Below are positions 1-64,000 of a stretch of DNA of 64,000 nucleotides, piece by piece. Position numbers and translations under genes: made by a program. Below the pieces are notes generated by a model, which had not been told where the DNA came from, did not search any database, and saw nothing but the letters and a program-made list of their open reading frames with translations. The stretch is from Bacteroidales bacterium (lineage in GTDB: Bacteria; Bacteroidota; Bacteroidia; Bacteroidales; WCHB1-69): assembly GCA_017549765.1 (NCBI GenBank), contig JAFYNM010000035.1, positions 1-64,000 of the forward strand. Reading direction: 5' to 3'. Position 1 is the stretch's first letter; each line of letters begins with the position of its first letter.

Positions 1-3000
1 CGCCGTCTGTAGGGGCGAATGATCATTCGCCCCTACGTCTTGGTTGTCCTCCATCTGCCCATTGACGTCCATCCCGTTGAAATTTGTCACCGGGTTGACA
101 TTCCCGCCTTGGTCGCAGACGGTCTGCGTGCATGGGTTGGCGTAGACATGATTGTAATACGGATTCACCCCTGAAGGGTTGTAGAGTGTGTGTGGCTGAC
201 TGTAACTGAAATGGTAGTCCACCTGCCACACTCCAGCATTCCAAAAGCTGCTCGTCTGCGTGCCCGCGAAGCTGTTGTCCGCCCCTTGGTTCGTATTGCC
301 ATGCGTAGGCGACACGATGGCGTCATCATCCACATAGATGCCATAATCACAGTCCTCAAATTCGTTGCAGGTGAAGCAAAGGCCGGAACGCTGGGAACCG
401 TTGGTGTCGGCGACGAAGATGCCGTAGTCGAGGTTCTCCAGGGTGTTGCGGTAGATGCTGTTGTTCTGATATCCGGACTTCACCACCCGAATGCCCGTCC
501 TGCTCGGCGAGGTGGCGTTGGCATCGGCCGTGAAGGCATTCCCCTCCACATGGTAGCCCGTGCAAGTGGTGAGCGCCAGTCCGCAGTTGCCCCGCGGGTA
601 GAGCGGCGAGTCGGACAGGTCGAACACGCAGCGCGTCACCGTGGCGTAGTTGGAGGCCTGGATGGACACACCCGTGGCGTTGTTCACGAACTTGGCCTCG
701 TCGATGGTGACGGCGTAGGGGCTGCCCGCGTTGCAGGCCTCCACGGCCGTGGAGAAGCCTGTGAAGCGGTTGGTGTCTGCCGTGCCGTAGCAGTTGCAGC
801 CGTCCAGGGTGTTGCACAGCGTCTTCACCTTGAAGCCGGCATTTTCGGCATAGATGGCATGCTTGCGGTCGGGGATGTTGCCCGTGGTGAGGTTCTCGAA
901 GGTGCAGCCCTCGAAGGAGACGCCCTTCACGTCCCACAGCGTGACGTGATTGAGAAACTCCATATTCTGGGAGAGGAAGAGGTTGTCGTTGTTGAGGGTG
1001 AAGGTGCAGTCCTTGAACCAGCTCTTGTTGTCGCCGTAGAAACCCGGGGAGATAGTGTCTGCGTAGGAGTAGAAGGAGACGGCGCGGCGGTTGTTGCGGA
1101 AGGTGGAGCCGGAGCACTGGACGATGCCGCCGGCAGTGAGCCATTCGTTCCCCTCAAGGCCGGTCCTGATGGCGCAGTGGGCATTCTCGATGGTGGCCCC
1201 GTTTTGCAGGATGACGGTCCCCTGGTTGGCGGCGGTCTGGTGCTTGGTGCGGTCGCCCACCACCTCGATGCCCTGCCACATCTCGCCGGCACAGGCAGAG
1301 GTCAGCGTGCCGCCATCCACGATGAGCTTGCCCCCGGGACGGACGATGAGGCGGGCGGAAGAAGTAAGATAGGCAGTGTCGCTGATGAGTGCAACGCCGC
1401 CGCTGTCAACGGTCAAGGTGCCGCCAATCCGCACATTGGCCCTCGGACGCAAATCAAGCGTACACCCGGCCATGATTTGCAAGCCAGCGGTTGACAGCAT
1501 CTCATATTTGCTGTCTTTCAAAAAGACCATGGAACTTTTCTCTGTCAAAACCAAGGTGCTGGAACTGTCTTGGCGAAAATAGGAACCTCCCTCACAGGTC
1601 CATTGTGTTCGTTTTGCAAAGAGTCCCGTTTCGTGGTCCCTGGTGGTCTGTGCCACCGTGCGGTTCTGCGCCAAAGTGATAGTGTTGCCTGATGTCAAGA
1701 TGGCCGTGTCTTTCAACACGATGTCGCCCGTCCAACGGCAGTCGTTGGTTATTTTATAGTCATCCCAACGCACGCGCACCTGGAAGGTTCCTGTTCCATG
1801 GATAGGGGTCATTTCTATGCTTAAGCCTGTCAAATAGGTGGTCGCAGTATTCTTTTGAGGTATTTGTGCACTGATGATGTTACTAGGGTTGCTGTTGTTG
1901 CTATGGTAAGTTTTGGCGTTACAAGTACTCGGATTCGTACCCATATTGATTTTCCTGTGGGTACTGAAGACGTCAAGGGTATCTCCAATGCTGGGCAACA
2001 GGTTGTCATTCTGACCATTGATGATTTTCCGCCACATATAATACTCCCGAGAAGAATATAAAACTGTATCGGACGCTTGCGGGAAAAAGTGTGTCTCTTG
2101 ATCATGTCCCCCACAAAAAGGGTTTTTCGTTCCGCGAACCAAGGAATAGTAATGCACTTCGTAGTTAACGCAATTTATTGTGTGAGTGTCTGGAACCAGC
2201 TCGTAGTCATAATAACCTTCTGCTGGGATCACTTTCAGATTGTCTCGGTGACAGGTATCCCATACTTGATAATAGGATCCTTCCAATATGTCTCTGCCGA
2301 TCTGGTAATAGGCGTAAATCCCAGCACCACCTTGAGGCCGGCATGTACTTGTGTTGGAAAATTGCAAGAAGTCCAGTTTGCCGTTTTTTCCCACTTGGTG
2401 GTTTTCCAGCCAGATATACTGATTGGAAGAAGTGACACTATCCTTATAAGGCAGCTTGATGCGCACCACATCCCCGTAAGTTACGAAATCGCGCAGTATG
2501 AAAGTCTGGTTGCCATCCTCACGCGAAATGTCGGAGACTACAGACTGGGTGTTGTCCATATTACGGGCTGAAATGTAATCCACAGACTGGGGGTGCTTCC
2601 AATGCATACGCCATCGCTCGTAACCATTGCAACAAACCAATCCCGAGTTAGCCGCTCCCATCAATCCGTAGCCGCCCTGAATATTAAGAAAAGACATGGA
2701 ACACCCACCCCCTCTGTGGTTTCCTCCCGAAGTGTGAAAATCGTTGGATCCAAACAATGCGTGGGAGATTTCATGGGTGACAATACTTGTAGGATTACTG
2801 AAAAAAAATCCATCGCCTACACATTGTATAGTATTTCTTCCCCCATAACCACTTCCGGAATTTAATCCTCCATAATCACTGGTGATGTTTCTGATTAAAA
2901 GATTACGAGCATTGAAAGAAGATAGACCATGGTGTCCATACAAAGAATAGAAACCAGATTGTTCCAACATGCTATTTACAGCATTGATGATATTATTTAG

Positions 3001-3399
3001 ATTAAAGGGTCCATAATTCAGCACAGAACTTTCACGCAAGTTCACTACAACAAAGTCCCCGGTAATCTGAAGGGTGTCAAATGAAGATTCTCCATATAGT
3101 CTGGTGCACGTGCCATGTGTTTGGCCTGGCATGTATGTCGTATCCATCCAATCAAGAAGATAGTTTGGAATGGCAGTGTTGTTAATTCCCTCTAATGCGG
3201 GATCAAAAACGGGAGGCCAATAAGTGGTGTCTGTATATAGGTTGGCGTATTGGGGGTGAATATCGTAGATGATGTTTACAAAAACATTGAGATAATGAAT
3301 TTTTTCATTGGGTCTAATACCTTGTCCGTTCCAACTATAATATTGAGCAAGAAGTGACAGTGGAAATATAAAGATAAAGAAGATAGTAGATTTTTTCAT
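1..3399 (-). CDS. Large secreted metalloprotease-like protein with beta-helix region (3' end outside window)
   Basis: One reading frame is open from the ATG at 3399 to the window edge (1133 codons, no stop), so the C-terminus is missing. Residues 1-18 are a signal peptide ending LLAQ. Residues 209-222 read HEISHALFGSNDFH, a zinc-protease HExxH motif with a further His, resembling M6/metzincin-type sites. From about residue 600 the protein has repeated short strands rich in Asn, Gly and Cys (such as NNSIYRNTLENLDYGI), typical of a right-handed parallel beta-helix. It begins with a 4-base ATGA overlap with the upstream T9SS cargo gene, so the two are probably co-translated. A T9SS sorting domain is expected beyond the edge but is not visible. 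A 28-bp REP-like palindrome lies in frame near base 22. The peptidase family is inferred from the motif only. Confidence 0.85.
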   Translation of the reverse strand, partial: MKKSTIFFIFIFPLSLLAQYYSWNGQGIRPNEKIHYLNVFVNIIYDIHPQYANLYTDTTYWPPVFDPALEGINNTAIPNYLLDWMDTTYMPGQTHGTCTRLYGESSFDTLQITGDFVVVNLRESSVLNYGPFNLNNIINAVNSMLEQSGFYSLYGHHGLSSFNARNLLIRNITSDYGGLNSGSGYGGRNTIQCVGDGFFFSNPTSIVTHEISHALFGSNDFHTSGGNHRGGGCSMSFLNIQGGYGLMGAANSGLVCCNGYERWRMHWKHPQSVDYISARNMDNTQSVVSDISREDGNQTFILRDFVTYGDVVRIKLPYKDSVTSSNQYIWLENHQVGKNGKLDFLQFSNTSTCRPQGGAGIYAYYQIGRDILEGSYYQVWDTCHRDNLKVIPAEGYYDYELVPDTHTINCVNYEVHYYSLVRGTKNPFCGGHDQETHFFPQASDTVLYSSREYYMWRKIINGQNDNLLPSIGDTLDVFSTHRKINMGTNPSTCNAKTYHSNNSNPSNIISAQIPQKNTATTYLTGLSIEMTPIHGTGTFQVRVRWDDYKITNDCRWTGDIVLKDTAILTSGNTITLAQNRTVAQTTRDHETGLFAKRTQWTCEGGSYFRQDSSSTLVLTEKSSMVFLKDSKYEMLSTAGLQIMAGCTLDLRPRANVRIGGTLTVDSGGVALISDTAYLTSSARLIVRPGGKLIVDGGTLTSACAGEMWQGIEVVGDRTKHQTAANQGTVILQNGATIENAHCAIRTGLEGNEWLTAGGIVQCSGSTFRNNRRAVSFYSYADTISPGFYGDNKSWFKDCTFTLNNDNLFLSQNMEFLNHVTLWDVKGVSFEGCTFENLTTGNIPDRKHAIYAENAGFKVKTLCNTLDGCNCYGTADTNRFTGFSTAVEACNAGSPYAVTIDEAKFVNNATGVSIQASNYATVTRCVFDLSDSPLYPRGNCGLALTTCTGYHVEGNAFTADANATSPSRTGIRVVKSGYQNNSIYRNTLENLDYGIFVADTNGSQRSGLCFTCNEFEDCDYGIYVDDDAIVSPTHGNTNQGADNSFAGTQTSSFWNAGVWQVDYHFSYSQPHTLYNPSGVNPYYNHVYANPCTQTVCDQGGNVNPVTNFNGMDVNGQMEDNQDVGANDHSPLQTA
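9..36. repeat. REP-like perfect palindrome inside a coding region
   Basis: A 28-bp perfect palindrome with half-site GTAGGGGCGAATGA. It lies in frame in the large secreted protein and is translated there as VGANDHSPL. GC-rich palindromes of this kind occur as dispersed extragenic repeats in many bacteria; a copy inside a reading frame is less usual. Confidence 0.8.
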
Positions 3400-4355
3400 T
3401 TTTTTATGATTTTTTTTGTAATCTTTCTATTTTCACTGTCTTTAAAAGTGATCAAGTAGATTCCAGTATTCAAGTCTGCAATATTTAATTTGACAACTGG
3501 TTCCGAAACCTTCGTTTGAAAACATACTCTTCCTGTAATGTCGCGAATAACTAGATCTCCCAAGGTCTTTCCTCCGGTTTTAAAACTTATGGAAATCTGA
3601 TTGTTGGCAGGATTTGGGTATATCATCATTGCTTCTTCAGGATAGTCCGAAACAGCAGACACTGTCTGCCAACATCCCAAATCAGGATGTGTCATATAAT
3701 ATAAATTATCATTTTTATTAAGACACAACAAAACATCCCCTAATTGATGTGGTGGCATAATGCCGTACATTGGACCAATTCCTTCCATAAAACGAAAAGT
3801 GATATTAAAGGCTTCTCCAAAGAGAAAAAAATGCCACCAATAAGAGGCTTCTTGAGAAATGGCTGAAAGATGTATGATTTTTTTCGAATTTACAAATGCA
3901 ACGGAGTCAACAAGAAATAACATGGTGTCTGTCGGCACATAATCATAATATCTTAAACAAGGCAACCGAAATGTGTCACCAACCGTCAGAGACATGTCAC
4001 ATATCATAAATTCCCTGCCTTCAACCAGTGAATACAGACGACCCAACAGGGTGTCTTCCCTAATTTTCACAGGATATCCCGACCAAGAATAAGTAGTACT
4101 GTAGAAATATACTTTCCCATTAATCGTCACCGTATCAGATGTTGTGAAATGATATTGGTTTGTCAAACAGCCAAGCAGTTCCGGATCATAATCGGAGGTG
4201 CCCATAATAGGTTGAAAACCAACAGCATATTCCCATGACTCACTGCCAAAAAACGATTCGTATTGGGCACAAACAGATGTAGATAATGAGAGTATCACTA
4301 TCATAACCCCAACAATAATGCTATCTTTACGCTTTTTTATTATCAGCTTCATCAT
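3396..4355 (-). CDS. Secreted protein with T9SS type A sorting domain
   Basis: 319 aa. The N-terminus (MMKLIIKKRKDS followed by a hydrophobic stretch ending VCAQ) is a signal peptide. The last ~80 residues contain IYPNPANNQISI, DLVIRDITGR and LNTGIYLI and end in lysines, the usual pattern of the type A C-terminal domain that directs export through the Bacteroidota type IX system. The middle part matches no family I recognise. The stop codon overlaps the ATG of the downstream metalloprotease gene, suggesting translational coupling. A TATATTTG -7 box lies about 90 bases upstream. The start could be either of two adjacent ATG codons. Confidence 0.85.
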   Translation of the reverse strand: MMKLIIKKRKDSIIVGVMIVILSLSTSVCAQYESFFGSESWEYAVGFQPIMGTSDYDPELLGCLTNQYHFTTSDTVTINGKVYFYSTTYSWSGYPVKIREDTLLGRLYSLVEGREFMICDMSLTVGDTFRLPCLRYYDYVPTDTMLFLVDSVAFVNSKKIIHLSAISQEASYWWHFFLFGEAFNITFRFMEGIGPMYGIMPPHQLGDVLLCLNKNDNLYYMTHPDLGCWQTVSAVSDYPEEAMMIYPNPANNQISISFKTGGKTLGDLVIRDITGRVCFQTKVSEPVVKLNIADLNTGIYLITFKDSENRKITKKIIKK

Positions 4356-4445
4356 TTAAAAGGGGACCTCTATTTTTCACTTCTTCGCGTCGCCGCCGGC
4401 CTTGGTGCGAGGTCCGTTATACATCAGGACAGGCGAACAACGCTG

Positions 4446-4453
4446 CAAATATA
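4446..4453 (-). promoter_or_regulatory. -7 promoter box
   Basis: TATATTTG on the minus strand, matching Bacteroidota TAnnTTTG, about 90 bases before the T9SS cargo gene. Confidence 0.5.
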
Positions 4454-4498
4454 TTTTTTTCTTCAACACATAACAACACTTGCCAAGCCCAAAAGCCC

Positions 4499-4544
4499 AA
4501 ATTATGACGAAATTATGCCATTATGACGAAATTATGCCGAAATC
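4499..4544. repeat. Short tandem repeat GAAATTATGCC-type
   Basis: Two copies of TATGACGAAATTATGCC in tandem, the second followed by GAAAT. The same 11-base core recurs at 39550-39605. Confidence 0.65.
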
Positions 4545-4591
4545 CCCCGCCAATCACTTCGTGACACGAAACGTCCTTCTCGTAAAATGTG

Positions 4592-4599
4592 TAATTTTG
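4592..4599 (+). promoter_or_regulatory. -7 promoter box for the LytTR gene
   Basis: TAATTTTG, 23 bases before the ATG at 4623. Confidence 0.6.
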
Positions 4600-4622
4600 C
4601 AGCATCAAAATAAAAGCAAAAA

Positions 4623-5414
4623 ATGAAAAAAGACAAAGCGTTCTGGCGCATCCTAACACACCTTCTTTTCTGGGTTTTCTTCTTCTACATCTTCGTCATG
4701 CTTAACTTTTTCAGGCCATATCCCTTCTATCACCCATACAAAGAGTGGATCATCGGAATCGTGATCATGGCAGCCTGCTATGCCACCTACTTCTGGACCG
4801 TCCCCAGATTCTACCTGAACGGATTCACCATAAAATTCTTCATCGTCTCATTTGTCGGATGCCTGTTGCTGACCGCCTTCGAGATGGGCTTCCTGTGGAA
4901 CGACATCATGCCTATCGCAAAGCGGAGGCCCAGCCTGCTGACCGTCTATCTGCTACAAATGTTTGTCATGATCCTGCTTCGCGACTGCTGCCTCGTCGGT
5001 TTTTTCTTCATCCTGAGAACCAACCACCACTACTCCATGGAACTGCGAAGAGTGAACACACAGCTCGTCCAAGAAAGTGCCCTCTTCAGCATCAACATCG
5101 GCAAGGGCAATTCTGTCACAGTACCGCTAAGCGACATCGTGTATATTCGCCATCAGAAAAACTACTCCTATTTCTATTTGGTGGACGGAAAGTCATTATG
5201 CCAATACATTTCCTTGTCCAAAATCGAGGAAGACATGCCAAGTGACCTGTTTTCCAGAATAAACAAGAGTGTCTTGGTTAACAAAAGACACATCGAGAGC
5301 ATCAACTTGGAAAAACTCACCATCACCACTTCTCTCACTGACCCGAAGACCGGAAAGGCTGTCATGCTGAACATCTCGCCCGTTTATGGCAACCTTGCCA
5401 ATTTCCACAAATAA
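4623..5414 (+). CDS. Membrane-anchored LytTR-family transcription regulator
   Basis: 263 aa. The first ~140 residues hold four hydrophobic segments (near residues 8-28, 38-58, 68-90 and 108-130). After a short linker, residues ~155-260 form a LytTR DNA-binding domain with the expected strands VPLSDIVYIRHQKNYSYFY, DLFSRINKSVLVN and HIESINLEKLTI. There is no receiver domain, so this is a one-component membrane regulator rather than a classical response regulator. It has its own promoter and no obvious partner kinase. The signal and targets cannot be read from the sequence. Confidence 0.85.
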   Translation: MKKDKAFWRILTHLLFWVFFFYIFVMLNFFRPYPFYHPYKEWIIGIVIMAACYATYFWTVPRFYLNGFTIKFFIVSFVGCLLLTAFEMGFLWNDIMPIAKRRPSLLTVYLLQMFVMILLRDCCLVGFFFILRTNHHYSMELRRVNTQLVQESALFSINIGKGNSVTVPLSDIVYIRHQKNYSYFYLVDGKSLCQYISLSKIEEDMPSDLFSRINKSVLVNKRHIESINLEKLTITTSLTDPKTGKAVMLNISPVYGNLANFHK

Positions 5415-5441
5415 ACCATTCAACAGTTCAACATTTTTTTG

Positions 5442-5449
5442 TATTTTTG
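5442..5449 (+). promoter_or_regulatory. -7 promoter box for dsrC
   Basis: TATTTTTG, 32 bases before the dsrC ATG; it separates dsrC from the LytTR gene transcript. Confidence 0.65.
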
Positions 5450-5481
5450 CGCTCTAATAATTTCACAAACCCAACAAGACT

Positions 5482-5799
5482 ATGGCAAATATCGATTTTA
5501 ACGGTAAGACTTATGAAATGGACGGCGACGGCTTCATGATCAAGCCCGAGGAGTGGACTGAAGAGCTGGCTCCCGTCATCGCCAAGGAAGACGGCATTGA
5601 GGAGTTGACGGAGAACCACTGGAAGGTGATCCGCTGCATCCGCGAGAACTACGAGGAGAAAGGCATCGCCCCGATGGTGCGCACCATCTGCAAGACCGCC
5701 GACCTCAAATTGAAAGAGATCTACGAGCTCTTCCCGCTGGGTCCCGCCAGAGGCGCCTGCCGTGTGGCCGGTCTGCCGAAACCGGAAGGTTGTGTATAA
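5482..5799 (+). CDS. dsrC: DsrC/TusE-family sulfur-relay protein with both redox cysteines
   Basis: 105 aa, the usual DsrC length. The C-terminal arm is CRVAGLPKPEGCV, with Cys93 and the penultimate Cys104. These are the two cysteines that in dissimilatory sulfite reducers carry a trisulfide to membrane complexes; TusE-type tRNA-thiolation proteins keep only the last one. It has its own promoter and lies 26 bases upstream of a NarI/DsrM-like cytochrome b gene. No dsrAB, dsrEFH or tusBCD is in this window. Family assignment is firm. The role (sulfite/sulfur redox, tRNA thiolation or a redox sensor) is unresolved. Confidence 0.92.
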   Translation: MANIDFNGKTYEMDGDGFMIKPEEWTEELAPVIAKEDGIEELTENHWKVIRCIRENYEEKGIAPMVRTICKTADLKLKEIYELFPLGPARGACRVAGLPKPEGCV

Positions 5800-5825
5800 T
5801 AGTTTTCACCTAACACATACGGAAT

Positions 5826-6467
5826 ATGTCCATCATTCAATATATCGCCTTAGCGGCGGTAGCTTTCTGTTTTTGCGGACTTTTCACCTTCTTCGTGAAG
5901 ATTGTCCGCTTGGGCAAACCCAAGGACCTCTCCGAGAAGAGCGGCGACGTGAAAGCGGGCGTGCTCTACTCCAACACCGTGGCCATGATGCCGCAGAACA
6001 AGGAGTCGGCCTTCCTGCACCTGCCGGAATATGCCGCCGGCATGCTCTTCCACATCGGCACCTTCCTGAGCTTCCTCATCTTTGTGCTCTCCTTCTTCCC
6101 CTTCTTCAACCGCTGGATCGGTGGAAGCGACAAGATTCACTATCTCATCGCGATCATTCCACTTGTAGGCTGTCTCTGCGGTTACATCCTGCTGGCAAGA
6201 CGCTATCTCAAGGACGAGATGCGCAGCTGGTCGAATATAGACGACTATCTGGCCAACTTCCTGACCTCCACCTTCCAGCTGATGACGCTACTCTACCTGT
6301 TGTTCTCCGGAAGCACAGCCGTCGTGATCCTCTATTACATCGCCTGCATCCTGCTGTTCTGCTACATGCCGTTCAGCAAGCTGCGCCATTTGGTCTATTA
6401 CTTCGCCGCGCGCTACCATCTGGGCTTCTTCTATGGATGGCGCAACGTGTGGCCACCCAAGAAGTAG
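5826..6467 (+). CDS. Cytochrome b-like membrane subunit (NarI/DsrM/TmcC-type)
   Basis: 213 aa with about five membrane helices (near residues 5-25, 68-92, 104-124, 145-165 and 166-182). His65, His76, His188 and His198 are near helix ends and could ligate b hemes. The C-terminus KLRHLVYYFAARYHLGFFYG followed by WRN resembles NarI/DsrM/TmcC gamma subunits, which pass electrons between quinones and cytoplasmic partners. Placement directly after dsrC suggests DsrC or a DsrC-linked heterodisulfide reductase as partner, but no HdrD-like or iron-sulfur subunit is adjacent. Membrane protein is certain; heme binding and family are inferred from histidine spacing and context. Confidence 0.6.
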   Translation: MSIIQYIALAAVAFCFCGLFTFFVKIVRLGKPKDLSEKSGDVKAGVLYSNTVAMMPQNKESAFLHLPEYAAGMLFHIGTFLSFLIFVLSFFPFFNRWIGGSDKIHYLIAIIPLVGCLCGYILLARRYLKDEMRSWSNIDDYLANFLTSTFQLMTLLYLLFSGSTAVVILYYIACILLFCYMPFSKLRHLVYYFAARYHLGFFYGWRNVWPPKK

Positions 6468-6505
6468 CACCACGCTATTCTTTTCACCCATAAAAAAAAC
6501 ACAAT

Positions 6506-7912
6506 ATGAAGCTTAGTTTCTTAGGCGCCACCGAAGAGGTGACGGGCAGCAAGTTCCTGCTTACCACCAAGAAAGGGACCAAGATATTGCTCGACTGTGG
6601 CATGTATCAGGGCAAAGGTCTGGAGACAGACAGCATGAACCGCGATTTGGGCTTCGACCCGACGGAGATAGACTTCCTCTTCCTGTCGCACGCGCACATC
6701 GACCATTCAGGTCTCATACCATATATATATAAGAAAGGTTTCCGGGGCAAGGTGTTCTGCACCCCCGGCACGCGCGACCTCTGCGCCATCATGCTGGCCG
6801 ACTCCGGGCGCATCCAGGAACAGGACGCCACCCAGTTCAACAAGAAGAAAGACCGCGAAGGACAGAAGCCCATCGAACCCATCTATACCGAGAAGGACGC
6901 CGCGGAGTGCATGTCGCAGTTCATCAGCATCCCCAACATGCTGTCGTTTGCCGTCACCCCGGAAGTCACCATCCAGTTCATCCGCACGGGACACATGTTG
7001 GGCAGTGCGGCCATCTACATCACCTTCAAAGAGGGACGCAAAGTGCGCACCTTGTGCTACACGGGCGATGTGGGCCGCTACGACAAGCACATCCTCCCCG
7101 ACCCCGAGCCCTTCCCGTATGCAGACTACATCATCACCGAATCGACCTACGGTGACCGGCTGCACTCCACATTTGAGGAGGCCGAGCAACAGTTGATGAT
7201 GGTCGTGAAGGACGCCTGCGCCAAACGCAGAGGCAAGTTGCTGATCCCCTCGTTCGCCATCGGCAGGACACAGGAGATCGTCTATGCCCTGCACCGGCTG
7301 AAGCGCGCCGGCAACCTGCCCGACATCGAGTGCTTTGTGGACAGTCCGCTAGCCCTCTCCGCCACCAACATCTACCGCCTGCACGACGAGGACTTCAACG
7401 AGAGCATGCGCGCCTTCATTGAGCGCACCCAGGACCCCTTCGGATTCGACAAGCTCACCTACGTGCGCACCATCGACGACTCCAAGCGCCTCAACACGTA
7501 CAATCGGCCCTGCATCGTCATCTCCGCCTCCGGCATGATGGAGGCCGGACGTATCAAACACCATCTGGCCAACAACATTGAAGACCCGAAGACCACCATC
7601 CTCTGCGTCGGCTACTGCGCCCCCACCACGCTGGGCGCCAAGATCATGCGCGGCGACAAGAAAGTCTCCATTTTCGGAGAGATGTACGACGTGAAAGCCC
7701 ACCTGGAACGCATTGACGCCTTCTCCGGCCACGGCGACTACCAAGAACTCATCCGTTATCTCTCCTGCCAGAAAGGCAACAAGAAACTGCAACGCATCTT
7801 CATCGTCCACGGCGAAGGCGAGGTGCGAGACGCCTACGCCAAGCACCTCCAAGAGGCGGGGTTCAAGCAGGCGTATGTGCCGAGGTTCAGGGAAACGGTA
7901 GAACTAAGTTAA
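6506..7912 (+). CDS. Metallo-beta-lactamase / beta-CASP RNA nuclease-like protein
   Basis: 468 aa. The N-terminal metallo-beta-lactamase fold has the zinc motif SHAHIDHSG (near residue 60), with GHMLGSAAI and YTGDVGRYD as later metal-site motifs. The middle is a beta-CASP domain (FVDSPLALSATNIY, ISASGMMEAGRIKHHL), and the C-terminal part has the RNA-specificity motif SGHGDYQELI and VHGE. Members related to CPSF-73/YSH1 process RNA, and a ribonuclease role is the natural reading. It starts 38 bases after the cytochrome gene. Its stop codon touches the left arm of the inverted repeat around the next gene. Confidence 0.88.
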   Translation: MKLSFLGATEEVTGSKFLLTTKKGTKILLDCGMYQGKGLETDSMNRDLGFDPTEIDFLFLSHAHIDHSGLIPYIYKKGFRGKVFCTPGTRDLCAIMLADSGRIQEQDATQFNKKKDREGQKPIEPIYTEKDAAECMSQFISIPNMLSFAVTPEVTIQFIRTGHMLGSAAIYITFKEGRKVRTLCYTGDVGRYDKHILPDPEPFPYADYIITESTYGDRLHSTFEEAEQQLMMVVKDACAKRRGKLLIPSFAIGRTQEIVYALHRLKRAGNLPDIECFVDSPLALSATNIYRLHDEDFNESMRAFIERTQDPFGFDKLTYVRTIDDSKRLNTYNRPCIVISASGMMEAGRIKHHLANNIEDPKTTILCVGYCAPTTLGAKIMRGDKKVSIFGEMYDVKAHLERIDAFSGHGDYQELIRYLSCQKGNKKLQRIFIVHGEGEVRDAYAKHLQEAGFKQAYVPRFRETVELS

Positions 7913-8335
7913 GAATTAAAAGTTAAAAGTTAAGAGTTATGTCTGGGCGCAGCATTGTGGGGGAGAAAAGTCTTGCTTTTGCTAAAAGAGTGGCTAAGTG
8001 TTATCAGTTTCTACAAGAAAAGAAAAAAGAGACTGTCCTATCCAAACAGTTCGTCAGATCTGGCACAAGTATAGGCGCCAATATTCGAGAAGGCACCTAT
8101 GCCCAAAGTCGAAAAGACTTTATAAATAAAATGAATATCGCTTTGAAAGAAGCTGGCGAAACAGATTACTGGTTAGAAGTACTGCATGAAGCAGAATATT
8201 TGACAGACAGTGAATATGAATCAATGAAACATGACAATGATGAACTTATAAAATTATTGGCATCAATAGTCAAAACTACCAAAGAAATTGCCACCAAACA
8301 ATAACTCTTAACTTTTAACTCTTAACTTTTAATTC
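7913..8335. repeat. Inverted repeat framing a four-helix-bundle gene (IVS-like element)
   Basis: The left arm (7913-7940) starts GAATTAAAAGTTAA and ends GAGTTAT; the right arm (8301-8335) is its reverse complement except for one extra 8-base unit. The arms run into the start and stop codons of the enclosed gene and sit exactly between the beta-CASP stop and the rfbD start. The transcript could fold into a long stem with the gene in the loop, as do intervening sequences of 23S rRNA that encode the same protein family. Confidence 0.8.
7939..8304 (+). CDS. Four-helix-bundle protein (S23 / 23S rRNA IVS family)
   Basis: 121 aa, all-helical. It carries the family hallmarks FVRSGTSIGANIREG (near residue 40) and LKEAGETDYWLEVL (near residue 73). 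Relatives are encoded by 23S rRNA intervening sequences or as free genes, and some act with diversity-generating reverse transcriptases; no reverse transcriptase is nearby. The start codon is formed at the end of the left inverted-repeat arm and the stop codon lies at the start of the right arm. Its AT-rich composition differs from the GC-richer genes on both sides, which fits an inserted unit. Molecular function is not known. Confidence 0.85.
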   Translation: MSGRSIVGEKSLAFAKRVAKCYQFLQEKKKETVLSKQFVRSGTSIGANIREGTYAQSRKDFINKMNIALKEAGETDYWLEVLHEAEYLTDSEYESMKHDNDELIKLLASIVKTTKEIATKQ

Positions 8336-9202
8336 ATGAGAAGAACCATCTTAATCACGGGAGCAAACGGCCAACTCGGTCGGTGTTTACAGGATCTCTT
8401 GCGCGGGCAGGACGATTGTCAAGTCTATTGCACGGATATCGACACCTTGGACATCTGTCAGGAAGAACAGGTGAAGCGGTTTCTGGAAGCGCATCCCGTG
8501 GACATCATCATTAACGCGGCGGCCTACACGGCGGTGGACAAGGCCGAGGACGATGTCGAGATGGCCTATCGCATCAATCGCGATGCCGTGGCGAACTTAT
8601 CGCAGGCGGCGGCCAAGCACCACGCTTTCTTGGTGCATGTCTCCACCGACTATGTCTTTGACGGTCTTTCCAACCGTCCCTATACGGAGCTGGACACCCC
8701 GCGGCCCATGTCGGTCTATGGCAGTTCCAAGCTGGCCGGCGAGGAGGCCATGCGGGAGAGTGGCTGCCAGGGCGTGATCATCCGTACCTCGTGGCTCTAT
8801 TCCGAATACGGGCACAACTTCGTCAAGACCATGCTCAAGCTCGGAGCGGAACGAGAGACCTTGTCGGTAGTCTATGACCAGATCGGAGCTCCGACGTATG
8901 CGGGAGACCTGGCGAAGGCCATTTTAACGATTTGCCAGGAACCTAAGAACCAGAAAGGGGTGGAATTGTATCATTTCGCCAACGAGGGCTGCATCTGTTG
9001 GTTCGAGTTCACGAAAGCCATCTTTGAAATCGCCGGAATCCGATGCGCCGTCAAGGCCATTTTGACATCAGAATATCCGACAAAAGCGCAGAGACCCGCC
9101 TATTCTCTCTTCAATTTGAACAAAATCAAAAAAGATTACGGCTTGGACATCCCGTATTGGAGAGAAAGTTTAAAGGTGATTATCAGCAAGTTATGCGAAT
9201 AA
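8336..9202 (+). CDS. rfbD: dTDP-4-dehydrorhamnose reductase
   Basis: 288 aa, normal length for RfbD/RmlD. The Rossmann NAD(P)-binding motif TGANGQLGRCL is at residues 8-18, HVSTDYVFDG near residue 101, and the catalytic YGSSK around residues 127-131. It reduces dTDP-6-deoxy-L-lyxo-4-hexulose to dTDP-L-rhamnose for cell-surface polysaccharide. The other rfb genes are not in the window. The ATG follows the right arm of the four-helix-bundle element by only a base, so the insertion may have replaced its native leader. Confidence 0.92.
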   Translation: MRRTILITGANGQLGRCLQDLLRGQDDCQVYCTDIDTLDICQEEQVKRFLEAHPVDIIINAAAYTAVDKAEDDVEMAYRINRDAVANLSQAAAKHHAFLVHVSTDYVFDGLSNRPYTELDTPRPMSVYGSSKLAGEEAMRESGCQGVIIRTSWLYSEYGHNFVKTMLKLGAERETLSVVYDQIGAPTYAGDLAKAILTICQEPKNQKGVELYHFANEGCICWFEFTKAIFEIAGIRCAVKAILTSEYPTKAQRPAYSLFNLNKIKKDYGLDIPYWRESLKVIISKLCE

Positions 9203-9246
9203 AAAAATTTTTTAGACAAAAAAGTAACACAATCCAAAAAATATTG

Positions 9247-9254
9247 TATTTTTG
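9247..9254 (+). promoter_or_regulatory. -7 promoter box for tRNA-Thr and tuf
   Basis: TATTTTTG, 50 bases before the tRNA-Thr; no second box is evident between the tRNA and tuf, so they are probably co-transcribed. Confidence 0.6.
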
Positions 9255-9303
9255 CCAGCCTTTTGAACCGAAATGAAAGCGGGGCAAAAAACGAGGCAAA
9301 AAA

Positions 9304-9375
9304 GCCGTTGTAGCTCAGTGGTAGAGTACATCCTTGGTAAGGATGGGGTCATGAGTTCAACTCTCATCAACGGCT
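9304..9375 (+). tRNA. tRNA-Thr (GGT)
   Basis: Complete cloverleaf: acceptor GCCGTTG pairs with CAACGGC, the anticodon stem is CATCC/GGATG with loop TTGGTAA (anticodon GGT), and the T loop is TTCAACT. The CCA end is not encoded. It lies 47 bases before tuf. Confidence 0.95.
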
Positions 9376-9422
9376 CTACTTTTATGTAGTAAACTAAAGT
9401 ATAAACGAAAATTTAATAAGCA

Positions 9423-10610
9423 ATGGCAAAAGAAAAATTTGAACGTACTAAACCCCACGTTAACGTGGGTACCATTGGTCACATCGACCACGGCAAAACG
9501 ACCTTAACTGCTGCCATCACCACCGTTTTGGCAAACCAAGGTCTTTCCGAGGTTAGATCTTTCGACTCCATCGACAATGCTCCTGAGGAGAAAGAGCGTG
9601 GTATTACCATTAATACCGCTCACATCGAGTATCAAACCGCTACGCGTCACTACGCACACGTTGACTGTCCGGGTCACGCCGACTATGTGAAGAACATGGT
9701 AACGGGTGCTGCCCAGATGGATGGTGCTATCCTCGTTGTGGCTGCTACCGATGGTCCGATGCCTCAGACTCGTGAGCACATCCTGTTGGCAAAGCAAGTC
9801 GGTGTGCCGAGAATGGTTGTATTTATGAACAAAGTTGACTTGGTTGACGACCCTGAGTTGTTAGACCTCGTTGAAATGGAGATTCGTGACCTCTTGTCCT
9901 TCTACGGATTTGACGGCGACAACAGCCCGGTGATCCGCGGTTCCGCTCTTGGTGGTTTGAACCTCGAGCCGAAGTGGGTTGAGAAGATCATGGAACTCAT
10001 GGACGCTGTGGATACTTGGATTCCGCTGCCTCCGCGTGATGTAGATAAAGATTTCTTGATGCCTGTAGAGGATGTCTTCTCTATTACTGGTCGTGGTACC
10101 GTGGCTACCGGTCGTATCGAGACTGGTGTGATCCACACTTCCGACCCTGTTGACATCATCGGTATGGGTGCCGAGAAGCTGAAATCCGTCGTTACTGGTG
10201 TGGAGATGTTCCGCAAGATCCTCGACGAAGGTGAAGCTGGTGACAACGTAGGTTTGTTGCTCCGTGGTATCGACAAGGACGAGATCCGTCGTGGTATGGT
10301 TATCGCGAAACCGGGTTCCATCCATCCTCACAAGAAATTCAAAGCTTCTGTGTATGTTTTGAAGAAAGAAGAAGGTGGTCGTCACACTCCGTTTGGCAAC
10401 AACTATCGTCCTCAATTCTACTTCCGTACAACGGACGTTACCGGTGCTATCACGCTGCCTGCTGGCGTTGAGATGTGTATGCCTGGTGATAACGTAGAGA
10501 TCACGGTTGATCTGCTTTCCGAGATCGCTCTGAACATGAACCTCCGTTTCGCTATCCGTGAGGGTGGTCGTACGGTCGGAGCTGGTCAGATCACTGAGAT
10601 CCTGGACTAA
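9423..10610 (+). CDS. tuf: Elongation factor Tu
   Basis: 395 aa, full length. GTPase motifs are GHIDHGKT (G1), DCPGH (G3) and NKVD (G4), followed by the beta-barrel domains II and III ending [10 protein letters not shown]. It delivers aminoacyl-tRNA to the ribosome. Codon use is visibly biased, as expected for a highly expressed gene. It sits between tRNA-Thr and tRNA-Trp, but the usual continuation into secE, nusG and the rpl/rpo genes is absent. Confidence 0.98.
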
Positions 10611-10635
10611 GAGTCACACCTACATCAAAACAACA

Positions 10636-10662
10636 AGAAAGGGGCTGAACAGGCCCCTTCTT
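10636..10662 (+). terminator. Terminator-like hairpin after tuf
   Basis: AAGGGGC and GCCCCTT pair around loop TGAACAG, followed by CTTT. The short T run means it could be leaky and allow reading into tRNA-Trp. Confidence 0.55.
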
Positions 10663-10663
10663 T

Positions 10664-10737
10664 AGGGGAATAGTTTAATGGTAGAATGACGGTCTCCAAA
10701 ACCGCTGATGGGAGTTCGATTCTCTCTTCCCCTGCCA
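10664..10737 (+). tRNA. tRNA-Trp (CCA)
   Basis: The acceptor arms AGGGGAA and TTCCCCT pair; the anticodon loop CTCCAAA gives anticodon CCA; the T loop is TTCGATT. The 3' CCA is encoded. It follows tuf by 53 bases, the usual position in Bacteroidota. Confidence 0.93.
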
Positions 10738-10738
10738 A

Positions 10739-10767
10739 GAGCCCGATTAACAGTCGGGCTTTTTTTA
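10739..10767 (+). terminator. Rho-independent terminator after tRNA-Trp
   Basis: AGCCCGA and TCGGGCT form a stem around TTAACAG, followed by seven T. It ends the tuf/tRNA-Trp transcript where secE-nusG would normally follow. Confidence 0.85.
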
Positions 10768-10941
10768 TGGTATAATCTGCGTAAAACAAATAGCACGCAG
10801 ATCCCGCAAATCGACGCAAAGGCATCGAGGCAATTTTATGATTCAGCGCCCAGCAGAACAGTTGGAGCAGACGTCAAAAAGCAGGCCGTGGAAGACTGGA
10901 AAAAATATTGCCAAAGTGTTGAAAAATCAAAAAAATATTCC

Positions 10942-10949
10942 TATTTTTG
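10942..10949 (+). promoter_or_regulatory. -7 promoter box for the hydrogenase operon
   Basis: TATTTTTG, 100 bases before the first operon gene and 3 bases before a strong hairpin. Confidence 0.65.
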
Positions 10950-10951
10950 CA

Positions 10952-10986
10952 CCGCCTAAAAAGTGTCATGCTCTTAGGCGGTTTTT
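10952..10986 (+). promoter_or_regulatory. Leader hairpin with T tract (possible attenuator) of the hydrogenase operon
   Basis: CCGCCTAA (10952-10959) pairs perfectly with TTAGGCGG (10974-10981) and is followed directly by TTTTT. It starts at or next to the expected transcription start. The shape is that of an intrinsic terminator, so it may stop part of the transcription or protect the 5' end. No metabolite aptamer is recognised in the 55 bases between it and the ATG. Confidence 0.6.
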
Positions 10987-11041
10987 CGTGTAACGAATTA
11001 ACTACAAATAAATTATCAACAACTTACAAAAACAACATTGT

Positions 11042-11440
11042 ATGGAAAAGATTAAATCTTTGGCAGATCTCAAAAAGAAGAGAGAACAACTCCAATCGAT
11101 GGTCGGCCTCCGCGAAAATGGCGACAACGCCGAGAACCTGGTTCAGGTCAAGGTTGCCATGGCTACCTGCGGTATCGCTTCCGGTGCCAAGCAGACGATG
11201 GAAGCCATCATTGAAGAGTGCAAAAACCAAAATGTGAAGGCCGTCGTCACCCAGACGGGCTGCATGGGCTATTGCTATGCAGAACCCACCGTCGAGGTGA
11301 AAAAACCCGGTTCCGACCCGATCGTGTTCGGTCATGTGGACGTTCAGAAGGCAAACGACCTCGTGAACAAATACATCCTGACCGGTGAAATCCTTGAGGG
11401 TGTCATCCCTGTAAATTACGAGAAAATTGAAAATAAATAA
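11042..11440 (+). CDS. Thioredoxin-like [2Fe-2S] ferredoxin of the hydrogenase operon
   Basis: 132 aa. After a helical N-terminus there is a thioredoxin-like [2Fe-2S] fold with cysteines in MATCGIASG (near residue 43) and TGCMGYCYAEP (near residues 78-82). Such small proteins often precede the NuoF-like subunit in bifurcating hydrogenase and NADH-dehydrogenase-like operons and probably carry electrons within the complex. It lies 14 bases before hydB and is first in a four-gene operon. Whether it is a stable subunit cannot be told from the sequence. Confidence 0.8.
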   Translation: MEKIKSLADLKKKREQLQSMVGLRENGDNAENLVQVKVAMATCGIASGAKQTMEAIIEECKNQNVKAVVTQTGCMGYCYAEPTVEVKKPGSDPIVFGHVDVQKANDLVNKYILTGEILEGVIPVNYEKIENK

Positions 11441-11454
11441 CAAGGAGGTTTCTG

Positions 11455-13248
11455 ATGGCAAACTATAAATATCACATATTGCTCTGCGGTGGTACGGGAT
11501 GTACCGCTTCAGAAAGCCCAAAGATCAAAGCTAACTTCGAAAGCATCTTGGCTGAGAAGAATCTTACGGATGATGTTCAGGTGGTGGCTACCGGTTGCTT
11601 CGGCTTCTGCGAGAAAGGCCCGATCGTGAAGATCCTCCCCGACAACACTTTCTACACCCAGGTGAAACCTGAGGACTGCAGAGAGATCGTCGATGAGCAC
11701 ATCATCAAAGGTAGAAAAGTGCAACGCCTGTTGTACGAGAACCCTGAGGACAAGGAGCACATCTCCGACTCCAAGCACATGGGCTTCTACAAGAAACAGA
11801 TGCGTATCGCTTTGCGCAACTGCGGTTTCATCGATCCTGAAAACATCGACGAATACATCGCACGCGACGGTTACAAGGCATTGGCTTCCGTGTTGGAGCA
11901 GAATGACCCGATGGCTACCATCGACGTGATGAAGAAATCCGGTCTTCGTGGCCGTGGCGGTGCCGGCTTCCCGACAGGTTTGAAATGGGAGCTCTGCCGC
12001 AAGAACGAGGCCGACCAGAAATATATGATCTGTAACGCTGACGAGGGTGACCCCGGTGCCTTCATGGATCGTTCCATCTTGGAAGGTGACCCGCACACCC
12101 TGATCGAGGCTATGGCCATCGGTGGTTTCTGTATTGGCGCCACCAAGGGTCTGGTCTATATCCGTGCCGAGTACCCGCTGGCAATCCACCGTTTGCAGGT
12201 GGCTCTGGGTCAGGCTCGTGAGTATGGTCTGTTAGGCGACAACATCTTCGGTACAGACTTCAGCTTCGACATCGAGCTTCGCTATGGTGCCGGCGCATTC
12301 GTCTGTGGTGAGGAGACCGCTTTGATCCACTCCATGGAAGGCAAGCGCGGTGAGCCTACCTTCAAACCCCCGTTCCCTGCACAAGAGGGTTATCTCAAGA
12401 AACCGTCCAACGTGAACAACGTAGAGACCTTCGCCAACGTGCCCGTCATCATCAACAAGGGCTGGGAGTGGTTCTCCTCCATCGGCACCGAGAAGTCCAA
12501 AGGTACGAAGGTGTTCGCATTGGCTGGCCAGATCAACAACGTGGGTCTTATCGAGGTTCCTATGGGCATCACCCTTCGTGAGGTCATCTACGAAATCGGC
12601 GGTGGCATCAAGGGCGGCAAGAAGTTCAAAGCCGTTCAAACCGGCGGTCCTTCCGGCGGCTGCTTGACCGAGAAGTTCCTCGACACCCCTATCGACTATG
12701 ACAACCTGATCGCTGCTGGCTCCATGATGGGCTCCGGTGGTATGATCGTCATGGACGAGACCAGCTGTATGGTCTCCGTGGCGAAGTTCTACCTCGACTT
12801 CACCGTGGAAGAGTCCTGCGGTAAATGTACCCCTTGCCGTATCGGCAACAAGAGACTCTATGAGCTTCTTGACAAGATCACGAAAGGCCAAGGCACCATG
12901 GATGACCTGGATCAGCTCAAGAACCTGAGCCGTGTCATCAAGGACACCGCACTCTGCGGATTGGGCCAGACCTCCCCGAACCCGGTATTGTCCACCATCG
13001 ACAACTTCTGGGACGAGTATGTGGCACACGTGAAAGACAAAAAGTGCCCGGCTGGTCAATGTAAAGCTCTGAAACAGTATGTCATTGATCCTGAGAAGTG
13101 CAAAGGCTGTACCGCATGTGCCCGCAATTGTCCTGTTGGCGCCATCAAGGGTACGGTTAAGATGCCGCACGAGATCAACCAAGAGATCTGTATCAAGTGT
13201 GGTACCTGTATCGAGAAATGTAAGTTTAATGCAATTAGTATCATTTAA
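11455..13248 (+). CDS. hydB: Electron-bifurcating hydrogenase beta subunit (NuoF-like)
   Basis: 597 aa. Domains in order: an N-terminal thioredoxin-like [2Fe-2S] module (LLCGGTGCTAS; GCFGFCEKG); a NuoF core with NADH/FMN motifs GLRGRGGAGFPTGLKW (near residue 165) and NADEGDPGAFMDR; a [4Fe-4S] site ESCGKCTPCRIG at residues 452-463; and a C-terminal pair of [4Fe-4S] clusters (CKGCTACARNCP from about 549, CIKCGTCIEKCK). This extended architecture is that of HydB rather than plain NuoF. It exchanges electrons with NAD(H) at the flavin. A good ribosome-binding sequence, AAGGAGG, is present (11441-11447). Confidence 0.93.
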   Translation: MANYKYHILLCGGTGCTASESPKIKANFESILAEKNLTDDVQVVATGCFGFCEKGPIVKILPDNTFYTQVKPEDCREIVDEHIIKGRKVQRLLYENPEDKEHISDSKHMGFYKKQMRIALRNCGFIDPENIDEYIARDGYKALASVLEQNDPMATIDVMKKSGLRGRGGAGFPTGLKWELCRKNEADQKYMICNADEGDPGAFMDRSILEGDPHTLIEAMAIGGFCIGATKGLVYIRAEYPLAIHRLQVALGQAREYGLLGDNIFGTDFSFDIELRYGAGAFVCGEETALIHSMEGKRGEPTFKPPFPAQEGYLKKPSNVNNVETFANVPVIINKGWEWFSSIGTEKSKGTKVFALAGQINNVGLIEVPMGITLREVIYEIGGGIKGGKKFKAVQTGGPSGGCLTEKFLDTPIDYDNLIAAGSMMGSGGMIVMDETSCMVSVAKFYLDFTVEESCGKCTPCRIGNKRLYELLDKITKGQGTMDDLDQLKNLSRVIKDTALCGLGQTSPNPVLSTIDNFWDEYVAHVKDKKCPAGQCKALKQYVIDPEKCKGCTACARNCPVGAIKGTVKMPHEINQEICIKCGTCIEKCKFNAISII

Positions 13249-13262
13249 AAAGGGGTTTCACT

Positions 13263-15044
13263 ATGGATATGATAAAATTAACAATAGATAACAGAGAAGT
13301 CGAAGTGCCGAAAGGTACGACTATTCTTAAAGCGGCTCAGACCATTGGCATCAACATTCCCACCCTCTGCCATTTTGAGCTGGAAGGACTTGGCGTCCAC
13401 AACAAACCGGGCAGCTGCCGTATTTGTGTAGTAGAGGTTGCCGGCCGTAGAAACTTAGCTCCGGCCTGTATCACCGAAGTCATGCCCGACATGGTGGTCA
13501 AAACCAACTCTATGCGCGTCATCAACGCACGTAGAACGGTGTTGGAGCTCATGCTCTCCGACCACCCCAACGATTGCTTACAATGTGCCAAGAACGGTCG
13601 CTGCGAGCTCCAGAAGCTGGCCATCCGTTTCGGCATCCGCCAAAACCCGTATGTGGGCGGCGAGCAGTCCAACTACCAAATCGAGGTCTCTCCCTCTATC
13701 ATCCGCGACATGAACAAGTGCGTCATGTGTCGTCGTTGCGAGACGATGTGTAACGAGATGCAGACGGTAGGCGCTCTTTCCGCTATCGAGCGTGGTTTCC
13801 CGGCAGTGGTCTCCACCGCCTTCAACCAGCACCTGGAGGATTCTCCGTGTTCCTTCTGCGGTCAGTGTGTTGCCGTATGTCCTGTCGGCGCCCTCACCGA
13901 GGTGGACCACACCCCGAAGATTCTCCGCGCCATCATGGACGAGAAGAAGAAGACCGTTGTCCAAGTGGCTCCCGCTGTGCGTGTGGCTCTGGGCGAGGAA
14001 TTCGGCATGAAGCCGGGCACCATCGTGACGGGCAAAATGGTTACCGCCCTCAAGATGTTAGGCTTCGACTATGTATTCGACACCGATTGGTCTGCCGACT
14101 TGACGATCATGGAAGAGGGTACCGAGCTCATCGGCCGTCTGACCAAGTTCTTAAACGGCGACAAGGATGTGAAACTCCCGATCCTGACCTCCTGCTGTCC
14201 TGCATGGGTCAACTTCTTCGAGCACCACTTCCCGGAGATGAAGGAGCTTCCTTCCACCGCCAAGTCTCCGCAACAGATGTTCGGCGCCATCGCGAAGTCC
14301 TATTTCGCAGAGAAGATCGGCATCAGCCGCGAGGATATGATCAGCGTTTCCGTGATGCCTTGCTTGGCTAAGAAATACGAATGCAGCCGTGACGAGTTCA
14401 AGGTGAATGGCAATCCCGATGTGGACTACTCCATCTCCACCCGCGAGCTGGCCAGCATGATCAAGCAAGCCAACATCGACCTCGCCCAGCTTCCTGAGAG
14501 CGAGTTCGACAGCCCTCTGGGCGAGTCCACCGGTGCTGCCGTCATTTTCGGTACCACGGGTGGTGTGATCGAGGCTGCTGTTCGTACAGCATACGAGGTC
14601 ATCACCAAGAAATCACTTCCGAAGATCGACTTCGAAGAGCTCCGTGGTCTGGAAGGCATCCGTTCTGCCACTATCGATGTGGACGGCCTCAAGCTGAACA
14701 TCGGTATCGCTCACGGTCTGAAGAACGCTCGTAAACTGTTAGAGGACATCAAGGCTGGCAAGTGCAACTTCCACGCCATCGAGATCATGGCCTGCCCCGG
14801 CGGCTGTATCGACGGTGCCGGTCAACCTCTGCACCATGGCAACAGCGACATCATCAAAGCTCGTTGGGAAGCCATCTACAGAGCCGACAAAGAGATGCCG
14901 ATCCGTAAATCTCACGAGAACCCGTCCATCCAGGCTATCTACAAAGAGTACCTGGGCGAACCTTGCGGTCACAAGTCTCACGAACTGCTGCACACCCACT
15001 ATTTCGACAGACAAACAGTGGTTGAAGTTGGTTCGGATAAATAA
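13263..15044 (+). CDS. hydA: [FeFe] hydrogenase catalytic subunit
   Basis: 593 aa. The N-terminus is a plant-type [2Fe-2S] ferredoxin domain (GSCRICVVEV), followed by the His-ligated cluster region (LQCAKNGRCELQ) and two [4Fe-4S] clusters (CVMCRRCETMC; CSFCGQCVAVCPVG). The H-cluster motifs are complete: TSCCPAWV (L1, from about 308), MPCLAKKYE (L2, about 364) and MACPGGCIDGAGQP (L3, about 508). This is a multi-cluster group A enzyme which, with HydB and HydC beside it, should couple H2 formation to both NADH and reduced ferredoxin. The maturases hydE, hydF and hydG are not in the window. Confidence 0.95.
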   Translation: MDMIKLTIDNREVEVPKGTTILKAAQTIGINIPTLCHFELEGLGVHNKPGSCRICVVEVAGRRNLAPACITEVMPDMVVKTNSMRVINARRTVLELMLSDHPNDCLQCAKNGRCELQKLAIRFGIRQNPYVGGEQSNYQIEVSPSIIRDMNKCVMCRRCETMCNEMQTVGALSAIERGFPAVVSTAFNQHLEDSPCSFCGQCVAVCPVGALTEVDHTPKILRAIMDEKKKTVVQVAPAVRVALGEEFGMKPGTIVTGKMVTALKMLGFDYVFDTDWSADLTIMEEGTELIGRLTKFLNGDKDVKLPILTSCCPAWVNFFEHHFPEMKELPSTAKSPQQMFGAIAKSYFAEKIGISREDMISVSVMPCLAKKYECSRDEFKVNGNPDVDYSISTRELASMIKQANIDLAQLPESEFDSPLGESTGAAVIFGTTGGVIEAAVRTAYEVITKKSLPKIDFEELRGLEGIRSATIDVDGLKLNIGIAHGLKNARKLLEDIKAGKCNFHAIEIMACPGGCIDGAGQPLHHGNSDIIKARWEAIYRADKEMPIRKSHENPSIQAIYKEYLGEPCGHKSHELLHTHYFDRQTVVEVGSDK

Positions 15045-15071
15045 TGTCAAACAATCTAAAAAAGAAAGATT

Positions 15072-15560
15072 ATGCAACAAAAAATTATAGTTCCGATCAA
15101 GAAAGAAGTTCGCGATAAGATTATTGAGATCTGCAACAAATTCAACAACAATCCCGGCGAACTGATCAACGTGTTACACGAGACACAAGGCTTCCTCGGC
15201 TACTTGCCCGCTGAAGCCCAAGAGTTGATTGCAGAGCAACTTCACACCTCCACTGCAACAGTCTATGGTGTGGTCTCCTTCTACTCATTCTTCACCATGA
15301 ACCCGAAGGGCAAGCACCCCGTATCCGTATGTCTGGGTACCGCTTGCTACGTCCGTGGTGCTGAGAAGATCCTCGAGTCCTTCGAGAAAGAGCTGGGCAT
15401 CATGCCTGGCCAAACCGACAAGGACGGCCTCTTCTCCCTCACCTCCCTGCGTTGCGTAGGCGCATGCGGTCTGGCTCCTGTAGCCCTCGTAGGCGACAAG
15501 GTCTATGGCCGTCTCGCCCCCGCCGACATCAAGGGTATCGTGAAAGAATACAGAGCGTAA
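15072..15560 (+). CDS. hydC: Electron-bifurcating hydrogenase gamma subunit (NuoE-like)
   Basis: 162 aa, normal for NuoE/HydC. A helical N-terminal part (VLHETQGFLGYLPAEAQELI) precedes a thioredoxin-like [2Fe-2S] domain with ligands in CLGTACYVRGA and RCVGACGLAPV. It completes the HydABC set as the last gene of the operon and is followed by a strong terminator. It should pass electrons from the HydB flavin towards HydA. Confidence 0.93.
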   Translation: MQQKIIVPIKKEVRDKIIEICNKFNNNPGELINVLHETQGFLGYLPAEAQELIAEQLHTSTATVYGVVSFYSFFTMNPKGKHPVSVCLGTACYVRGAEKILESFEKELGIMPGQTDKDGLFSLTSLRCVGACGLAPVALVGDKVYGRLAPADIKGIVKEYRA

Positions 15561-15581
15561 TCAACCCTTACGCATACTTCC

Positions 15582-15617
15582 AAAGAGAGTGTCAACATTG
15601 GCACTCTCTTTTTTTAT
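15582..15617 (+). terminator. Rho-independent terminator of the hydrogenase operon
   Basis: AAAGAGAGTG pairs with CACTCTCTTT around a ten-base loop, followed by a T run. Confidence 0.9.
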
Positions 15618-15691
15618 TATACATCCACCCTGCCCAGACCCCGCTGAGACAGTTTTTTTTCAACATTGGAAACAAGATAGAGTATTTTTAC

Positions 15692-15699
15692 TATCTTTG
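15692..15699 (+). promoter_or_regulatory. -7 promoter box for corA
   Basis: TATCTTTG, 75 bases before the corA ATG. Confidence 0.6.
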
Positions 15700-15773
15700 C
15701 GGTTCCAAAAATTCATTACCGCAATGTAACAGATTCAGATCGTCTAATCCATTAAAAGAAAGGAGGTTATACT

Positions 15774-16682
15774 ATGGTTGACACCATCGATTTCGGCACA
15801 TACAAATGGCACCATATCACTGATCCCACCGTAGAGGATTTGGATTTCCTCAGAGATAACTTCCACTTCCACCCATTGGACATAGACGACTGCTCCAGTT
15901 TCGTACAACGTCCCAAGATCGATAGTTACGATGACTATCACTTCATCGTGCTGCATTTCCCTTTGTTTGACAAACGCACCAATCTGGTGAGGACAGAAGA
16001 GACCAAGATCTTCTGGGGACAGGAGTTTCTCATCACCGTGGGCAATTCCCACTATGTGGTCCAGGAACTGTTCAATTACACCAAGATCCATCCAGAGCCT
16101 GAAGACGACGAGGACATCAGCGGCACCTCCGATGCCACGCTCTATCACATCCTCTACAGCATGATGAAAGAGACCTTCTTGCTGGTGGAAAGAATGGGGT
16201 CTGAACTGGATGTCATCAACCGCGAACTTTTCAGCATCAAATCGGAAAAGATTATTGAGCAGATTTCCCGTTTCCGCAAAAACATCATCCAGTTGAACAC
16301 CATGTTCAAGCCGCAACTCCGCATGTTCAAAGCCTTTGAAAGCGGCGATGTGGGCTTTGCCGACGACATGGAAGAGTACTGGGGCAACATCTTGGACTTC
16401 TACCAGAAGATGTGGGATATGATCGACGACTATGGCGAATTGGTAGATGGCCTGTCGAGCACCTTCGACTCGTTGCAGACCAACAAGACCAACGAGATCA
16501 TGCGCATGCTGACCATCATCTCCACCATTGTGCTGCCTCTGACCTTCATCAGCGGCTTGTACGGCATGAACGTGCGCCTGCCATTCGCAGAATCTCCCTT
16601 TGCCTTCTGGATTGTCATGATTATCTGTGTCAGCATCCTCGTCATCCTATTGTTCTTCTTCATCAAAAAGAAATGGATGTGA
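15774..16682 (+). CDS. corA: CorA-family divalent metal transporter
   Basis: 302 aa. A long soluble N-terminal domain with acidic helices is followed by two C-terminal membrane helices. The pore signature YGMN lies in ISGLYGMNVRLPF at the end of the first helix, and the C-terminus is basic (FFIKKKWM). CorA pentamers take up Mg2+ or related metals. Unusually for this window, a strong Shine-Dalgarno (AAAGGAGG) precedes the ATG. The last 10 bases overlap the next gene. Confidence 0.9.
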   Translation: MVDTIDFGTYKWHHITDPTVEDLDFLRDNFHFHPLDIDDCSSFVQRPKIDSYDDYHFIVLHFPLFDKRTNLVRTEETKIFWGQEFLITVGNSHYVVQELFNYTKIHPEPEDDEDISGTSDATLYHILYSMMKETFLLVERMGSELDVINRELFSIKSEKIIEQISRFRKNIIQLNTMFKPQLRMFKAFESGDVGFADDMEEYWGNILDFYQKMWDMIDDYGELVDGLSSTFDSLQTNKTNEIMRMLTIISTIVLPLTFISGLYGMNVRLPFAESPFAFWIVMIICVSILVILLFFFIKKKWM

Positions 16683-17113
16683 AGGCTGACATGTTTCAGG
16701 TTGAACTTCACATAGAGATGTTGGAGGAGGGCAATTATCACACCATCCTCTATGGGACACTTGGCGGCATCCGGCTGCGTATGGTACTGGACACCGGTGC
16801 TTCCCATTCCTGCATTGACGCAGAAATAGCACGCACATTCTTCCCAGACTTGGTTGTGTCAGACAATGAAGGCGTGAATGCCGGCATCGGCGGGAACGAC
16901 TTCAGCGTTCAGATAGCCGACTTCCCCGACTTCACACTTGGCGATTACCGTCAGCCCATGCTGACCAACCTGGCGGTAGTGGACATGTCGCATATCAATG
17001 TGGCATACAGAACTCTCAAAAAGAACCCCATACAGATGATTTTGGGCAACGATTTCCTCATCGAGCACCATGCTGTCATCCATTATGGTGAAAACCGTCT
17101 ATATTTCCAATAA
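16673..17113 (+). CDS. Retropepsin-like (clan AA) aspartic protease
   Basis: 146 aa from the ATG at 16673; an alternative ATG is at 16691. A single DTGA motif sits in LRMVLDTGASHSCID (near residue 40), followed by GIGG and, near the end, MILGNDFLIEHH. One Asp per chain means it must work as a dimer, like retroviral proteases. There is no signal peptide, so it is probably cytoplasmic. It overlaps corA by 10 bases and is 5 bases from ruvC, so the three are likely one transcript. Substrate unknown. Confidence 0.75.
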   Translation: MDVKADMFQVELHIEMLEEGNYHTILYGTLGGIRLRMVLDTGASHSCIDAEIARTFFPDLVVSDNEGVNAGIGGNDFSVQIADFPDFTLGDYRQPMLTNLAVVDMSHINVAYRTLKKNPIQMILGNDFLIEHHAVIHYGENRLYFQ

Positions 17114-17118
17114 CGACT

Positions 17119-17679
17119 ATGGCTGACGAGACAAAGCATCGAATTTTAGGCATCGACCCCGGCACTTTGGTGATGGGGTATGCGATTCTGGACACCAACC
17201 TGAACAAATCGGAGGTACAGGCCGTCAGCGTCATCCAGATGAAGAAGTTGTCGGACCATTATGCCAAGTTGAAATACATCTACGAGAAGACCAACGCCCT
17301 GATTGAGCAATACCAGCCCGACACCTTGGCCATTGAAGCACCTTTCTACGGCAAGAACGTGCAGTCGATGCTCAAGCTCGGGCGCGCGCAGGGGGTTGTC
17401 ATCGCCGCCTGCCTGCATGCCGGCATGGAAGTCTTTGAATATTCGCCTCGCAAGATCAAACAGTCGATCACGGGCAACGGAAACGCCTCCAAAGAGCAAG
17501 TCGCAGCCATGTTGGCACGCATGTACAGCCTGCCCGACACCTCGCCTTACCTCGACGCCACCGACTCGTTGGCGGCGGCAGTTTGTCATTTTTACCAACA
17601 CAAGGTCAGTTTCGGCACTACCAAAGCCACTGACTGGAAAACATTCATCGCCCAGAACGAGAAACGCATCATCAAGTAG
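17119..17679 (+). CDS. ruvC: Holliday junction resolvase RuvC
   Basis: 186 aa. It starts ILGIDPGTLVMGYAI with the first catalytic Asp, followed by the acidic motif LAIEAPFYGKN, and ends with DATDSLAAAVCHF holding the last acidic residues. These are the four metal-binding positions of RuvC. It cuts Holliday junctions with RuvAB, whose genes are not in this window. It is co-directional with the protease gene and convergent with the exonuclease gene, with a shared terminator between. Confidence 0.95.
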   Translation: MADETKHRILGIDPGTLVMGYAILDTNLNKSEVQAVSVIQMKKLSDHYAKLKYIYEKTNALIEQYQPDTLAIEAPFYGKNVQSMLKLGRAQGVVIAACLHAGMEVFEYSPRKIKQSITGNGNASKEQVAAMLARMYSLPDTSPYLDATDSLAAAVCHFYQHKVSFGTTKATDWKTFIAQNEKRIIK

Positions 17680-17693
17680 TGGTTCCCAGACAC

Positions 17694-17721
17694 AAAAAAG
17701 GCCGGCAAAACCGACCTTTTT
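17694..17721. terminator. Bidirectional terminator between ruvC and the exonuclease gene
   Basis: AAAAAAGGCCGG and CCGACCTTTTT form a stem with one mismatch around CAAAA. A-runs and T-runs on both sides serve both convergent genes. Confidence 0.7.
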
Positions 17722-17741
17722 CTTAGAAATCCATCTCAACC

Positions 17742-18566
17742 CTATCGGCTGAACTTCTTCTCCAGACACACTTCGTGATAGATCTGGGTGATCACCTGTT
17801 TGGTATAGAGCGGAAAATCGGCCTTCATCATCCAGTCGTAGTAGGCAGGCTCTCTCGTGAAGACTTCCTTGACAGGCACATTCTTATGCTTGCCAAAATT
17901 GAAAACCGGCACTTGGTTCTTGTCGAAGACGATATGTCCGGCCAGATCCACGGCATGGACATCGCGGGTGAAGTTACTCAACGCCTTCACATCATTTTGG
18001 ATAGGATAGCTTTTCTGTTTGGTCCTGGCATCGGCATACTCGACTCCATTGTATTTGTCAAGCTGGGCCTTCAGCACCTCGTAGGTGGCGCGTGTATCGG
18101 CTTGTGCGTGGTGCGCGTCAGACAGGTCTTGATTACAATAAAAGCGGTAGGCAGCAATCAAGGTTCTGGGTTCCATCTTATGGAAGATATTCTGCACATC
18201 GATAAGATGACGGTTGCGCAGGTCAAAAGGCTTGCCACAGCGAAGGAACTCTTCCACCAGCAAAGGCACATCGAACTTGTTGGAGTTATAGCCAGCCAAG
18301 TCGGCATCGCCGATGAAAGCCAACAAGTCGTCGGCCATCTGCTCAAAGGTAGGCTTGGTGGCCACATCGGCATCGTAGATGCCATGGATGGCAGACACCT
18401 CCTCGGGAATATGTCTCCCAGGGTTAAACAGCTCGGTACGTTCGATTTCTTGTCCGTCAGGCATCACCTTGATCATGGAGAGCTCCACAATCTTGTCGAG
18501 TCCAACATTCAGTCCTGTGGTCTCCAGATCGAAGAAAATGATAGGTCTTGTAAGATTCAGTTTCAT
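17742..18566 (-). CDS. DnaQ-like 3'-5' exonuclease
   Basis: 274 aa. DEDDh exonuclease motifs: IIFFDLETTGL (Exo I, residue 9 on), GYNSNKFDVPLL (Exo II, near 93) and HHAQADTRATYEVL (Exo III). Residues ~200-274 form a small C-terminal domain (FNFGKHKNVPVKEV) seen in Bacteroidota relatives. It is a stand-alone nuclease rather than the polymerase epsilon subunit itself, and may act in repair or RNA trimming. It starts one base after the T9SS gene stop and is last in the PASTA - T9SS - exonuclease operon. Confidence 0.88.
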   Translation of the reverse strand: MKLNLTRPIIFFDLETTGLNVGLDKIVELSMIKVMPDGQEIERTELFNPGRHIPEEVSAIHGIYDADVATKPTFEQMADDLLAFIGDADLAGYNSNKFDVPLLVEEFLRCGKPFDLRNRHLIDVQNIFHKMEPRTLIAAYRFYCNQDLSDAHHAQADTRATYEVLKAQLDKYNGVEYADARTKQKSYPIQNDVKALSNFTRDVHAVDLAGHIVFDKNQVPVFNFGKHKNVPVKEVFTREPAYYDWMMKADFPLYTKQVITQIYHEVCLEKKFSR

Positions 18567-18567
18567 A

Positions 18568-20703
18568 TTATTGCTTTATTATTTTTTCTGTTGAGAGAAG
18601 GGTATGCTGCTGCATGATCTTCAGCACATAGACACCTGGGGCGAAGGTGCTCATATCCACAGAGGCATTTTGCAGCGCGGAGGTCTGTACAAGGCGACCG
18701 TAAATGTCGAAGATCTTGCAGCTGAGGAGTTGTCCGTCCTCTACCCCGTCAATATAAACCATACCGGTGGTAGGGTTGGGATAGCACTGCAGGTGGACTT
18801 TGTCGTGATCGACGACAGAAGAGTGGTCATAGAACTTACCCACTACAGGGCGGATCATGGGAGCACCCTTATAGAAAGATTCCTGCCAGGTGCTGGAGGT
18901 CTTGTAGAAAAAATGTCCACGGGCATCGTTGTTCTGGTCGAAGCCCAGGTTCAGTTGCACAGCGTGAGTTTGGCGGAAGCCCACATAGAAGGTGCCGTTC
19001 AAGGCCACTGGTTCTTCCGGATAGTAGTTGATGAAATCCAGATAGTCGGCGCCGTGTGCAGGCAGTTGGGATGGCAGCGAATAGAGCACATCACCCGGTC
19101 TGCCGTTGTCGTCGGCCCACACCATCAAGGTGAACTCCTCGAAGTTCTCGTCATCCAACACGCTGTTGAACCACATGCGCACGCAACGCAGCGTATCCGG
19201 CTCGGCAAGCGTAAACTGGACGGCCAAAGATGCATCCGGGTTGGTCATCGTGGAGAGCAGCGTATAGCCGGCCTCCGCCGTCCCGTCGTCATAGGCATAA
19301 TAGTTGTAGAACTTCTGCTCAAAGCGGCAAGTGTCGTTGGAAAGGCACTCGTCGTTGGCACCTTCCATTCTGAAAACATGGGTGATATAGAAAGTGGCGC
19401 TGTCGGCCCCGTCATACTCATACACAAAATTCACGGATGGATCGGCATGATAGGGATACAAATGCAAACCGGAGTCATAATAGGGCTGCGCATTCTCGTT
19501 GTTAACGGTAGAGGTATAGATGTGCGTGCCGGGAGCCTTTCTGACAGAATAGTTGTAGAAGGTATTCTTCACACCGGCAGAGATATTGGCCAGTTCATTA
19601 TGAAAAGAGGAGGCCATGTCGGAGGCACGGAACTGATGCCACGGCATCGACTGGTAGAGAGTCAATGCGGAAGTCGTGGGTGCCACAAAGGTCACATCGT
19701 TGGGGAAACAGTCTTGGGCATTGCGGTTCACGTCCAGCTGGATATAGTCGAGATGCCATTGGTCGCAGTTGCTCGCCCACCCTGCCACATTGGAACTCCA
19801 GGAATCGAGATCCAGACTGGCGTAGTTGCGGAAACGGAACTGGAAGTTGTCACGCAAATATTGGGGGTCGGTGATTGGGATCATCACCTGTTTGAAATAG
19901 TCGAGCGTATTCTGTGCGAGCCAGGAATCCACAGTGGTGCCGTCGGAGGACCACACCTCATTCCACACGTATTCAGGGCCGAAGAGGGAGTCGGTAGGCA
20001 TCTGGATGACCTCTCCGCCGAAGGCATTACTCTCGAAGATATAAAAAGTTCCCGGCATATAGGGGTTGGGAATGGTGTCGCCGGCGCTGTAGAACTGTCC
20101 CTCATCGATGACATAATCGGCATAGGAGAAGCCGATAAAGACCATCTGGCCTGTGGCATAGCCAAACTCCAGTATCAGGCGGTCTTCCTGTTCCGGAGCA
20201 TCGCCAATCCGTTCCCAGCCAACGGCCGGTTGTGACTTGCATGCTCCCCCGGGCTGATAATAAAAGCTGAAATAGAGGGAGTCGGACAGGTACATGGGAC
20301 GATGGAAGGTGAAGTTGCTATCCAGACGGATAAGGTTGGATGTCAGCGTGTCGGCGGCAAAGGGTGTGCGCTCGGCATGTGCATAGACGCGGCCGTTCTC
20401 GTCAAGGGCGTCCAAGGTGACCACGCCGATAGAGGGCGGAAAGACCGGATATGTATTGTTGACAAAGCCCTGACGGTCTTGCCACAAAGCGGGATTCGGA
20501 TAACCTGTATAGGAGGAGAAATCTTCCAGGAAAGGGAGTTTCACTGCCGTGCCGTTCTTGATAGCAACAGGAGCCTTTTTGGCCTCTTTTGCTATGACCG
20601 CATTCTGACTTACACCTGTCAACAACTCCTGGGCACTCACGGGGACTACTTCAGCCAAGGAGGTGAGGACCAGCACAGCAACAATAATCTTCAAAAATCT
20701 CAT
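18568..20703 (-). CDS. Large secreted protein with T9SS type A sorting domain
   Basis: 711 aa. A signal peptide (residues 1-24, ending VSA) is followed by about 600 residues of beta-rich extracellular sequence with no recognised catalytic motif. The C-terminal sorting domain runs from about 635: LQCYPNPTTGMVYIDG, KIFDIYGRLV, FAPGVYVLKI, ending STEKIIKQ. It should be exported by the type IX system and anchored or released at the surface. It lies between the PASTA gene and the exonuclease in one operon. Function unknown. Confidence 0.87.
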   Translation of the reverse strand: MRFLKIIVAVLVLTSLAEVVPVSAQELLTGVSQNAVIAKEAKKAPVAIKNGTAVKLPFLEDFSSYTGYPNPALWQDRQGFVNNTYPVFPPSIGVVTLDALDENGRVYAHAERTPFAADTLTSNLIRLDSNFTFHRPMYLSDSLYFSFYYQPGGACKSQPAVGWERIGDAPEQEDRLILEFGYATGQMVFIGFSYADYVIDEGQFYSAGDTIPNPYMPGTFYIFESNAFGGEVIQMPTDSLFGPEYVWNEVWSSDGTTVDSWLAQNTLDYFKQVMIPITDPQYLRDNFQFRFRNYASLDLDSWSSNVAGWASNCDQWHLDYIQLDVNRNAQDCFPNDVTFVAPTTSALTLYQSMPWHQFRASDMASSFHNELANISAGVKNTFYNYSVRKAPGTHIYTSTVNNENAQPYYDSGLHLYPYHADPSVNFVYEYDGADSATFYITHVFRMEGANDECLSNDTCRFEQKFYNYYAYDDGTAEAGYTLLSTMTNPDASLAVQFTLAEPDTLRCVRMWFNSVLDDENFEEFTLMVWADDNGRPGDVLYSLPSQLPAHGADYLDFINYYPEEPVALNGTFYVGFRQTHAVQLNLGFDQNNDARGHFFYKTSSTWQESFYKGAPMIRPVVGKFYDHSSVVDHDKVHLQCYPNPTTGMVYIDGVEDGQLLSCKIFDIYGRLVQTSALQNASVDMSTFAPGVYVLKIMQQHTLLSTEKIIKQ

Positions 20704-20726
20704 AGGTTACAAAAGTTCAATGTTGT

Positions 20727-21317
20727 TTATTCTTCTGAAGGGATAGAGTCAGGCAGCACATTGATGTTCTTGCCGACCACCAGGGTAATCTTCTCACCCA
20801 TTTTAATATCGGCGCCGGAATTGATACTATGGCCGCGATACAACACATCGAGCACGAGGTTTTCGTAAGGACTGGGCTTCTCGATGATTCTTTCCAGCAC
20901 CAGACCTTGTGACTCTATCATAATCTTGGCTTGGTTGAGCGGGATCTCGTGAAGTTCCGGCAATTTGATGGTCGGCGGTTCTGAGGCGGCAACGGTCAGA
21001 TAGACCTTACGGCCATGCTTCACCTTCTCTCCAGCTGCGGGGTCTTGGACGAGCACCGCACCCGGGGTGGCCCCTTCTTCATAACGTTGTTCATTTACCA
21101 CGAAGATGAAGCCCTCCTTGCTGTGCGTCTGCGTCAGCACCTGTGACTGCTGCCCGCGGTAGTCCGGCATCTCGAATTCCCGTCCGTGACGGGTGAAGAG
21201 ACGGAGAAACAGTACCGCCAGCGCCATGAGCACAATGGTCACGACACAGGCCATTATCAGCTGGAAAGCCAGACTCTTAGTAGTGAATTTACGGGTTGTT
21301 TTTTTGCTCATATTCAA
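20727..21317 (-). CDS. Membrane-anchored PASTA-domain protein
   Basis: 196 aa. One membrane helix (residues ~17-42) with a basic cytoplasmic start is followed by two or more PASTA repeats in the periplasm; motifs are EFEMPDYRGQ, VLVQDPAAGEKVKHGRKVYL and TIKLPELHEIPLNQAKIMI. PASTA domains usually bind peptidoglycan. Here they are not attached to a kinase or penicillin-binding protein, as is common in Bacteroidota, where this gene often neighbours rluD (here 23453-24505). First gene of a three-gene operon with a TACTTTTG box 50 bases upstream. Confidence 0.9.
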   Translation of the reverse strand: MNMSKKTTRKFTTKSLAFQLIMACVVTIVLMALAVLFLRLFTRHGREFEMPDYRGQQSQVLTQTHSKEGFIFVVNEQRYEEGATPGAVLVQDPAAGEKVKHGRKVYLTVAASEPPTIKLPELHEIPLNQAKIMIESQGLVLERIIEKPSPYENLVLDVLYRGHSINSGADIKMGEKITLVVGKNINVLPDSIPSEE

Positions 21318-21366
21318 ACCAATACTTGCATAACTGCAAAAAATGACAATTATTGCATAAAGAGCG

Positions 21367-21374
21367 CAAAAGTA
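21367..21374 (-). promoter_or_regulatory. -7 promoter box for the PASTA operon
   Basis: TACTTTTG on the minus strand, 50 bases before the PASTA start. Confidence 0.55.
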
Positions 21375-21443
21375 CTATTTTTTACGCAAATATGGTGATG
21401 ATAAATATTTTTCATTTCTGGTCGAGTTATCGATTTTTTGATG

Positions 21444-21451
21444 TACCTTTG
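21444..21451 (+). promoter_or_regulatory. -7 promoter box for 21474 gene
   Basis: TACCTTTG, 23 bases before the ATG at 21474; it excludes the upstream in-frame start at 21438. Confidence 0.55.
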
Positions 21452-21473
21452 CCACGCAAAAAAACACTGTCTT

Positions 21474-22088
21474 ATGTATCTGGATGAGGACCTGTTTATC
21501 GATTTTCTGAGCCAAAGAGAGATTCTCTGGACAGGCATCAATTTTTCCAAAGCCAGATTCACTAAACAAGGTTTCGAGTATCCACAGGAGGTGATGCAGT
21601 ATTACTTCAACGGCTGGAACACCTCCATCATCAACAACCAGAAGAAGTACGATATCCGACTGAGTTTTCGCAAGCCCATCATGCGCTATGACCTCGCCTT
21701 GGTCACGAAGCTCAACAAGGGGGTGAAGATCCAACACCTGCTCACCGATGTCATCTCCCACCAAGACATCCTCAACGAAGAGCGGATTCGGGAATACTTC
21801 TCCACGCTGGCCTTCAATTCCGACATTCCCTATGCGCTCAGCTTCATCGTGGAGTCGTTCGACTCCATCACCAAACGGGCCTCCATCTGGGTCGTCATCA
21901 GTCACACCCCGACCTCACAGGTCGTCTTGGCAGAGAACTTCCTGAAGAAGCCCGGCGGGTTCGGAACGGCCAACTACTGGGGCCGGACCTTCTACGACCT
22001 ACTTTTTGACATCAAAACATCCGCCTTCATCCGCTGGAAAAACCTGGTACAGGAGCGCATCTCATCACTATCGGAAGAAGGCCAATAA
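21474..22088 (+). CDS. Conserved-looking protein of unknown function
   Basis: 204 aa from the ATG at 21474 (MYLDEDLFIDFLSQ); the promoter position rules out the longer start. There is no signal peptide and there are no membrane segments. The protein is mixed alpha/beta with no motif that I recognise; FVESFDSITKRASIWVVI suggests a strand-rich core. It is 13 bases upstream of the phosphohexomutase gene and probably shares its transcript. Function not assigned. Confidence 0.7.
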   Translation: MYLDEDLFIDFLSQREILWTGINFSKARFTKQGFEYPQEVMQYYFNGWNTSIINNQKKYDIRLSFRKPIMRYDLALVTKLNKGVKIQHLLTDVISHQDILNEERIREYFSTLAFNSDIPYALSFIVESFDSITKRASIWVVISHTPTSQVVLAENFLKKPGGFGTANYWGRTFYDLLFDIKTSAFIRWKNLVQERISSLSEEGQ

Positions 22089-22101
22089 AAAACACACCAT
22101 T

Positions 22102-23451
22102 ATGGGAGCATTCAAAGCATACGACTTCCGGGGAGTCTTTGGCAAAGACTTCGATCTGGACACCGTTTACAAATTCGGCTTCTTCCTGCCGTCCTTATTA
22201 CATGCCGACAAGGTGCTGGTAGGTTTCGACATGCGCACCTCCACCCCTGACATTTTCGAGGCTTTGTCGCGAGGCATCACTGATGCCGGAGTAGATGTCT
22301 ATAGCATGGGGTTAACCACCACGCCCATGGTCTATTATTTCACGGCGCGTCACCATTTCGATGCCTCCGTGATGATCACGGCCTCGCACAATCCCAAAGA
22401 GTACAATGGGCTGAAGGTATCCCGTACAAACGCCCTGCCCGTAGGCTACGACACTGGCCTGGGCGAACTGGAGCGCCGCATCCGCGAAGAAGAGATTGTC
22501 GTCGCACAGGAAAAAGGCAAGGTGATCGACTACGACGTGAAGGCCGAGTACTTGGAATTCCTTTCCCAATATCACCATGATCTGGACAACCTCCGCATAG
22601 TCATCGACTGCAGCAACGGCATGGCCTCCATCCTGGTGAAGGAGATTTTCGGCGATACGCCCCTCTATCTCTTCGACACGCTGGACGGCACCTTCCCCAA
22701 CCACGAGGCCAACCCGCTGGAGCCCGAGAACATCGTCGTCCTGCAGGAAAAGGTACGCGAGACGAAGGCCGACATCGGCGTCGTTTTTGACGGGGATGCC
22801 GACCGTGTCATGTTTGTAGATGAACATGGCGACTTCATCCCGCCGGACCTGATCATCGCCGTGCTGGGGCACTACTTCCTCGAAGAGAAGCACTACAGCG
22901 GCAAGATCATCCAAGACATCCGGACCTCCAAGTCCGTGAGCGAGTATTTGGAAAAGATGGGTGGCGAGATGGAGATTTGGCGCGTGGGGCGCGCCTACGC
23001 CGCCATGAAACTGCGCGAGATCGACGGCTCCTTCGGCGGCGAATATGCCGGTCACTACTATTTCCGCGACTTCTTCTATTCCGACTCCGCCATGATCGCC
23101 TCTCAGGTGGCGCTCTATATCTTCAGCAAGATGAAGAAAGAGGGCGTCTCCGTGTCGCAGCTCATCGGCAAGATACGCCAATATGCCAACTCCGGCGAGA
23201 TCAACTTCACCATCGAGAAAAAGAAAGAGGCCATGGAGGCCGTCAAGGTGCACTGCTGCGCCCAGGAAACGCCTGTCAAGATCATGGACTTTGACGGCTA
23301 CCGCGTGGAGTTTGAAGACTGGTGGTTCAACATCCGGCCCTCCAACACAGAGCCCTACCTGCGGCTCCTGATGGAGGCGCGGACAAAGCAGCTACTGGAT
23401 GAAAAAATTGCGATGATCAAGAGCGTGCTGGAGACGTTTATGGTGGGATAA
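22102..23451 (+). CDS. Phosphomannomutase/phosphoglucomutase
   Basis: 449 aa from ATG 22102 (MGAFKAYDFRGVFG); a longer in-frame start would run into the previous gene. The alpha-D-phosphohexomutase motifs are all present: the catalytic serine in MITASHNPKEYNG, the metal loop FDGDADRVMF, the sugar loop GEYAGHYYF and the phosphate loop RPSNTEPYLR. It interconverts hexose 1- and 6-phosphates for nucleotide-sugar or glycogen synthesis. Whether mannose or glucose is preferred cannot be read (manB versus pgm). Convergent with rluD, with a one-base gap. Confidence 0.92.
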   Translation: MGAFKAYDFRGVFGKDFDLDTVYKFGFFLPSLLHADKVLVGFDMRTSTPDIFEALSRGITDAGVDVYSMGLTTTPMVYYFTARHHFDASVMITASHNPKEYNGLKVSRTNALPVGYDTGLGELERRIREEEIVVAQEKGKVIDYDVKAEYLEFLSQYHHDLDNLRIVIDCSNGMASILVKEIFGDTPLYLFDTLDGTFPNHEANPLEPENIVVLQEKVRETKADIGVVFDGDADRVMFVDEHGDFIPPDLIIAVLGHYFLEEKHYSGKIIQDIRTSKSVSEYLEKMGGEMEIWRVGRAYAAMKLREIDGSFGGEYAGHYYFRDFFYSDSAMIASQVALYIFSKMKKEGVSVSQLIGKIRQYANSGEINFTIEKKKEAMEAVKVHCCAQETPVKIMDFDGYRVEFEDWWFNIRPSNTEPYLRLLMEARTKQLLDEKIAMIKSVLETFMVG

Positions 23452-23452
23452 A

Positions 23453-24505
23453 TCACTCTTCCTCCAGCGGCCGGGCCCCCACGTACCCGCGCCATTTTTC
23501 CACCACTGCCTGAAAATCCGGGGGCAGCTCCGACTCAAAGCGGACGAAGTTGCCCGTGGTGGGGTGCGCGAAACCGATGGACTTGGCGTGCAGTGCCTGT
23601 CGCGGCATCAAGGCGAAACAGTTGCGGATGAACTGCTGATATTTACTGAAGGTGGTGCCCTTGAGAATGCGGTCGCCACCGTAGGCTTCATCATTAAACA
23701 GAGGATGACCAATGGACTGCAGGTGTACACGGATCTGGTGCGTGCGCCCCGTTTCCAGCTGGCACTCCAGCAAGGTCACATATCCGAACCGCTCTATCAC
23801 GCGCCAATGAGTGACGGCATGCTTGCCCTGCTCGCTGCCCTCAGGAAAGACTGTCATAATCATGCGGTCTTTGGGATGACGCCCCACATTCCCTACGATA
23901 GTGCCACTGTCCTCCTCAAAGTCACCCCACGCCAGCGCCCAATACTTGCGCTCCAAGTCGTGGTCGAAGAAGACCTTGGCGAGACGCATCTGTGCCAACT
24001 CGTTCTTGGCCACAGCGATAAGTCCGGATGTGTTCTTGTCGATACGATGCACCAAGAGGGGTTTCATGGGAGATCCATCCGAGAGTTTCTGATCCCGGAG
24101 ATAGTAATAGAGCGCATTCACCATGGTACCGGTGTAATTGCCATAGGCTGGATGCACCACCATACCTGCCTCTTTGTTGATGATCAGCAGGTCGTCATCT
24201 TCATACACGATGTTCAACGGGATGTCCTCCGGCAGGATCTCTGTGTCGCGCGGCGGGTTAGGCATCAGCACCGTGATGACATCGTTGGGGTGCACTTTGT
24301 AGTTCTGCTTCTCCGGCTTGCCGTTGACGAGGATACAGCCAGCCTTGGCCGCCTGCTGCACCTTGTTGCGGGAGGTGTTGCGGATCAGATTGAAAAGATA
24401 CTTGTCAATACGCAACAACTCCGTGCCGGGGTCCACCACGAATCGGAAATGCTCGTATAGTTCGTCTTTCTGCTGTTCCTGAAGATCCGGTTCTTCTATC
24501 TGCAT
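23453..24505 (-). CDS. rluD: RluD-family 23S rRNA pseudouridine synthase
   Basis: 350 aa. An N-terminal S4 RNA-binding domain (KYLFNLIRNTSRNKVQQ, residues ~35-95) precedes the RluA/RluD catalytic domain with the active-site Asp in VHRIDKNTSGLIAVAK and the later motif TGRTHQIRVHL. It makes pseudouridines in large-subunit rRNA (helix 69 for RluD proper; paralogues are hard to separate by eye). Its start overlaps the stop of the upstream 819-aa gene by 10 bases, indicating co-translation. Confidence 0.9.
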   Translation of the reverse strand: MQIEEPDLQEQQKDELYEHFRFVVDPGTELLRIDKYLFNLIRNTSRNKVQQAAKAGCILVNGKPEKQNYKVHPNDVITVLMPNPPRDTEILPEDIPLNIVYEDDDLLIINKEAGMVVHPAYGNYTGTMVNALYYYLRDQKLSDGSPMKPLLVHRIDKNTSGLIAVAKNELAQMRLAKVFFDHDLERKYWALAWGDFEEDSGTIVGNVGRHPKDRMIMTVFPEGSEQGKHAVTHWRVIERFGYVTLLECQLETGRTHQIRVHLQSIGHPLFNDEAYGGDRILKGTTFSKYQQFIRNCFALMPRQALHAKSIGFAHPTTGNFVRFESELPPDFQAVVEKWRGYVGARPLEEE

Positions 24506-26955
24506 CCTTTACAAATTATTTTCTTCACATCCGCATTCTCCAACACACAAGCCGGCAGCTTTTCAAAAAGGCCGCACAAACGAACCTCGTTTTTCTCCTT
24601 GGCCAGCTGGACAGCCTTGGTGAACAGACCGCTCAGATAGGTCTCCTCACGATGAGCAGCAATGGACACATAGGAGAAGATGAAATCCTCGGAGATGGTC
24701 GGATCATCCAAGAAAGGATTCATCAGCGAGAGTGCGTAGGTGTAGTCGTGTTGTTTCACAAAATAGGAGGCCAACTTGTAAGCGTTCTTCCAGCTGTCCA
24801 TCTTGGGATTGCGGATTTCCTTGATCTTGGCAAAGGTGGCCGTGCTGAGGGCGGCAGACTCCGTGGAAGGGGCTAACGTGTCCAAGAAGTTGATCACCTT
24901 GAACTGATACTCCATATTCAACGCATTGACACGGTCTTTGGGAATGACAGAAATGCCATAGAGACGGTCGATATTGGCTTGCGTCTTGGCAACATCAGCT
25001 ATCGATTTGATGGTCGTCGCCTGCACATCGCACACAGCCGTGTTGTAGGAAAGCAGCACATTGGCGGGATTAAGGTTGAAAATCTTGTACATCTCCTCAG
25101 AGATGGCCGGGGTTAGCTTGGAAGCGAAGAAATATTGCATGTACAGCTTGTTGTTCAGCAGGGTCTGGTATTCTTTCTTCATCGGGATGTTCATCTCTTT
25201 CAAGAAACTGGAAGTATATTTACCCTTCTCCACCTGATCCATCATATAGTTCTCGATAGACATGGCCAGGCCGACATTCTTCTCCTCAAGGGCTTTGTTG
25301 AATTTCCAGGCCACGAACTTCTGCTCTTCTGCCTTGGTCTCGTTGGGGAAGGTCACATAGTATTTGATTTCGTAGTAGCGGCATGGGGCCAAGAATCCGC
25401 TGTCCAGCGTCTTCAACGCCCAACTGTCGCTTTTCAACTTGCGGGCCATCACCGGCAGCTCGTCAAAGCTGAGGTCATAGTATTCCGGACTGTTGTTGAT
25501 GTCTTTTTTGAACTGTTCATAACAGAAGTCGTAGGAAATGGCAATGTCCACCCCTGGATAGCGGGCCTGCAAGTCCTTCTTGAGGAAATCAGCGCGTTTC
25601 TGCTGAATCTTCTGATAGTTGGCATCTTGATAGTAGTTGGGAGAATTGTGGGCTATAATCTCAATTCTGTCCACTTTATATTCAGGCACATCCACCTCTT
25701 TCAGCTGATCGGCAAAAGCGGCCCCTGTGTAATCGGTCTTTTTCAGGTCGTAAGGGAAGGTGACGCTGAAGTCGCCCGTCTCTTTGGAGGCGACCCACTC
25801 GCCTTTGGCTTTGATGCCGGCCTGATCCTTGACGAACATGACCTTCTCTTCATAGTCGGCGGACTTGACCTCCACACGCTTCGGGATGATGGTACGGCAC
25901 ACGCGGTTGCCCTCCTTGAGCACCAGCACATGGATATCCACATCGGCATCCTCTTCAATCTCGGCGGGAAGATCTGCCAGCTTGACAATCATCTTGCCGC
26001 TCTTCAGGTTCTTGTTCTCATTCAAGTCCATCATCTTTTCAAAGGTGATGGGCTTGGTGATGAAGCCTCTGTGAGAGAGGTTATAGTCAGAAGTCGGGTT
26101 TTCACAACCGTAATTGCTCTGTTGCACGAAGTCGATGACGATGGCGTCGCCCTCTTTGCCAATCAACTTTTTCAGATTCTTATAATCGTTGCACTCCAGA
26201 TAGACAGCCCCGTCCTTGTGTATATTCACGTATTCGGAAAGGACTTCCAAGCCGGGCTCGGAGGCACATTTCTTGCACACCTTGTCGTCATAGGGCTTCA
26301 GGCTGTTGGCAGACTTGGTGTAGGGCAGGTCCTTGACTCCGTATCCAGGCTTGTTGGTGTTGAAGGCACGATCATTGGCCAGCACACAGGAGAAATACAT
26401 GTTCTTCATAAGCAGATCGGTGTTGAAGCCGATGCCCAGATAGGTGTATTGAGCATCCAGAAGCATGACAGCCGTTTTCATGTTCTTCAAAAAGAACTGA
26501 ACAGTCGCCAGGCACATATCATAGTACGAATACTCCTTCTCGCCCAGATAGGCTTTGGTTTTGGCCACCAACTCGACACCGTTGCCGGCCAAGTCATACT
26601 TGCGCAGACGATACATGATCGTCTTGTAAGGTGCCACATTCTCTTCTGTACGCTCATCCTTGGAAGCCTGATAGTCGGCCTGGAACTGCGCCGTGGAGTC
26701 CAGCGACTCGTCATGCTTCATCTTCGGAAGAAAGGCATACTCCAGACGCGCCAAGTCGATCATGTCCGACATACAGTTGTACAGAATCTTCTCATCGTAG
26801 TTGTTAGGCGCAAAATTACGGATGTATTTTGCATTTTCCTTCAGGGACTCCGGATTGAAATCCGCATAGGGATTCTCCGTCTGTGCATTCATTATAAAGC
26901 TGGATATCAGCATTATAAAACAAAGAGAAAAGGTAGATTTCTTTATCATGACCAT
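24496..26955 (-). CDS. Large exported protein of unknown function, coupled to rluD
   Basis: 819 aa (a second ATG at 26949 may be the true start). A signal peptide ends in MNAQ. The protein is mostly helical in its outer parts, with a region around residues 430-500 (IEIIAHNSPNY, KRADFLKKDL) that loosely recalls OmpA-type peptidoglycan-binding domains. The C-terminal third is helical-repeat-like. Two CxxC pairs occur (VCKKCASEP and the very end, ICKGCR). No T9SS domain is present. The 10-base overlap with rluD is the main clue to context. I do not recognise the family. Confidence 0.8.
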   Translation of the reverse strand: MVMIKKSTFSLCFIMLISSFIMNAQTENPYADFNPESLKENAKYIRNFAPNNYDEKILYNCMSDMIDLARLEYAFLPKMKHDESLDSTAQFQADYQASKDERTEENVAPYKTIMYRLRKYDLAGNGVELVAKTKAYLGEKEYSYYDMCLATVQFFLKNMKTAVMLLDAQYTYLGIGFNTDLLMKNMYFSCVLANDRAFNTNKPGYGVKDLPYTKSANSLKPYDDKVCKKCASEPGLEVLSEYVNIHKDGAVYLECNDYKNLKKLIGKEGDAIVIDFVQQSNYGCENPTSDYNLSHRGFITKPITFEKMMDLNENKNLKSGKMIVKLADLPAEIEEDADVDIHVLVLKEGNRVCRTIIPKRVEVKSADYEEKVMFVKDQAGIKAKGEWVASKETGDFSVTFPYDLKKTDYTGAAFADQLKEVDVPEYKVDRIEIIAHNSPNYYQDANYQKIQQKRADFLKKDLQARYPGVDIAISYDFCYEQFKKDINNSPEYYDLSFDELPVMARKLKSDSWALKTLDSGFLAPCRYYEIKYYVTFPNETKAEEQKFVAWKFNKALEEKNVGLAMSIENYMMDQVEKGKYTSSFLKEMNIPMKKEYQTLLNNKLYMQYFFASKLTPAISEEMYKIFNLNPANVLLSYNTAVCDVQATTIKSIADVAKTQANIDRLYGISVIPKDRVNALNMEYQFKVINFLDTLAPSTESAALSTATFAKIKEIRNPKMDSWKNAYKLASYFVKQHDYTYALSLMNPFLDDPTISEDFIFSYVSIAAHREETYLSGLFTKAVQLAKEKNEVRLCGLFEKLPACVLENADVKKIICKGCR

Positions 26956-27289
26956 ATTATTTTTATTAGCGTATTTAAGGAAAGCAATAATAACAAAAAA
27001 AATGGATAATCAGCAAGAAAAATGATGGAAAGTTTTAGCAGCAGGAATGATGGTCGTATCTGACAGGGGCGAGGGCATCGTATTTGCGGCAGAAAGGATG
27101 GTTTTTCACCAAAATATGTTCAAAAATTGTGGTGGCGCACCTGGAAATCATGAGGTGAGAAGCCCATTTTTACCTAAGAGGTAGCAGATATAAATAACTG
27201 AAAATATAGATTTTACTAATTTTGATTTCAAAAAATCAGGACAAATAGAAAAAAAGGAAAAGTAGGTTTGGTGGAAACAAAAAAAATTG
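26956..27289. other. Intergenic stretch without recognised gene
   Basis: About 330 bases between the divergent 819-aa gene and the rpmH promoter. No coding frame with family features, RNA fold or repeat was recognised. A weak TATTATTG near 26980-26990 on the minus strand could be the promoter of the 819-aa gene. Confidence 0.4.
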
Positions 27290-27297
27290 TATTTTTG
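27290..27297 (+). promoter_or_regulatory. -7 promoter box for rpmH
   Basis: TATTTTTG, with a TTTG element about 20 bases upstream (27267-27270) resembling the Bacteroidota -33 box. Confidence 0.65.
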
Positions 27298-27329
27298 CCG
27301 TCCTTAAAAATGACAAAAACTCTAGAGCA

Positions 27330-27488
27330 ATGAAAAGAACATATCAACCTTCAAACACGAGACGGAGACATAAACACGGTTTCAGAGAGAGAATGTCAAC
27401 CGCGAATGGTCGCCGCGTTTTAGCCGCTCGCAGAGCAAAAGGCAGAAAGAAATTGACTGTTTCCGACGAAAGTCTGGGCAGAAAATAA
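27330..27488 (+). CDS. rpmH: 50S ribosomal protein L34
   Basis: 52 aa. It begins [18 protein letters not shown] and continues [19 protein letters not shown], the classic L34 sequence, very basic throughout, with a short C-terminal extension ([12 protein letters not shown]). It has its own promoter 33 bases upstream and a terminator hairpin downstream. The usual partners rnpA and dnaA are not adjacent here. Confidence 0.97.
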
Positions 27489-27520
27489 TCTTGCCTCTCG
27501 CGGGATATGACTGAATGAAT

Positions 27521-27552
27521 TAAGAAAGAAGGCGTTTGTCTTCTTTTTTTTT
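27521..27552 (+). terminator. Terminator after rpmH
   Basis: AGAAG and CTTCT pair around GCGTTTGT, followed by a long T run that merges into the next promoter. Confidence 0.7.
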
Positions 27553-27553
27553 G

Positions 27554-27561
27554 TATTTTCG
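27554..27561 (+). promoter_or_regulatory. -7 promoter box for the surA-like gene
   Basis: TATTTTCG, one mismatch to consensus, 51 bases before the start. Confidence 0.45.
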
Positions 27562-27612
27562 CACCTTGATTTTTGACGGAGAGAAATCTATCCGAAAAAG
27601 CAAGTATTAGTT

Positions 27613-28965
27613 ATGAAAAAACTCATTATCAGTATATTGGCTTTCTTGAGCACCTCCATGGCGGTTTGGGCGCAGGGAGGAGGCACGCCGGTTGACGGCA
27701 TCGTGGCCGTGGTCGGCAGGGAGGTCATCCTGCAATCCGACCTGGAGAAGCACTATCTAGACTACAAATCCCAGTACCGCAACATTGACAATCCCGAGGA
27801 GATCTACTGCCAGATCCTGGAGAATCTGGTGTACAACAAATTGATGGTGCACCAGGCGGACTTAGACAGTATCGAGGTGACGGACGAAGAGGTGGAATAC
27901 CGGTTGAACTCAAAAATCTCCTATTTCCTACAGCAGGTGGGAGGAGATGTAAAATATATCGAGAACTACTTCAAGAAGCCGATGTCCGAGATCAAGAAGG
28001 AGATGCGGGAGATGATGCGCGAGCAGGCCTTGATCGAGCAGGTGCAGTACAATGTCACGGGGGACATCACGGTGACGCCCTCCGAGGTGAAGCGTTTCGC
28101 CAACGAGATCAGTCAGGACAGCATGCCGATAGTGCCCACCTCTTACGTTTTCGGGGAGATCGTCAAGATTCCACCGGTGAGCGAGGAGGAGGTCAACGCT
28201 GTCAAGGAGCGTCTGAACGAATATCGGGAGCGCATCCTGCGTGGGGAGAAGATCTCGTTGCTGGCGCGTCTCTACTCCGACGACCCCGGCAGCGCAGCCC
28301 ATGGCGGCGACCTTGGCTTCGTGGAGCGCGGCACCACCTATCCTGAATTCGAGGCGGCAGCCTTCAACCTCAAGACGGGCGAGGTCTCCCAGGTCATCAA
28401 GACCCAGGCGGGCTACCATATCATCCAGATGATCGAGCGCCGCGGCGAGTCCGTGCATGTGGCCCACATCCTCATCCAGCCCAAGCCCTCCACCGACGAA
28501 CAGGTGAAGGCCATCACCTATCTCGACAGCATCCGCCAGATCATCCTCAACGAGCACCTGACCATCGCCGAAGCCGCCAAGCGCTTCTCCGACGGCCCGA
28601 CAAAAGACAACGGCGGTCTGGCCATCAACCCCTACAACAACTCCAACGTCTTCGACAAGCAGACCATGGACGAGGCCACCTTCGTCACCATCAACAAGCT
28701 GATCCCGGGAGAGTACTCCGAGTGCGTGCCCTTCGTCAATGACGACGGCGTGATGGCCTACCGGCTCATCTACCTTCAAGAGCGCGTCAGCGAACACAAG
28801 GCTAACATCGTGGAAGACTACGACATGATCAAGAACGCCGCCCTGGAGAGCAAGAAATACGATGCCCTTGAGCAATGGGTCATCGACAAAGTGAAAGTTA
28901 CCAACATCAAAATAAACGCACAATATAAAGAGTGCGATTTCGTTACTAAATGGCAGATTCCCTAA
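27613..28965 (+). CDS. Periplasmic peptidyl-prolyl isomerase, SurA-like
   Basis: 450 aa. Signal peptide (residues 1-20, ending VWAQ). A SurA-type N-terminal chaperone region starts DGIVAVVGREVILQSDLEKH. Two parvulin rotamase domains follow, about 175-275 (YSDDPGSAAHGGDLGFVERG) and 280-380 (HVAHILIQPKPS, FSDGPTKDNGGLAI). SurA-type chaperones bring outer-membrane proteins to the BAM complex. Starts a three-gene operon with moxR and a sensor kinase (12- and 6-base gaps). Confidence 0.92.
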   Translation: MKKLIISILAFLSTSMAVWAQGGGTPVDGIVAVVGREVILQSDLEKHYLDYKSQYRNIDNPEEIYCQILENLVYNKLMVHQADLDSIEVTDEEVEYRLNSKISYFLQQVGGDVKYIENYFKKPMSEIKKEMREMMREQALIEQVQYNVTGDITVTPSEVKRFANEISQDSMPIVPTSYVFGEIVKIPPVSEEEVNAVKERLNEYRERILRGEKISLLARLYSDDPGSAAHGGDLGFVERGTTYPEFEAAAFNLKTGEVSQVIKTQAGYHIIQMIERRGESVHVAHILIQPKPSTDEQVKAITYLDSIRQIILNEHLTIAEAAKRFSDGPTKDNGGLAINPYNNSNVFDKQTMDEATFVTINKLIPGEYSECVPFVNDDGVMAYRLIYLQERVSEHKANIVEDYDMIKNAALESKKYDALEQWVIDKVKVTNIKINAQYKECDFVTKWQIP

Positions 28966-28977
28966 ACTACAAAGCAG

Positions 28978-29961
28978 ATGGATCAAGATTTTAAAAATGA
29001 CGTGGAAGCCATAGAGGCTTTTGTTGAGAAGTATAAAGAACTGAAAACCGAAATAGCGAAGGTCATCGTAGGCCAAGACGAGGTGGTGAAGAACATCCTG
29101 ATGGCCATGTTCAGCCGCAGCCACGCCCTGCTGATAGGCGTGCCCGGTCTGGCCAAGACCTTGATGATCACGACCATCGCCAAGGCGGTGGATATGAGTT
29201 ACAACCGTATCCAGTTCACCCCCGACTTGATGCCTTCCGACATCATGGGTGCGGAGATCCTGGACGACAACCGCAACTTCAAATTTGTCAAAGGTCCCGT
29301 TTTCGCCAACATCGTCCTCGCTGACGAGATCAACAGAACGCCGCCCAAGACGCAGTCTGCTTTGTTGGAGGCCATGCAGGAGCGTTCCGTCAGTATGAAC
29401 GGCACCACCTATCCCCTCCCCGACCCCTTCTTCGTGCTGGCCACCCAGAACCCCATCGAGCAGGAGGGCACCTATCCTCTGCCCGAGGCCCAGCAAGACC
29501 GTTTCATGTTCAACATCCTATTGGACTACCCGACCAAAGATGAGGAGGTGGACATTGTGAAGCGCACTATCCATGGTGACATGATGGAGCCGAAGCGCGT
29601 GCTCACTGTTGAAGACATCATCTTCTACCAGAAGTTGTTACAGAAGGTGCCCATCCCGGAGAACGTCTATCGCTACGCCGTCAACCTGGCCACGCTGACC
29701 CGCCCGGGCACTCCTGGCGCGCACGCATGGGCCAACGACTACCTCTCCTGGGGTGCCGGTCCCCGTGCCTCCCAGTTCCTCATCATCGGCGCCCGAACCC
29801 ACGCCATCCTCAACGGCAAACTCTCCCCCGACATTGAAGACATCCGCGCGGTGTCCTACAACATCCTGCGCCACAGAATCATACGCAACTACAAGGCAGA
29901 GGCGGAAGGCATCACCGTGGAGAACATCATCGACAAACTGCTCTCCTCCGCCAATTCATAA
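28978..29961 (+). CDS. MoxR-family AAA+ ATPase
   Basis: 327 aa, full length. Walker A GVPGLAKTLM (near residue 46), Walker B VLADEINRTPPKTQSALLEAMQE, sensor region FVLATQNPIEQEGTYPLPEAQQDRF. MoxR ATPases act as chaperones and are usually followed in Bacteroidota by a DUF58/vWA (Bat) gene set. Here a histidine kinase gene comes next, 6 bases away, which is not the usual order. Confidence 0.92.
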   Translation: MDQDFKNDVEAIEAFVEKYKELKTEIAKVIVGQDEVVKNILMAMFSRSHALLIGVPGLAKTLMITTIAKAVDMSYNRIQFTPDLMPSDIMGAEILDDNRNFKFVKGPVFANIVLADEINRTPPKTQSALLEAMQERSVSMNGTTYPLPDPFFVLATQNPIEQEGTYPLPEAQQDRFMFNILLDYPTKDEEVDIVKRTIHGDMMEPKRVLTVEDIIFYQKLLQKVPIPENVYRYAVNLATLTRPGTPGAHAWANDYLSWGAGPRASQFLIIGARTHAILNGKLSPDIEDIRAVSYNILRHRIIRNYKAEAEGITVENIIDKLLSSANS

Positions 29962-29967
29962 GCCATC

Positions 29968-31476
29968 ATGGCCAAAAATATCCTATACAAGTCTCACTGG
30001 CGCTGGTTGCTATTCCTATCGGCACTGGTGGTCTTTGTCTTTATTCTCTACTACTCCTCCAAGCTGATCAACAATATCGCGCAGGAGGAGCGGCAACGTA
30101 TTGAGATATGGGCGGGAGCTATCACCTACAAGGCCCAGATCGTCAACGAGACCGAGCACTTCTTCAACTCCATCCGCATGGAGGAGGGCAACCACGCCAC
30201 CCTGCTGGCCAAGGCTATCAAGAAAGTCACCGAGGCCGATCTTGACGAGGACCTCACCTTCTATCAGGACATCATCACCTCCAACTCCACCGTGCCGACC
30301 ATCATCGCCAATATGAAAGGCGACATCGACGCGGCCGTCAACGTGCCCGACAGCATCCAGAACATGCGGAACATCAGCGAACTGGGGGCCGCCCGCGCCG
30401 AGTACGATAGCCTAAAGCTGACCTACTACGCCCACGACTATGTGACTATCTACTACAAAGAGTCGCAGATCTACTACGACCTCCACACGGTCATCGACAA
30501 CCTGCTGCAGTCATTTTTCCAAGAGACGGTCATCAACTCCGCCTCCGTGCCCGTCATCATCACCGACAGCACCCAGCTGCACGTCATCAATGCCGGCAAC
30601 ATCGATTCCACCATCTTGACCAACCCGACAGCACTGGCGCAAAAGTTGGCCTCCATGAAAGGTGACAACGAGCCTATCGAACTCGACATGGTGGACCAAG
30701 GCCGTTGTTATGTCTTCTACGAAGAGTCTTCCGTGCTGAAACAGCTGCGCTATTTCCCCTTCATCGAGTTGGGCATCGTCCTGATCTTCATCATCGTCGC
30801 CTACCTTCTGTTCAGCGTCTCCCGCAAATCGGAACAGAACCGGGTTTGGGTTGGCATGTCCAAGGAGACCGCCCATCAGCTGGGCACCCCCATCTCCTCG
30901 CTGATGGCTTGGAACGAGCTGCTCAAGGAGATGGACATCGACCCGTCCGTTTCCACCGAGATCGGCAAGGATGTGCACCGGTTGGAGACCATCGCACAGC
31001 GCTTCTCCAAGATCGGCTCCGCCCCGGTGCTGGAGTCCACCGACATCATCTCCATCATTGACGATTTCACCTCCTACATGCAGTCACGCATCCCCTCGCT
31101 CGTCAGCATCAAGTTCAACAAGCCGGACAAAGAGACACTCATGTTGCCCATCAACCGCTATCTGTTCGAGTGGGTCATTGAGAACCTTATCAAAAACGCG
31201 GTGGACGCCATGGACGGACAAGGAGCCATCAACATCGACATCGTAGAAGACAACAAGCATGTCTGCATTGACGTGGCCGACACAGGCAAGGGCATCCCCG
31301 CCAAATTGCAACGTCAGATCTTCAAGCCCGGATACACCTCCAAGAACCGCGGATGGGGCCTAGGGCTCACCCTGGCCAAGCGTATCATCAACGAGTATCA
31401 CAAGGGCAAGCTGTTTGTGAAGTCGTCCGTTATCGACCACGGCACCGTGATGCGCATCCAACTCCAAAAACAATAA
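29968..31476 (+). CDS. Membrane sensor histidine kinase
   Basis: 502 aa. Two membrane helices (residues ~11-30 and ~262-284) bound a periplasmic sensor domain of about 230 residues. The cytoplasmic part has the H box SKETAHQLGTPISS with His303, then ATP-binding motifs NLIKNAVDAM (N box), VADTGKGIP (G1) and GWGLGLTLAKRI (G2). There is no PAS or receiver domain and no adjacent response-regulator gene, so its partner is elsewhere. Ligand unknown. Confidence 0.9.
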   Translation: MAKNILYKSHWRWLLFLSALVVFVFILYYSSKLINNIAQEERQRIEIWAGAITYKAQIVNETEHFFNSIRMEEGNHATLLAKAIKKVTEADLDEDLTFYQDIITSNSTVPTIIANMKGDIDAAVNVPDSIQNMRNISELGAARAEYDSLKLTYYAHDYVTIYYKESQIYYDLHTVIDNLLQSFFQETVINSASVPVIITDSTQLHVINAGNIDSTILTNPTALAQKLASMKGDNEPIELDMVDQGRCYVFYEESSVLKQLRYFPFIELGIVLIFIIVAYLLFSVSRKSEQNRVWVGMSKETAHQLGTPISSLMAWNELLKEMDIDPSVSTEIGKDVHRLETIAQRFSKIGSAPVLESTDIISIIDDFTSYMQSRIPSLVSIKFNKPDKETLMLPINRYLFEWVIENLIKNAVDAMDGQGAINIDIVEDNKHVCIDVADTGKGIPAKLQRQIFKPGYTSKNRGWGLGLTLAKRIINEYHKGKLFVKSSVIDHGTVMRIQLQKQ

Positions 31477-31484
31477 AACAACGA

Positions 31485-31904
31485 TTAGCTGAACACATGC
31501 AGCCGCATGCCGTCAAAGCGGCATTTATACTGGCGGGCCGGCCAATGGGTGGGTCCCGACAACACCGTGCCGTCCAGGATGTTATAGGTGGAGCCGCACA
31601 ACGAATCCACCATACGCAAGCCGTCGGGTGCCACACACAGCCACGACTCATGCTCCTCAAAATCGTAGGGACATGCCCGGTCATAGGCAAAGAACGTCCA
31701 CTCGTCCAGACGATAGACGATGATGCCGTTCACGCCGCCAGTGAAGTATTCATAGCCTCCGTAGCTGTTAAGCCGGTAATACATTGCATCATTGGGATAG
31801 ACGTAGAAGTCCACATCCACGTGCGGGATCGGACTCGGATCCACCCGGCATCCGCTGAAAAGCGGCATCAGCAACAGAAAGAGAAACAGTTTTTTGACTT
31901 GCAT
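31485..31904 (-). CDS. Lipoprotein with degenerate Rieske-like domain
   Basis: 139 aa. A lipoprotein signal ends MPLFSGC (lipobox Cys18). The C-terminal half follows the outline of a Rieske [2Fe-2S] fold (ACPYDFEEH, LCGSTYNILDGTVLSGPT), but the first motif lacks the Cys-x-His and the second has Gly-Ser where Cys-x-x-His is needed, so a normal cluster is not possible. Last gene of an operon with a glycosyltransferase and a steroid reductase homologue (7-base gap). Confidence 0.65.
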   Translation of the reverse strand: MQVKKLFLFLLLMPLFSGCRVDPSPIPHVDVDFYVYPNDAMYYRLNSYGGYEYFTGGVNGIIVYRLDEWTFFAYDRACPYDFEEHESWLCVAPDGLRMVDSLCGSTYNILDGTVLSGPTHWPARQYKCRFDGMRLHVFS

Positions 31905-31911
31905 GGTATAA

Positions 31912-32700
31912 TCAATAAATGAAAGGGAATATCTTTTTGCGTTTCAACGAGGTGAACTCCTCGCCAAAGAATATCTCATAGCGTTCATAGACAGCCTTGG
32001 CACGGGGAATGATGTTGGCGCATGTCCAGATGAAGAATACCAGACCGGCGACAGACCATGTCAAGATGGCAAAGCCGAGCCACTCCATGATCTCTCCCAG
32101 GTAGTTGGCAGAGTTGACATATTTAAAGGGCCAGCCTTTGGGCAGATAGTAGTTGTTGTCGTAAGGATCGGTCCTCAAGGCCCTGATAATCCGGTCGGCG
32201 TGAAGATTTATCACCATGCCTGTCAGGAAGATGACGAAACCGATGAGAAACTGCGGGGAGAGGAGCCAGCGGATCGGATAGTAATCCATGGGAGAGAAAT
32301 AGAAGAGCCACCCACCCTGCATGACGGCATTGCACGTATTGAAAACGAAGCCCGTGATGATGATGGAGAGCGGCATTCTGCTCTGACCCTTCATCAGCAA
32401 CGGAAAGATAAACGATCGCTGGAAATAGTGAAATTCAAAGATGAAGAACATGATGAATGTCACGATGTTAAACGGTCGGATATTGAAATAGAGCGAGATG
32501 AAGTACAGAACCAGCATGGTGAAGAACACGGGGATCTCCATGATGAACCAACCGAGGTTACTGCGCACGGAGAAACCCCAGCGGCTGTTGAAGGTCATGC
32601 CGTAGGCGGGTGTGACAAACTGCAGGATGATGAAAACGCCCACGCCGAGGACGGTCATGATGATCAGGAGATATTGATATATTTGGCTGAAAAGTTCCAT
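31912..32700 (-). CDS. Steroid 5-alpha-reductase (SRD5A) family membrane enzyme
   Basis: 262 aa, essentially the size of human SRD5A1. About six membrane helices. The C-terminal domain carries the family motifs HADRIIRALRT, YVNSANYLGEIMEW and a basic end (LKRKKIFPFIY). The motif YVxxANYxGEIMEW is very close to eukaryotic enzymes. Family members reduce the delta-4 double bond of 3-oxo steroids with NADPH; some gut Bacteroidota use one in bile-acid or steroid metabolism. Substrate here is inferred only by family; a lipid role is possible. It lies between a glycosyltransferase and a lipoprotein gene. Confidence 0.85.
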   Translation of the reverse strand: MELFSQIYQYLLIIMTVLGVGVFIILQFVTPAYGMTFNSRWGFSVRSNLGWFIMEIPVFFTMLVLYFISLYFNIRPFNIVTFIMFFIFEFHYFQRSFIFPLLMKGQSRMPLSIIITGFVFNTCNAVMQGGWLFYFSPMDYYPIRWLLSPQFLIGFVIFLTGMVINLHADRIIRALRTDPYDNNYYLPKGWPFKYVNSANYLGEIMEWLGFAILTWSVAGLVFFIWTCANIIPRAKAVYERYEIFFGEEFTSLKRKKIFPFIY

Positions 32701-32712
32701 AGTGGAAATATT

Positions 32713-33720
32713 TTAGAAAAACTGGGTTCCGTCAAAATGGTGCTTGCCCTTGAAATAGTTCAGGAAGACTACGGAGCCGTCATAGACATCGGTATAGGCG
32801 AGCTTGGGCATGGTGTTGCGCTTGGCTTTGCATTCCTTGAAATGTTTGGCAAAGGAGAACATAGCCTTATAGACCGCGATAAAATCTTTGATATGGAATT
32901 GGAGCAGGAAGAAACAGGCTGCAATCTGGTCTAGGAAAAAACGGAGGATAAAGGTCTTGGCAAGTCTGTTCTCGGGCAGGTTCTTGAGCAGGAGGAAGAG
33001 GTTATTGCGGAAGTTCAGATAGGTCTTGAACGAGTTGTTCTTGGGCAGGGTGCCGCCGCCCACGTGAAGCACGACCGACTGGGGGCACACCTTGATCTTG
33101 AATCCGGCGTTTTTGATACGCCAGCAGAAATCGATCTCCTCCATATGGGCAAAGAAATCGTCGTCGAGGCCGCCCATAGTGCGATAGACGTCGCTGCGGA
33201 CGAACATGGCGGCGCCAGTGGCCCAGAAAATATCGATGGGTTCGTTGTATTGTCCCTCGTCTTTCTCAAGGGTAGAGAAGACACGCCCGCGGCAGAAGGG
33301 ATAGCCGTACTTGTCGATGAAGCCGCCCGAGGCACCGGCGTACTCGAACATTTCCGGGTGGGCGTAGGAAAGAATCTTGGGTTGCACCACCGCGATTTTC
33401 TCGTTGGCATCCATCATCTCGATGACCGGCTCAATCCAATGGTCCGTCACCTCAATGTCGGAGTTGAGCAGACAGAAGTATTCGGAGTCAATCTGTTCCA
33501 TGGCGAGATTGTAACCACGAGCAAAGCCCTCGTTACGCTCGTTGCGGAGGATACGGACCTCTGGATAATGCTCTCCCAAAAAGGCCAAAGAGTCATCCGT
33601 GGAGGCGTTGTCGGCCACCACCAGCTCGGCGTAATCGGGCAGAGAGCGCACCAATGAGGGCAGGAATTGCTCCAGAAACTTGCGTCCGTTCCAGTTTAAT
33701 ATAACGACAGATAATTTCAT
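32713..33720 (-). CDS. Family 2 glycosyltransferase
   Basis: 335 aa. The GT-A fold begins LSVVILNWNGRKFLEQFL, with VVADNASTDDSLAFL (nucleotide binding), FCLLNSDIEV (metal-binding acidic motif) and ATGAAMFVRSDVYRTMGGLDDDFFAHMEEIDF split across the acceptor region. The C-terminal part is hydrophobic and may touch the membrane. Rhamnosyltransferase-like members of this family build surface polysaccharide. First gene of the operon with the steroid-reductase homologue (12-base gap). Confidence 0.9.
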   Translation of the reverse strand: MKLSVVILNWNGRKFLEQFLPSLVRSLPDYAELVVADNASTDDSLAFLGEHYPEVRILRNERNEGFARGYNLAMEQIDSEYFCLLNSDIEVTDHWIEPVIEMMDANEKIAVVQPKILSYAHPEMFEYAGASGGFIDKYGYPFCRGRVFSTLEKDEGQYNEPIDIFWATGAAMFVRSDVYRTMGGLDDDFFAHMEEIDFCWRIKNAGFKIKVCPQSVVLHVGGGTLPKNNSFKTYLNFRNNLFLLLKNLPENRLAKTFILRFFLDQIAACFFLLQFHIKDFIAVYKAMFSFAKHFKECKAKRNTMPKLAYTDVYDGSVVFLNYFKGKHHFDGTQFF

Positions 33721-33766
33721 CTTACCTATTTTTCAAACTAAAGGACAAACCAAAAATTTGCCGCCG

Positions 33767-33774
33767 CAAAGATA
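33767..33774 (-). promoter_or_regulatory. -7 promoter box for the glycosyltransferase operon
   Basis: TATCTTTG on the minus strand, 47 bases before the start. Confidence 0.6.
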
Positions 33775-34003
33775 ATGATTTTTTGTTGAACTGATAGATA
33801 TTGTCGATGTTATTTATGTGCTGTCGTTTCTGTTTATCCTTTATGATTGTAAGGCCTTTCCGACACTTTCATCTTTTCACCAAAGTCTTCACCACCTCGC
33901 CACTTCCGGATGTCACACGCACAAATCCACTTCTACACAAGCTTTATGGAGCGTGTGGTTGTATCTCAACTGCGGTGTCCCAAACGAGACATAAAGGGTA
34001 GTG

Positions 34004-34795
34004 TCATTTTTGGTCTGGTGTATTTTTTTTTTGACCTCCCCACCGTTGTTCTACTTCCAGAGGGAGAGTTCTGTTAATGTAATCCCTGTTTTTGTCCTGA
34101 GTTTTCGGCTCCGTAACCTTTACTACTGTTGTGTCATATCCGCCCGCCTCCAACATAAACCTGTACAGATCGTCCCGCGAATTGAATATCGTGTCGTTTA
34201 ACCCTGCAAACTTACCTTCTGAAACATATAATTTAGTCCCTTCGTCATAGAATACATACGGGTATAGATACTGGTATTGAGGAATGAAAGCATATGGTTC
34301 TTCTTTAGTCATTGGAAAGGCTGATGCTTTGAAAAACATCACACAATCATTTTGAAAGTGGTCTATCAGACCATTAAGTTGTTTAGACCATGATATGGAG
34401 GGGGAATCAAATTGAACATCACAATCAACATAATAGTATTCGCCTGTTTGTGGATTTACATATTTCGTTTTAAAAAGATCCCAAGAAGAAAAAGTCGCCA
34501 TCTCTAACGAAGCCGCCTCTCTTGTCACATATACCGTATCACCTGCTTTGGCATTACCTTTAAACACTCGGTATGCGATCACAGGACAAATGCCATAATA
34601 ATGGTTTTTCCCTTGGATATCTTTCACAGTGTAGGCATAAACGGGTTTCAAGAACCTGCCCTCCACCACCAATGTCGCCTCCTTGAAGAACGACATATTG
34701 TTCATGTCCATGTGTTGGTCTATCTCCTGGGACCAGCCTGCATGGAAGCATAACAGCAAAAGTGACGCTATGATCAAATATCTATTTTTCATCAT
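34004..34795 (-). CDS. Exported protein of unknown function
   Basis: 263 aa from 34795 (MMKNRYLIIASLLLLCFHAGWSQ, cleavable signal peptide). A longer in-frame start at 34843 lies upstream of the TATCTTTG promoter box and is rejected. The mature part is beta-rich, with VVEGRFLKPVYAYT and KAGDTVYVTREA, and shows no T9SS domain or lipobox. Single-gene transcript. Family not recognised. Confidence 0.75.
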   Translation of the reverse strand: MMKNRYLIIASLLLLCFHAGWSQEIDQHMDMNNMSFFKEATLVVEGRFLKPVYAYTVKDIQGKNHYYGICPVIAYRVFKGNAKAGDTVYVTREAASLEMATFSSWDLFKTKYVNPQTGEYYYVDCDVQFDSPSISWSKQLNGLIDHFQNDCVMFFKASAFPMTKEEPYAFIPQYQYLYPYVFYDEGTKLYVSEGKFAGLNDTIFNSRDDLYRFMLEAGGYDTTVVKVTEPKTQDKNRDYINRTLPLEVEQRWGGQKKNTPDQK

Positions 34796-34820
34796 AATAT
34801 GGAGTGTGATATTCCAGAGG

Positions 34821-34828
34821 CAAAGATA
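34821..34828 (-). promoter_or_regulatory. -7 promoter box
   Basis: TATCTTTG on the minus strand, directly next to the left arm of the 34829-35123 inverted repeat. Confidence 0.6.
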
Positions 34829-35123
34829 GAAAAAAATGGGCAATTATATACCTAATGGCACAAGAATCCTGAAAGCGACAGTCTGCATTTTTGTTCACGT
34901 TTGCCGCCGCTGTCAGAGGGCGGACAGAGCGGGCGGCTTTCATGTAGGCTTGATCTTTTGTAACTTTTCTATCAAGAGAAAAGTTAAAGACTATAATTAT
35001 TTAAAGGACTGATACTTGCCACAAAGCACGATGGTCTCTTTTTGCATAGCACTCTCGAACAAAGAGTTTTTTTTTCACCATCATATTTTTGCCATTAGGT
35101 ATATAATTACCTATTTTTTTTAG
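34829..35123. mobile_element. MITE-like element with ~32-base inverted ends
   Basis: The arms 34829-34861 and 35090-35123 are inverted copies; the inner 20 bases (core TGCCATTAGGTATATAATT) match at 19 of 20 positions and the outer AT-rich part matches with few changes. Between them are about 230 bases with no gene and one internal hairpin (AACTTTTCT / AGAAAAGTT near 34970). No transposase is encoded. This fills the 364-base gap between the exported-protein gene and rpsO. Confidence 0.6.
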
Positions 35124-35151
35124 AAAGGCCTCATTATAAAAGAAAAAAATG

Positions 35152-35159
35152 TATTTTTG
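35152..35159 (+). promoter_or_regulatory. -7 promoter box for rpsO-pnp
   Basis: TATTTTTG, 48 bases before the rpsO ATG. Confidence 0.65.
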
Positions 35160-35207
35160 CCGCCGATTTAAGAAAGGTATAAAAATTTAATTAATTAGAA
35201 GAAAACT

Positions 35208-35477
35208 ATGTATTTAACAAGCGACGTAAAGAAATCCATTTTTGAAGAATATGGCAAATCTGCTACCGATACCGGTTCCCCTGAAGCTCAGGTTGCCTTA
35301 TTCACCCACCGCATCAAACACCTCACCGAGCATGTGAAGGCCAACGGCGGCGACAAAGTCACCAAACGCGCCCTCATCAACTTGGTGGGCAAGAGAAAGA
35401 AAATGCTCGAATACCTCAAACAGCAAGACATTGAGCGCTACAGAGCATTGATCAAGAAGTTGGGTCTCAGAAAATAA
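35208..35477 (+). CDS. rpsO: 30S ribosomal protein S15
   Basis: 89 aa, full length. It contains the S15 hallmarks TGSPEAQVALFTHRI, HLTEH and RRAL-type RALIKKLGLR at the C-terminus. It binds 16S rRNA in the platform. It lies upstream of pnp, as in Escherichia coli, with a long hairpin in the 115-base gap. Confidence 0.97.
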   Translation: MYLTSDVKKSIFEEYGKSATDTGSPEAQVALFTHRIKHLTEHVKANGGDKVTKRALINLVGKRKKMLEYLKQQDIERYRALIKKLGLRK

Positions 35478-35496
35478 TCCTTACATCTATAATCAT

Positions 35497-35536
35497 TACC
35501 AGACAGGGCAATTTCGACAAATTGCCTTGTTTGGTA
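35497..35536 (+). promoter_or_regulatory. Long hairpin between rpsO and pnp
   Basis: An 18-bp stem (left arm TACCAGACAGGGCAATTT) with only G-U irregularities closes a CGAC loop. There is no T tract, so it is not a typical terminator. In E. coli a stem in this position is cut by RNase III and mediates pnp autoregulation; the same role is possible here. Confidence 0.65.
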
Positions 35537-35592
35537 TATGGATAGTATGGATGACCTGACAAATTATCTTATTCATTTATAAAACATTAGCA

Positions 35593-37908
35593 ATGATTGG
35601 AATTAGTAAAACATTCGATATAGGCGATGGCCGCATGGTGACCATCGAGACTGGCAAGTTGGCCAAACAAGCCGATGGTGCTGCTGTCGTAAAGATGGGC
35701 GACACCATGATTTTAGCAACCGTATGCTGCAAGAAGGAAGCCGTGGAAGGCACCGACTTCATGCCGTTGCAAGTGGAATATCAAGAGAAATACGGCGCCC
35801 TCGGCCGCATCCCGGGTGGTTTCTTCCGTCGTGAGGCCCGTCCCTCCGAGTATGAGATCCTCATCGCCCGACTGGTGGACCGCGCCATCCGTCCGCTCTT
35901 CCCGAAAGACTTTCACGCTGAGACGCAGGTCATCGTGACCCTCATCTCCGGCGACAAGAACATGCTGCCCGACTGTCTGGCCTGTCTGGCCGCCTCCTCT
36001 GCTATCGCCGTGTCCAACATCCCCTTCGAGTGCCCCATCTCAGAGGTGCGCGTAGGTCGTGTGGACGGCAAATACGTCATCAACCCCACCATCGAAGACA
36101 TGGAGAAGTCCGACATCGACATGATCGTGGCTGCCTCCATGGAAAACATCATGATGGTGGAAGGCGAGATGAAAGAGATCTCCGAGGAAGACATGGTCGG
36201 TGCTCTCAACTTCGCCAAGGACGCCATCAAGGTACAATGCCAGGCTCAGATGGAGCTGGCCGCCGAAGTACCCACCGCCTTCCCGAAACGTGAGTACTGC
36301 CACGAGACCAACGATGAGGAGATCCGCGAGCGTATCCAGAAAGAAACCTACGACAAAGTGTATGCCGTGGCCAAGTCTTTCATGGGCAAGCAGGCCCGCA
36401 ACGACGCTTTCGACCAGATCCTGGCCGACTTCATGGAGACCATCCCCGAGGAGGAACGCGAAGAGAAAGAAGTCATGGTGAAACGCTACTACAGCGACGT
36501 TCAATGGCACGCCATGCGCAATATGATCTTAGATGAGCGCATCCGTCTCGACGGTCGTGACCTGGAGACCATCCGTCCCATCTGGATCGAGACCGGCTAC
36601 CTGCCTGCCGCCCACGGTTCCGCCATCTTCACCCGTGGTGAGACCCAGGCACTGGCCACCTGTACCTTGGGTACCAAGCTGGACGAGCAGATGATCGACG
36701 GCGCCGTCGTGGAAGGTACCAGCCGTTTCATGCTCCACTACAACTTCCCACCGTTCAGCGTGGGTGAGGTGAAGCGTATCGGCAGCACCGGCCGTCGCGA
36801 GATCGGCCACGGCAACCTGGCCAAACGTGCCGTTGCTCCCATGATCCCCTTCGATGACCCGTCATTCCCCTACACCGTACGTATCGTCTCCGACATCCTC
36901 GAGTCCAACGGCAGCTCCTCCATGGCTACCGTTTGTGCCAGCACCCTGGCCCTGCTCGACTGCGGTGTCAAAATCAAGAAGCCAGTTTCCGGTATTGCCA
37001 TGGGCTTGATCACCGATGAGAACTCCAGCCGCTACGCCATCTTGTCCGACATCCTCGGTGATGAGGACCACCTCGGCGACATGGACTTCAAGGTTTGCGG
37101 TACCGAAGACGGTATCACTGCCTGCCAGATGGACATCAAGGTCAACGGTCTCTCCGCTGAAGTGTTGGCAGAGGCATTGGCACAGGCACACAGAGGTCGT
37201 ATGTTCATCCTCAGCAAGATCAAAGAGGCCATGCCGGCACCGCGTGAGGACTACCGTCCGTTCGTGCCGCGCATCATCCAAATGCAAATCCCGCGCGAGT
37301 TCATCGGCGCCGTCATCGGACCGGGAGGCAAGATCATCCAAGAGATGCAGCGTGAGACCAACACCACCATCAACATCGAGGAGGTGGGTGAATTCGGCGT
37401 CATCGACATCGCCGCTCCCAACGTGGACGACATCAATGCAGCTGTTGCACGCATCAACCTCATCTGCACCAAACCCGAAGTGGGCGAAGTGTATGAAGGC
37501 AAGGTCAAGAACATCACCGCTTTCGGTGCTTTTGTGGAGTTCCTGCCCAACACCGACGGTCTCTTGCATGTGACGGAGATCGCTTACCGCCGCATCGAGA
37601 ACGTGGAAGACGTGCTCAAGGTTGGCGACACCATCAAGGTGCAGCTCATCGGTATCGACGAGAAGACGGGCAAATACCGCCTCTCTCACAAGGTACTGCT
37701 TCCGAAGCCGGAAGGCTATGTGGAGCCGAGCAGCAAACCTCGCCGTGGTGGCGAACGCGGAGGTGAAAGACGCAACAACGGTGGACGCGAAAGACGCGAC
37801 AATAACGGACACGGCCGCCGTCCGCAAGGCGACAGACCGCATCGTACTGAGCGTCCACAAAATGAGCATCCACAAAATGAAACACCGGATTTTCCTGAAA
37901 TGGACTAA
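35593..37908 (+). CDS. pnp: Polyribonucleotide nucleotidyltransferase
   Basis: 771 aa. Two RNase PH-like domains (first with [14 protein letters not shown], second with [12 protein letters not shown] and the active-site region ending [11 protein letters not shown]), then a KH domain ([14 protein letters not shown], near residue 575) and an S1 domain ([15 protein letters not shown], near 637). A basic, low-complexity tail rich in Arg, Gly and Asn follows. It degrades RNA by phosphorolysis. Second gene of the rpsO-pnp unit; closed by a strong terminator. Confidence 0.97.
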
Positions 37909-37917
37909 TCCAACCAC

Positions 37918-37951
37918 AAAAAACGGACTTCGATGGAAGTCCGTTTTTTTT
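37918..37951 (+). terminator. Rho-independent terminator after pnp
   Basis: ACGGACTTC pairs with GAAGTCCGT, flanked by A and T runs, so it could also serve the convergent minus-strand gene. Confidence 0.9.
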
Positions 37952-37965
37952 ATGCTTACTTTACC

Positions 37966-38754
37966 TTAATGCTGCTGCTGGAGAAAAGTGTCCAATGAAC
38001 GCTTATTGCTGTCGAAGGTAAAGACATCGTACAACAGAAAATAGCGCTCGGGATCCACGCATCGCGAGTAGGCGTACTTGGCAAAATCCAATTTGGTATT
38101 GTCAAACTCGAAGGTCTGGCACAACCGCTTGATCTGGGAGACTGACAGCATATTCTGGCGGGTGATCTGTTTGGCCAGCGAGAGCCTGTTGGAGTCAAAG
38201 TTCTCCTTTTTGACCATCTCCAGCGCCATGTTGAAGTCCGCCTCGTTCATGGCCATGGGACCTGGTGCCGGCGGTGGAGCCATGGATGGCTGCCCATGCT
38301 GATGATATCCAAACCAGGAACTCTGTCCTGGCCTGTTACCATGCGGGTTGTTGGGCTGCACCGAGACCATAGTCATGACCAATTCCGGACGGGGCACGAC
38401 ATAGCCTGTTGTAAGACCATATAGATTGTGTATCGTCTCAATCCGCAAATTCTGTGGCATAGGGCCTATTTGCATCAATTTGCCGACAGTGGTGTGCTCT
38501 TCATTGTTGATCTCCACCCGAAGGTAATGCATCCCTTCCGGTATATGATTCACCTTGATGGACATTACCGGCTGTTCGTTTTGAAGCACATCGTCAAGAA
38601 AAAGCCAAAAGGGCTGACGGTCGAAACTGACAGTCAGCGAGGTGGTGTTTGTCATGCCAGGACTCGTATGATAGGGCTGCGCGGCGAGTATGGTTGTTTC
38701 TAGTATAAACAAAAGAAGTAGAAAGCCAACAAAGCCATACTGTTTATTTCTCAT
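37966..38754 (-). CDS. Exported DUF4476-type protein
   Basis: 262 aa from 38754 (MRNKQYGFVGFLLLLF, signal peptide ending LAAQ); the in-frame extension upstream has no signal-like start. The middle contains a Pro-rich linker (MAPPPAPGP). Residues ~170-260 fit DUF4476: MNEADFNMALEMVKKE, RQNMLSVSQIKRLCQTF, FAKYAYSRCVDPE. The domain's function is unknown. Alone on its strand segment; its 3' end faces pnp. Confidence 0.75.
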   Translation of the reverse strand: MRNKQYGFVGFLLLLFILETTILAAQPYHTSPGMTNTTSLTVSFDRQPFWLFLDDVLQNEQPVMSIKVNHIPEGMHYLRVEINNEEHTTVGKLMQIGPMPQNLRIETIHNLYGLTTGYVVPRPELVMTMVSVQPNNPHGNRPGQSSWFGYHQHGQPSMAPPPAPGPMAMNEADFNMALEMVKKENFDSNRLSLAKQITRQNMLSVSQIKRLCQTFEFDNTKLDFAKYAYSRCVDPERYFLLYDVFTFDSNKRSLDTFLQQQH

Positions 38755-38838
38755 AGGTGTTAATTTTTGTGGTTTAAGATCAATTCGCATTCTATCGAAG
38801 AAGAAAGTGCAATAATACATAAAAATCACCATTCAAGC

Positions 38839-38890
38839 AAAAAAAACTGCCGTGGCAAAAAGACCCCTGTTCCTCTTCACCACGACAGTT
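38839..38890 (-). terminator. Rho-independent terminator of the 38914 lipoprotein gene
   Basis: On the minus strand, AACTGTCGTGG pairs with CCACGGCAGTT (one mismatch) and is followed by a T run. Confidence 0.8.
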
Positions 38891-38913
38891 CGGATATCTA
38901 ATATAGAGCACTC

Positions 38914-39405
38914 CTAATGAATAAGCAACATCAACTCCTCTTCAGTAAACTGCTTTTCCATCCTATTCTCTAAATCCACCAACTTATAGTATTCCACCAC
39001 TGCCTTCTTGGACTTAAGCGCATATCCATGCTTTTTCACCAAATCCTTATACCCGTTTAACGCATTTGCTAGTTCGGTAGCATACGTTTTGTTCAAGGAA
39101 TACAGTTTCTTTTGGTCCTCTGTCACCTTGTCAATAATGTCAGGATCCAAGATGACGAATGTGCGACCATCAAACCAAGAGTCTGGAATGTTCATAGCCT
39201 TATCTCCATAACCATGGCAATCAGGTTTTCCCAAAAAGGTACAGGTACAGCTGCATGTGGATCCATAGGCTTTACATGAGCCGTTATCACAGGACACTTC
39301 GCAACATGGATTGGGTGTTTCCTTGGTGTCAGTAACTTTTTTTTCGCAGGCGGACAACAATAGCAAACCCACCATTAACAAACTGAAAACAAAATTTCTT
39401 TTCAT
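38914..39405 (-). CDS. Cysteine-rich lipoprotein
   Basis: 163 aa. Lipobox LLLLSACEKK (Cys20). The next 45 residues are Cys-rich (CCEVSCDNGSCKAYGSTCSC), then a helical C-terminal half with an acidic end. The cysteine pattern recalls a small disulfide-bonded or metal-binding module but matches no family I know. A TATCTTTG box lies about 100 bases upstream. Confidence 0.7.
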   Translation of the reverse strand: MKRNFVFSLLMVGLLLLSACEKKVTDTKETPNPCCEVSCDNGSCKAYGSTCSCTCTFLGKPDCHGYGDKAMNIPDSWFDGRTFVILDPDIIDKVTEDQKKLYSLNKTYATELANALNGYKDLVKKHGYALKSKKAVVEYYKLVDLENRMEKQFTEEELMLLIH

Positions 39406-39505
39406 AATTATAAACCATAGGACCTCTGATGGATATCGGGTTAGGTGGATACTCCAAACAAGCTTGCGAGATCCTTTAAAACAATATTGTCGGAATAACC
39501 GATGG

Positions 39506-39513
39506 CAAAGATA
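39506..39513 (-). promoter_or_regulatory. -7 promoter box for the Cys-rich lipoprotein gene
   Basis: TATCTTTG on the minus strand, 100 bases before the start. Confidence 0.5.
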
Positions 39514-39549
39514 ATGATAAATCCTTATAAAAAAACACGCATTTTGCTC

Positions 39550-39605
39550 ATTATGCCGAAATTATGCCGAAATGATGAAATTATGCCGAAATTATGCCAA
39601 AATTA
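39550..39605. repeat. GAAATTATGCC short repeat array
   Basis: Several copies of an 11-base unit GAAATTATGCC, two of them imperfect, in the 312-base gap between the lipoprotein and xylose-porter genes. The same core occurs at 4499-4544. The rest of the gap holds nothing recognised apart from the promoter at 39506. Confidence 0.65.
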
Positions 39606-39717
39606 TTTTTATCCAACCATCCACCACAGAATTTCGGGACTCAAAAGGACACCATACCACCTCGAAATACGGAGGATTCCAGCAAGAATCAGCAGAAGAT
39701 GAATCGCAAGACGTAAT

Positions 39718-41262
39718 CTATTTCTTCCAATACTGTTCCATCTCCTCCAACGACTTCCCCTTCGTTTCGGGCACCATCTTCCAAATGAAGAGGGCGGCGA
39801 GCACACCCATGAGACCATATATCCAATAGGAGAAACCGTGGTTAAAGAGGCGGGTCAGCGTCTCGCTCTTGTCGAGCATAGGGAAAGTCCAGGATACCAA
39901 GAAGTTGGAGATCCATTGGGAGGCCACGGCGACGCTCATCACCATGGAGCGGATGGAGTTGGGGAATATCTCGGAAAGCAGCACCCAGCAAACTGGTCCC
40001 CACGACATGGCAAAACCCGCAGTATAGACGAGCATGCAGATCAGGGAGCCCATACCCACGCTGTGCGTATGAAAGGTAGTGCCGAGGATGAACATGGAGA
40101 GGGCCATCACCAGTGCGCCGACGATCATCAGCGGACGGCGGCCGAACTTATCGACAGTGAGGATGGCCAGGATCGTGAACGAGAGGTTGACGGCGCCCAC
40201 GATGATCTGCTGCAGCAGCGCCATGTCGGTAGCCGCCCCCATCGTCTTGAATATTTCCGGGGCATAGTAGAGCACCACGTTGATGCCGATGAACTGCTGC
40301 AGGGAGGCCAGCAGCACGCCCACCACGATGATGCCGATGCCGTACGAGCGAATAGGCAACACCAAAGAAAGTAGAAAGCTGACAATCAAAGAGATACCGA
40401 ATGCATTATGTGCGCCACAGAGTTTCAAGATCGCAAAACCGACAGCAAAGAGTACGGCCCAAACCAATATGAATCGGTAGTAGGGGCGCATGGAAGGTTC
40501 TTTCTGGGCGACACTCTCGCGAATAGAGGCCATCTCCGAGTCGGCACCTGTGCCGGAAATCTTCTGCAATACAGAGAGAGCCTTCTCCTCACGCCCGCGC
40601 ATGACCATGTAACGAGGCGTTTCGGGAACGAAGAAAAGTGCAATCAGAAAAAGCGAAGCGGGGATAATCTCAGAAGCGAACATCCAGCGCCAGCCGGTAG
40701 TATGCAACCAGTCCGCGTCGCCCTGACGGGCGATGGCATAGTTCACGAAATAGATGACCAACATGCCGAAGATGATGGCGAACTGGTTCCACGACACGAG
40801 TGTGCCGCGCTTATCGGCCGGGGCGATCTCTGCAATATACATAGGAGAGACCATAGAGGCCAGTCCGACACCCACACCGCCCAGGATGCGATAGGCGACA
40901 AAATGGTAGAGGAACGTGTGATTGCCACTGCCGGGCATACCCCAGCACAGCTCCGGCCACGCCGAGCCAATGGCAGACAGCAAAAACAATATGGCGGCGA
41001 TCTGCAGCGAGGGCTTGCGGCCGAAACGCTGTGACAGCCAGCCTGCCACACAGGCACCCAAGATGCAGCCTATCAAGGCACTGCTCACCACAAAGCCCTC
41101 CAAAGCACTGGCCTGCGACAACGGCAGACCCTGAGGCTCAATGAAAAAGACTCGCAGCGACTCCACAGTGCCGGAGATCACCGCCGTGTCATAACCAAAC
41201 AAAAGACCACCCAAGGTAGCCACCAATGTCAGCGCAGCAATATAAAATTTGTTTTGTTTCAT
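39718..41262 (-). CDS. Sugar porter of the MFS (XylE-like)
   Basis: 514 aa from 41262 (MKQNKFYIAALTLVATLGGLLFGYDTAVISG); the upstream extension overlaps the promoter. Twelve membrane helices. Sugar-porter signatures: RFGRKPSL, RILGGVGVGLASMVSPMYIAE, VPETPRYMV, QQFIGINVVLYYAPEIF, DKFGRRPLM and the C-terminal PETKGKSLEE. These match D-xylose/H+ symporters most closely. xylB and xylA lie elsewhere in the window, which supports xylose as substrate, though glucose or another sugar is possible. Confidence 0.88.
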   Translation of the reverse strand: MKQNKFYIAALTLVATLGGLLFGYDTAVISGTVESLRVFFIEPQGLPLSQASALEGFVVSSALIGCILGACVAGWLSQRFGRKPSLQIAAILFLLSAIGSAWPELCWGMPGSGNHTFLYHFVAYRILGGVGVGLASMVSPMYIAEIAPADKRGTLVSWNQFAIIFGMLVIYFVNYAIARQGDADWLHTTGWRWMFASEIIPASLFLIALFFVPETPRYMVMRGREEKALSVLQKISGTGADSEMASIRESVAQKEPSMRPYYRFILVWAVLFAVGFAILKLCGAHNAFGISLIVSFLLSLVLPIRSYGIGIIVVGVLLASLQQFIGINVVLYYAPEIFKTMGAATDMALLQQIIVGAVNLSFTILAILTVDKFGRRPLMIVGALVMALSMFILGTTFHTHSVGMGSLICMLVYTAGFAMSWGPVCWVLLSEIFPNSIRSMVMSVAVASQWISNFLVSWTFPMLDKSETLTRLFNHGFSYWIYGLMGVLAALFIWKMVPETKGKSLEEMEQYWKK

Positions 41263-41290
41263 AATAAATCTAAAAAACGATTTGAAGCGG

Positions 41291-41298
41291 CAAAGATA
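41291..41298 (-). promoter_or_regulatory. -7 promoter box for the xylose porter
   Basis: TATCTTTG on the minus strand, 29 bases before the start; divergent from the box at 41349. Confidence 0.65.
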
Positions 41299-41348
41299 AC
41301 CATTTTTCCGTCTGGAAATCACCATGACCATCATAACATTATTTTACC

Positions 41349-41356
41349 TATCTTTG
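41349..41356 (+). promoter_or_regulatory. -7 promoter box for the TPP-controlled transcript
   Basis: TATCTTTG, just 5 bases before the riboswitch, so the aptamer starts at the transcript end. Confidence 0.65.
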
Positions 41357-41360
41357 CCGC

Positions 41361-41440
41361 CGTTTTGAAAGGGGTGCCTTTTGGCTGAGATCAGACCCGT
41401 TGAACCTGATGCGGATAATGCCGCCGTAGGGAGACAAACG
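41361..41440 (+). promoter_or_regulatory. TPP (thiamine pyrophosphate) riboswitch
   Basis: Contains the conserved THI-box segments GGGGTGCC, GGCTGAGA, ACCCGTTGAACCTGAT and GGATAATGCC in the right order, with P1 strands CGTTT and AAACG closing the element. The next gene is a TonB-dependent receptor. No terminator hairpin is visible between aptamer and ATG, so control may be at translation. Confidence 0.95.
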
Positions 41441-41500
41441 CTTCTATTTTCAAATCCCTCTTTCAGTATTGTTTCATAAAAAAACTAAAACTGTTAGAGT

Positions 41501-43819
41501 ATGCTTAGATGTAGTAATCCATCCAGTACGAAGAGAAAAGAGAAAAGATCTTTTCTCAATTTTCAATTTTCAATGTTCAATTTTCTGCTGTTGTTGCTTC
41601 CGGCGGGATTGTTCGCCCAAGTGCTGGACACAGTGCAGCATAGCGAACTTGACGAAGTGACCATCGAGTTTATGAAGCCGACGAACTACAGCGCAGGCAA
41701 CGTGTCTGTGATCAGTGGTCCGCAAGTGCGGGCACAACAGGGCAACGGCAGTGTCAACAACCTTCTGGACATGATGCCGGGTATGATTACCACTTCCGAT
41801 GCCGGAAACGGACTGGGTGCCACCTATATGCGTCTGCGCGGCATCGACCAGACCCGTATCAACACCACTTTGAACGGGGTGACTATCAACAATGCGGAGT
41901 CGCAAGGTACTTGGCTGGTCAACCTGCCTGACATGGGTACTTTCATCGAGCAGGTAAGCGTGCAGAGTGGAGCCAATACCACCGCTGGCAGTACCTCCTA
42001 TGGCGGACGTATCAACTTCATGACCCGCGATATTCCCAACAAGCCATTTGCTGAACTCAAGGCAGACTATGGCTCTTTCAACACTTTCCATACCGCCATC
42101 AGTGCCGGTACGGGCCTCATCAACAATCGTTTTTCCTTGTTAGCCTCTTTCTCAGATATCCGCAGCGATGGCTATGTCGATTGGTCGGCCGTGCGCCTCA
42201 ACTCTGGCTTCATGACTGCCAAACTCAAACTCTTTAACTTCAAAAAAAACAAAGACTATGGCCTGCTGAAGTTCCACTTCTTACACGGCTCTGAGATCTC
42301 CGGTCTCTCCTGGAACGGCGTGCCCTATGAGTTGCTGGAGACCAATCGAACCTACAACGACTGCGGCCTCTACTATACCGACAACAACGAGGAACGCTAT
42401 TATGCCGACTCCAAAGATCATTATACGCAACGTTATTACCAATTGGAGTATGAGAAAAAGTGGTTTCGAGGCTATAATACTGTTCATGAGTTGAAAGTGA
42501 TGCCGTATGTGACAAGAGGTTATGGGTATTATCAGCAATATAAGGACGATAAAAAAATCTCCAAATACGGGCTCCTTCCTCTGGTTGATTCTGTGAAATA
42601 TTCCGATTTTATCACCCAAAAATGGATGGATAATTTCTTTTATGGTCTGTGTGCGCAATACAGCGGCACCAAAACCTTTAACAAGCATTCGGAGCAAGGC
42701 CTTCATTGGATTGCCGGTGTGGACGTCAACAACTATAACGGCCAACACTATGGCAACGTGATATGGTCACAGCCGGGTCGCGTGCAAGATTTCCCTTGCG
42801 ATTACCGATGGTATGACGGCACAGGCGACAAACTGCAATCCAAAGCCTTCGCCAACTTGCGCTATTGGTACAAATCATTTACCATCACCGCAGAACTGCA
42901 ATACCGGAATGTAAACTATGCTATCAACGGCACCAACGATGAAATGATGGATGTGACCCAACAGTACAACTGGAACTTTATCAATCCCAAGATTGACTTA
43001 CATTATCTGTTGCGCAAAGGTAAGTTGACACACAGCTTTGACCTCTCCTTTGCCACGGCCAATCGGGAGGCTACCCGTGACGATATCATCCTGGCACCGG
43101 ATGACCGCAAGCCCGTCCCTGAGTCTCTCCTTGATCTGGAATTCAGCTATATGGTGTATGGGGAGAAGTTTTTCTTCAACACCACTCTGTATGGCATGAA
43201 CTACAAGAACCAGCTTGTACGTACCGGCGAGTTGGATCAGACTGGCGATGCCCTGATGGCCAATGTGCCTAAGAGCTTCCGCGCCGGCATTGAGCTTTCT
43301 GCCGCCTACCGTCCTGTGAAATTCTTCACCTGGCACGTCAATGGCTGTTTCAGCATGAATCGCATCCTCGACTATGTGCATTATGTGGATCACTATTCCG
43401 GCGAATACTGGGATTGGGACGGGCAGGTCGAACAGCATCTGGGCAACACTCCGATTTCTTTCTCCCCGAGTGTTGTGTTGGGCAACGACTTTACCTTCAC
43501 CCCGCTCAAAGACTTCAACATCTCCTTCATCACCAAGTTTGTCAGCAAACAATATCTCGACAACTCCGGCGACGACACCTATTGTTTGAAGCCCTTCTCT
43601 TATAGCAATCTTCGTATCTCCTACACGTTCCATTTCCCGAAAGTGATGAAAGATCTGGAGCTCTTCCTGAATGTCAACAATATTTTCAATGCCAAGTACG
43701 AAAGCAATGCCTGGATTTACACCTCCTATTATGAAGATGAACCGGGCAAATATTATAGTACTGGCTACTTCCCACAGGCGGGCATCAACCTCCTGGGAGG
43801 TGTGAGGATAAAGTTCTAG
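41501..43819 (+). CDS. TonB-dependent receptor, probably for thiamine
   Basis: 772 aa (or 748 aa if it starts at the internal ATG 41573, which directly begins the hydrophobic signal MFNFLLLLLPAGLFAQ). There is no carboxypeptidase-like N-terminal domain. The plug domain is VNNLLDMMPGMITT, YMRLRGIDQTRINTTLNG; the rest is a 22-strand-type barrel ending VRIKF with a terminal Phe. The TPP riboswitch upstream makes thiamine or a derivative the likely ligand, as for thiamine receptors of Bacteroides. The codons for residues ~18-27 lie in an AT-rich repeat. Confidence 0.9.
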   Translation: MLRCSNPSSTKRKEKRSFLNFQFSMFNFLLLLLPAGLFAQVLDTVQHSELDEVTIEFMKPTNYSAGNVSVISGPQVRAQQGNGSVNNLLDMMPGMITTSDAGNGLGATYMRLRGIDQTRINTTLNGVTINNAESQGTWLVNLPDMGTFIEQVSVQSGANTTAGSTSYGGRINFMTRDIPNKPFAELKADYGSFNTFHTAISAGTGLINNRFSLLASFSDIRSDGYVDWSAVRLNSGFMTAKLKLFNFKKNKDYGLLKFHFLHGSEISGLSWNGVPYELLETNRTYNDCGLYYTDNNEERYYADSKDHYTQRYYQLEYEKKWFRGYNTVHELKVMPYVTRGYGYYQQYKDDKKISKYGLLPLVDSVKYSDFITQKWMDNFFYGLCAQYSGTKTFNKHSEQGLHWIAGVDVNNYNGQHYGNVIWSQPGRVQDFPCDYRWYDGTGDKLQSKAFANLRYWYKSFTITAELQYRNVNYAINGTNDEMMDVTQQYNWNFINPKIDLHYLLRKGKLTHSFDLSFATANREATRDDIILAPDDRKPVPESLLDLEFSYMVYGEKFFFNTTLYGMNYKNQLVRTGELDQTGDALMANVPKSFRAGIELSAAYRPVKFFTWHVNGCFSMNRILDYVHYVDHYSGEYWDWDGQVEQHLGNTPISFSPSVVLGNDFTFTPLKDFNISFITKFVSKQYLDNSGDDTYCLKPFSYSNLRISYTFHFPKVMKDLELFLNVNNIFNAKYESNAWIYTSYYEDEPGKYYSTGYFPQAGINLLGGVRIKF
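41553..41584. repeat. AT-rich short tandem repeat inside receptor signal-peptide codons
   Basis: Repeats of TCAATTT (with one TCAATGT) run in tandem through the signal-peptide coding region; the variant copy supplies the internal ATG at 41573. Confidence 0.6.
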
Positions 43820-43873
43820 GGATAAGCTCCATCTCTCAACTCCAAACTTCAAACTGACAACTGCTAACTCTCT

Positions 43874-44635
43874 TTACAGTCCTGCCACCCCTGTCACCAG
43901 GATGCCGAGGCCGAAATAGGCCAGCAGTGCGCAGCACAGCCGCGCCTTGGTGGTACGTGCGGCGAAGAAGTTGAGTGCCAACGCTATGGCTATGGTCGCC
44001 AGGCCAAAAGCCCAGCCCGTGATGACAAACCAGCTGGTCTCTTCCATGAAGCGGTGCACCAGCGGATAGCTCCCGATCTGGATGAAATGGCCGAACCAGT
44101 TGCCGATGAAGGACAAGACGAATATCCACACGCCCCAGCTGAAGGCCCGCCGGCGCAGACAATAGACCATCAGAATCGTACAGATGATGACCATAATGAC
44201 TGCCGAGGCACCTTCGATGTGCGGGAAACACATGATGTATTCCTCGGTGGGAATGCTGAAATGCCACGCACATTCGCCGGTTGACTGCCACAAGAGCGTG
44301 CCACCGGTGTATCCTAGCCAAAAGGCTTTCATCGTGCCACTGCGGTCGGCAAAAGCGGCGAAGACGAAGGCTGCCACAAAGGCTGTCACCATAAAGACAA
44401 AGCGCATCGGGTTGGGATCCACCAGCTCGCCATCGTCGTAATGCGGGTCAATGACGGGCTTCATGTCGCCACCCAAGTGCAACGACAGGGCAAACAGAGC
44501 CACCAAGACACCTGTGATAAGCAGGATGCCGGCGATGGGCAACAGGCCCTCGCGCAAGGCCTGACGCGCCGGGGGCAGAGGCTTTCCAAAACTGAAATGT
44601 CCGCGGAACCATTCTTTGAATGAACTAATCATCAT
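43874..44635 (-). CDS. Multi-span membrane protein of unknown function
   Basis: 253 aa from 44635 (MMISSFKEWFRGHF); the promoter box at 44667 rules out the longer start. Six or seven membrane helices with a conserved-looking loop (GECAWHFSIPTEEYIMCFPHIEG split over a helix end). No transporter signature recognised. Convergent with the TonB receptor and divergent from the alanine symporter gene. Confidence 0.75.
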   Translation of the reverse strand: MMISSFKEWFRGHFSFGKPLPPARQALREGLLPIAGILLITGVLVALFALSLHLGGDMKPVIDPHYDDGELVDPNPMRFVFMVTAFVAAFVFAAFADRSGTMKAFWLGYTGGTLLWQSTGECAWHFSIPTEEYIMCFPHIEGASAVIMVIICTILMVYCLRRRAFSWGVWIFVLSFIGNWFGHFIQIGSYPLVHRFMEETSWFVITGWAFGLATIAIALALNFFAARTTKARLCCALLAYFGLGILVTGVAGL

Positions 44636-44666
44636 GAGTCGGTTGTTATTATAACAATAGGAACTG

Positions 44667-44674
44667 CAAAAATA
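44667..44674 (-). promoter_or_regulatory. -7 promoter box for the membrane-protein gene
   Basis: TATTTTTG on the minus strand, 32 bases before the start. Confidence 0.6.
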
Positions 44675-44704
44675 GGTATTTTTTGAGAACAAACATAAAA
44701 TGCG

Positions 44705-44712
44705 TATTTTTG
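44705..44712 (+). promoter_or_regulatory. -7 promoter box for the alanine/glycine symporter gene
   Basis: TATTTTTG, 50 bases before the ATG at 44763; it excludes the in-frame start at 44700. Confidence 0.6.
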
Positions 44713-44762
44713 CGCTTGCAAAATGCAGCCTGAAAACGCGGCTGTCACAGAAGAAAGAGAAC

Positions 44763-46373
44763 ATGGTTTTGACAGACATATTATGGGCAACTAAGATAGT
44801 GGAGACCCTCTACAGCTGGATTTGGAGTCCTTTCCTCGTAGGCTTGTGCCTGCTGTCGGCGCTCTATTTCTCCCTCCGCACCCGCTTCGTGCAGGTGCGG
44901 CGCTTAGGTGAGATGTGCCGTCTGTTGTTCAGCACCGACAAGACGCAGAAGACGGGCATCACCTCGTTCCAGGCCTTCGCCATGGCGCTCTCGGGGCGCG
45001 TGGGCACGGGCAATATCGTGGGGGTGGCCACGGCCATCGGCTTCGGCGGTCCCGGGGCCATTGTCTGGATGTGGCTCATCGCCTTCTTCGGGGCGGGCAG
45101 CGCTTTTGTGGAGGCCACCCTGGCCCAGATCTTCAAGGAGAACCATCACGGCCAGTACCGTGGCGGCCCTGCCTACTATATCGAGAAGGGACTGCGCAGT
45201 ACCTTCTTCGGGTGCGTCTTCGCCGTCGTCACCGCCATCGCCTGCGGTTTCTTCATGCCGCCGGTGCAATGCAACGGCATCGCCCTCTCCATGTCGCAAG
45301 CTTTCGGCGTGGCTCCCTGGATCATCGGACTCGTCGTGGCCCTGCTCATCGCAATGGTCATCATCGGCGGCGTCAAGCGCATCGCCAACGTGGCGCAGAT
45401 AGTGGCGCCCTTCATGGCCATCCTCTACATCCTGCTCTCTATCGTGGTCCTCGTGGTCCATTACAAGCTGGTGCCGGGCGTTTTCCTCGACATGCTGCGC
45501 GGGGCTGTGGGCGCGGGACCGCTCGGCTCTGCCATCCTCGGCAGCACCATCTCCTGGGGCGTGAAGCGCGGCATCTACTCCAACGAGGCCGGCCAGGGCA
45601 CAGGTCCTATCGTGGCCGCCGCCGCCAAGGTGGACCACCCCGTCAAGCAGGGCCTTGTGCAAGCCTTCTCCGTCTATATCGACACCCTGCTGGTCTGCAC
45701 CGCCACCGCCATGATGATTCTGGCTTGTCAGACCTACAACATCCTCGACAGTGTACAAGTGACGGCCGCGGGCGAGACGACGGTCTCCTATCTGCAGCAG
45801 AATGCGGGTGCACCTGCCGGCGAGCCCGGCGTCTTCTACACCATTGGCGCCATCAGCACCCTGATAGGGGACAACGCCGCCAATGCCTTGGTGTCCATAG
45901 CCCTCTTCTTCTTTGCCTTCACGACCATCATGGCCTACTACTATTATGCCGAGACCAACCTCGTCTATCTCTTCAGCCGCTTCCGCCGCTGGCAGTTGCA
46001 TCGCAAGAAAGAGAAGGGTTTCGACATAGAGGCTGCCCAGAAGGCCGCTGACGAGGCCGACAAGGTCTTCGGTGACGACCGCAGCGAGAAAGTGGTAATC
46101 TGGATACTCCGCATCTGCACCATCACGGCTGTGTTCATCGGCTCGCTGACCACCAGCGGGGTCACCTGGACGCTGGGCGACATCGGCGTGGGAACGATGG
46201 CCTGGATCAACCTGATCGCCATATTGCTGCTCTCCCCCAAAGCACTGCGCGCCCTCCGCGACTACGAACAAGCCAAGAAGGCGGGCAAGGAGCCTCACTT
46301 CGACCCGACAAAACTGGATATCCAAGGGGCCGAATTCTGGGAGTCCAGAAACAACAACATGCAGGAAAACTGA
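44763..46373 (+). CDS. Alanine/glycine:cation symporter (AGCS family)
   Basis: 536 aa from 44763 (MVLTDILWATKIVE). About ten membrane helices. Family motifs: SGRVGTGNIVGVATAI (near residue 75), GGPAYYIEKGL and the signature SWGVKRGIYSNEAGQGTGP. Members import alanine or glycine with Na+. The gene stands alone, with its own promoter, and is convergent with the thioesterase gene with a 3-base gap. The C-terminal cytoplasmic tail is charged. Confidence 0.92.
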   Translation: MVLTDILWATKIVETLYSWIWSPFLVGLCLLSALYFSLRTRFVQVRRLGEMCRLLFSTDKTQKTGITSFQAFAMALSGRVGTGNIVGVATAIGFGGPGAIVWMWLIAFFGAGSAFVEATLAQIFKENHHGQYRGGPAYYIEKGLRSTFFGCVFAVVTAIACGFFMPPVQCNGIALSMSQAFGVAPWIIGLVVALLIAMVIIGGVKRIANVAQIVAPFMAILYILLSIVVLVVHYKLVPGVFLDMLRGAVGAGPLGSAILGSTISWGVKRGIYSNEAGQGTGPIVAAAAKVDHPVKQGLVQAFSVYIDTLLVCTATAMMILACQTYNILDSVQVTAAGETTVSYLQQNAGAPAGEPGVFYTIGAISTLIGDNAANALVSIALFFFAFTTIMAYYYYAETNLVYLFSRFRRWQLHRKKEKGFDIEAAQKAADEADKVFGDDRSEKVVIWILRICTITAVFIGSLTTSGVTWTLGDIGVGTMAWINLIAILLLSPKALRALRDYEQAKKAGKEPHFDPTKLDIQGAEFWESRNNNMQEN

Positions 46374-46376
46374 TCT

Positions 46377-47117
46377 TTACGCCCACTCGGTGGCCACCCG
46401 ACACAGCTCCATCCCTTTTTCTTCTTCAAAAATGGAAGCCATGAAATGGTTGGGTTCCGTCTCCTGTTGCAAGATGCGGTAGCGGGCATCCGGCAGGGTC
46501 TGCACCAGATAGTTGATAGAGATGAAACGGATACGATGCTGCTGATGGAAGGCATAGCTGAAGTTGTCCATCACCCAGCTGATATAGACGGTGTTGTTGA
46601 CGTGCTGGTTGAGGTCCAGGTCAGAATAGACCACGGCATGAGGCTCCGACCATTCGCCCTCCGTCACCTTGCGCAGACGGGTGGCGGACTTCTCCAAGGC
46701 ATCGCAGCCCAGCCGGTGGCGCAACCCGTCCTTGATCTCCTCGATGGGATGCGGTCGTCCCTCCAAATCCACCAAGGCCCAGTTGGAAGTTGCGCGTGCC
46801 AGCAACTCCCCGTCTTCTGTCTCCACGAAGAAGTCACGCGGCTGCACCAGCAGATGATACTCTTTGCTCCAGGTGATGATCTTGATACGCTCCAGCCATT
46901 GGGGCATACGGATGATCTCCACATCCATCTTCGACAAAGCCCAGAAAAGACCGCGGTCATGCAGATAGTCCCACCCCATGCCCAAGGTCTCGGAGTGGCT
47001 TACCGCCGTCTCCTGCATCAGGTTGAAGAGCTGGTTGGGGAGCAACTCCCGATTGAAGTCCGCGATGTGGGACCCTATCTCGAAAGTGCGGATGAAGGTG
47101 TTGTCTGGCTGTAGCAT
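46377..47117 (-). CDS. Acyl-ACP thioesterase
   Basis: 246 aa, double hotdog fold as in plant FatA/FatB and Bacteroidota homologues. First hotdog: LFNLMQETAVSHSETLGMGW, FWALSKMDVEI; second: YSDLDLNQHVNNTVYISWVMD with the catalytic Asn-His pair. It releases free fatty acids from acyl-ACP in the cytoplasm. Second gene after menA (21-base gap). Chain-length preference cannot be judged. Confidence 0.9.
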   Translation of the reverse strand: MLQPDNTFIRTFEIGSHIADFNRELLPNQLFNLMQETAVSHSETLGMGWDYLHDRGLFWALSKMDVEIIRMPQWLERIKIITWSKEYHLLVQPRDFFVETEDGELLARATSNWALVDLEGRPHPIEEIKDGLRHRLGCDALEKSATRLRKVTEGEWSEPHAVVYSDLDLNQHVNNTVYISWVMDNFSYAFHQQHRIRFISINYLVQTLPDARYRILQQETEPNHFMASIFEEEKGMELCRVATEWA

Positions 47118-47138
47118 AATTATCTGTCTATGTTTATG

Positions 47139-48140
47139 TTATGATAGAAAATACCGGATGACGGAGCAGAGGATGATAAGGATGCTGATCCATTGCAGGA
47201 TGTTGCGGGCAAAGAACCAGCGAATGGCGAACCAGCCGAGGCCGGCCTCCTCAATCTGATCCCAGTGCTCGATGGGACCGTACCACCACTTGCGAGGGAA
47301 CTCTCTCTCGGGATGGTAACAGAACTGGACCATCAGGAAGAAAAAATGCCGTGACAAAAGCACTGGCAGGAGCGTGAGCAGGAAGAGTTGCGGCAGCGCG
47401 TGCGTGGAGACGGCGATGACGACGAGCAGATAGGGCACGAAGTTGAAGAGGGCGCTGGCCGTCAGGTTCAGGGCCGGATGTTGCAAAACGGCCGCCAGGG
47501 TCTTCTTGCCGTTGGCGATGTCCGGTTTGTAGTCCAAGATAGAATGGGTGAAGAGGATGTTGATGACGAGCAGACCAATGGCGCAGGAGAGATAGAAAAT
47601 CTCACTGCCGAGATGTCCGACAGTGGCATAATAGACGCCGCACATCAGCAGGGGGCCGAAAACAATGCCGATAATGAGCTCGCCGAGTCCGTGGTATGAG
47701 AGCCGCAAAGGTCTGCCGGAGTAGAAATAGCCGAGAAATCCGGCGGCAGCGGCAATGTAGAGCGGCACCATGCCGCGTTGCCAGACGATGACGAGTCCCA
47801 ACAGCAAGGCGGTCAAGGCAAAGAGGGAGGCCACGATGAAGAGCTGCTTGGGCGTAACCTCGCCAGAGACCAGATAGGGGCTCTTGGCGATGCGGGCGCG
47901 TATGCCCTGCTGCTCCAGCTCCTCACGGATCTCGTTGCCCCGGGTCTGGAAGTCGAAGTAATCGTCAAAGAGGTTCATGGAGAGGTGGGCGATGGCCACG
48001 ACTAGGATGGCCAGCAGTCCCAGCCAGACCGAATAGGCGGGGTCACCGATGGGCAGACAGAGGGCCACCAGTCCCGGCAACACACTCTGTGGCAACGCGT
48101 AAGCCCTCGCGTTCTGTATCCAGTATAAGAGTCGCTTCAT
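47139..48140 (-). CDS. menA: UbiA-family prenyltransferase, probably MenA
   Basis: 333 aa with about eight membrane helices. First Asp-rich motif NLFDDYFDFQTRGNE (near residue 56), second HSILDYKPDIANGKKTL (near residue 199), the pair that binds prenyl diphosphate through Mg2+. The position and spacing fit 1,4-dihydroxy-2-naphthoate polyprenyltransferase, which makes demethylmenaquinone. Other men genes are not in the window, so another prenyl acceptor is possible. Operon with the acyl-ACP thioesterase. Confidence 0.83.
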   Translation of the reverse strand: MKRLLYWIQNARAYALPQSVLPGLVALCLPIGDPAYSVWLGLLAILVVAIAHLSMNLFDDYFDFQTRGNEIREELEQQGIRARIAKSPYLVSGEVTPKQLFIVASLFALTALLLGLVIVWQRGMVPLYIAAAAGFLGYFYSGRPLRLSYHGLGELIIGIVFGPLLMCGVYYATVGHLGSEIFYLSCAIGLLVINILFTHSILDYKPDIANGKKTLAAVLQHPALNLTASALFNFVPYLLVVIAVSTHALPQLFLLTLLPVLLSRHFFFLMVQFCYHPEREFPRKWWYGPIEHWDQIEEAGLGWFAIRWFFARNILQWISILIILCSVIRYFLS

Positions 48141-48168
48141 CTTGCTTTTGCTAATATTAATCGGTCCG

Positions 48169-48176
48169 CAAAACTA
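48169..48176 (-). promoter_or_regulatory. -7 promoter box for menA
   Basis: TAGTTTTG on the minus strand, 29 bases before the start. Confidence 0.5.
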
Positions 48177-48188
48177 TGATTTTTTTTG

Positions 48189-48196
48189 TAATTTTG
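48189..48196 (+). promoter_or_regulatory. -7 promoter box for the 48247 gene
   Basis: TAATTTTG, 51 bases before the start; divergent from the menA box. Confidence 0.55.
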
Positions 48197-48246
48197 CCCC
48201 ATTGTTTGCCCATCATCGTGCGCAATTGAAGAAAAGCCAATAGAAT

Positions 48247-49083
48247 ATGAAGAAAGTATTAATTCTTTTAGGATTCTTTCCGACCTTGCTGTTCGGGCAA
48301 TCTGTGACTGGGCTGTCCGATTTGCACAACCAACTCGTGAGTGGATTACCACACGGGAATTGGTTTGTTATTGCCAAGATGGTAGATAAGGATACTATCT
48401 TGGTGAAGAAAAGGGTGTACGATATGGGTCGTGAGTTGTCCGATACCACCTATGATTTCAAGACAGGCAAGCTCATTCGAACCATTAGTTACAAAGATGG
48501 CTTGGAGGATGGCGTTTCAAGAGAGTATTGGCCTGACGGTCGGGTGCGTGGAGAGGTTTCATACAAACTGGGAGTCGTGGACGGAATTGTCAAAAGCTAT
48601 TCAGCAGGCGGAGATCTTTTGACACAACTTCTCTATGTGAATGGCGAAGAAGATCTGAACTATCCGGAAAGATATCTCTCGAACAATATTGATCATGATA
48701 CATCCTATGTGGGTTTTAACCAACCCATCTGGAAATATTATGCAAAATTCGACACCATAATAGATACCGCTTATTGTTTTGCTGACAGCCTCGTCCAATA
48801 CTATAAAAACAACACCTTGTACAAAGAAAACATCTACAATTATCGAAGGATGCTTCAGACTACGACGATATATGCAAATGGCGTGAAAGATACCGTGTAT
48901 AATTACTACACGAAAAAAAAATACAATGGTGTTCAATGCGTTTATTATTATCAGTCGGGCAAACTGACTAAAACAGTTTACTATGACGCCAAAGGAAGGG
49001 TCTTCAAAAACCAAAAAAACGGTGAGAGAAAAGCTCTTGGTAGGAGTTGCTACCAACTCCTGCAAACCTACGGCCTGCATTGA
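48247..49083 (+). CDS. Secreted MORN/YwqK-repeat protein
   Basis: 278 aa. Signal peptide (MKKVLILLGFFPTLLFGQ). Repeats of the YwqK/MORN type follow: YDFKTGKLIRTISYKDG, EDGVSREYWPDGRVRGEVSY and YYQSGKLTKTVYYDAKGRV. Such repeats occur in many exported Bacteroidota proteins of unknown role. The last 18 residues (from about KNGERKALG) differ in character and are partly encoded by a hairpin repeat at 49042-49061, so the original stop was probably earlier. Confidence 0.75.
   Translation: MKKVLILLGFFPTLLFGQSVTGLSDLHNQLVSGLPHGNWFVIAKMVDKDTILVKKRVYDMGRELSDTTYDFKTGKLIRTISYKDGLEDGVSREYWPDGRVRGEVSYKLGVVDGIVKSYSAGGDLLTQLLYVNGEEDLNYPERYLSNNIDHDTSYVGFNQPIWKYYAKFDTIIDTAYCFADSLVQYYKNNTLYKENIYNYRRMLQTTTIYANGVKDTVYNYYTKKKYNGVQCVYYYQSGKLTKTVYYDAKGRVFKNQKNGERKALGRSCYQLLQTYGLH
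49042..49061. repeat. REP-like hairpin inside the 3' end of the YwqK gene
   Basis: AGGAGTTG and CAACTCCT pair around CTAC; TTGGTAG and CTACCAA form an overlapping alternative stem. Confidence 0.55.
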
Positions 49084-49150
49084 GCGCGCCGTGCCCTCGC
49101 CATTCGCATCAACTTCAAACTCCATACTTCTATAATCTATTATCTCTCTT

Positions 49151-50731
49151 CTATTCTCCCGTAATCACAATCTTCCTGTCCTTGGCGGCCTGGAGTCCGA
49201 AGACGGTCTCGTTGGCCGAGTCGGTGCTGAAGTGATGCTGCACGGCTCCTTGCGGGTTGGTGATGACGGTGAGTCCGGACTTGCTGCCGTCCAGATAGGG
49301 CACGAAGAAGCCCCCCTCGACTTGATGGAGGTAGTTGAGCAGACTGACGATGCGGCGGCTGGAGAGATGACGGTTGTAGTCGCTGTGATGCAGGGGCGAG
49401 GCGAACCCGCTGATATGGATGGTAACGGTGTCGCCATGCTCCAGCGCCTCTTTCAGATAGTGGGTCAGCTTCACGAGTCGTTCATAGCCCGTGGCCACCG
49501 AGTCGCGCATAAAGGCGGCCACCTCGGCGCGCACCTGCCGCAGGGTGTCTCCCGTCAGGCCGCCGCCAGCCTCCTCCACATAATGGCCGATCTCTTCCAC
49601 ATACTGCCGATAGAGCATGGCATAGTGCACTTCGGTGGTGTCGCGCGTGCTGCGCGGATCCGGGTAGTCGTTCTGGAAGTAGAGCGTGATGGGCAGCACC
49701 GAGGCGATGCGCTCCGCCAAGGTCGTGTCTGGTTTTGGCTGCGGCTTCACCGTGTCTTCATGCACCCACTGGAAATGATAGAGGTCGTTGCAACAGGTGT
49801 CCTGGTCGCCATAATAGTCGTTGGGCCGGTTGGAGGAGAAATAGCCGCTCCGGAGGTCCAGGGTGAGGTTGAAATAGTAGTCGTGATAGGTGGAGTTGAA
49901 GGGCACCCCCATGTTGGACACTTCGCCCCACTGGCTGAGCGCCCCCGCACTGTAGAAGATGTCGTAACCGCCAATGCCGAGATGCTCGTCCGAGCTGAAA
50001 TAGAGCCGTTGCTCGGGCTGGCAGTAGAAGGGCGTCACCTCGTTGCCCTCGGTGTTGATGGCCCGCCCCGCGTTGATGGGCGTGTCGTAGTCGCCGTCTT
50101 TCACGATGGAGTACCAGATGTCGAGGCCCCCTGCGCCGTGTTCGCGGTTGGAGACAAAATACAGGACCTCATATCCGTCAGCCTCCACCAGACAGGGCTG
50201 CATGTTGCTGGAGTTGGGCGCGTTGATGGTCTTGGGCAACATCTTGGGCTTCTCCCAGCCCTTCTTGCCCAGCTGCGACTGCCAGAGCGAGCACTGCAAC
50301 AAGCCGTCACCATCTTTCGTGCAACGGGTGAGCAGGAGCTTGTCGTGCCGGCTGTTGAAGCAGAAGTTGCTGTTGAACATTCGCGTGCTGTTGACCACTG
50401 TAGAGAAAGGCTGCGCCTTGGCATATTCTCCGTCTGCAAGCAGCTGGCTTTGGTACAGATAGCAGTACCAGCTAGTCTCGAAGAAGCGGTCGTAGTCCTC
50501 TTCGATGTCAGCCCGCATGGAGGTGAAGTAGAAGGTGGAGTCCGGGGCGAGATAGGAGGCATACTCCGAAAAATGGGAGTTGATGCGGGATGGCAGCCGT
50601 TCCACATCTACCGGCAGGGTGTCTTTTGCAATAAAACGCTGTTGCTCACGCCTTTGCGCATCCGTCAAAGGTTGTGCTTGTATGACGATAGTCGTCAGAA
50701 GAGTCAATATGAGCAAAAGAGTCCGTTCCAT
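49151..50731 (-). CDS. OmpA-family protein with PD40/WD40-like repeats
   Basis: 526 aa from ATG 50731, which shares one base with the porP stop (TGATG). Signal peptide ends VIQAQ. The middle contains PD40-type beta-propeller units (FVSNREHGAGGLDIWYS, LYFSSDEHLGIGGYDIFYS, GYFSSNRPN). The C-terminal OmpA domain has VTIHISGFASPLHHSDYNRHLS with RRIVSLLNYL, which may bind peptidoglycan. PorE/SprF-partner proteins of this build go with PorP/SprF in type IX secretion, and the gene is coupled to porP. An N-terminal helical-repeat region before the propeller is not obvious. Confidence 0.85.
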   Translation of the reverse strand: MERTLLLILTLLTTIVIQAQPLTDAQRREQQRFIAKDTLPVDVERLPSRINSHFSEYASYLAPDSTFYFTSMRADIEEDYDRFFETSWYCYLYQSQLLADGEYAKAQPFSTVVNSTRMFNSNFCFNSRHDKLLLTRCTKDGDGLLQCSLWQSQLGKKGWEKPKMLPKTINAPNSSNMQPCLVEADGYEVLYFVSNREHGAGGLDIWYSIVKDGDYDTPINAGRAINTEGNEVTPFYCQPEQRLYFSSDEHLGIGGYDIFYSAGALSQWGEVSNMGVPFNSTYHDYYFNLTLDLRSGYFSSNRPNDYYGDQDTCCNDLYHFQWVHEDTVKPQPKPDTTLAERIASVLPITLYFQNDYPDPRSTRDTTEVHYAMLYRQYVEEIGHYVEEAGGGLTGDTLRQVRAEVAAFMRDSVATGYERLVKLTHYLKEALEHGDTVTIHISGFASPLHHSDYNRHLSSRRIVSLLNYLHQVEGGFFVPYLDGSKSGLTVITNPQGAVQHHFSTDSANETVFGLQAAKDRKIVITGE

Positions 50732-51750
50732 CACATTAAATCATAAGGACATGGCTCTTTGCCAATGCGGTTGATGCGTTTCTTGCGGAAGATATAGGTG
50801 ATGGAGACCTCCAACGCTCCCCGGCCGCTGGTGGCAGTAAAGAAACGGGAGACATTGACATCGTAGCTGACTCCGATACGCAGGTTCTGCCAGTCAAAGA
50901 AGGCGTCCAGGATGAGGGCGTCGTTCCAGCGGTAGAAGAGGCCCCCGCCGAGGGAGAACAAAGTAGTGTAGCTGTTCTTTTTCTGGAAATATTCGATATT
51001 AGTGCCGAAGGCGTATTCGCTGAATTTCCGTTGCCACGTCATATAGAGACTCGGCTCCAGCGCAAGGTTGTCGCTGAGACTGATGCGGGCCAGCGCGTGG
51101 GTCGTCCAGCGCATGGGCAGCTGCAGGTATCCGTTCTGGAAGACTTCGGTGGGATGGTTGAGGTGTGACACGCTCATGCCGGCCTGGTAGTTGTCGGTCT
51201 TGTTGGGCGAGAAGCTCCAGAAGGCTCCTACCCCGCAGTCGAAGAAGAGCTGCCGCGTGTTGTCGAAGATGTCGTAGATGGGCGCGTCCGGGTCGTAGTA
51301 GCCGTTGTGGAACTGCTCATCCAGGCGGGCGGCATACTGGTTGTATGCGTTGTTGAGGATGCCGCCGTAGAAGCCGATGCCGATTTTGTGGCGGTTGCGG
51401 TGGCCCACATAGCGGATCAGCGAAAGGGAGGCCATCGCCTGTAGCGAGGTGTAGTTGAGGTCGCCGGCCTTGTCGCCGTTGAAGGCCAGGCCCGCCCCGA
51501 TGAGCGTCTGCTTGCGGTTGTTGCGGTAGATGGCGCCGTCAACACTGGCCCCGAAGGTCAGATAGGGCACGGTGACAGAAAGCCACTGGGTACGCTGCGT
51601 GAGCCCCGCCCGGATGAGTCCGTCATAGGCACCTGTCAGCGCTGGGTTGAGCGCCGTAGGCTGCGTGTAATACTGGGTGAAATGGTAGTTTTGGGCCTCA
51701 GTCCTGTTTATGCTAAAAAAAAAACTCAGCGCCACCAGGATCGTGATCAC
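50731..51750 (-). CDS. PorP/SprF-like T9SS membrane protein, alternative internal start
   Basis: A GTG at 51750 inside the rarA frame would begin a 339-aa protein of normal PorP/SprF length, with signal peptide ITILVALSFFFSINRTEAQ. It shows the PorP/SprF start QPTALNPALTGAYDGL and barrel strands to the end (ALEVSITYIFRKK). These proteins sit in the outer membrane and work with type IX secretion and cell-surface attachment. There is no clear Shine-Dalgarno, as usual here. This is offered as the likeliest separate product; it shares codons with the rarA entry. Confidence 0.6.
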   Translation of the reverse strand: MITILVALSFFFSINRTEAQNYHFTQYYTQPTALNPALTGAYDGLIRAGLTQRTQWLSVTVPYLTFGASVDGAIYRNNRKQTLIGAGLAFNGDKAGDLNYTSLQAMASLSLIRYVGHRNRHKIGIGFYGGILNNAYNQYAARLDEQFHNGYYDPDAPIYDIFDNTRQLFFDCGVGAFWSFSPNKTDNYQAGMSVSHLNHPTEVFQNGYLQLPMRWTTHALARISLSDNLALEPSLYMTWQRKFSEYAFGTNIEYFQKKNSYTTLFSLGGGLFYRWNDALILDAFFDWQNLRIGVSYDVNVSRFFTATSGRGALEVSITYIFRKKRINRIGKEPCPYDLM

Positions 51751-53016
51751 ATAGTGGTATTTCTCTTTCCAGCACTGTTTCAGATAGCGCCGCAGTTCGT
51801 TCTCGCGCGGGTTGTTCTGCGGGTCGTACAGCTGGGTGCCGCTGATCTGCTCCGGCAGGAACTCCTGGTTGACGAAGTTATGTTCGAAGTCGTGGGCATA
51901 CTGGTAGTTCTTGTGATAGCCCAGCTCCTTCATCAGCTTAGTGGGGGCGTTGCGGATGTGCAGGGGCACGGGCAGGTCGCCGGTCTGCTTCACCAACGAA
52001 TAGGCGTTCTCAATGGCCATATAGGAGGCGTTGCTCTTGGGCGAGGAGGCGAGGTAGATGGCCGTCTGCGCCAACGGGATGCGCGCTTCCGGCATCCCGA
52101 TGACGTTCACCGCCTGGAAGCAGTTGTTGGCCAGCAGCAGTGCGTTGGGGTTCGCATTGCCGATGTCTTCGGAGGCCAGGATAACCATCCGGCGGGCGAT
52201 GAAGAGCGGGTCTTCGCCCCCGACGAGCATCCGCGCCATCCAATAGACCGCTGCGTTGGGGTCGCTGCCCCGCAACGACTTGATGAACGCCGAGATGATG
52301 TCGTAGTGCTGCTCCCCTTTTTTGTCGTACATGGCCAGGTTCTGCTGGATGACGTGCACCACCTGCTGGTGGGTGACGTGGATCACCCCGTCCACCGGCT
52401 TGGTCATCCAGGTAACCAACTCTATGGCGTTGAGCAACTTGCGGGCGTCACCGCCAGAGATGCGCAAGAGGGCTTCGGTGTCTTCTATCTCTATCTTGCA
52501 GCTCATCTGGCCAGACAGATAATCGACCGCCGTTTGCAGGATGGTCTCCAGATTCTCTCGCGAGAGGCTTTTCAGCACATAGACCTGGCAGCGGGAGAGC
52601 AACGGCGAGATGACCTCAAAGGAGGGGTTCTCGGTGGTGGCGCCGATGAGGGTGATGACACCCTGCTCCACCGCGCCCAGCAAAGAGTCCTGCTGCGACT
52701 TGGAGAAACGGTGGATCTCATCGATGAACAGCAGTGCGCGCTTCTCCGATTTCTTGGCTTTGTCAATGACATCGCGGATGTCCTTGACGCCGCTGTTGAT
52801 AGCGCTGAGCAGGAAGAAGTCCGCATCGGTGAGCTCGGCGATGAGCAGGGCCAGGGTGGTCTTGCCCACGCCCGGCGGGCCCCAGAAGATCATCGACTGG
52901 ATGCTTTTCTGTTCGATGGCATTGCGCAATACGGCCCCTTTGCCCATCAGGTGCTCCTGCCCGATGTAGGCATCCAAGGTGTGCGGTCGTAATATTTCAG
53001 CCAGCGGTTTCTGCAC
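50731..53016 (-). CDS. rarA: RarA (MgsA) AAA+ ATPase reading in frame into PorP/SprF-like protein
   Basis: One open frame of 761 codons from GTG 53016 (translated as MQKPLAEILRPHTLDAYIGQ); a TTG further upstream is inside the promoter. Residues 1-421 are a full RarA/MgsA: Walker A FWGPPGVGKTTLA, Walker B LLFIDEIHRFSKSQQD, sensor GATTENPSFEV, C-terminal domain ending RRYLKQCWKEKY. No stop follows; the frame continues at residue 423 into a signal-peptide-like stretch (VITILVALSFFF, then TEAQ) and a complete PorP/SprF domain (FTQYYTQPTALNPALTGAY) to residue 761. Joining a cytoplasmic ATPase to an outer-membrane protein makes no obvious sense, so two products or a sequence error are likely (see findings). 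Confidence 0.85.
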   Translation of the reverse strand: MQKPLAEILRPHTLDAYIGQEHLMGKGAVLRNAIEQKSIQSMIFWGPPGVGKTTLALLIAELTDADFFLLSAINSGVKDIRDVIDKAKKSEKRALLFIDEIHRFSKSQQDSLLGAVEQGVITLIGATTENPSFEVISPLLSRCQVYVLKSLSRENLETILQTAVDYLSGQMSCKIEIEDTEALLRISGGDARKLLNAIELVTWMTKPVDGVIHVTHQQVVHVIQQNLAMYDKKGEQHYDIISAFIKSLRGSDPNAAVYWMARMLVGGEDPLFIARRMVILASEDIGNANPNALLLANNCFQAVNVIGMPEARIPLAQTAIYLASSPKSNASYMAIENAYSLVKQTGDLPVPLHIRNAPTKLMKELGYHKNYQYAHDFEHNFVNQEFLPEQISGTQLYDPQNNPRENELRRYLKQCWKEKYHYVITILVALSFFFSINRTEAQNYHFTQYYTQPTALNPALTGAYDGLIRAGLTQRTQWLSVTVPYLTFGASVDGAIYRNNRKQTLIGAGLAFNGDKAGDLNYTSLQAMASLSLIRYVGHRNRHKIGIGFYGGILNNAYNQYAARLDEQFHNGYYDPDAPIYDIFDNTRQLFFDCGVGAFWSFSPNKTDNYQAGMSVSHLNHPTEVFQNGYLQLPMRWTTHALARISLSDNLALEPSLYMTWQRKFSEYAFGTNIEYFQKKNSYTTLFSLGGGLFYRWNDALILDAFFDWQNLRIGVSYDVNVSRFFTATSGRGALEVSITYIFRKKRINRIGKEPCPYDLM
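51715..51724. other. Ten-base A/T homopolymer at the rarA-porP junction
   Basis: T10 on the coding (minus) strand. With ten T the frame reads SFFFSIN into PorP; with nine T it ends at TAA two codons later; with eleven T it ends at once at TAG. A possible transcriptional slippage site or a sequencing length error. Confidence 0.7.
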
Positions 53017-53038
53017 GTTTTCTTCTTTAATAGGATGG

Positions 53039-53046
53039 CAAAAATA
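53039..53046 (-). promoter_or_regulatory. -7 promoter box for rarA
   Basis: TATTTTTG on the minus strand, 22 bases before the GTG start at 53016; this decides against the TTG at 53049. Confidence 0.6.
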
Positions 53047-53246
53047 CAAAAATTGTCCGCAATCCTACGAAAAAACAACAGCTTCCGCTTTTTTTCACCA
53101 GCCTCTTTTTTTTAATTACCCGGTGACATTACTGAAAAAACCTTTTTTTGTGATTTTAAAATACTGAATATCTGCTATTTAACACTTTTCTTTGCAAAAA
53201 AATGTTATTTTTTTCGATTAGATGTTTGGCGAAAATCAAAAAAGTA

Positions 53247-53254
53247 TATTTTTG
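53247..53254 (+). promoter_or_regulatory. -7 promoter box for the 53285 gene
   Basis: TATTTTTG, 30 bases before the start. Confidence 0.6.
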
Positions 53255-53284
53255 TAACCTTCAAACACATAAACTACTATCATT

Positions 53285-53734
53285 ATGAACGAGCAAGAAA
53301 ACAATGCACCCTTTTTCCGCTTCGAGGATCTGAGAATATATGCCAAAGCCATGGACTATATTTCTTGGCTGTATCGCGTTTTGGATGTGGAATTTAGCAA
53401 TGGTAATCAGAAGGTTCTGGTCAAGGCCTTTCTTAAATCAGCGCATAGCATCGCCTTGAACACAGCCGAGGGATCTTCCCGCAACAAGGCTCAATTTTTG
53501 TACTATCTGAAGATGGCCAAGAGCGCAGTCCGTGAATGTGTTGTCTATACCGAGATAGCAAAGAACGGCAATCTTCTTAACGAGGCTGACTATGACTATT
53601 CGCGAGACAAGCTGATAGAGTTGACTAAGATGATTGGCTCTCTCATTGCTTCTCTCCAGCGCATCGCCAATGTCAGTGAGAGTGACCCCATGGACATGGG
53701 TCAGGCTCCGGCATTTCCGGATGATATGGACTAA
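53285..53734 (+). CDS. Four-helix-bundle protein (S23/IVS family), larger form
   Basis: 149 aa. Starts with a short polar leader, then FRFEDLRIYAKAMDYISW and the family core FLKSAHSIALNTAEGSS (near residue 60), LKMAKSAVRECVVYTEIA; the last 20 residues are acidic and disordered. Unlike the gene at 7939 it has its own promoter and terminator and no flanking inverted repeat, so it looks resident. Function unknown. Confidence 0.83.
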   Translation: MNEQENNAPFFRFEDLRIYAKAMDYISWLYRVLDVEFSNGNQKVLVKAFLKSAHSIALNTAEGSSRNKAQFLYYLKMAKSAVRECVVYTEIAKNGNLLNEADYDYSRDKLIELTKMIGSLIASLQRIANVSESDPMDMGQAPAFPDDMD

Positions 53735-53752
53735 GCGGTATCTGTGAAAAAC

Positions 53753-53792
53753 AGAAGGGTGGCCACTTGAAGTAGGCCACCCTTCTTGTTTT
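53753..53792. terminator. Bidirectional terminator
   Basis: AGAAGGGTGGCC pairs with GGCCACCCTTCT around a ten-base loop, between the convergent genes at 53285 and 53809. Confidence 0.88.
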
Positions 53793-53808
53793 AAGGGATT
53801 TACTTGTG

Positions 53809-54354
53809 TTAGAATGTATAACCGGCTTTCACCTCTATACCGCCATTGAAGCTCTTGTCGCTGGGGAAAGTTCTGAAGAAGAAACCGCCCGTGAAGGAGA
53901 AGGCTTTCACGCGGAAACCGCCGGCGACAGTGCCGTAGAAACCTACACCATTCTTGTTGAGGGTCTCATAGTTGTAAAAACCATGCTCGTCATACCAGTA
54001 ATTTTCCTCCTCCCAGAAATGGAAAGCGGCACCCACGGCCACGTTGATGCAGGGCATCAGTCTGCGGCCACGGTCGAAATAGTGACGATAGTTGACGAAG
54101 AGGGGCACCTCTTGGAAGGTGGCGGTGTTGATGCCATAACCGACACCCAAACCGATAGCGTCTAAGTTGTTGAGGAGGACACCGTTGATAAAGACGCCGG
54201 TGAAGCCGACATTCTTGCCGAAAAATCCGCCATACTCATTGATGAAGTTGTACTGGACTTTTTTGACCGGCTGCTCCTGGGCAGTCAGCACACTGGCACT
54301 CAGGCAGAATACCGCACAAAGCACCATGAGAAAAGATAGTTTTTTGTTCTTCAT
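53809..54354 (-). CDS. Small outer-membrane beta-barrel protein
   Basis: 181 aa from 54354 (MKNKKLSFLMVLCAVFCLS, signal peptide ending LTAQ). About eight amphipathic strands rich in Gly and aromatics (AIGLGVGYGINT, VGFYGTVAGGFRVKAFSFTGGFFFRTF), ending in AGYTF with the terminal Phe of BAM substrates. Ligand or role unknown. Confidence 0.8.
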   Translation of the reverse strand: MKNKKLSFLMVLCAVFCLSASVLTAQEQPVKKVQYNFINEYGGFFGKNVGFTGVFINGVLLNNLDAIGLGVGYGINTATFQEVPLFVNYRHYFDRGRRLMPCINVAVGAAFHFWEEENYWYDEHGFYNYETLNKNGVGFYGTVAGGFRVKAFSFTGGFFFRTFPSDKSFNGGIEVKAGYTF

Positions 54355-54415
54355 AATATTACATTTAAAAAACATTTCTAATAACGATATTGTCTTGCTT
54401 TTATTGCACTAGCGT

Positions 54416-55255
54416 TTACCTATTTCCATAGGGCAGGCTTTGGTCCCACTCCTGGGTTACTCCCCCGATGGTGATGCTTACCTTTTTGGAATCCAGAATG
54501 AGGGCCTCAGCAGTGTTGCTTCCCCCATTCGATTGGTTCGCAGCAGTCAACTCCACAGAGCCACTATCCCATATTACAGGGCTACCATAGGATTGCCAAG
54601 GCCACGTTGAAAGCCTAACAATGTTTTGGTTAACTACCATATTTCTGTGAATGTTGAAGTCAAGAAAGATATAATAGGTAGCGGTGGAATAGTCATGGGT
54701 GTTATGATTGAAAGAACCGTTGCCGGAAATGGTCAGTTTGGAGTTCTTCAGGCTGGAGGGAAGTGTCTCGCTCTCAAAATCCAAGGTCAGAAAAAAGGTG
54801 TTGCTATTACGCAAAATCCATTGACCATCGCCGGCTTTTTCCAGGAAGAACACAGCACCAGCAATCGTTGACGGGAGGTTGCGTCCTATTGTGTATATGC
54901 GCATAACGGCACCTTCGTCATTCAGACTGTTTCCGTGCAACATGGATAAGTATAGTTTGGAGTCGGATCTTTCGTGGTAGATGAGCCAGCTTTGATCTCC
55001 CGTCTCAGTAATCGTGGCATCGTTGAAATAGCGATGCAACAAATTCTCCATTTCAAATTCTGGATTCTCCAAATATTGGTTGAATAGAAGCGCCGGTTCC
55101 ACAATGGAACTGAACAGGTTGTTCATGTCATTTCCCCAACCGTCAAAAATTTGTTTGCCGGTACGGGTCTTGCCCATCTCGCCTTCTCCAATTTCACAAG
55201 CGGCGAGCAGGGCAACTATTACTACGCAGAATATGCCTTTAATCAGTCTTTTCAT
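54416..55255 (-). CDS. Lipoprotein of unknown function
   Basis: 279 aa from 55255; lipobox in VALLAACEIGEG (Cys20). The body is beta-rich with Asn- and Ser-rich loops (NGSFNHNTHDYSTATYYIF) and no recognised domain. It follows the 483-aa barrel gene by 22 bases, so the two are likely co-transcribed and may form a lipoprotein/barrel pair. Confidence 0.75.
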   Translation of the reverse strand: MKRLIKGIFCVVIVALLAACEIGEGEMGKTRTGKQIFDGWGNDMNNLFSSIVEPALLFNQYLENPEFEMENLLHRYFNDATITETGDQSWLIYHERSDSKLYLSMLHGNSLNDEGAVMRIYTIGRNLPSTIAGAVFFLEKAGDGQWILRNSNTFFLTLDFESETLPSSLKNSKLTISGNGSFNHNTHDYSTATYYIFLDFNIHRNMVVNQNIVRLSTWPWQSYGSPVIWDSGSVELTAANQSNGGSNTAEALILDSKKVSITIGGVTQEWDQSLPYGNR

Positions 55256-55277
55256 TGTCTCAATTTTTAATGGGTTC

Positions 55278-56729
55278 CTAAAAATCATAGCCGAAACCGG
55301 CGGAAACAAAGCCTTTCGATCCTATGCCCAACTCCAAGTCGCCAAACCAATGATTGCCTCCCGCTTTGACTCCGAAGGCAGTCAGTTGGAACGCATAGTC
55401 AACGGCGGTGACATTGTACATTTGATTGGTACCGCCAGAGAAAAATCGGGAAACTTGGGGATCCTTGATGTGTTTTATCTGCATGCCCCAACCAAATCCC
55501 GAGTAAAGGGTCACATGCTTGCGGTTGAGATAGGAGAAACGGAGGTCGGGCATGATGGAGCAAGTGAATTCGCTGCCATGACCCGTGATCTTGTCGGTGA
55601 GCCGGTCGCGCCAGGTGTTGTGCACACCGGTGAAGGTGGCGAGTCCGCCCACCCATAACCATTTAGCTACCCGATAGTGATAGTTGAAGGAGAATACAGG
55701 CACATAACGGGTGACGGCATAGTCGCCCAAAGGCCGTGTCCATAAAGAAGGGGAAGAAGATGATGACACATAATTATGGAAAATACCGTCGGATCCATTG
55801 CAAAATGCCAATAAGCTGTAATTGGCAGTCAGGATGGGATCCCCGATGTTAAACTGGAATTCGTGGGAGGGCAGCACTTCCCGCCAAGACTGGTCGTGCT
55901 TGGTCATCTTGTATCTATGGAAAGTGTGCAGATAGGCCACCTGCAGGTTGAGGGAGTGGTTGCGGGTGCTGATTTGCCCCTGATCAGTATTAGGGGAATT
56001 CCAGATAGGCATAGAGTAGTCAAAAGAAGCCGTATTCTGGAAACCGATATTGGTTCCTACCGAACAGCGCAGGATGTCACCGTATGGAAAGATGTATGCG
56101 AATCCAAGATCTGCCAATAGGGAAGTGTACACTTTCACACTTGGCTCAGCTACCACTCCAGTCATGTTAATCCAGTCGGAGCCTATGGATAAAACACGAT
56201 CATAAGAGGGAGAGAGCTTCACTCCGAGGTCACCTGTCAGCCAGAAGCGGTTTTTCAGAGGGACGTGAAACTCCGCCTTGATAGGAAGCATGACATTGTG
56301 ATACCTGTCATCGTATGAAAAGGAGTTTTTCATTTGAAACTCAGCATTGTCAGGCTCAGCAGTAGGCATACGCTCCAAGTGGGGTTTAAGTCTTATGACG
56401 GCGAAGGTGCCGAAGTCAGCACCAACCGAAAAGCCGAAATATTTGAAATGATACGACAACTCAAGCCCCACCTCGCCGCCGAGACTGGGCCGGCTCTCCA
56501 TGAAGTTGTTGTCATAAATTGAGCTTGCTTGGGCCGGCAAAGTCAACTGTGCCTGCGTGGTGACACCGATACAGAACCCCTTGAAGGGATTGTTGTCGAT
56601 AAGTACTGGCGCGTCAGACAGTTGGACCACTTCTTCATCGAAAGTGTCAGTGTCTTCTTGTGCCGACAGGGTTAGTGCCATGCTAAGTAGCAGTAGAGGC
56701 AATGAGATACGAAGCAAGAGTCTTTTCAT
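55278..56729 (-). CDS. Outer-membrane beta-barrel protein
   Basis: 483 aa. Signal peptide ends LTLSAQ. Many alternating strands (VGLELSYHFKYFGFSVGADFG, LGVKLSPSYDR, VTLYSGFGWGMQIKH) and a terminal Phe (SAGFGYDF) indicate a barrel of about 16-18 strands. No porin or receptor signature recognised. First gene of a two-gene operon with the lipoprotein above; its promoter overlaps the divergent 56813 promoter region. Confidence 0.78.
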   Translation of the reverse strand: MKRLLLRISLPLLLLSMALTLSAQEDTDTFDEEVVQLSDAPVLIDNNPFKGFCIGVTTQAQLTLPAQASSIYDNNFMESRPSLGGEVGLELSYHFKYFGFSVGADFGTFAVIRLKPHLERMPTAEPDNAEFQMKNSFSYDDRYHNVMLPIKAEFHVPLKNRFWLTGDLGVKLSPSYDRVLSIGSDWINMTGVVAEPSVKVYTSLLADLGFAYIFPYGDILRCSVGTNIGFQNTASFDYSMPIWNSPNTDQGQISTRNHSLNLQVAYLHTFHRYKMTKHDQSWREVLPSHEFQFNIGDPILTANYSLLAFCNGSDGIFHNYVSSSSSPSLWTRPLGDYAVTRYVPVFSFNYHYRVAKWLWVGGLATFTGVHNTWRDRLTDKITGHGSEFTCSIMPDLRFSYLNRKHVTLYSGFGWGMQIKHIKDPQVSRFFSGGTNQMYNVTAVDYAFQLTAFGVKAGGNHWFGDLELGIGSKGFVSAGFGYDF

Positions 56730-56757
56730 AACAGGAGATTTGAAAAAAATGATGCTG

Positions 56758-56765
56758 CAAAGATA
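56758..56765 (-). promoter_or_regulatory. -7 promoter box for the 483-aa barrel gene
   Basis: TATCTTTG on the minus strand, 29 bases before the start and 11 bases from a divergent box. Confidence 0.6.
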
Positions 56766-56776
56766 TTCATTTTTTT

Positions 56777-56784
56777 TATCTTTG
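56777..56784 (+). promoter_or_regulatory. -7 promoter box for the 56813-xylB unit
   Basis: TATCTTTG, 29 bases before the ATG at 56813. Confidence 0.6.
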
Positions 56785-56832
56785 CAGCCAAGAACTTTTT
56801 TTTTTGCACGATATGGATGCAGCCAAGAACTT
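56783..56832. repeat. 15-base direct repeat in leader and start of the 56813 gene
   Basis: TGCAGCCAAGAACTT occurs at 56783-56797 and 56818-56832, spaced 35 bases, spanning the -7 box end and the first codons. Confidence 0.7.
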
Positions 56833-57307
56833 GAACACTGAAAAGACTATTTCGCCACAGAAAAACGTCTCCCCATCATTTACACCCCAACAACAGAAAT
56901 TGATGGCCAAAGCCAAATCTTGCCTGAAAAGCACGGGCAAGTGGATGAAGTTTTTCTTTATCCTGCTGGTTGTCCTGATCTCTTTTTTAGTGATTGGCGG
57001 AATCACTTTCTTGGTGTGGTCGGTTGTGTATGGCAATCTTCCCAACAGTGACATCCCTTTTTGGTATCTGTCTTTCATCCTCTTAGTGAGTGTGGCCATC
57101 TATGCGATCCCACTTTTCTCCCTCTACAAGTGCATCAAGGCGTTGGACAAGGTGATTCAAGACCAGGACAATAAAGCGATGGTCGATTTTTTCCATAACA
57201 ACTTGTCTCTTTGGATCTTTCTGGGCATATTCACCATCCTCGTCATTTCTATTTACATCATTTTGTATATCGTCTCTATGGTTGCTCATTTGGTGGCGAC
57301 TTTGTAG
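56813..57307 (+). CDS. Small membrane protein (DUF5362-like?)
   Basis: 164 aa from ATG 56813. A polar N-terminus of about 40 residues is followed by three membrane helices (FFFILLVVLISFLVIGGI, FWYLSFILLVSVAIYAIPL, LWIFLGIFTILVISIYIIL). It has the look of DUF5362-type Bacteroidota proteins, but I cannot confirm that. It lies 27 bases before xylB and shares its transcript. Confidence 0.7.
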   Translation: MDAAKNLNTEKTISPQKNVSPSFTPQQQKLMAKAKSCLKSTGKWMKFFFILLVVLISFLVIGGITFLVWSVVYGNLPNSDIPFWYLSFILLVSVAIYAIPLFSLYKCIKALDKVIQDQDNKAMVDFFHNNLSLWIFLGIFTILVISIYIILYIVSMVAHLVATL

Positions 57308-57334
57308 ATTTCACAAGGATAAAACTTACACAGC

Positions 57335-58819
57335 ATGTACTTTTTAGGCATAGATTTAGGCAGTTCTTCGGTAAAAGTGGCCCTGTTGGATGGCGCCACC
57401 GGGAACATGGTGGCCAGCGCCTTCGCCCCGCAACAGGAAGCCCCCATTATGGCCTTGCGCAACGGCTGGGCCGAACAGAACCCCGCCGACTGGTGGGCAT
57501 ACCTCCAGACAGCACTGCACAAAGCATTGAAAGAGGCTGGCATGGCGGGACAAGAAATCCGCGCCATCGGCATCACCTACCAGATGCATGGCTTGGTCTT
57601 GGTGGACAAGGACTTACAGGTGTTGCGTCCCAGCATCATCTGGTGCGACAGCCGGGCGGTGCCCTATGGCGAACAGGCTTTCGGGACGCTGGGGCACGAC
57701 TACTGCCTGACGCATCTGCTCAACTCGCCCGGCAACTTCACGGCGGCCAAGCTGGCGTGGGTGCGGGCAAACGAGCCCGACATCTTTGAGCGGGTTCACA
57801 AGATGATGCTCCCGGGCGACTGGCTGGCCATGCGCATGACTGGCGAGGTGCGCACCACGGTACCCGGACTCTCCGAGGGCATGATGTGGGACTTCAAAGA
57901 GAACACTCTTTCACACTCACTGCTGCGCCACTTTGGCATTTCTGCCGAGATGGTTGCGGACTGCGTGCCCACCTTCGGCCTGCAGGGAGAACTGACAGCT
58001 TCAGCTGCCGCGGAGCTCGGTCTGCCGGCGGGCATCCCGATCTGCTACCGTGCCGGCGACCAACCCAACAACGCCTTCTCACTCAACGTGCTGAACCCTG
58101 GCGAGGTGGCAGCCACAGCAGGCACCTCGGGGGTGGTCTATGGCATCCACGACAGAGTGCAGTCGGATCCGCGCTCCCGCATCAACATCTTCGCCCATGT
58201 CAACCACCGGAGCGAAGAGCCACGGCTGGGTATGATGCACTGCACCAACGGAGTCGGCATACAGAATGCCTGGGTGAAACGGCTGGTGGCGCCGGAGATC
58301 ACCTACGAGCAGTTCAACGAGCTGGCGGCGCAAGCCCCGGTCGGCTCCGACGGTGTGTCGGTGCTGCCCTTTGGCAACGGGGCCGAGCGCATCCTGGAGA
58401 ACAGGCAGGTGGGCGCTTCCATACACGGACTCAACTTCAACAACCATAGTGCCAGCACCCTGGCGCGGGCAGCGCAGGAGGGCGTGGCCTTCTCGTTTAA
58501 ATATGGCATGGACATCATGTGCGACACGGGCATGAGCACCCGCGTCATCCGGGCGGGCCATGCCAATATGTTCCTCAGCCCTATCTTCCGGAACACGTTA
58601 GCCACCATCGCCGATGCCGTCATCGAGTTGTACGACACCAACGGCGCCACGGGTGCCGCCATCGGCGCGGCGCTGGGCTGCGGCCACTACCACACCCCCA
58701 CGGAGGCCTTTGCCTCGCTGAAGAAAATAGCGGTGGTAGAACCCGATATGGCCCAGCGGGAACGCTATGCAGAAGCATACGAGCGCTGGAGAACGGTGCT
58801 GGATCAGCAACTGAGCTAG
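57335..58819 (+). CDS. xylB: Xylulokinase
   Basis: 494 aa, normal for FGGY kinases. N-terminal ATPase motif YFLGIDLGSSSVKVALLDG; substrate region GITYQMHGLVLVDKD; catalytic Asp in CYRAGDQPNNAF; phosphate loop ATAGTSGVVYG; adenosine motif GATGAAIGAALGCG. It phosphorylates D-xylulose to xylulose 5-phosphate. xylA is 4.5 kb downstream and a xylose-type porter 16 kb upstream, rather than in one operon. Confidence 0.93.
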   Translation: MYFLGIDLGSSSVKVALLDGATGNMVASAFAPQQEAPIMALRNGWAEQNPADWWAYLQTALHKALKEAGMAGQEIRAIGITYQMHGLVLVDKDLQVLRPSIIWCDSRAVPYGEQAFGTLGHDYCLTHLLNSPGNFTAAKLAWVRANEPDIFERVHKMMLPGDWLAMRMTGEVRTTVPGLSEGMMWDFKENTLSHSLLRHFGISAEMVADCVPTFGLQGELTASAAAELGLPAGIPICYRAGDQPNNAFSLNVLNPGEVAATAGTSGVVYGIHDRVQSDPRSRINIFAHVNHRSEEPRLGMMHCTNGVGIQNAWVKRLVAPEITYEQFNELAAQAPVGSDGVSVLPFGNGAERILENRQVGASIHGLNFNNHSASTLARAAQEGVAFSFKYGMDIMCDTGMSTRVIRAGHANMFLSPIFRNTLATIADAVIELYDTNGATGAAIGAALGCGHYHTPTEAFASLKKIAVVEPDMAQRERYAEAYERWRTVLDQQLS

Positions 58820-58910
58820 AGGAGGTCGCTTGTTTTTTGAATCCAATCGCCCTGACTTCTTGGGACGGTAAAAAAATAATTTATTTTTTCAAATTATTTA
58901 TAAAAAATTA

Positions 58911-58918
58911 TATCTTTG
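58911..58918 (+). promoter_or_regulatory. -7 promoter box for the DUF5618 gene
   Basis: TATCTTTG, 25 bases before the ATG at 58943. Confidence 0.6.
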
Positions 58919-58942
58919 CAGCCTCATTCAAAACTCAAAACG

Positions 58943-59344
58943 ATGGAACAGAATAATCCCATAGAAGAGGCCAGACGCTATGTGGCCAATGCACAGGAAA
59001 TCATCAAGAAGGCCAACTACGACCCCGATCTGAAGAGTTATACCGACAGCAAATACATTAAGACTGCGGGCAATGTATTGTGGAGCGGGTGCCTTGTGGC
59101 CTTGGATGCCGTATTGAACGTGCGTGAAGGCAAAGGAAGACCTTCCATAGAAAAGTACAAAGAAGCAGCTGGCAAGCGTGACCGCAAGCTGCTTCACTTC
59201 ATCATGCTTGGGTACGACACCCTGCATTTAGTGATGGGCTATGATGGCAACAAAGAAAAGAAAGTCTGCGATGCCGGCTTTGAGAGAGCTGATGCCATCA
59301 TCGACCGCTGTGCGCTGCTGTACCCGGGCACGGCGTGCGCCTAA
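58943..59344 (+). CDS. DUF5618-like helical protein
   Basis: 133 aa from ATG 58943; the earlier in-frame start overlaps the promoter. All-helical, with NPIEEARRYVANAQEIIK, YTDSKYIKTAGNVLWSG and LHFIMLGYDTLHLVMGYDG, as in DUF5618 proteins, which resemble HEPN-type bundles. No secretion signal. Function unknown. Confidence 0.75.
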   Translation: MEQNNPIEEARRYVANAQEIIKKANYDPDLKSYTDSKYIKTAGNVLWSGCLVALDAVLNVREGKGRPSIEKYKEAAGKRDRKLLHFIMLGYDTLHLVMGYDGNKEKKVCDAGFERADAIIDRCALLYPGTACA

Positions 59345-59346
59345 AA

Positions 59347-60330
59347 TCACTCCCACACCAGTTTGGCCCCACCACTGACATCCACTTTTCCAACTGCCGA
59401 ATAATTCGTGATGTACGCAGTGTCCGAAACGTTGGCTTTTATAGTACTGGTGCCATAATTGGTAATGTGCGCTTTCATTGCCTTTAGGTATTGCGCAGAG
59501 ACATCACCCGTACCGACATTAACAATCCTGATTGATTCTGCAATACCGTTCAGGACCATATCACCCGACCCCAAATTCTTCAGCTCCAGTTGTTTTACAT
59601 TTATATTCTGGACCTTAAGAGTCCCTGTCCCCTTGTTCTGCAGCGCCAGTTCTCCGACTCCGTTCTTCATCATGTTCACAAACACATCTCCCACCCCTGC
59701 GTTATTGATCACCACAGAACCGGCTGAGCACTGACAGGCATGCAGGCTGACATCTCCCGTCCCCGAGTTGTGAATGAGCAGAGAGCCCGTTTTGATGACG
59801 CTGGAAGTGGGTACAACAATATCACCGACGCCATGATTGAAAAGTTCCAAAGAGTTCTCGATTTGTTGTGATTGTAAAACACAGTCGCCAGTGCCGTTCA
59901 GAACAATGGAGAGATTCACTTCGGCTCGTTTTTCAATAGTCACATCGCCAACATTCTGTATGGTCACCTCCTCAAGATGCGGCACGTCAACCTCCACCTT
60001 AATCTTGGCCTTGTTGTAAGAGATGTTCTTGTCCTCCATACAAATGTACAGCTTGTCGTCTTTCACAAGTACTTGAATATGGTCGATGACATGGTCGTCG
60101 GCAGTCACGGTGACTTCGTGCCGAGTGCCCTGCCGAATCACCACATCACCGAGGAAGTAGTTGATGTCCACAGACTTGAAGGGTCTCAGCATGATTTCCC
60201 TGATGACAGTATTTTCGCTGGTCTTGCCGTGTGACGGCACAGACGATGAAGAGACGTACTCGATTCGTGTCTGCGAAGACAACAAACCGAATGACAATAT
60301 CATAACGAATAGCACAAGTGTTCTTTTCAT
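59347..60330 (-). CDS. Exported head-GIN (DUF2807) protein
   Basis: 327 aa from 60330; signal peptide ends LLSSQ. The body is a beta-helix of about 20-residue turns that repeat N-x-G-x-G-D/T, for instance LNGTGDCVL, FNHGVGDIVV, HNSGTGDVSL, NNAGVGDVFV, NLGSGDMVL and NVGTGDVSA. This is the DUF2807 putative adhesin head domain, here covering nearly the whole protein. It follows the sigma-factor gene by 11 bases, so that regulator may control it. No anchor or T9SS domain. Confidence 0.87.
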   Translation of the reverse strand: MKRTLVLFVMILSFGLLSSQTRIEYVSSSSVPSHGKTSENTVIREIMLRPFKSVDINYFLGDVVIRQGTRHEVTVTADDHVIDHIQVLVKDDKLYICMEDKNISYNKAKIKVEVDVPHLEEVTIQNVGDVTIEKRAEVNLSIVLNGTGDCVLQSQQIENSLELFNHGVGDIVVPTSSVIKTGSLLIHNSGTGDVSLHACQCSAGSVVINNAGVGDVFVNMMKNGVGELALQNKGTGTLKVQNINVKQLELKNLGSGDMVLNGIAESIRIVNVGTGDVSAQYLKAMKAHITNYGTSTIKANVSDTAYITNYSAVGKVDVSGGAKLVWE

Positions 60331-60341
60331 AATGTTGGATT

Positions 60342-61688
60342 TTAATGGTGATTGATTAATTCTTCCCTTTTGTGAATCACGGGCACCACCTCCTTGCCTG
60401 TCAGATCGATAAAGCCATAGAAGTTGCCTTTCCGCACCAGTGCGCAACCATCGCGGTAGAAGCCGAATTTCCCGATTTCATCATATTGGGGGTGTACCAC
60501 CTCCTTTCCAGAGGAGTCCACAAATCCTTTGAAACCGAACCGGTCCACCATTGCCCAGCCGCTCCTATATTCGTCGAATGGCTCTATGTGCGAAAACAGG
60601 GGTGGCACGATCTCATTCCCTTGCTCGTCGGCTAACCCGCAATAGCCGTGTCGCAAGAATATCTTAAGGCTATGATGGGATGATGGCGGGGTCGTGCGTG
60701 GCTCTTCGGACAATGATGGAGTTGATGATTCGGCAGATGACTCTGTAGTTAGACTTGTGGACAGGGCTGACACTTTGGAAGCGTCCTCTTGAAGTGACGG
60801 TGCGCTCAACGTCTCCACAACAGAGATGGTGTCTGACTCTTGTTGCGGGTCGATTGTTTGCGTTCTGAGTGTATCCACGGGCAAACCAGGGTTGTGGGGG
60901 ACCGTCGGCTCCGAAGGCTGGGCTTGCCATACGGCCACGGAACTCGCCACGGCAGTGGTGATAACGCCCGTGGCGATGGCTGGTGCCTTGGCGGCGGACA
61001 AGGCTAACCAGGCAGAGGGCTTCGGAGCAGCAGCCCACTGAAATGCCCCTAACGGGGAAGGGCTCGCCGGTGCCATGGACAGATGTTTCAACTTGGTCAC
61101 ACAGATCCGGTCAACGGCGCGGCTGTGGTGCGATATCAACAGGAGCAAGGTCATGATGCTTGATTTTTTATGGTGATGCTTGTCGGTTAAAAGATGCTGC
61201 AGTTGCACACGCGCCTCCGCAAGGTAACGCTTGGAACTTCTGACCCCTATCTGAAGAAGTTCGGCAATCTTGGTATGCTTGTGACCCTCAAAAACATACA
61301 GATTAAACACGGCGCGATGCTTGTCGGGGAGCTTTCCAAGGGCTTCCAACACATCCTCCTCCGTAAAGTCGTCAGCCCGCAACGTATGGTCGTCCTCCTC
61401 CCAATGGTCGTCCATCTCGACACTCTCCAGCAATTCGACCTCCTCTATCGGCTGAAACTGCGGTTGTCGGCGTAGATAGTCCAAGGTGTTGTTGAGGTTG
61501 AGGCGCATCAGCCATCCTTCAAAACTGCCCAGCCGCCGATAACTGTCCGATTTCTCAATGGCCTTGAGAAACGCATCATGGGCCAAGTCCTCCGCCAAAG
61601 CGCGGTCGCTCACATAGCGGCAATTCACGCCGATCATCCTGCCGATGTTGCGCTGGTATGCCCTCGTCCAGAAACGCTGTGCCTGCAT
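60342..61688 (-). CDS. Sigma-70-family factor fused to membrane segment and WG repeats
   Basis: 448 aa in one frame. Residues 1-75 are sigma region 2 (RALAEDLAHDAFLKAIEK, SFEGWLMRLNLNNTLDYLRR) and 105-165 sigma region 4 (EDVLEALGKLPDKHRAVF, IAELLQIGVRSSKRYL). Residues ~226-253 are a hydrophobic segment (AWLALSAAKAPAIATGV), followed by ~90 Ser/Thr/Pro/Glu-rich residues and, at 345-440, three WG-type repeats (YCGLADEQGNEIVPPLF, FKGFVDSSGKEVVHPQYDE, FYGFIDLTGKEVVPVIH). This suggests an ECF-type sigma tethered to the membrane with a periplasmic WG domain. Topology and activity are inferred. Confidence 0.82.
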   Translation of the reverse strand: MQAQRFWTRAYQRNIGRMIGVNCRYVSDRALAEDLAHDAFLKAIEKSDSYRRLGSFEGWLMRLNLNNTLDYLRRQPQFQPIEEVELLESVEMDDHWEEDDHTLRADDFTEEDVLEALGKLPDKHRAVFNLYVFEGHKHTKIAELLQIGVRSSKRYLAEARVQLQHLLTDKHHHKKSSIMTLLLLISHHSRAVDRICVTKLKHLSMAPASPSPLGAFQWAAAPKPSAWLALSAAKAPAIATGVITTAVASSVAVWQAQPSEPTVPHNPGLPVDTLRTQTIDPQQESDTISVVETLSAPSLQEDASKVSALSTSLTTESSAESSTPSLSEEPRTTPPSSHHSLKIFLRHGYCGLADEQGNEIVPPLFSHIEPFDEYRSGWAMVDRFGFKGFVDSSGKEVVHPQYDEIGKFGFYRDGCALVRKGNFYGFIDLTGKEVVPVIHKREELINHH

Positions 61689-61711
61689 CTATCCTTTTTT
61701 ATTAGAAGACG

Positions 61712-61719
61712 CAAAAATA
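61712..61719 (-). promoter_or_regulatory. -7 promoter box for the sigma-factor gene
   Basis: TATTTTTG on the minus strand, 24 bases before the start. Confidence 0.6.
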
Positions 61720-61816
61720 CAAAAAGGGGCCAAACACCATGTGGCCGACACAGGCAGGATGATGCAAAAGTCTAAGTGTGGTCTTGAAATGAAGCTTAAT
61801 AAAATATCAGCATGGA

Positions 61817-63172
61817 TCACCCACGGTCAAACAGCAACCGTTCTCCGCGATGCTCTTCGTGGAACTCGCCGTTTTCATACACCAAATTGCCGTTGACAAA
61901 GGTGTGGGTTACCTTCGCCTGAACTGTCTGCCCGACATAGGGAGTCCAGCCGCACTTGTAAAAAAGGTTGTCGGGCGCAATCGTCTGCCGGGCATTCAGA
62001 TCCACCAAGACCAAGTCGGCATGATAGCCCTCTCTGACAAAGCCTCTTCGGTCGATTTGGTACAGTAAGGCAGGGTTATGACACATAAGCTGTACCAACT
62101 CGGCCAGACAAAGCCCGGTCTCTTCAGCCACCTGCATCATGACTGGCAATGTGTGTTGGACAGAGGGGAATCCAGATCTGGCGGTAAAGTAGTCGTCGGT
62201 GAACTTCTCTTGCGGAAGATGAGGCGCGTGATCGGAGCCGATTGTGTCGATAAGACCGTTGCGCAAGGCCTCTCGGAGGGCCTGTCTGTCACGGGACGAC
62301 TTGATAGCGGGATTACACTTGATGGCGAAGCCCAGCCGGTCATAGTCAGCCTCCTCAAACATCAGGTAGTGAGGGCATGTCTCTGCAGTTATCTTTTTGT
62401 CTTGCAGTGGAATATCCTTTCTGAACAAGGATAGCTCCCGCTGGGTGGAGATATGCATGACATGCAGGCGGGCGCCTGTCTTGTCGGCCAGCTCCACGGC
62501 TTTGGCCGAAGAGCGGTAGCAGGCCTCCGACGTCCGCACCAGAGGGTGCAAAGACGCTGTCGGGAGTACCGAGTGATGACCCACTAATTCCTTATAATGC
62601 TGGGTGTTTTGTTTGATGATCTCCTCGTCTTCGCAGTGAGCGGCGATAAGACAGGGCGCCTCTTGGAAGAGATGGCGGAGCACCTCGTCGCGGTCCACCA
62701 GCATATTGCCTGTGCTGGACCCCATGAAGAGCTTGATGCCGCACACCCGGGCAGGGTCGGTGGCCATGACCTCGTCCAGATTGTCGTTGGTGGCGCCGAG
62801 ATAGAAGGAGTAGTTGGCGAGCGACTTCTCTGCCGCCAAGTCGCACTTCTCCTGCAGCAACGACTGGGTGGTGGTCTGCGGAATGGTGTTGGGCATCTCC
62901 ATGTAGGAGGTCACACCACCGGCAACAGCCGCCCGGCTCTCGCTGTGGATGTCCGCCTTGGCGGTCATGCCGGGCTCCCGGAAGTGCACATGCTCGTCGA
63001 TGATGCCGGGGATGAGATACTGGCCCCGCGCCTCGACAACGGTGACATGAGCTACCTCCACCGGCTCGTCTATAGGGAGAATCTTGTCGATAATTCCATC
63101 TTTGATTAAGACATGAGCCTCAAAAGTGCGGCCCTCGTTCACCACCGTGACATTTTGTATGAGATAATCCAT
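61817..63172 (-). CDS. pyrC: Dihydroorotase
   Basis: 451 aa, class I length. Metal site IIDEHVHFREPG (near residue 58), the metal-bridging lysine in GIKLFMGSS (near 148), IAAHCEDEEI, LHVMHIST, and catalytic Asp in DTIGSDHAPHL. It closes carbamoyl-aspartate to dihydroorotate in pyrimidine synthesis. Allantoinase or hydantoinase is a less likely alternative. Divergent from xylA with back-to-back promoters. Confidence 0.92.
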   Translation of the reverse strand: MDYLIQNVTVVNEGRTFEAHVLIKDGIIDKILPIDEPVEVAHVTVVEARGQYLIPGIIDEHVHFREPGMTAKADIHSESRAAVAGGVTSYMEMPNTIPQTTTQSLLQEKCDLAAEKSLANYSFYLGATNDNLDEVMATDPARVCGIKLFMGSSTGNMLVDRDEVLRHLFQEAPCLIAAHCEDEEIIKQNTQHYKELVGHHSVLPTASLHPLVRTSEACYRSSAKAVELADKTGARLHVMHISTQRELSLFRKDIPLQDKKITAETCPHYLMFEEADYDRLGFAIKCNPAIKSSRDRQALREALRNGLIDTIGSDHAPHLPQEKFTDDYFTARSGFPSVQHTLPVMMQVAEETGLCLAELVQLMCHNPALLYQIDRRGFVREGYHADLVLVDLNARQTIAPDNLFYKCGWTPYVGQTVQAKVTHTFVNGNLVYENGEFHEEHRGERLLFDRG

Positions 63173-63201
63173 CCTTTCGATTTTTTCAAAAAACGCAAGC
63201 G

Positions 63202-63209
63202 CAAAGATA
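63202..63209 (-). promoter_or_regulatory. -7 promoter box for pyrC
   Basis: TATCTTTG on the minus strand, 30 bases before the start. Confidence 0.6.
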
Positions 63210-63230
63210 CATATTTTTCAAAATTTATCG

Positions 63231-63238
63231 TACTTTTG
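63231..63238 (+). promoter_or_regulatory. -7 promoter box for xylA
   Basis: TACTTTTG, 36 bases before the ATG; divergent from the pyrC box. Confidence 0.55.
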
Positions 63239-63273
63239 CTCTTTCATTATTGGAATAATAAAAACAATTGAAT

Positions 63274-64000
63274 ATGGAATACTATCAAGGCAAGACCGCT
63301 TTCTTCCCCAATGTCGGGAAAATCAAATTCGAAGGCAAAGAATCCAAGAATCCGTTGGCCTTCCATTATTATGACGAAGACCGCATAGTGATGGGCAAGA
63401 CCATGAAGGAGCATCTCAAGTTCGCCATGGCCTATTGGCACACGCTCTGCGCCGACGGTGTGGATCAGTTCGGCGGGCCTACCAAGGTCTTCCCTTGGAA
63501 CGAGGCCTCCGACCCCATCTCCCGCGCCAAGCTCAAGATGGATGCCGCCTTTGAGTTCATGACCAAGTGCTCGATTCCTTACTACTGTTTCCATGATGTG
63601 GACGTGGTGGAGCCCGGCGACTCTCTGGCCGAGTTTGAGAAACGTCTGGCCACGATGGTAGAGCACGCCAAGGGATTGCAGCAGGCCACCGGCAAGCAGC
63701 TGCTATGGTCCACCGCCAACGTCTTCGGCCACAAGCGCTACATGAACGGGGCGGCCACCAACCCCGACTTCCACGTCACCACGTTTGCTGCCACGCAGAT
63801 CAAAAACGCCATCGACGCCTGCATCGCGCTGGGCGGACAGAACTACGTCTTCTGGGGCGGAAGAGAGGGTTACATGTCGCTGCTCAACACCGACATGAAG
63901 CGCGAGAAGGAGCATCTGGCCATGATGCTGACGATGGCCCGCGACTACGGCCGCAAGCAGGGCTTCAAGGGTACCTTCCTGATAGAGCCCAAGCCGATGG
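63274..64000 (+). CDS. xylA: Xylose isomerase (3' end outside window)
   Basis: 242 residues are visible from ATG 63274 and the frame is still open at the edge. It starts MEYYQGKTAFFPNVGKIKFE, typical of the longer (class II) enzymes. Catalytic His107 and Asp110 sit in CFHDVDVVEPG, then LLWSTANVFGHKRYMNG, YVFWGGREGYMSLLNTD and the metal-ligand start FLIEPKPM. It converts D-xylose to D-xylulose, the substrate of XylB (57335). Divergent from pyrC, with its own promoter. Confidence 0.96.
   Translation, partial: MEYYQGKTAFFPNVGKIKFEGKESKNPLAFHYYDEDRIVMGKTMKEHLKFAMAYWHTLCADGVDQFGGPTKVFPWNEASDPISRAKLKMDAAFEFMTKCSIPYYCFHDVDVVEPGDSLAEFEKRLATMVEHAKGLQQATGKQLLWSTANVFGHKRYMNGAATNPDFHVTTFAATQIKNAIDACIALGGQNYVFWGGREGYMSLLNTDMKREKEHLAMMLTMARDYGRKQGFKGTFLIEPKPM

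Follow-up and report, generated by a model that had tools for sequence, protein, structure and literature searches.

The FbcH cytochrome b/c1 polyprotein of Bradyrhizobium is encoded by one open reading frame (ORF), and signal peptidase separates its two parts at a signal peptide within the chain. The locus described here resembles it in that two proteins would come from one ORF with an internal signal peptide as the point of splitting. Both parts of FbcH are membrane subunits of one complex, whereas the parts joined here are a cytosolic DNA-fork ATPase, RarA, and an outer-membrane protein, PorP. Proteins destined for the two sides of the envelope would not be expected in one chain. A second relevant system is dnaX of Thermus thermophilus, where transcriptional slippage at a run of nine A yields tau and gamma (PMC1088944, PMC5009743). 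There the homopolymer lies in a gene for an AAA+ protein of clamp-loader type, the zero frame leads to the long product and near stops in both other frames lead to the short product, and our locus is alike in this arrangement. It differs in having T10 rather than A9, in that its slippage is predicted from sequence, in that the long product would add an exported barrel, and in that only some members of the clade have retained the run. PMC1088944 also states that the importance of truncating slippage is hard to predict by comparative analysis. PorP-like barrels of the T9SS work with PorE in binding type-B CTD proteins (PMC9143113). Our locus shares with that system the PorP domain, a PorE-like neighbour and type-B CTD proteins, and differs in that its PorP is fused to RarA and lacks a clear separate start.

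The locus lies in a window of 64,000 nucleotides, by which we mean the whole stretch of DNA that was analysed. A minus-strand ORF of 772 codons (50731-53049) is open through both domains, in agreement with an earlier note on this DNA, which had claimed that rarA and porP share one frame without a stop and had placed the gene at 50731-53016; GTG 53016 is the likely RarA start. The features of the locus are as follows.

50731 to 53016, minus strand: RarA-PorP fusion ORF; likely start GTG 53016, frame open from TTG 53049; has full-length open relatives
51751 to 53016, minus strand: the RarA/MgsA AAA+ ATPase, whose last residue is the canonical Tyr (KEKYHY); PF12002, PF16193, PF00004; structure 3pvs
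51694 to 51750, minus strand: predicted PorP signal peptide, hydrophobic core and c-region, VITILVALSFFFSINRTEA, directly after RarA
51715 to 51724, minus strand: run of ten T on the coding strand (T10), unchanged in length in 17 species; genome G006 has T11
51708 to 51710, minus strand: TAA met in the -1 frame after one T is lost; in the zero frame it lies within ATA AAC
51691 to 51693, minus strand: codon of Gln453, the predicted signal peptidase I +1 residue (after Ala); invariant; Q-rule, PMC5837995
50734 to 51693, minus strand: mature PorP/SprF-like T9SS outer-membrane barrel; PF11751, TIGR03519; strands in the AF2 model
49151 to 50734, minus strand: PorE-like gene (PD40 repeats), starting at the stop of the fusion; NF052230 at 144.5 bits against a cut-off of 600

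A profile search of the fusion ORF placed MgsA_C (PF12002) at residues 261-426 and PorP_SprF at residues 451-752. The RarA part contains both the AAA+ core and the MgsA C-terminal domain (PF12002, PF16193, PF00004), and the E. coli RarA structure 3pvs matches it at 1.2e-111. The PorP part scores above the family cut-offs of TIGR03519 (147.4 vs 90.55 bits) and PF11751 (109.7 vs 22.3 bits). The AF2 model of the fusion has a mean pLDDT of 63.8, with residues 314-466, the joint included, mostly below 50; given these low values it was relied on for the PorP strand pattern only. The best 50 of 1217 Foldseek matches to this model were all RarA or clamp-loader entries. These results confirm that a complete RarA and a complete PorP share one frame in the source genome. 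The same genome encodes SprA and has 18 type-B CTD matches over cut-off, and the product of the PorE-like next gene is possibly the partner of the fused PorP.

The earlier note had named the rarA-porP boundary of close relatives as one place to look. Among 36 genomes of the same genus (G000-G035) the fusion was open in 23, of which 22 were full-length and one (G007) was cut by the contig start. One genome (G006) carried the fusion with a T11 run and a broken frame, RarA and PorP were apart in 11, and G025 had no RarA match. Four more open fusions were found, three in the Bacteroidales MAGs RUI581, RGIG7025 and Red_deer_3_mag_136 (from ruminant gut where the source is stated) and one in G332, which belongs to another genus of the same family, bringing the total to 27 open fusions in at least two genera. 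The earlier suggestion that a functional fusion is unlikely does not sit with a frame kept open in this many genomes, ten of which have no T10. In an order-wide search of 393 genomes from 206 genera, where a very divergent fusion could appear as two pieces, the full-length matches among those listed were confined to the source family: G000, G154 (identical in sequence to RUI581) and G332. No relative was found in the viral contigs searched. A genome of the same family that is 98% complete (G396) has PorP-like matches, and for RarA no more than a 31%-identity match to residues 13-135 and some weaker matches.

We take the in-frame gene fusion to be old. In trees, the unfused species form several groups among the fused ones, with 5-6 changes in all. 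One gain followed by several splits would be the shortest account if the fused G332 and Red_deer_3_mag_136 are basal, as they are, with weak support, in the RarA tree; the joint tree disagrees, and multiple gains or recombination may instead have shaped this distribution. The fusion is dispensable, because 11 same-genus genomes keep rarA and porP apart. RarA is more conserved than PorP, with 84-87% vs 47-62% identity in most unfused relatives. Among the matches listed (to about E 1e-7), no fused same-genus genome had a second RarA-like match of comparable strength, so the RarA function must rest with the fused gene.

Where the two genes are unfused, cargo ORFs lie between rarA and porP, some of them toxin-antitoxin-like, and the set differs from group to group. 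By Pfam, these include HigB_toxin with HTH (L052, 4200-4875) and Gp49-like with HTH (L059, 4237-4846); the cargo of L060 (4939-6617) and L053 (6079-7203) is known as ORFs only. The joint thus looks like an insertion hotspot. A different arrangement occurs in G013 (locus L062), where the rarA TGA is followed by one base and then GTG AAA AAA, where PorP might start and would then have a basic n-region; this is a tightly coupled but split form beside a fused clade.

The canonical end of RarA is Tyr433 (51753-51751). In all 27 fusions no linker separates the RarA C-terminus, KYxY, from the hydrophobic signal-peptide core of PorP. In unfused relatives RarA stops exactly at the Tyr of this motif (11/11), and the same holds for those outgroup rows with a recognizable motif. 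The hydrophobic stretch that directly follows the Tyr in fused genomes often reads (V/I)xLLLxAL and leads to the predicted cleavage site, a Gln and mature PorP. A similar core is preceded by basic residues in 11 of 11 unfused PorPs, and in the fusion the only source of such residues is the RarA C-terminus. Because this C-terminus joins the signal-peptide core without a linker, RarA would supply the basic n-region. Gln occupies the predicted +1 position in 27/27 fusions (24 in alignment A1, where it is invariant, and the other three), and the motif-based -1 residue is Ala in 24 and Gly in 3. Gln at +1 follows the Q-rule for signal peptidase I of Bacteroidetes (PMC5837995). A scan of 442 genes for internal signal peptides returned five matches, the fusion among them, and the only other match with a soluble N-terminal part has its own MKR start. 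With one open frame in 27 genomes and a conserved internal hydrophobic core and Gln, recognized by motif, we favour reading the fusion as a polyprotein, in which one chain would be cut by signal peptidase I with RarA kept inside and PorP exported.

The earlier note had placed a T10 run at the junction. The run is indeed near the joint (51724-51715 on the coding strand, in frame), but it lies inside the predicted PorP signal peptide, 26 nt past the end of RarA. It is found in 17 species, six in clade A and 11 in clade B, the source genome included, and is exact in 17 of the 18 members of these clades; since the species are related, these are not 17 independent events. The exception is G006 of clade B, where the run is T11 with TAA right after it and PorP lies in another frame without a start (L061, 4206-4260), which represents either a real off-state or an assembly error. 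The ten fused genomes without T10 have T9 (G004, G022, G015), T8 (G027), T7 (G023), T6 (G030) or shorter runs (G032, G035, Red_deer_3_mag_136, G332). The fusion is thus independent of the T run, and slippage would not be part of its core design, because 10 of 27 fused genomes lack T10. The unfused G013 and G020, which are close to clade B, have no run above T5.

Several observations point to constraint on the run itself. The three junction Phe codons are TTT in 51 of 51 cases in the T10 species, and the ten other Phe columns that are invariant over the 17 species have TTT in only 1-9 of 17. By parsimony over the 16 full-length genes, the junction Phe columns show 0 changes each compared to 1-5 in 19 other Phe columns. 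T10 is also the longest stretch of identical nucleotides in these genes (10 nt, the next being 9). Directly ahead of the three Phe codons stands a T in 17/17, although the codon it ends specifies Thr, Ser or Gly, and codons neighbouring the run drift freely. Within single clades the signal is less distinct. In clade B, the 14-nt identical stretch containing T10 ties with three others and one other Phe column is all TTT; in clade A, its 13-nt stretch is exceeded by four others of 14 nt, and no change is seen in 14 of the 28 remaining Phe columns, every one of them TTC. We also surveyed 863 kb of the 2.45-Mb source genome with coding sequences called by longest ORF. No other coding sequence in these 863 kb had T10, and four held A10. 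Of 40 Phe-Phe-Phe tripeptides, only that at the joint was written TTT TTT TTT and 20 were TTC TTC TTC. The longest run in 90 signal-peptide-like N-termini of the source genome was T6. From these comparisons, T10 within clades A and B appears to be under nucleotide-level constraint, beyond the needs of the protein. Elsewhere in the genome, two paralogous genes (34004-34843 of the window, minus strand, and G000:C23:47867-48745) both carry A10 about ten codons before the stop.

The consequences of a change in run length are as the earlier note described: with ten T the frame reads through, with nine it yields ...FFLA before TAA as the third codon, and with eleven it meets TAG immediately. In all 17 T10 species the third codon of the -1 frame is a stop, and in all of them except G012 the +1 frame stops immediately. 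Of 12,201 gene positions, 0.4% have stops in both frames this close. The stops behind the run, which lie within three codons, are partly expected from the amino acid, since a +1 stop always comes with Lys, and a -1 stop comes with a frequency of about 0.65 with Leu and about 0.13 with Ile. The -1 stop is built in five codon contexts (ATA-A, ATA-G, TTG-A, TTA-A and GTA-G). Where Ile follows the run in clade B it is ATA in 10 of 10 rows, which creates the -1 stop; ATA makes up 2.4% of invariant Ile codons in clade B and 12.7% of Ile codons in the source genome. The fusion thus has the sequence features of the dnaX type, namely a run of at least nine, stops in both frames and a run kept beyond the need of the protein. 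The slippage put forward in the earlier note gains from this, in that the run is slippage-prone, kept at the nucleotide level and followed by near stops in both frames in 16/17 species, and slippage itself remains a prediction from sequence. The note's stand-alone RarA was inexact, as the predicted slipped product is RarA with 12-14 extra, mostly hydrophobic residues.

We lean, with modest confidence, towards a RarA-signal peptide-PorP precursor that is processed by signal peptidase I, with slippage at T10 setting the ratio of RarA to PorP. The in-frame fusion would yield this precursor, of which the ribosome would make RarA first. The hydrophobic segment that follows would act as an internal signal sequence with the basic C-terminus of RarA as n-region, and PorP would be exported through Sec. 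Signal peptidase I would cut before the Gln, sending PorP to the outer membrane and leaving RarA at the inner membrane with a hydrophobic C-terminal anchor, perhaps to be freed later. Selection in the two clades would have kept the exact T10 inside the signal peptide, where RNA polymerase slippage, as in Thermus dnaX, would send some messages into the near stops. Such messages would encode RarA ending in a short hydrophobic tail but lacking PorP, which would set the RarA:PorP ratio. The fuller statement, in which signal peptidase splits a fork ATPase from an outer-membrane secretion protein, RarA is tethered and U10 sets the exported share, is one we regard as plausible and put forward tentatively.

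Other readings overlap with this one and each other in part, so their probabilities need not add up to one. The least unlikely is that the fusion is as proposed and T10 is a contingency tract for phase variation, with replication slippage turning PorP on at T10 and off at T9 or T11 while RarA stays constant. Homopolymers that switch surface proteins are of a known kind, and T11 in G006 would fit an off state, as its PorP frame has nine codons before the Gln with no ATG or GTG among them. However, 17 of the 18 species-level genomes in clades A and B keep the exact run length, and a product that every cell makes often would account better for the kept ATA and the immediate -1 stops. Unlikely too is a processed fusion whose T10 gives no alternative product and whose U-rich slow codons are kept for translation speed or targeting. 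TTT, ACT, AGT and ATA are minority codons in the source genome, TTT makes up 50% of Phe codons in signal peptides vs 32% overall, and ten fused genomes manage without T10. Against this, the codon before the run varies yet always ends in T while its neighbours drift, none of the 90 other signal-peptide-like N-termini exceeds T6, and the -1 stop is formed in five different codon contexts.

We consider it improbable that PorP is translated from an internal start, with the shared frame incidental. Start codons at the joint abound in clades A and B and are missing from several other rows. Over all fused rows, GTG or ATG occurs there in 17 of 26, with GTG at codon 51750 in 16 (GTC, ATC or GTA elsewhere), ATG at the next codon in 15, and GTG ATG in 11/11 clade-B rows. 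An in-frame ATG 61 codons upstream is present in 26/26 rows, and translation from it may occur, but this codon encodes a conserved Met of RarA either way. Near the joint, the 26 rows have no start codon in common. In G027, G023, G030 and Red_deer_3_mag_136, ATG and GTG are both absent over a stretch running from 22 codons upstream of the joint to 6 downstream of it; G004 and G001 each have a single such codon, inside the core. GTG 51750, which the earlier note had offered as a start for PorP, is therefore a weak candidate, and a start at the joint would leave the core without the preceding basic residues of the 11 unfused PorPs. A -1 ribosomal frameshift on U_UUU_UUU could also make the short form, as the slippery heptamer is present and the -1 stop occurs in 17/17. 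We rate this very improbable: no downstream stimulatory structure was found beyond synonymous shuffles in the 17 species (mean z 0.53), and the +1 stops are near as well. Next to no weight falls on an artefact of sequencing or assembly, or on an intrinsic terminator U-tract. Homopolymers are error-prone and T11 in G006 could be such an error, but error as the cause of the fusion is ruled out by the fused relatives that lack the T run, ten of the 27. Upstream of the run, hairpins are weak and vary from species to species (z scores -1.7 to 2.2), and no terminator was called there.

The processed precursor with slippage at T10 is thus the reading we prefer, and slippage selected for truncation could be tested on it directly. 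Should the chain be both made and cleaved, the signal peptide would double as a membrane anchor for a DNA-repair ATPase, and the homopolymer inside it would meter the split between RarA and PorP.
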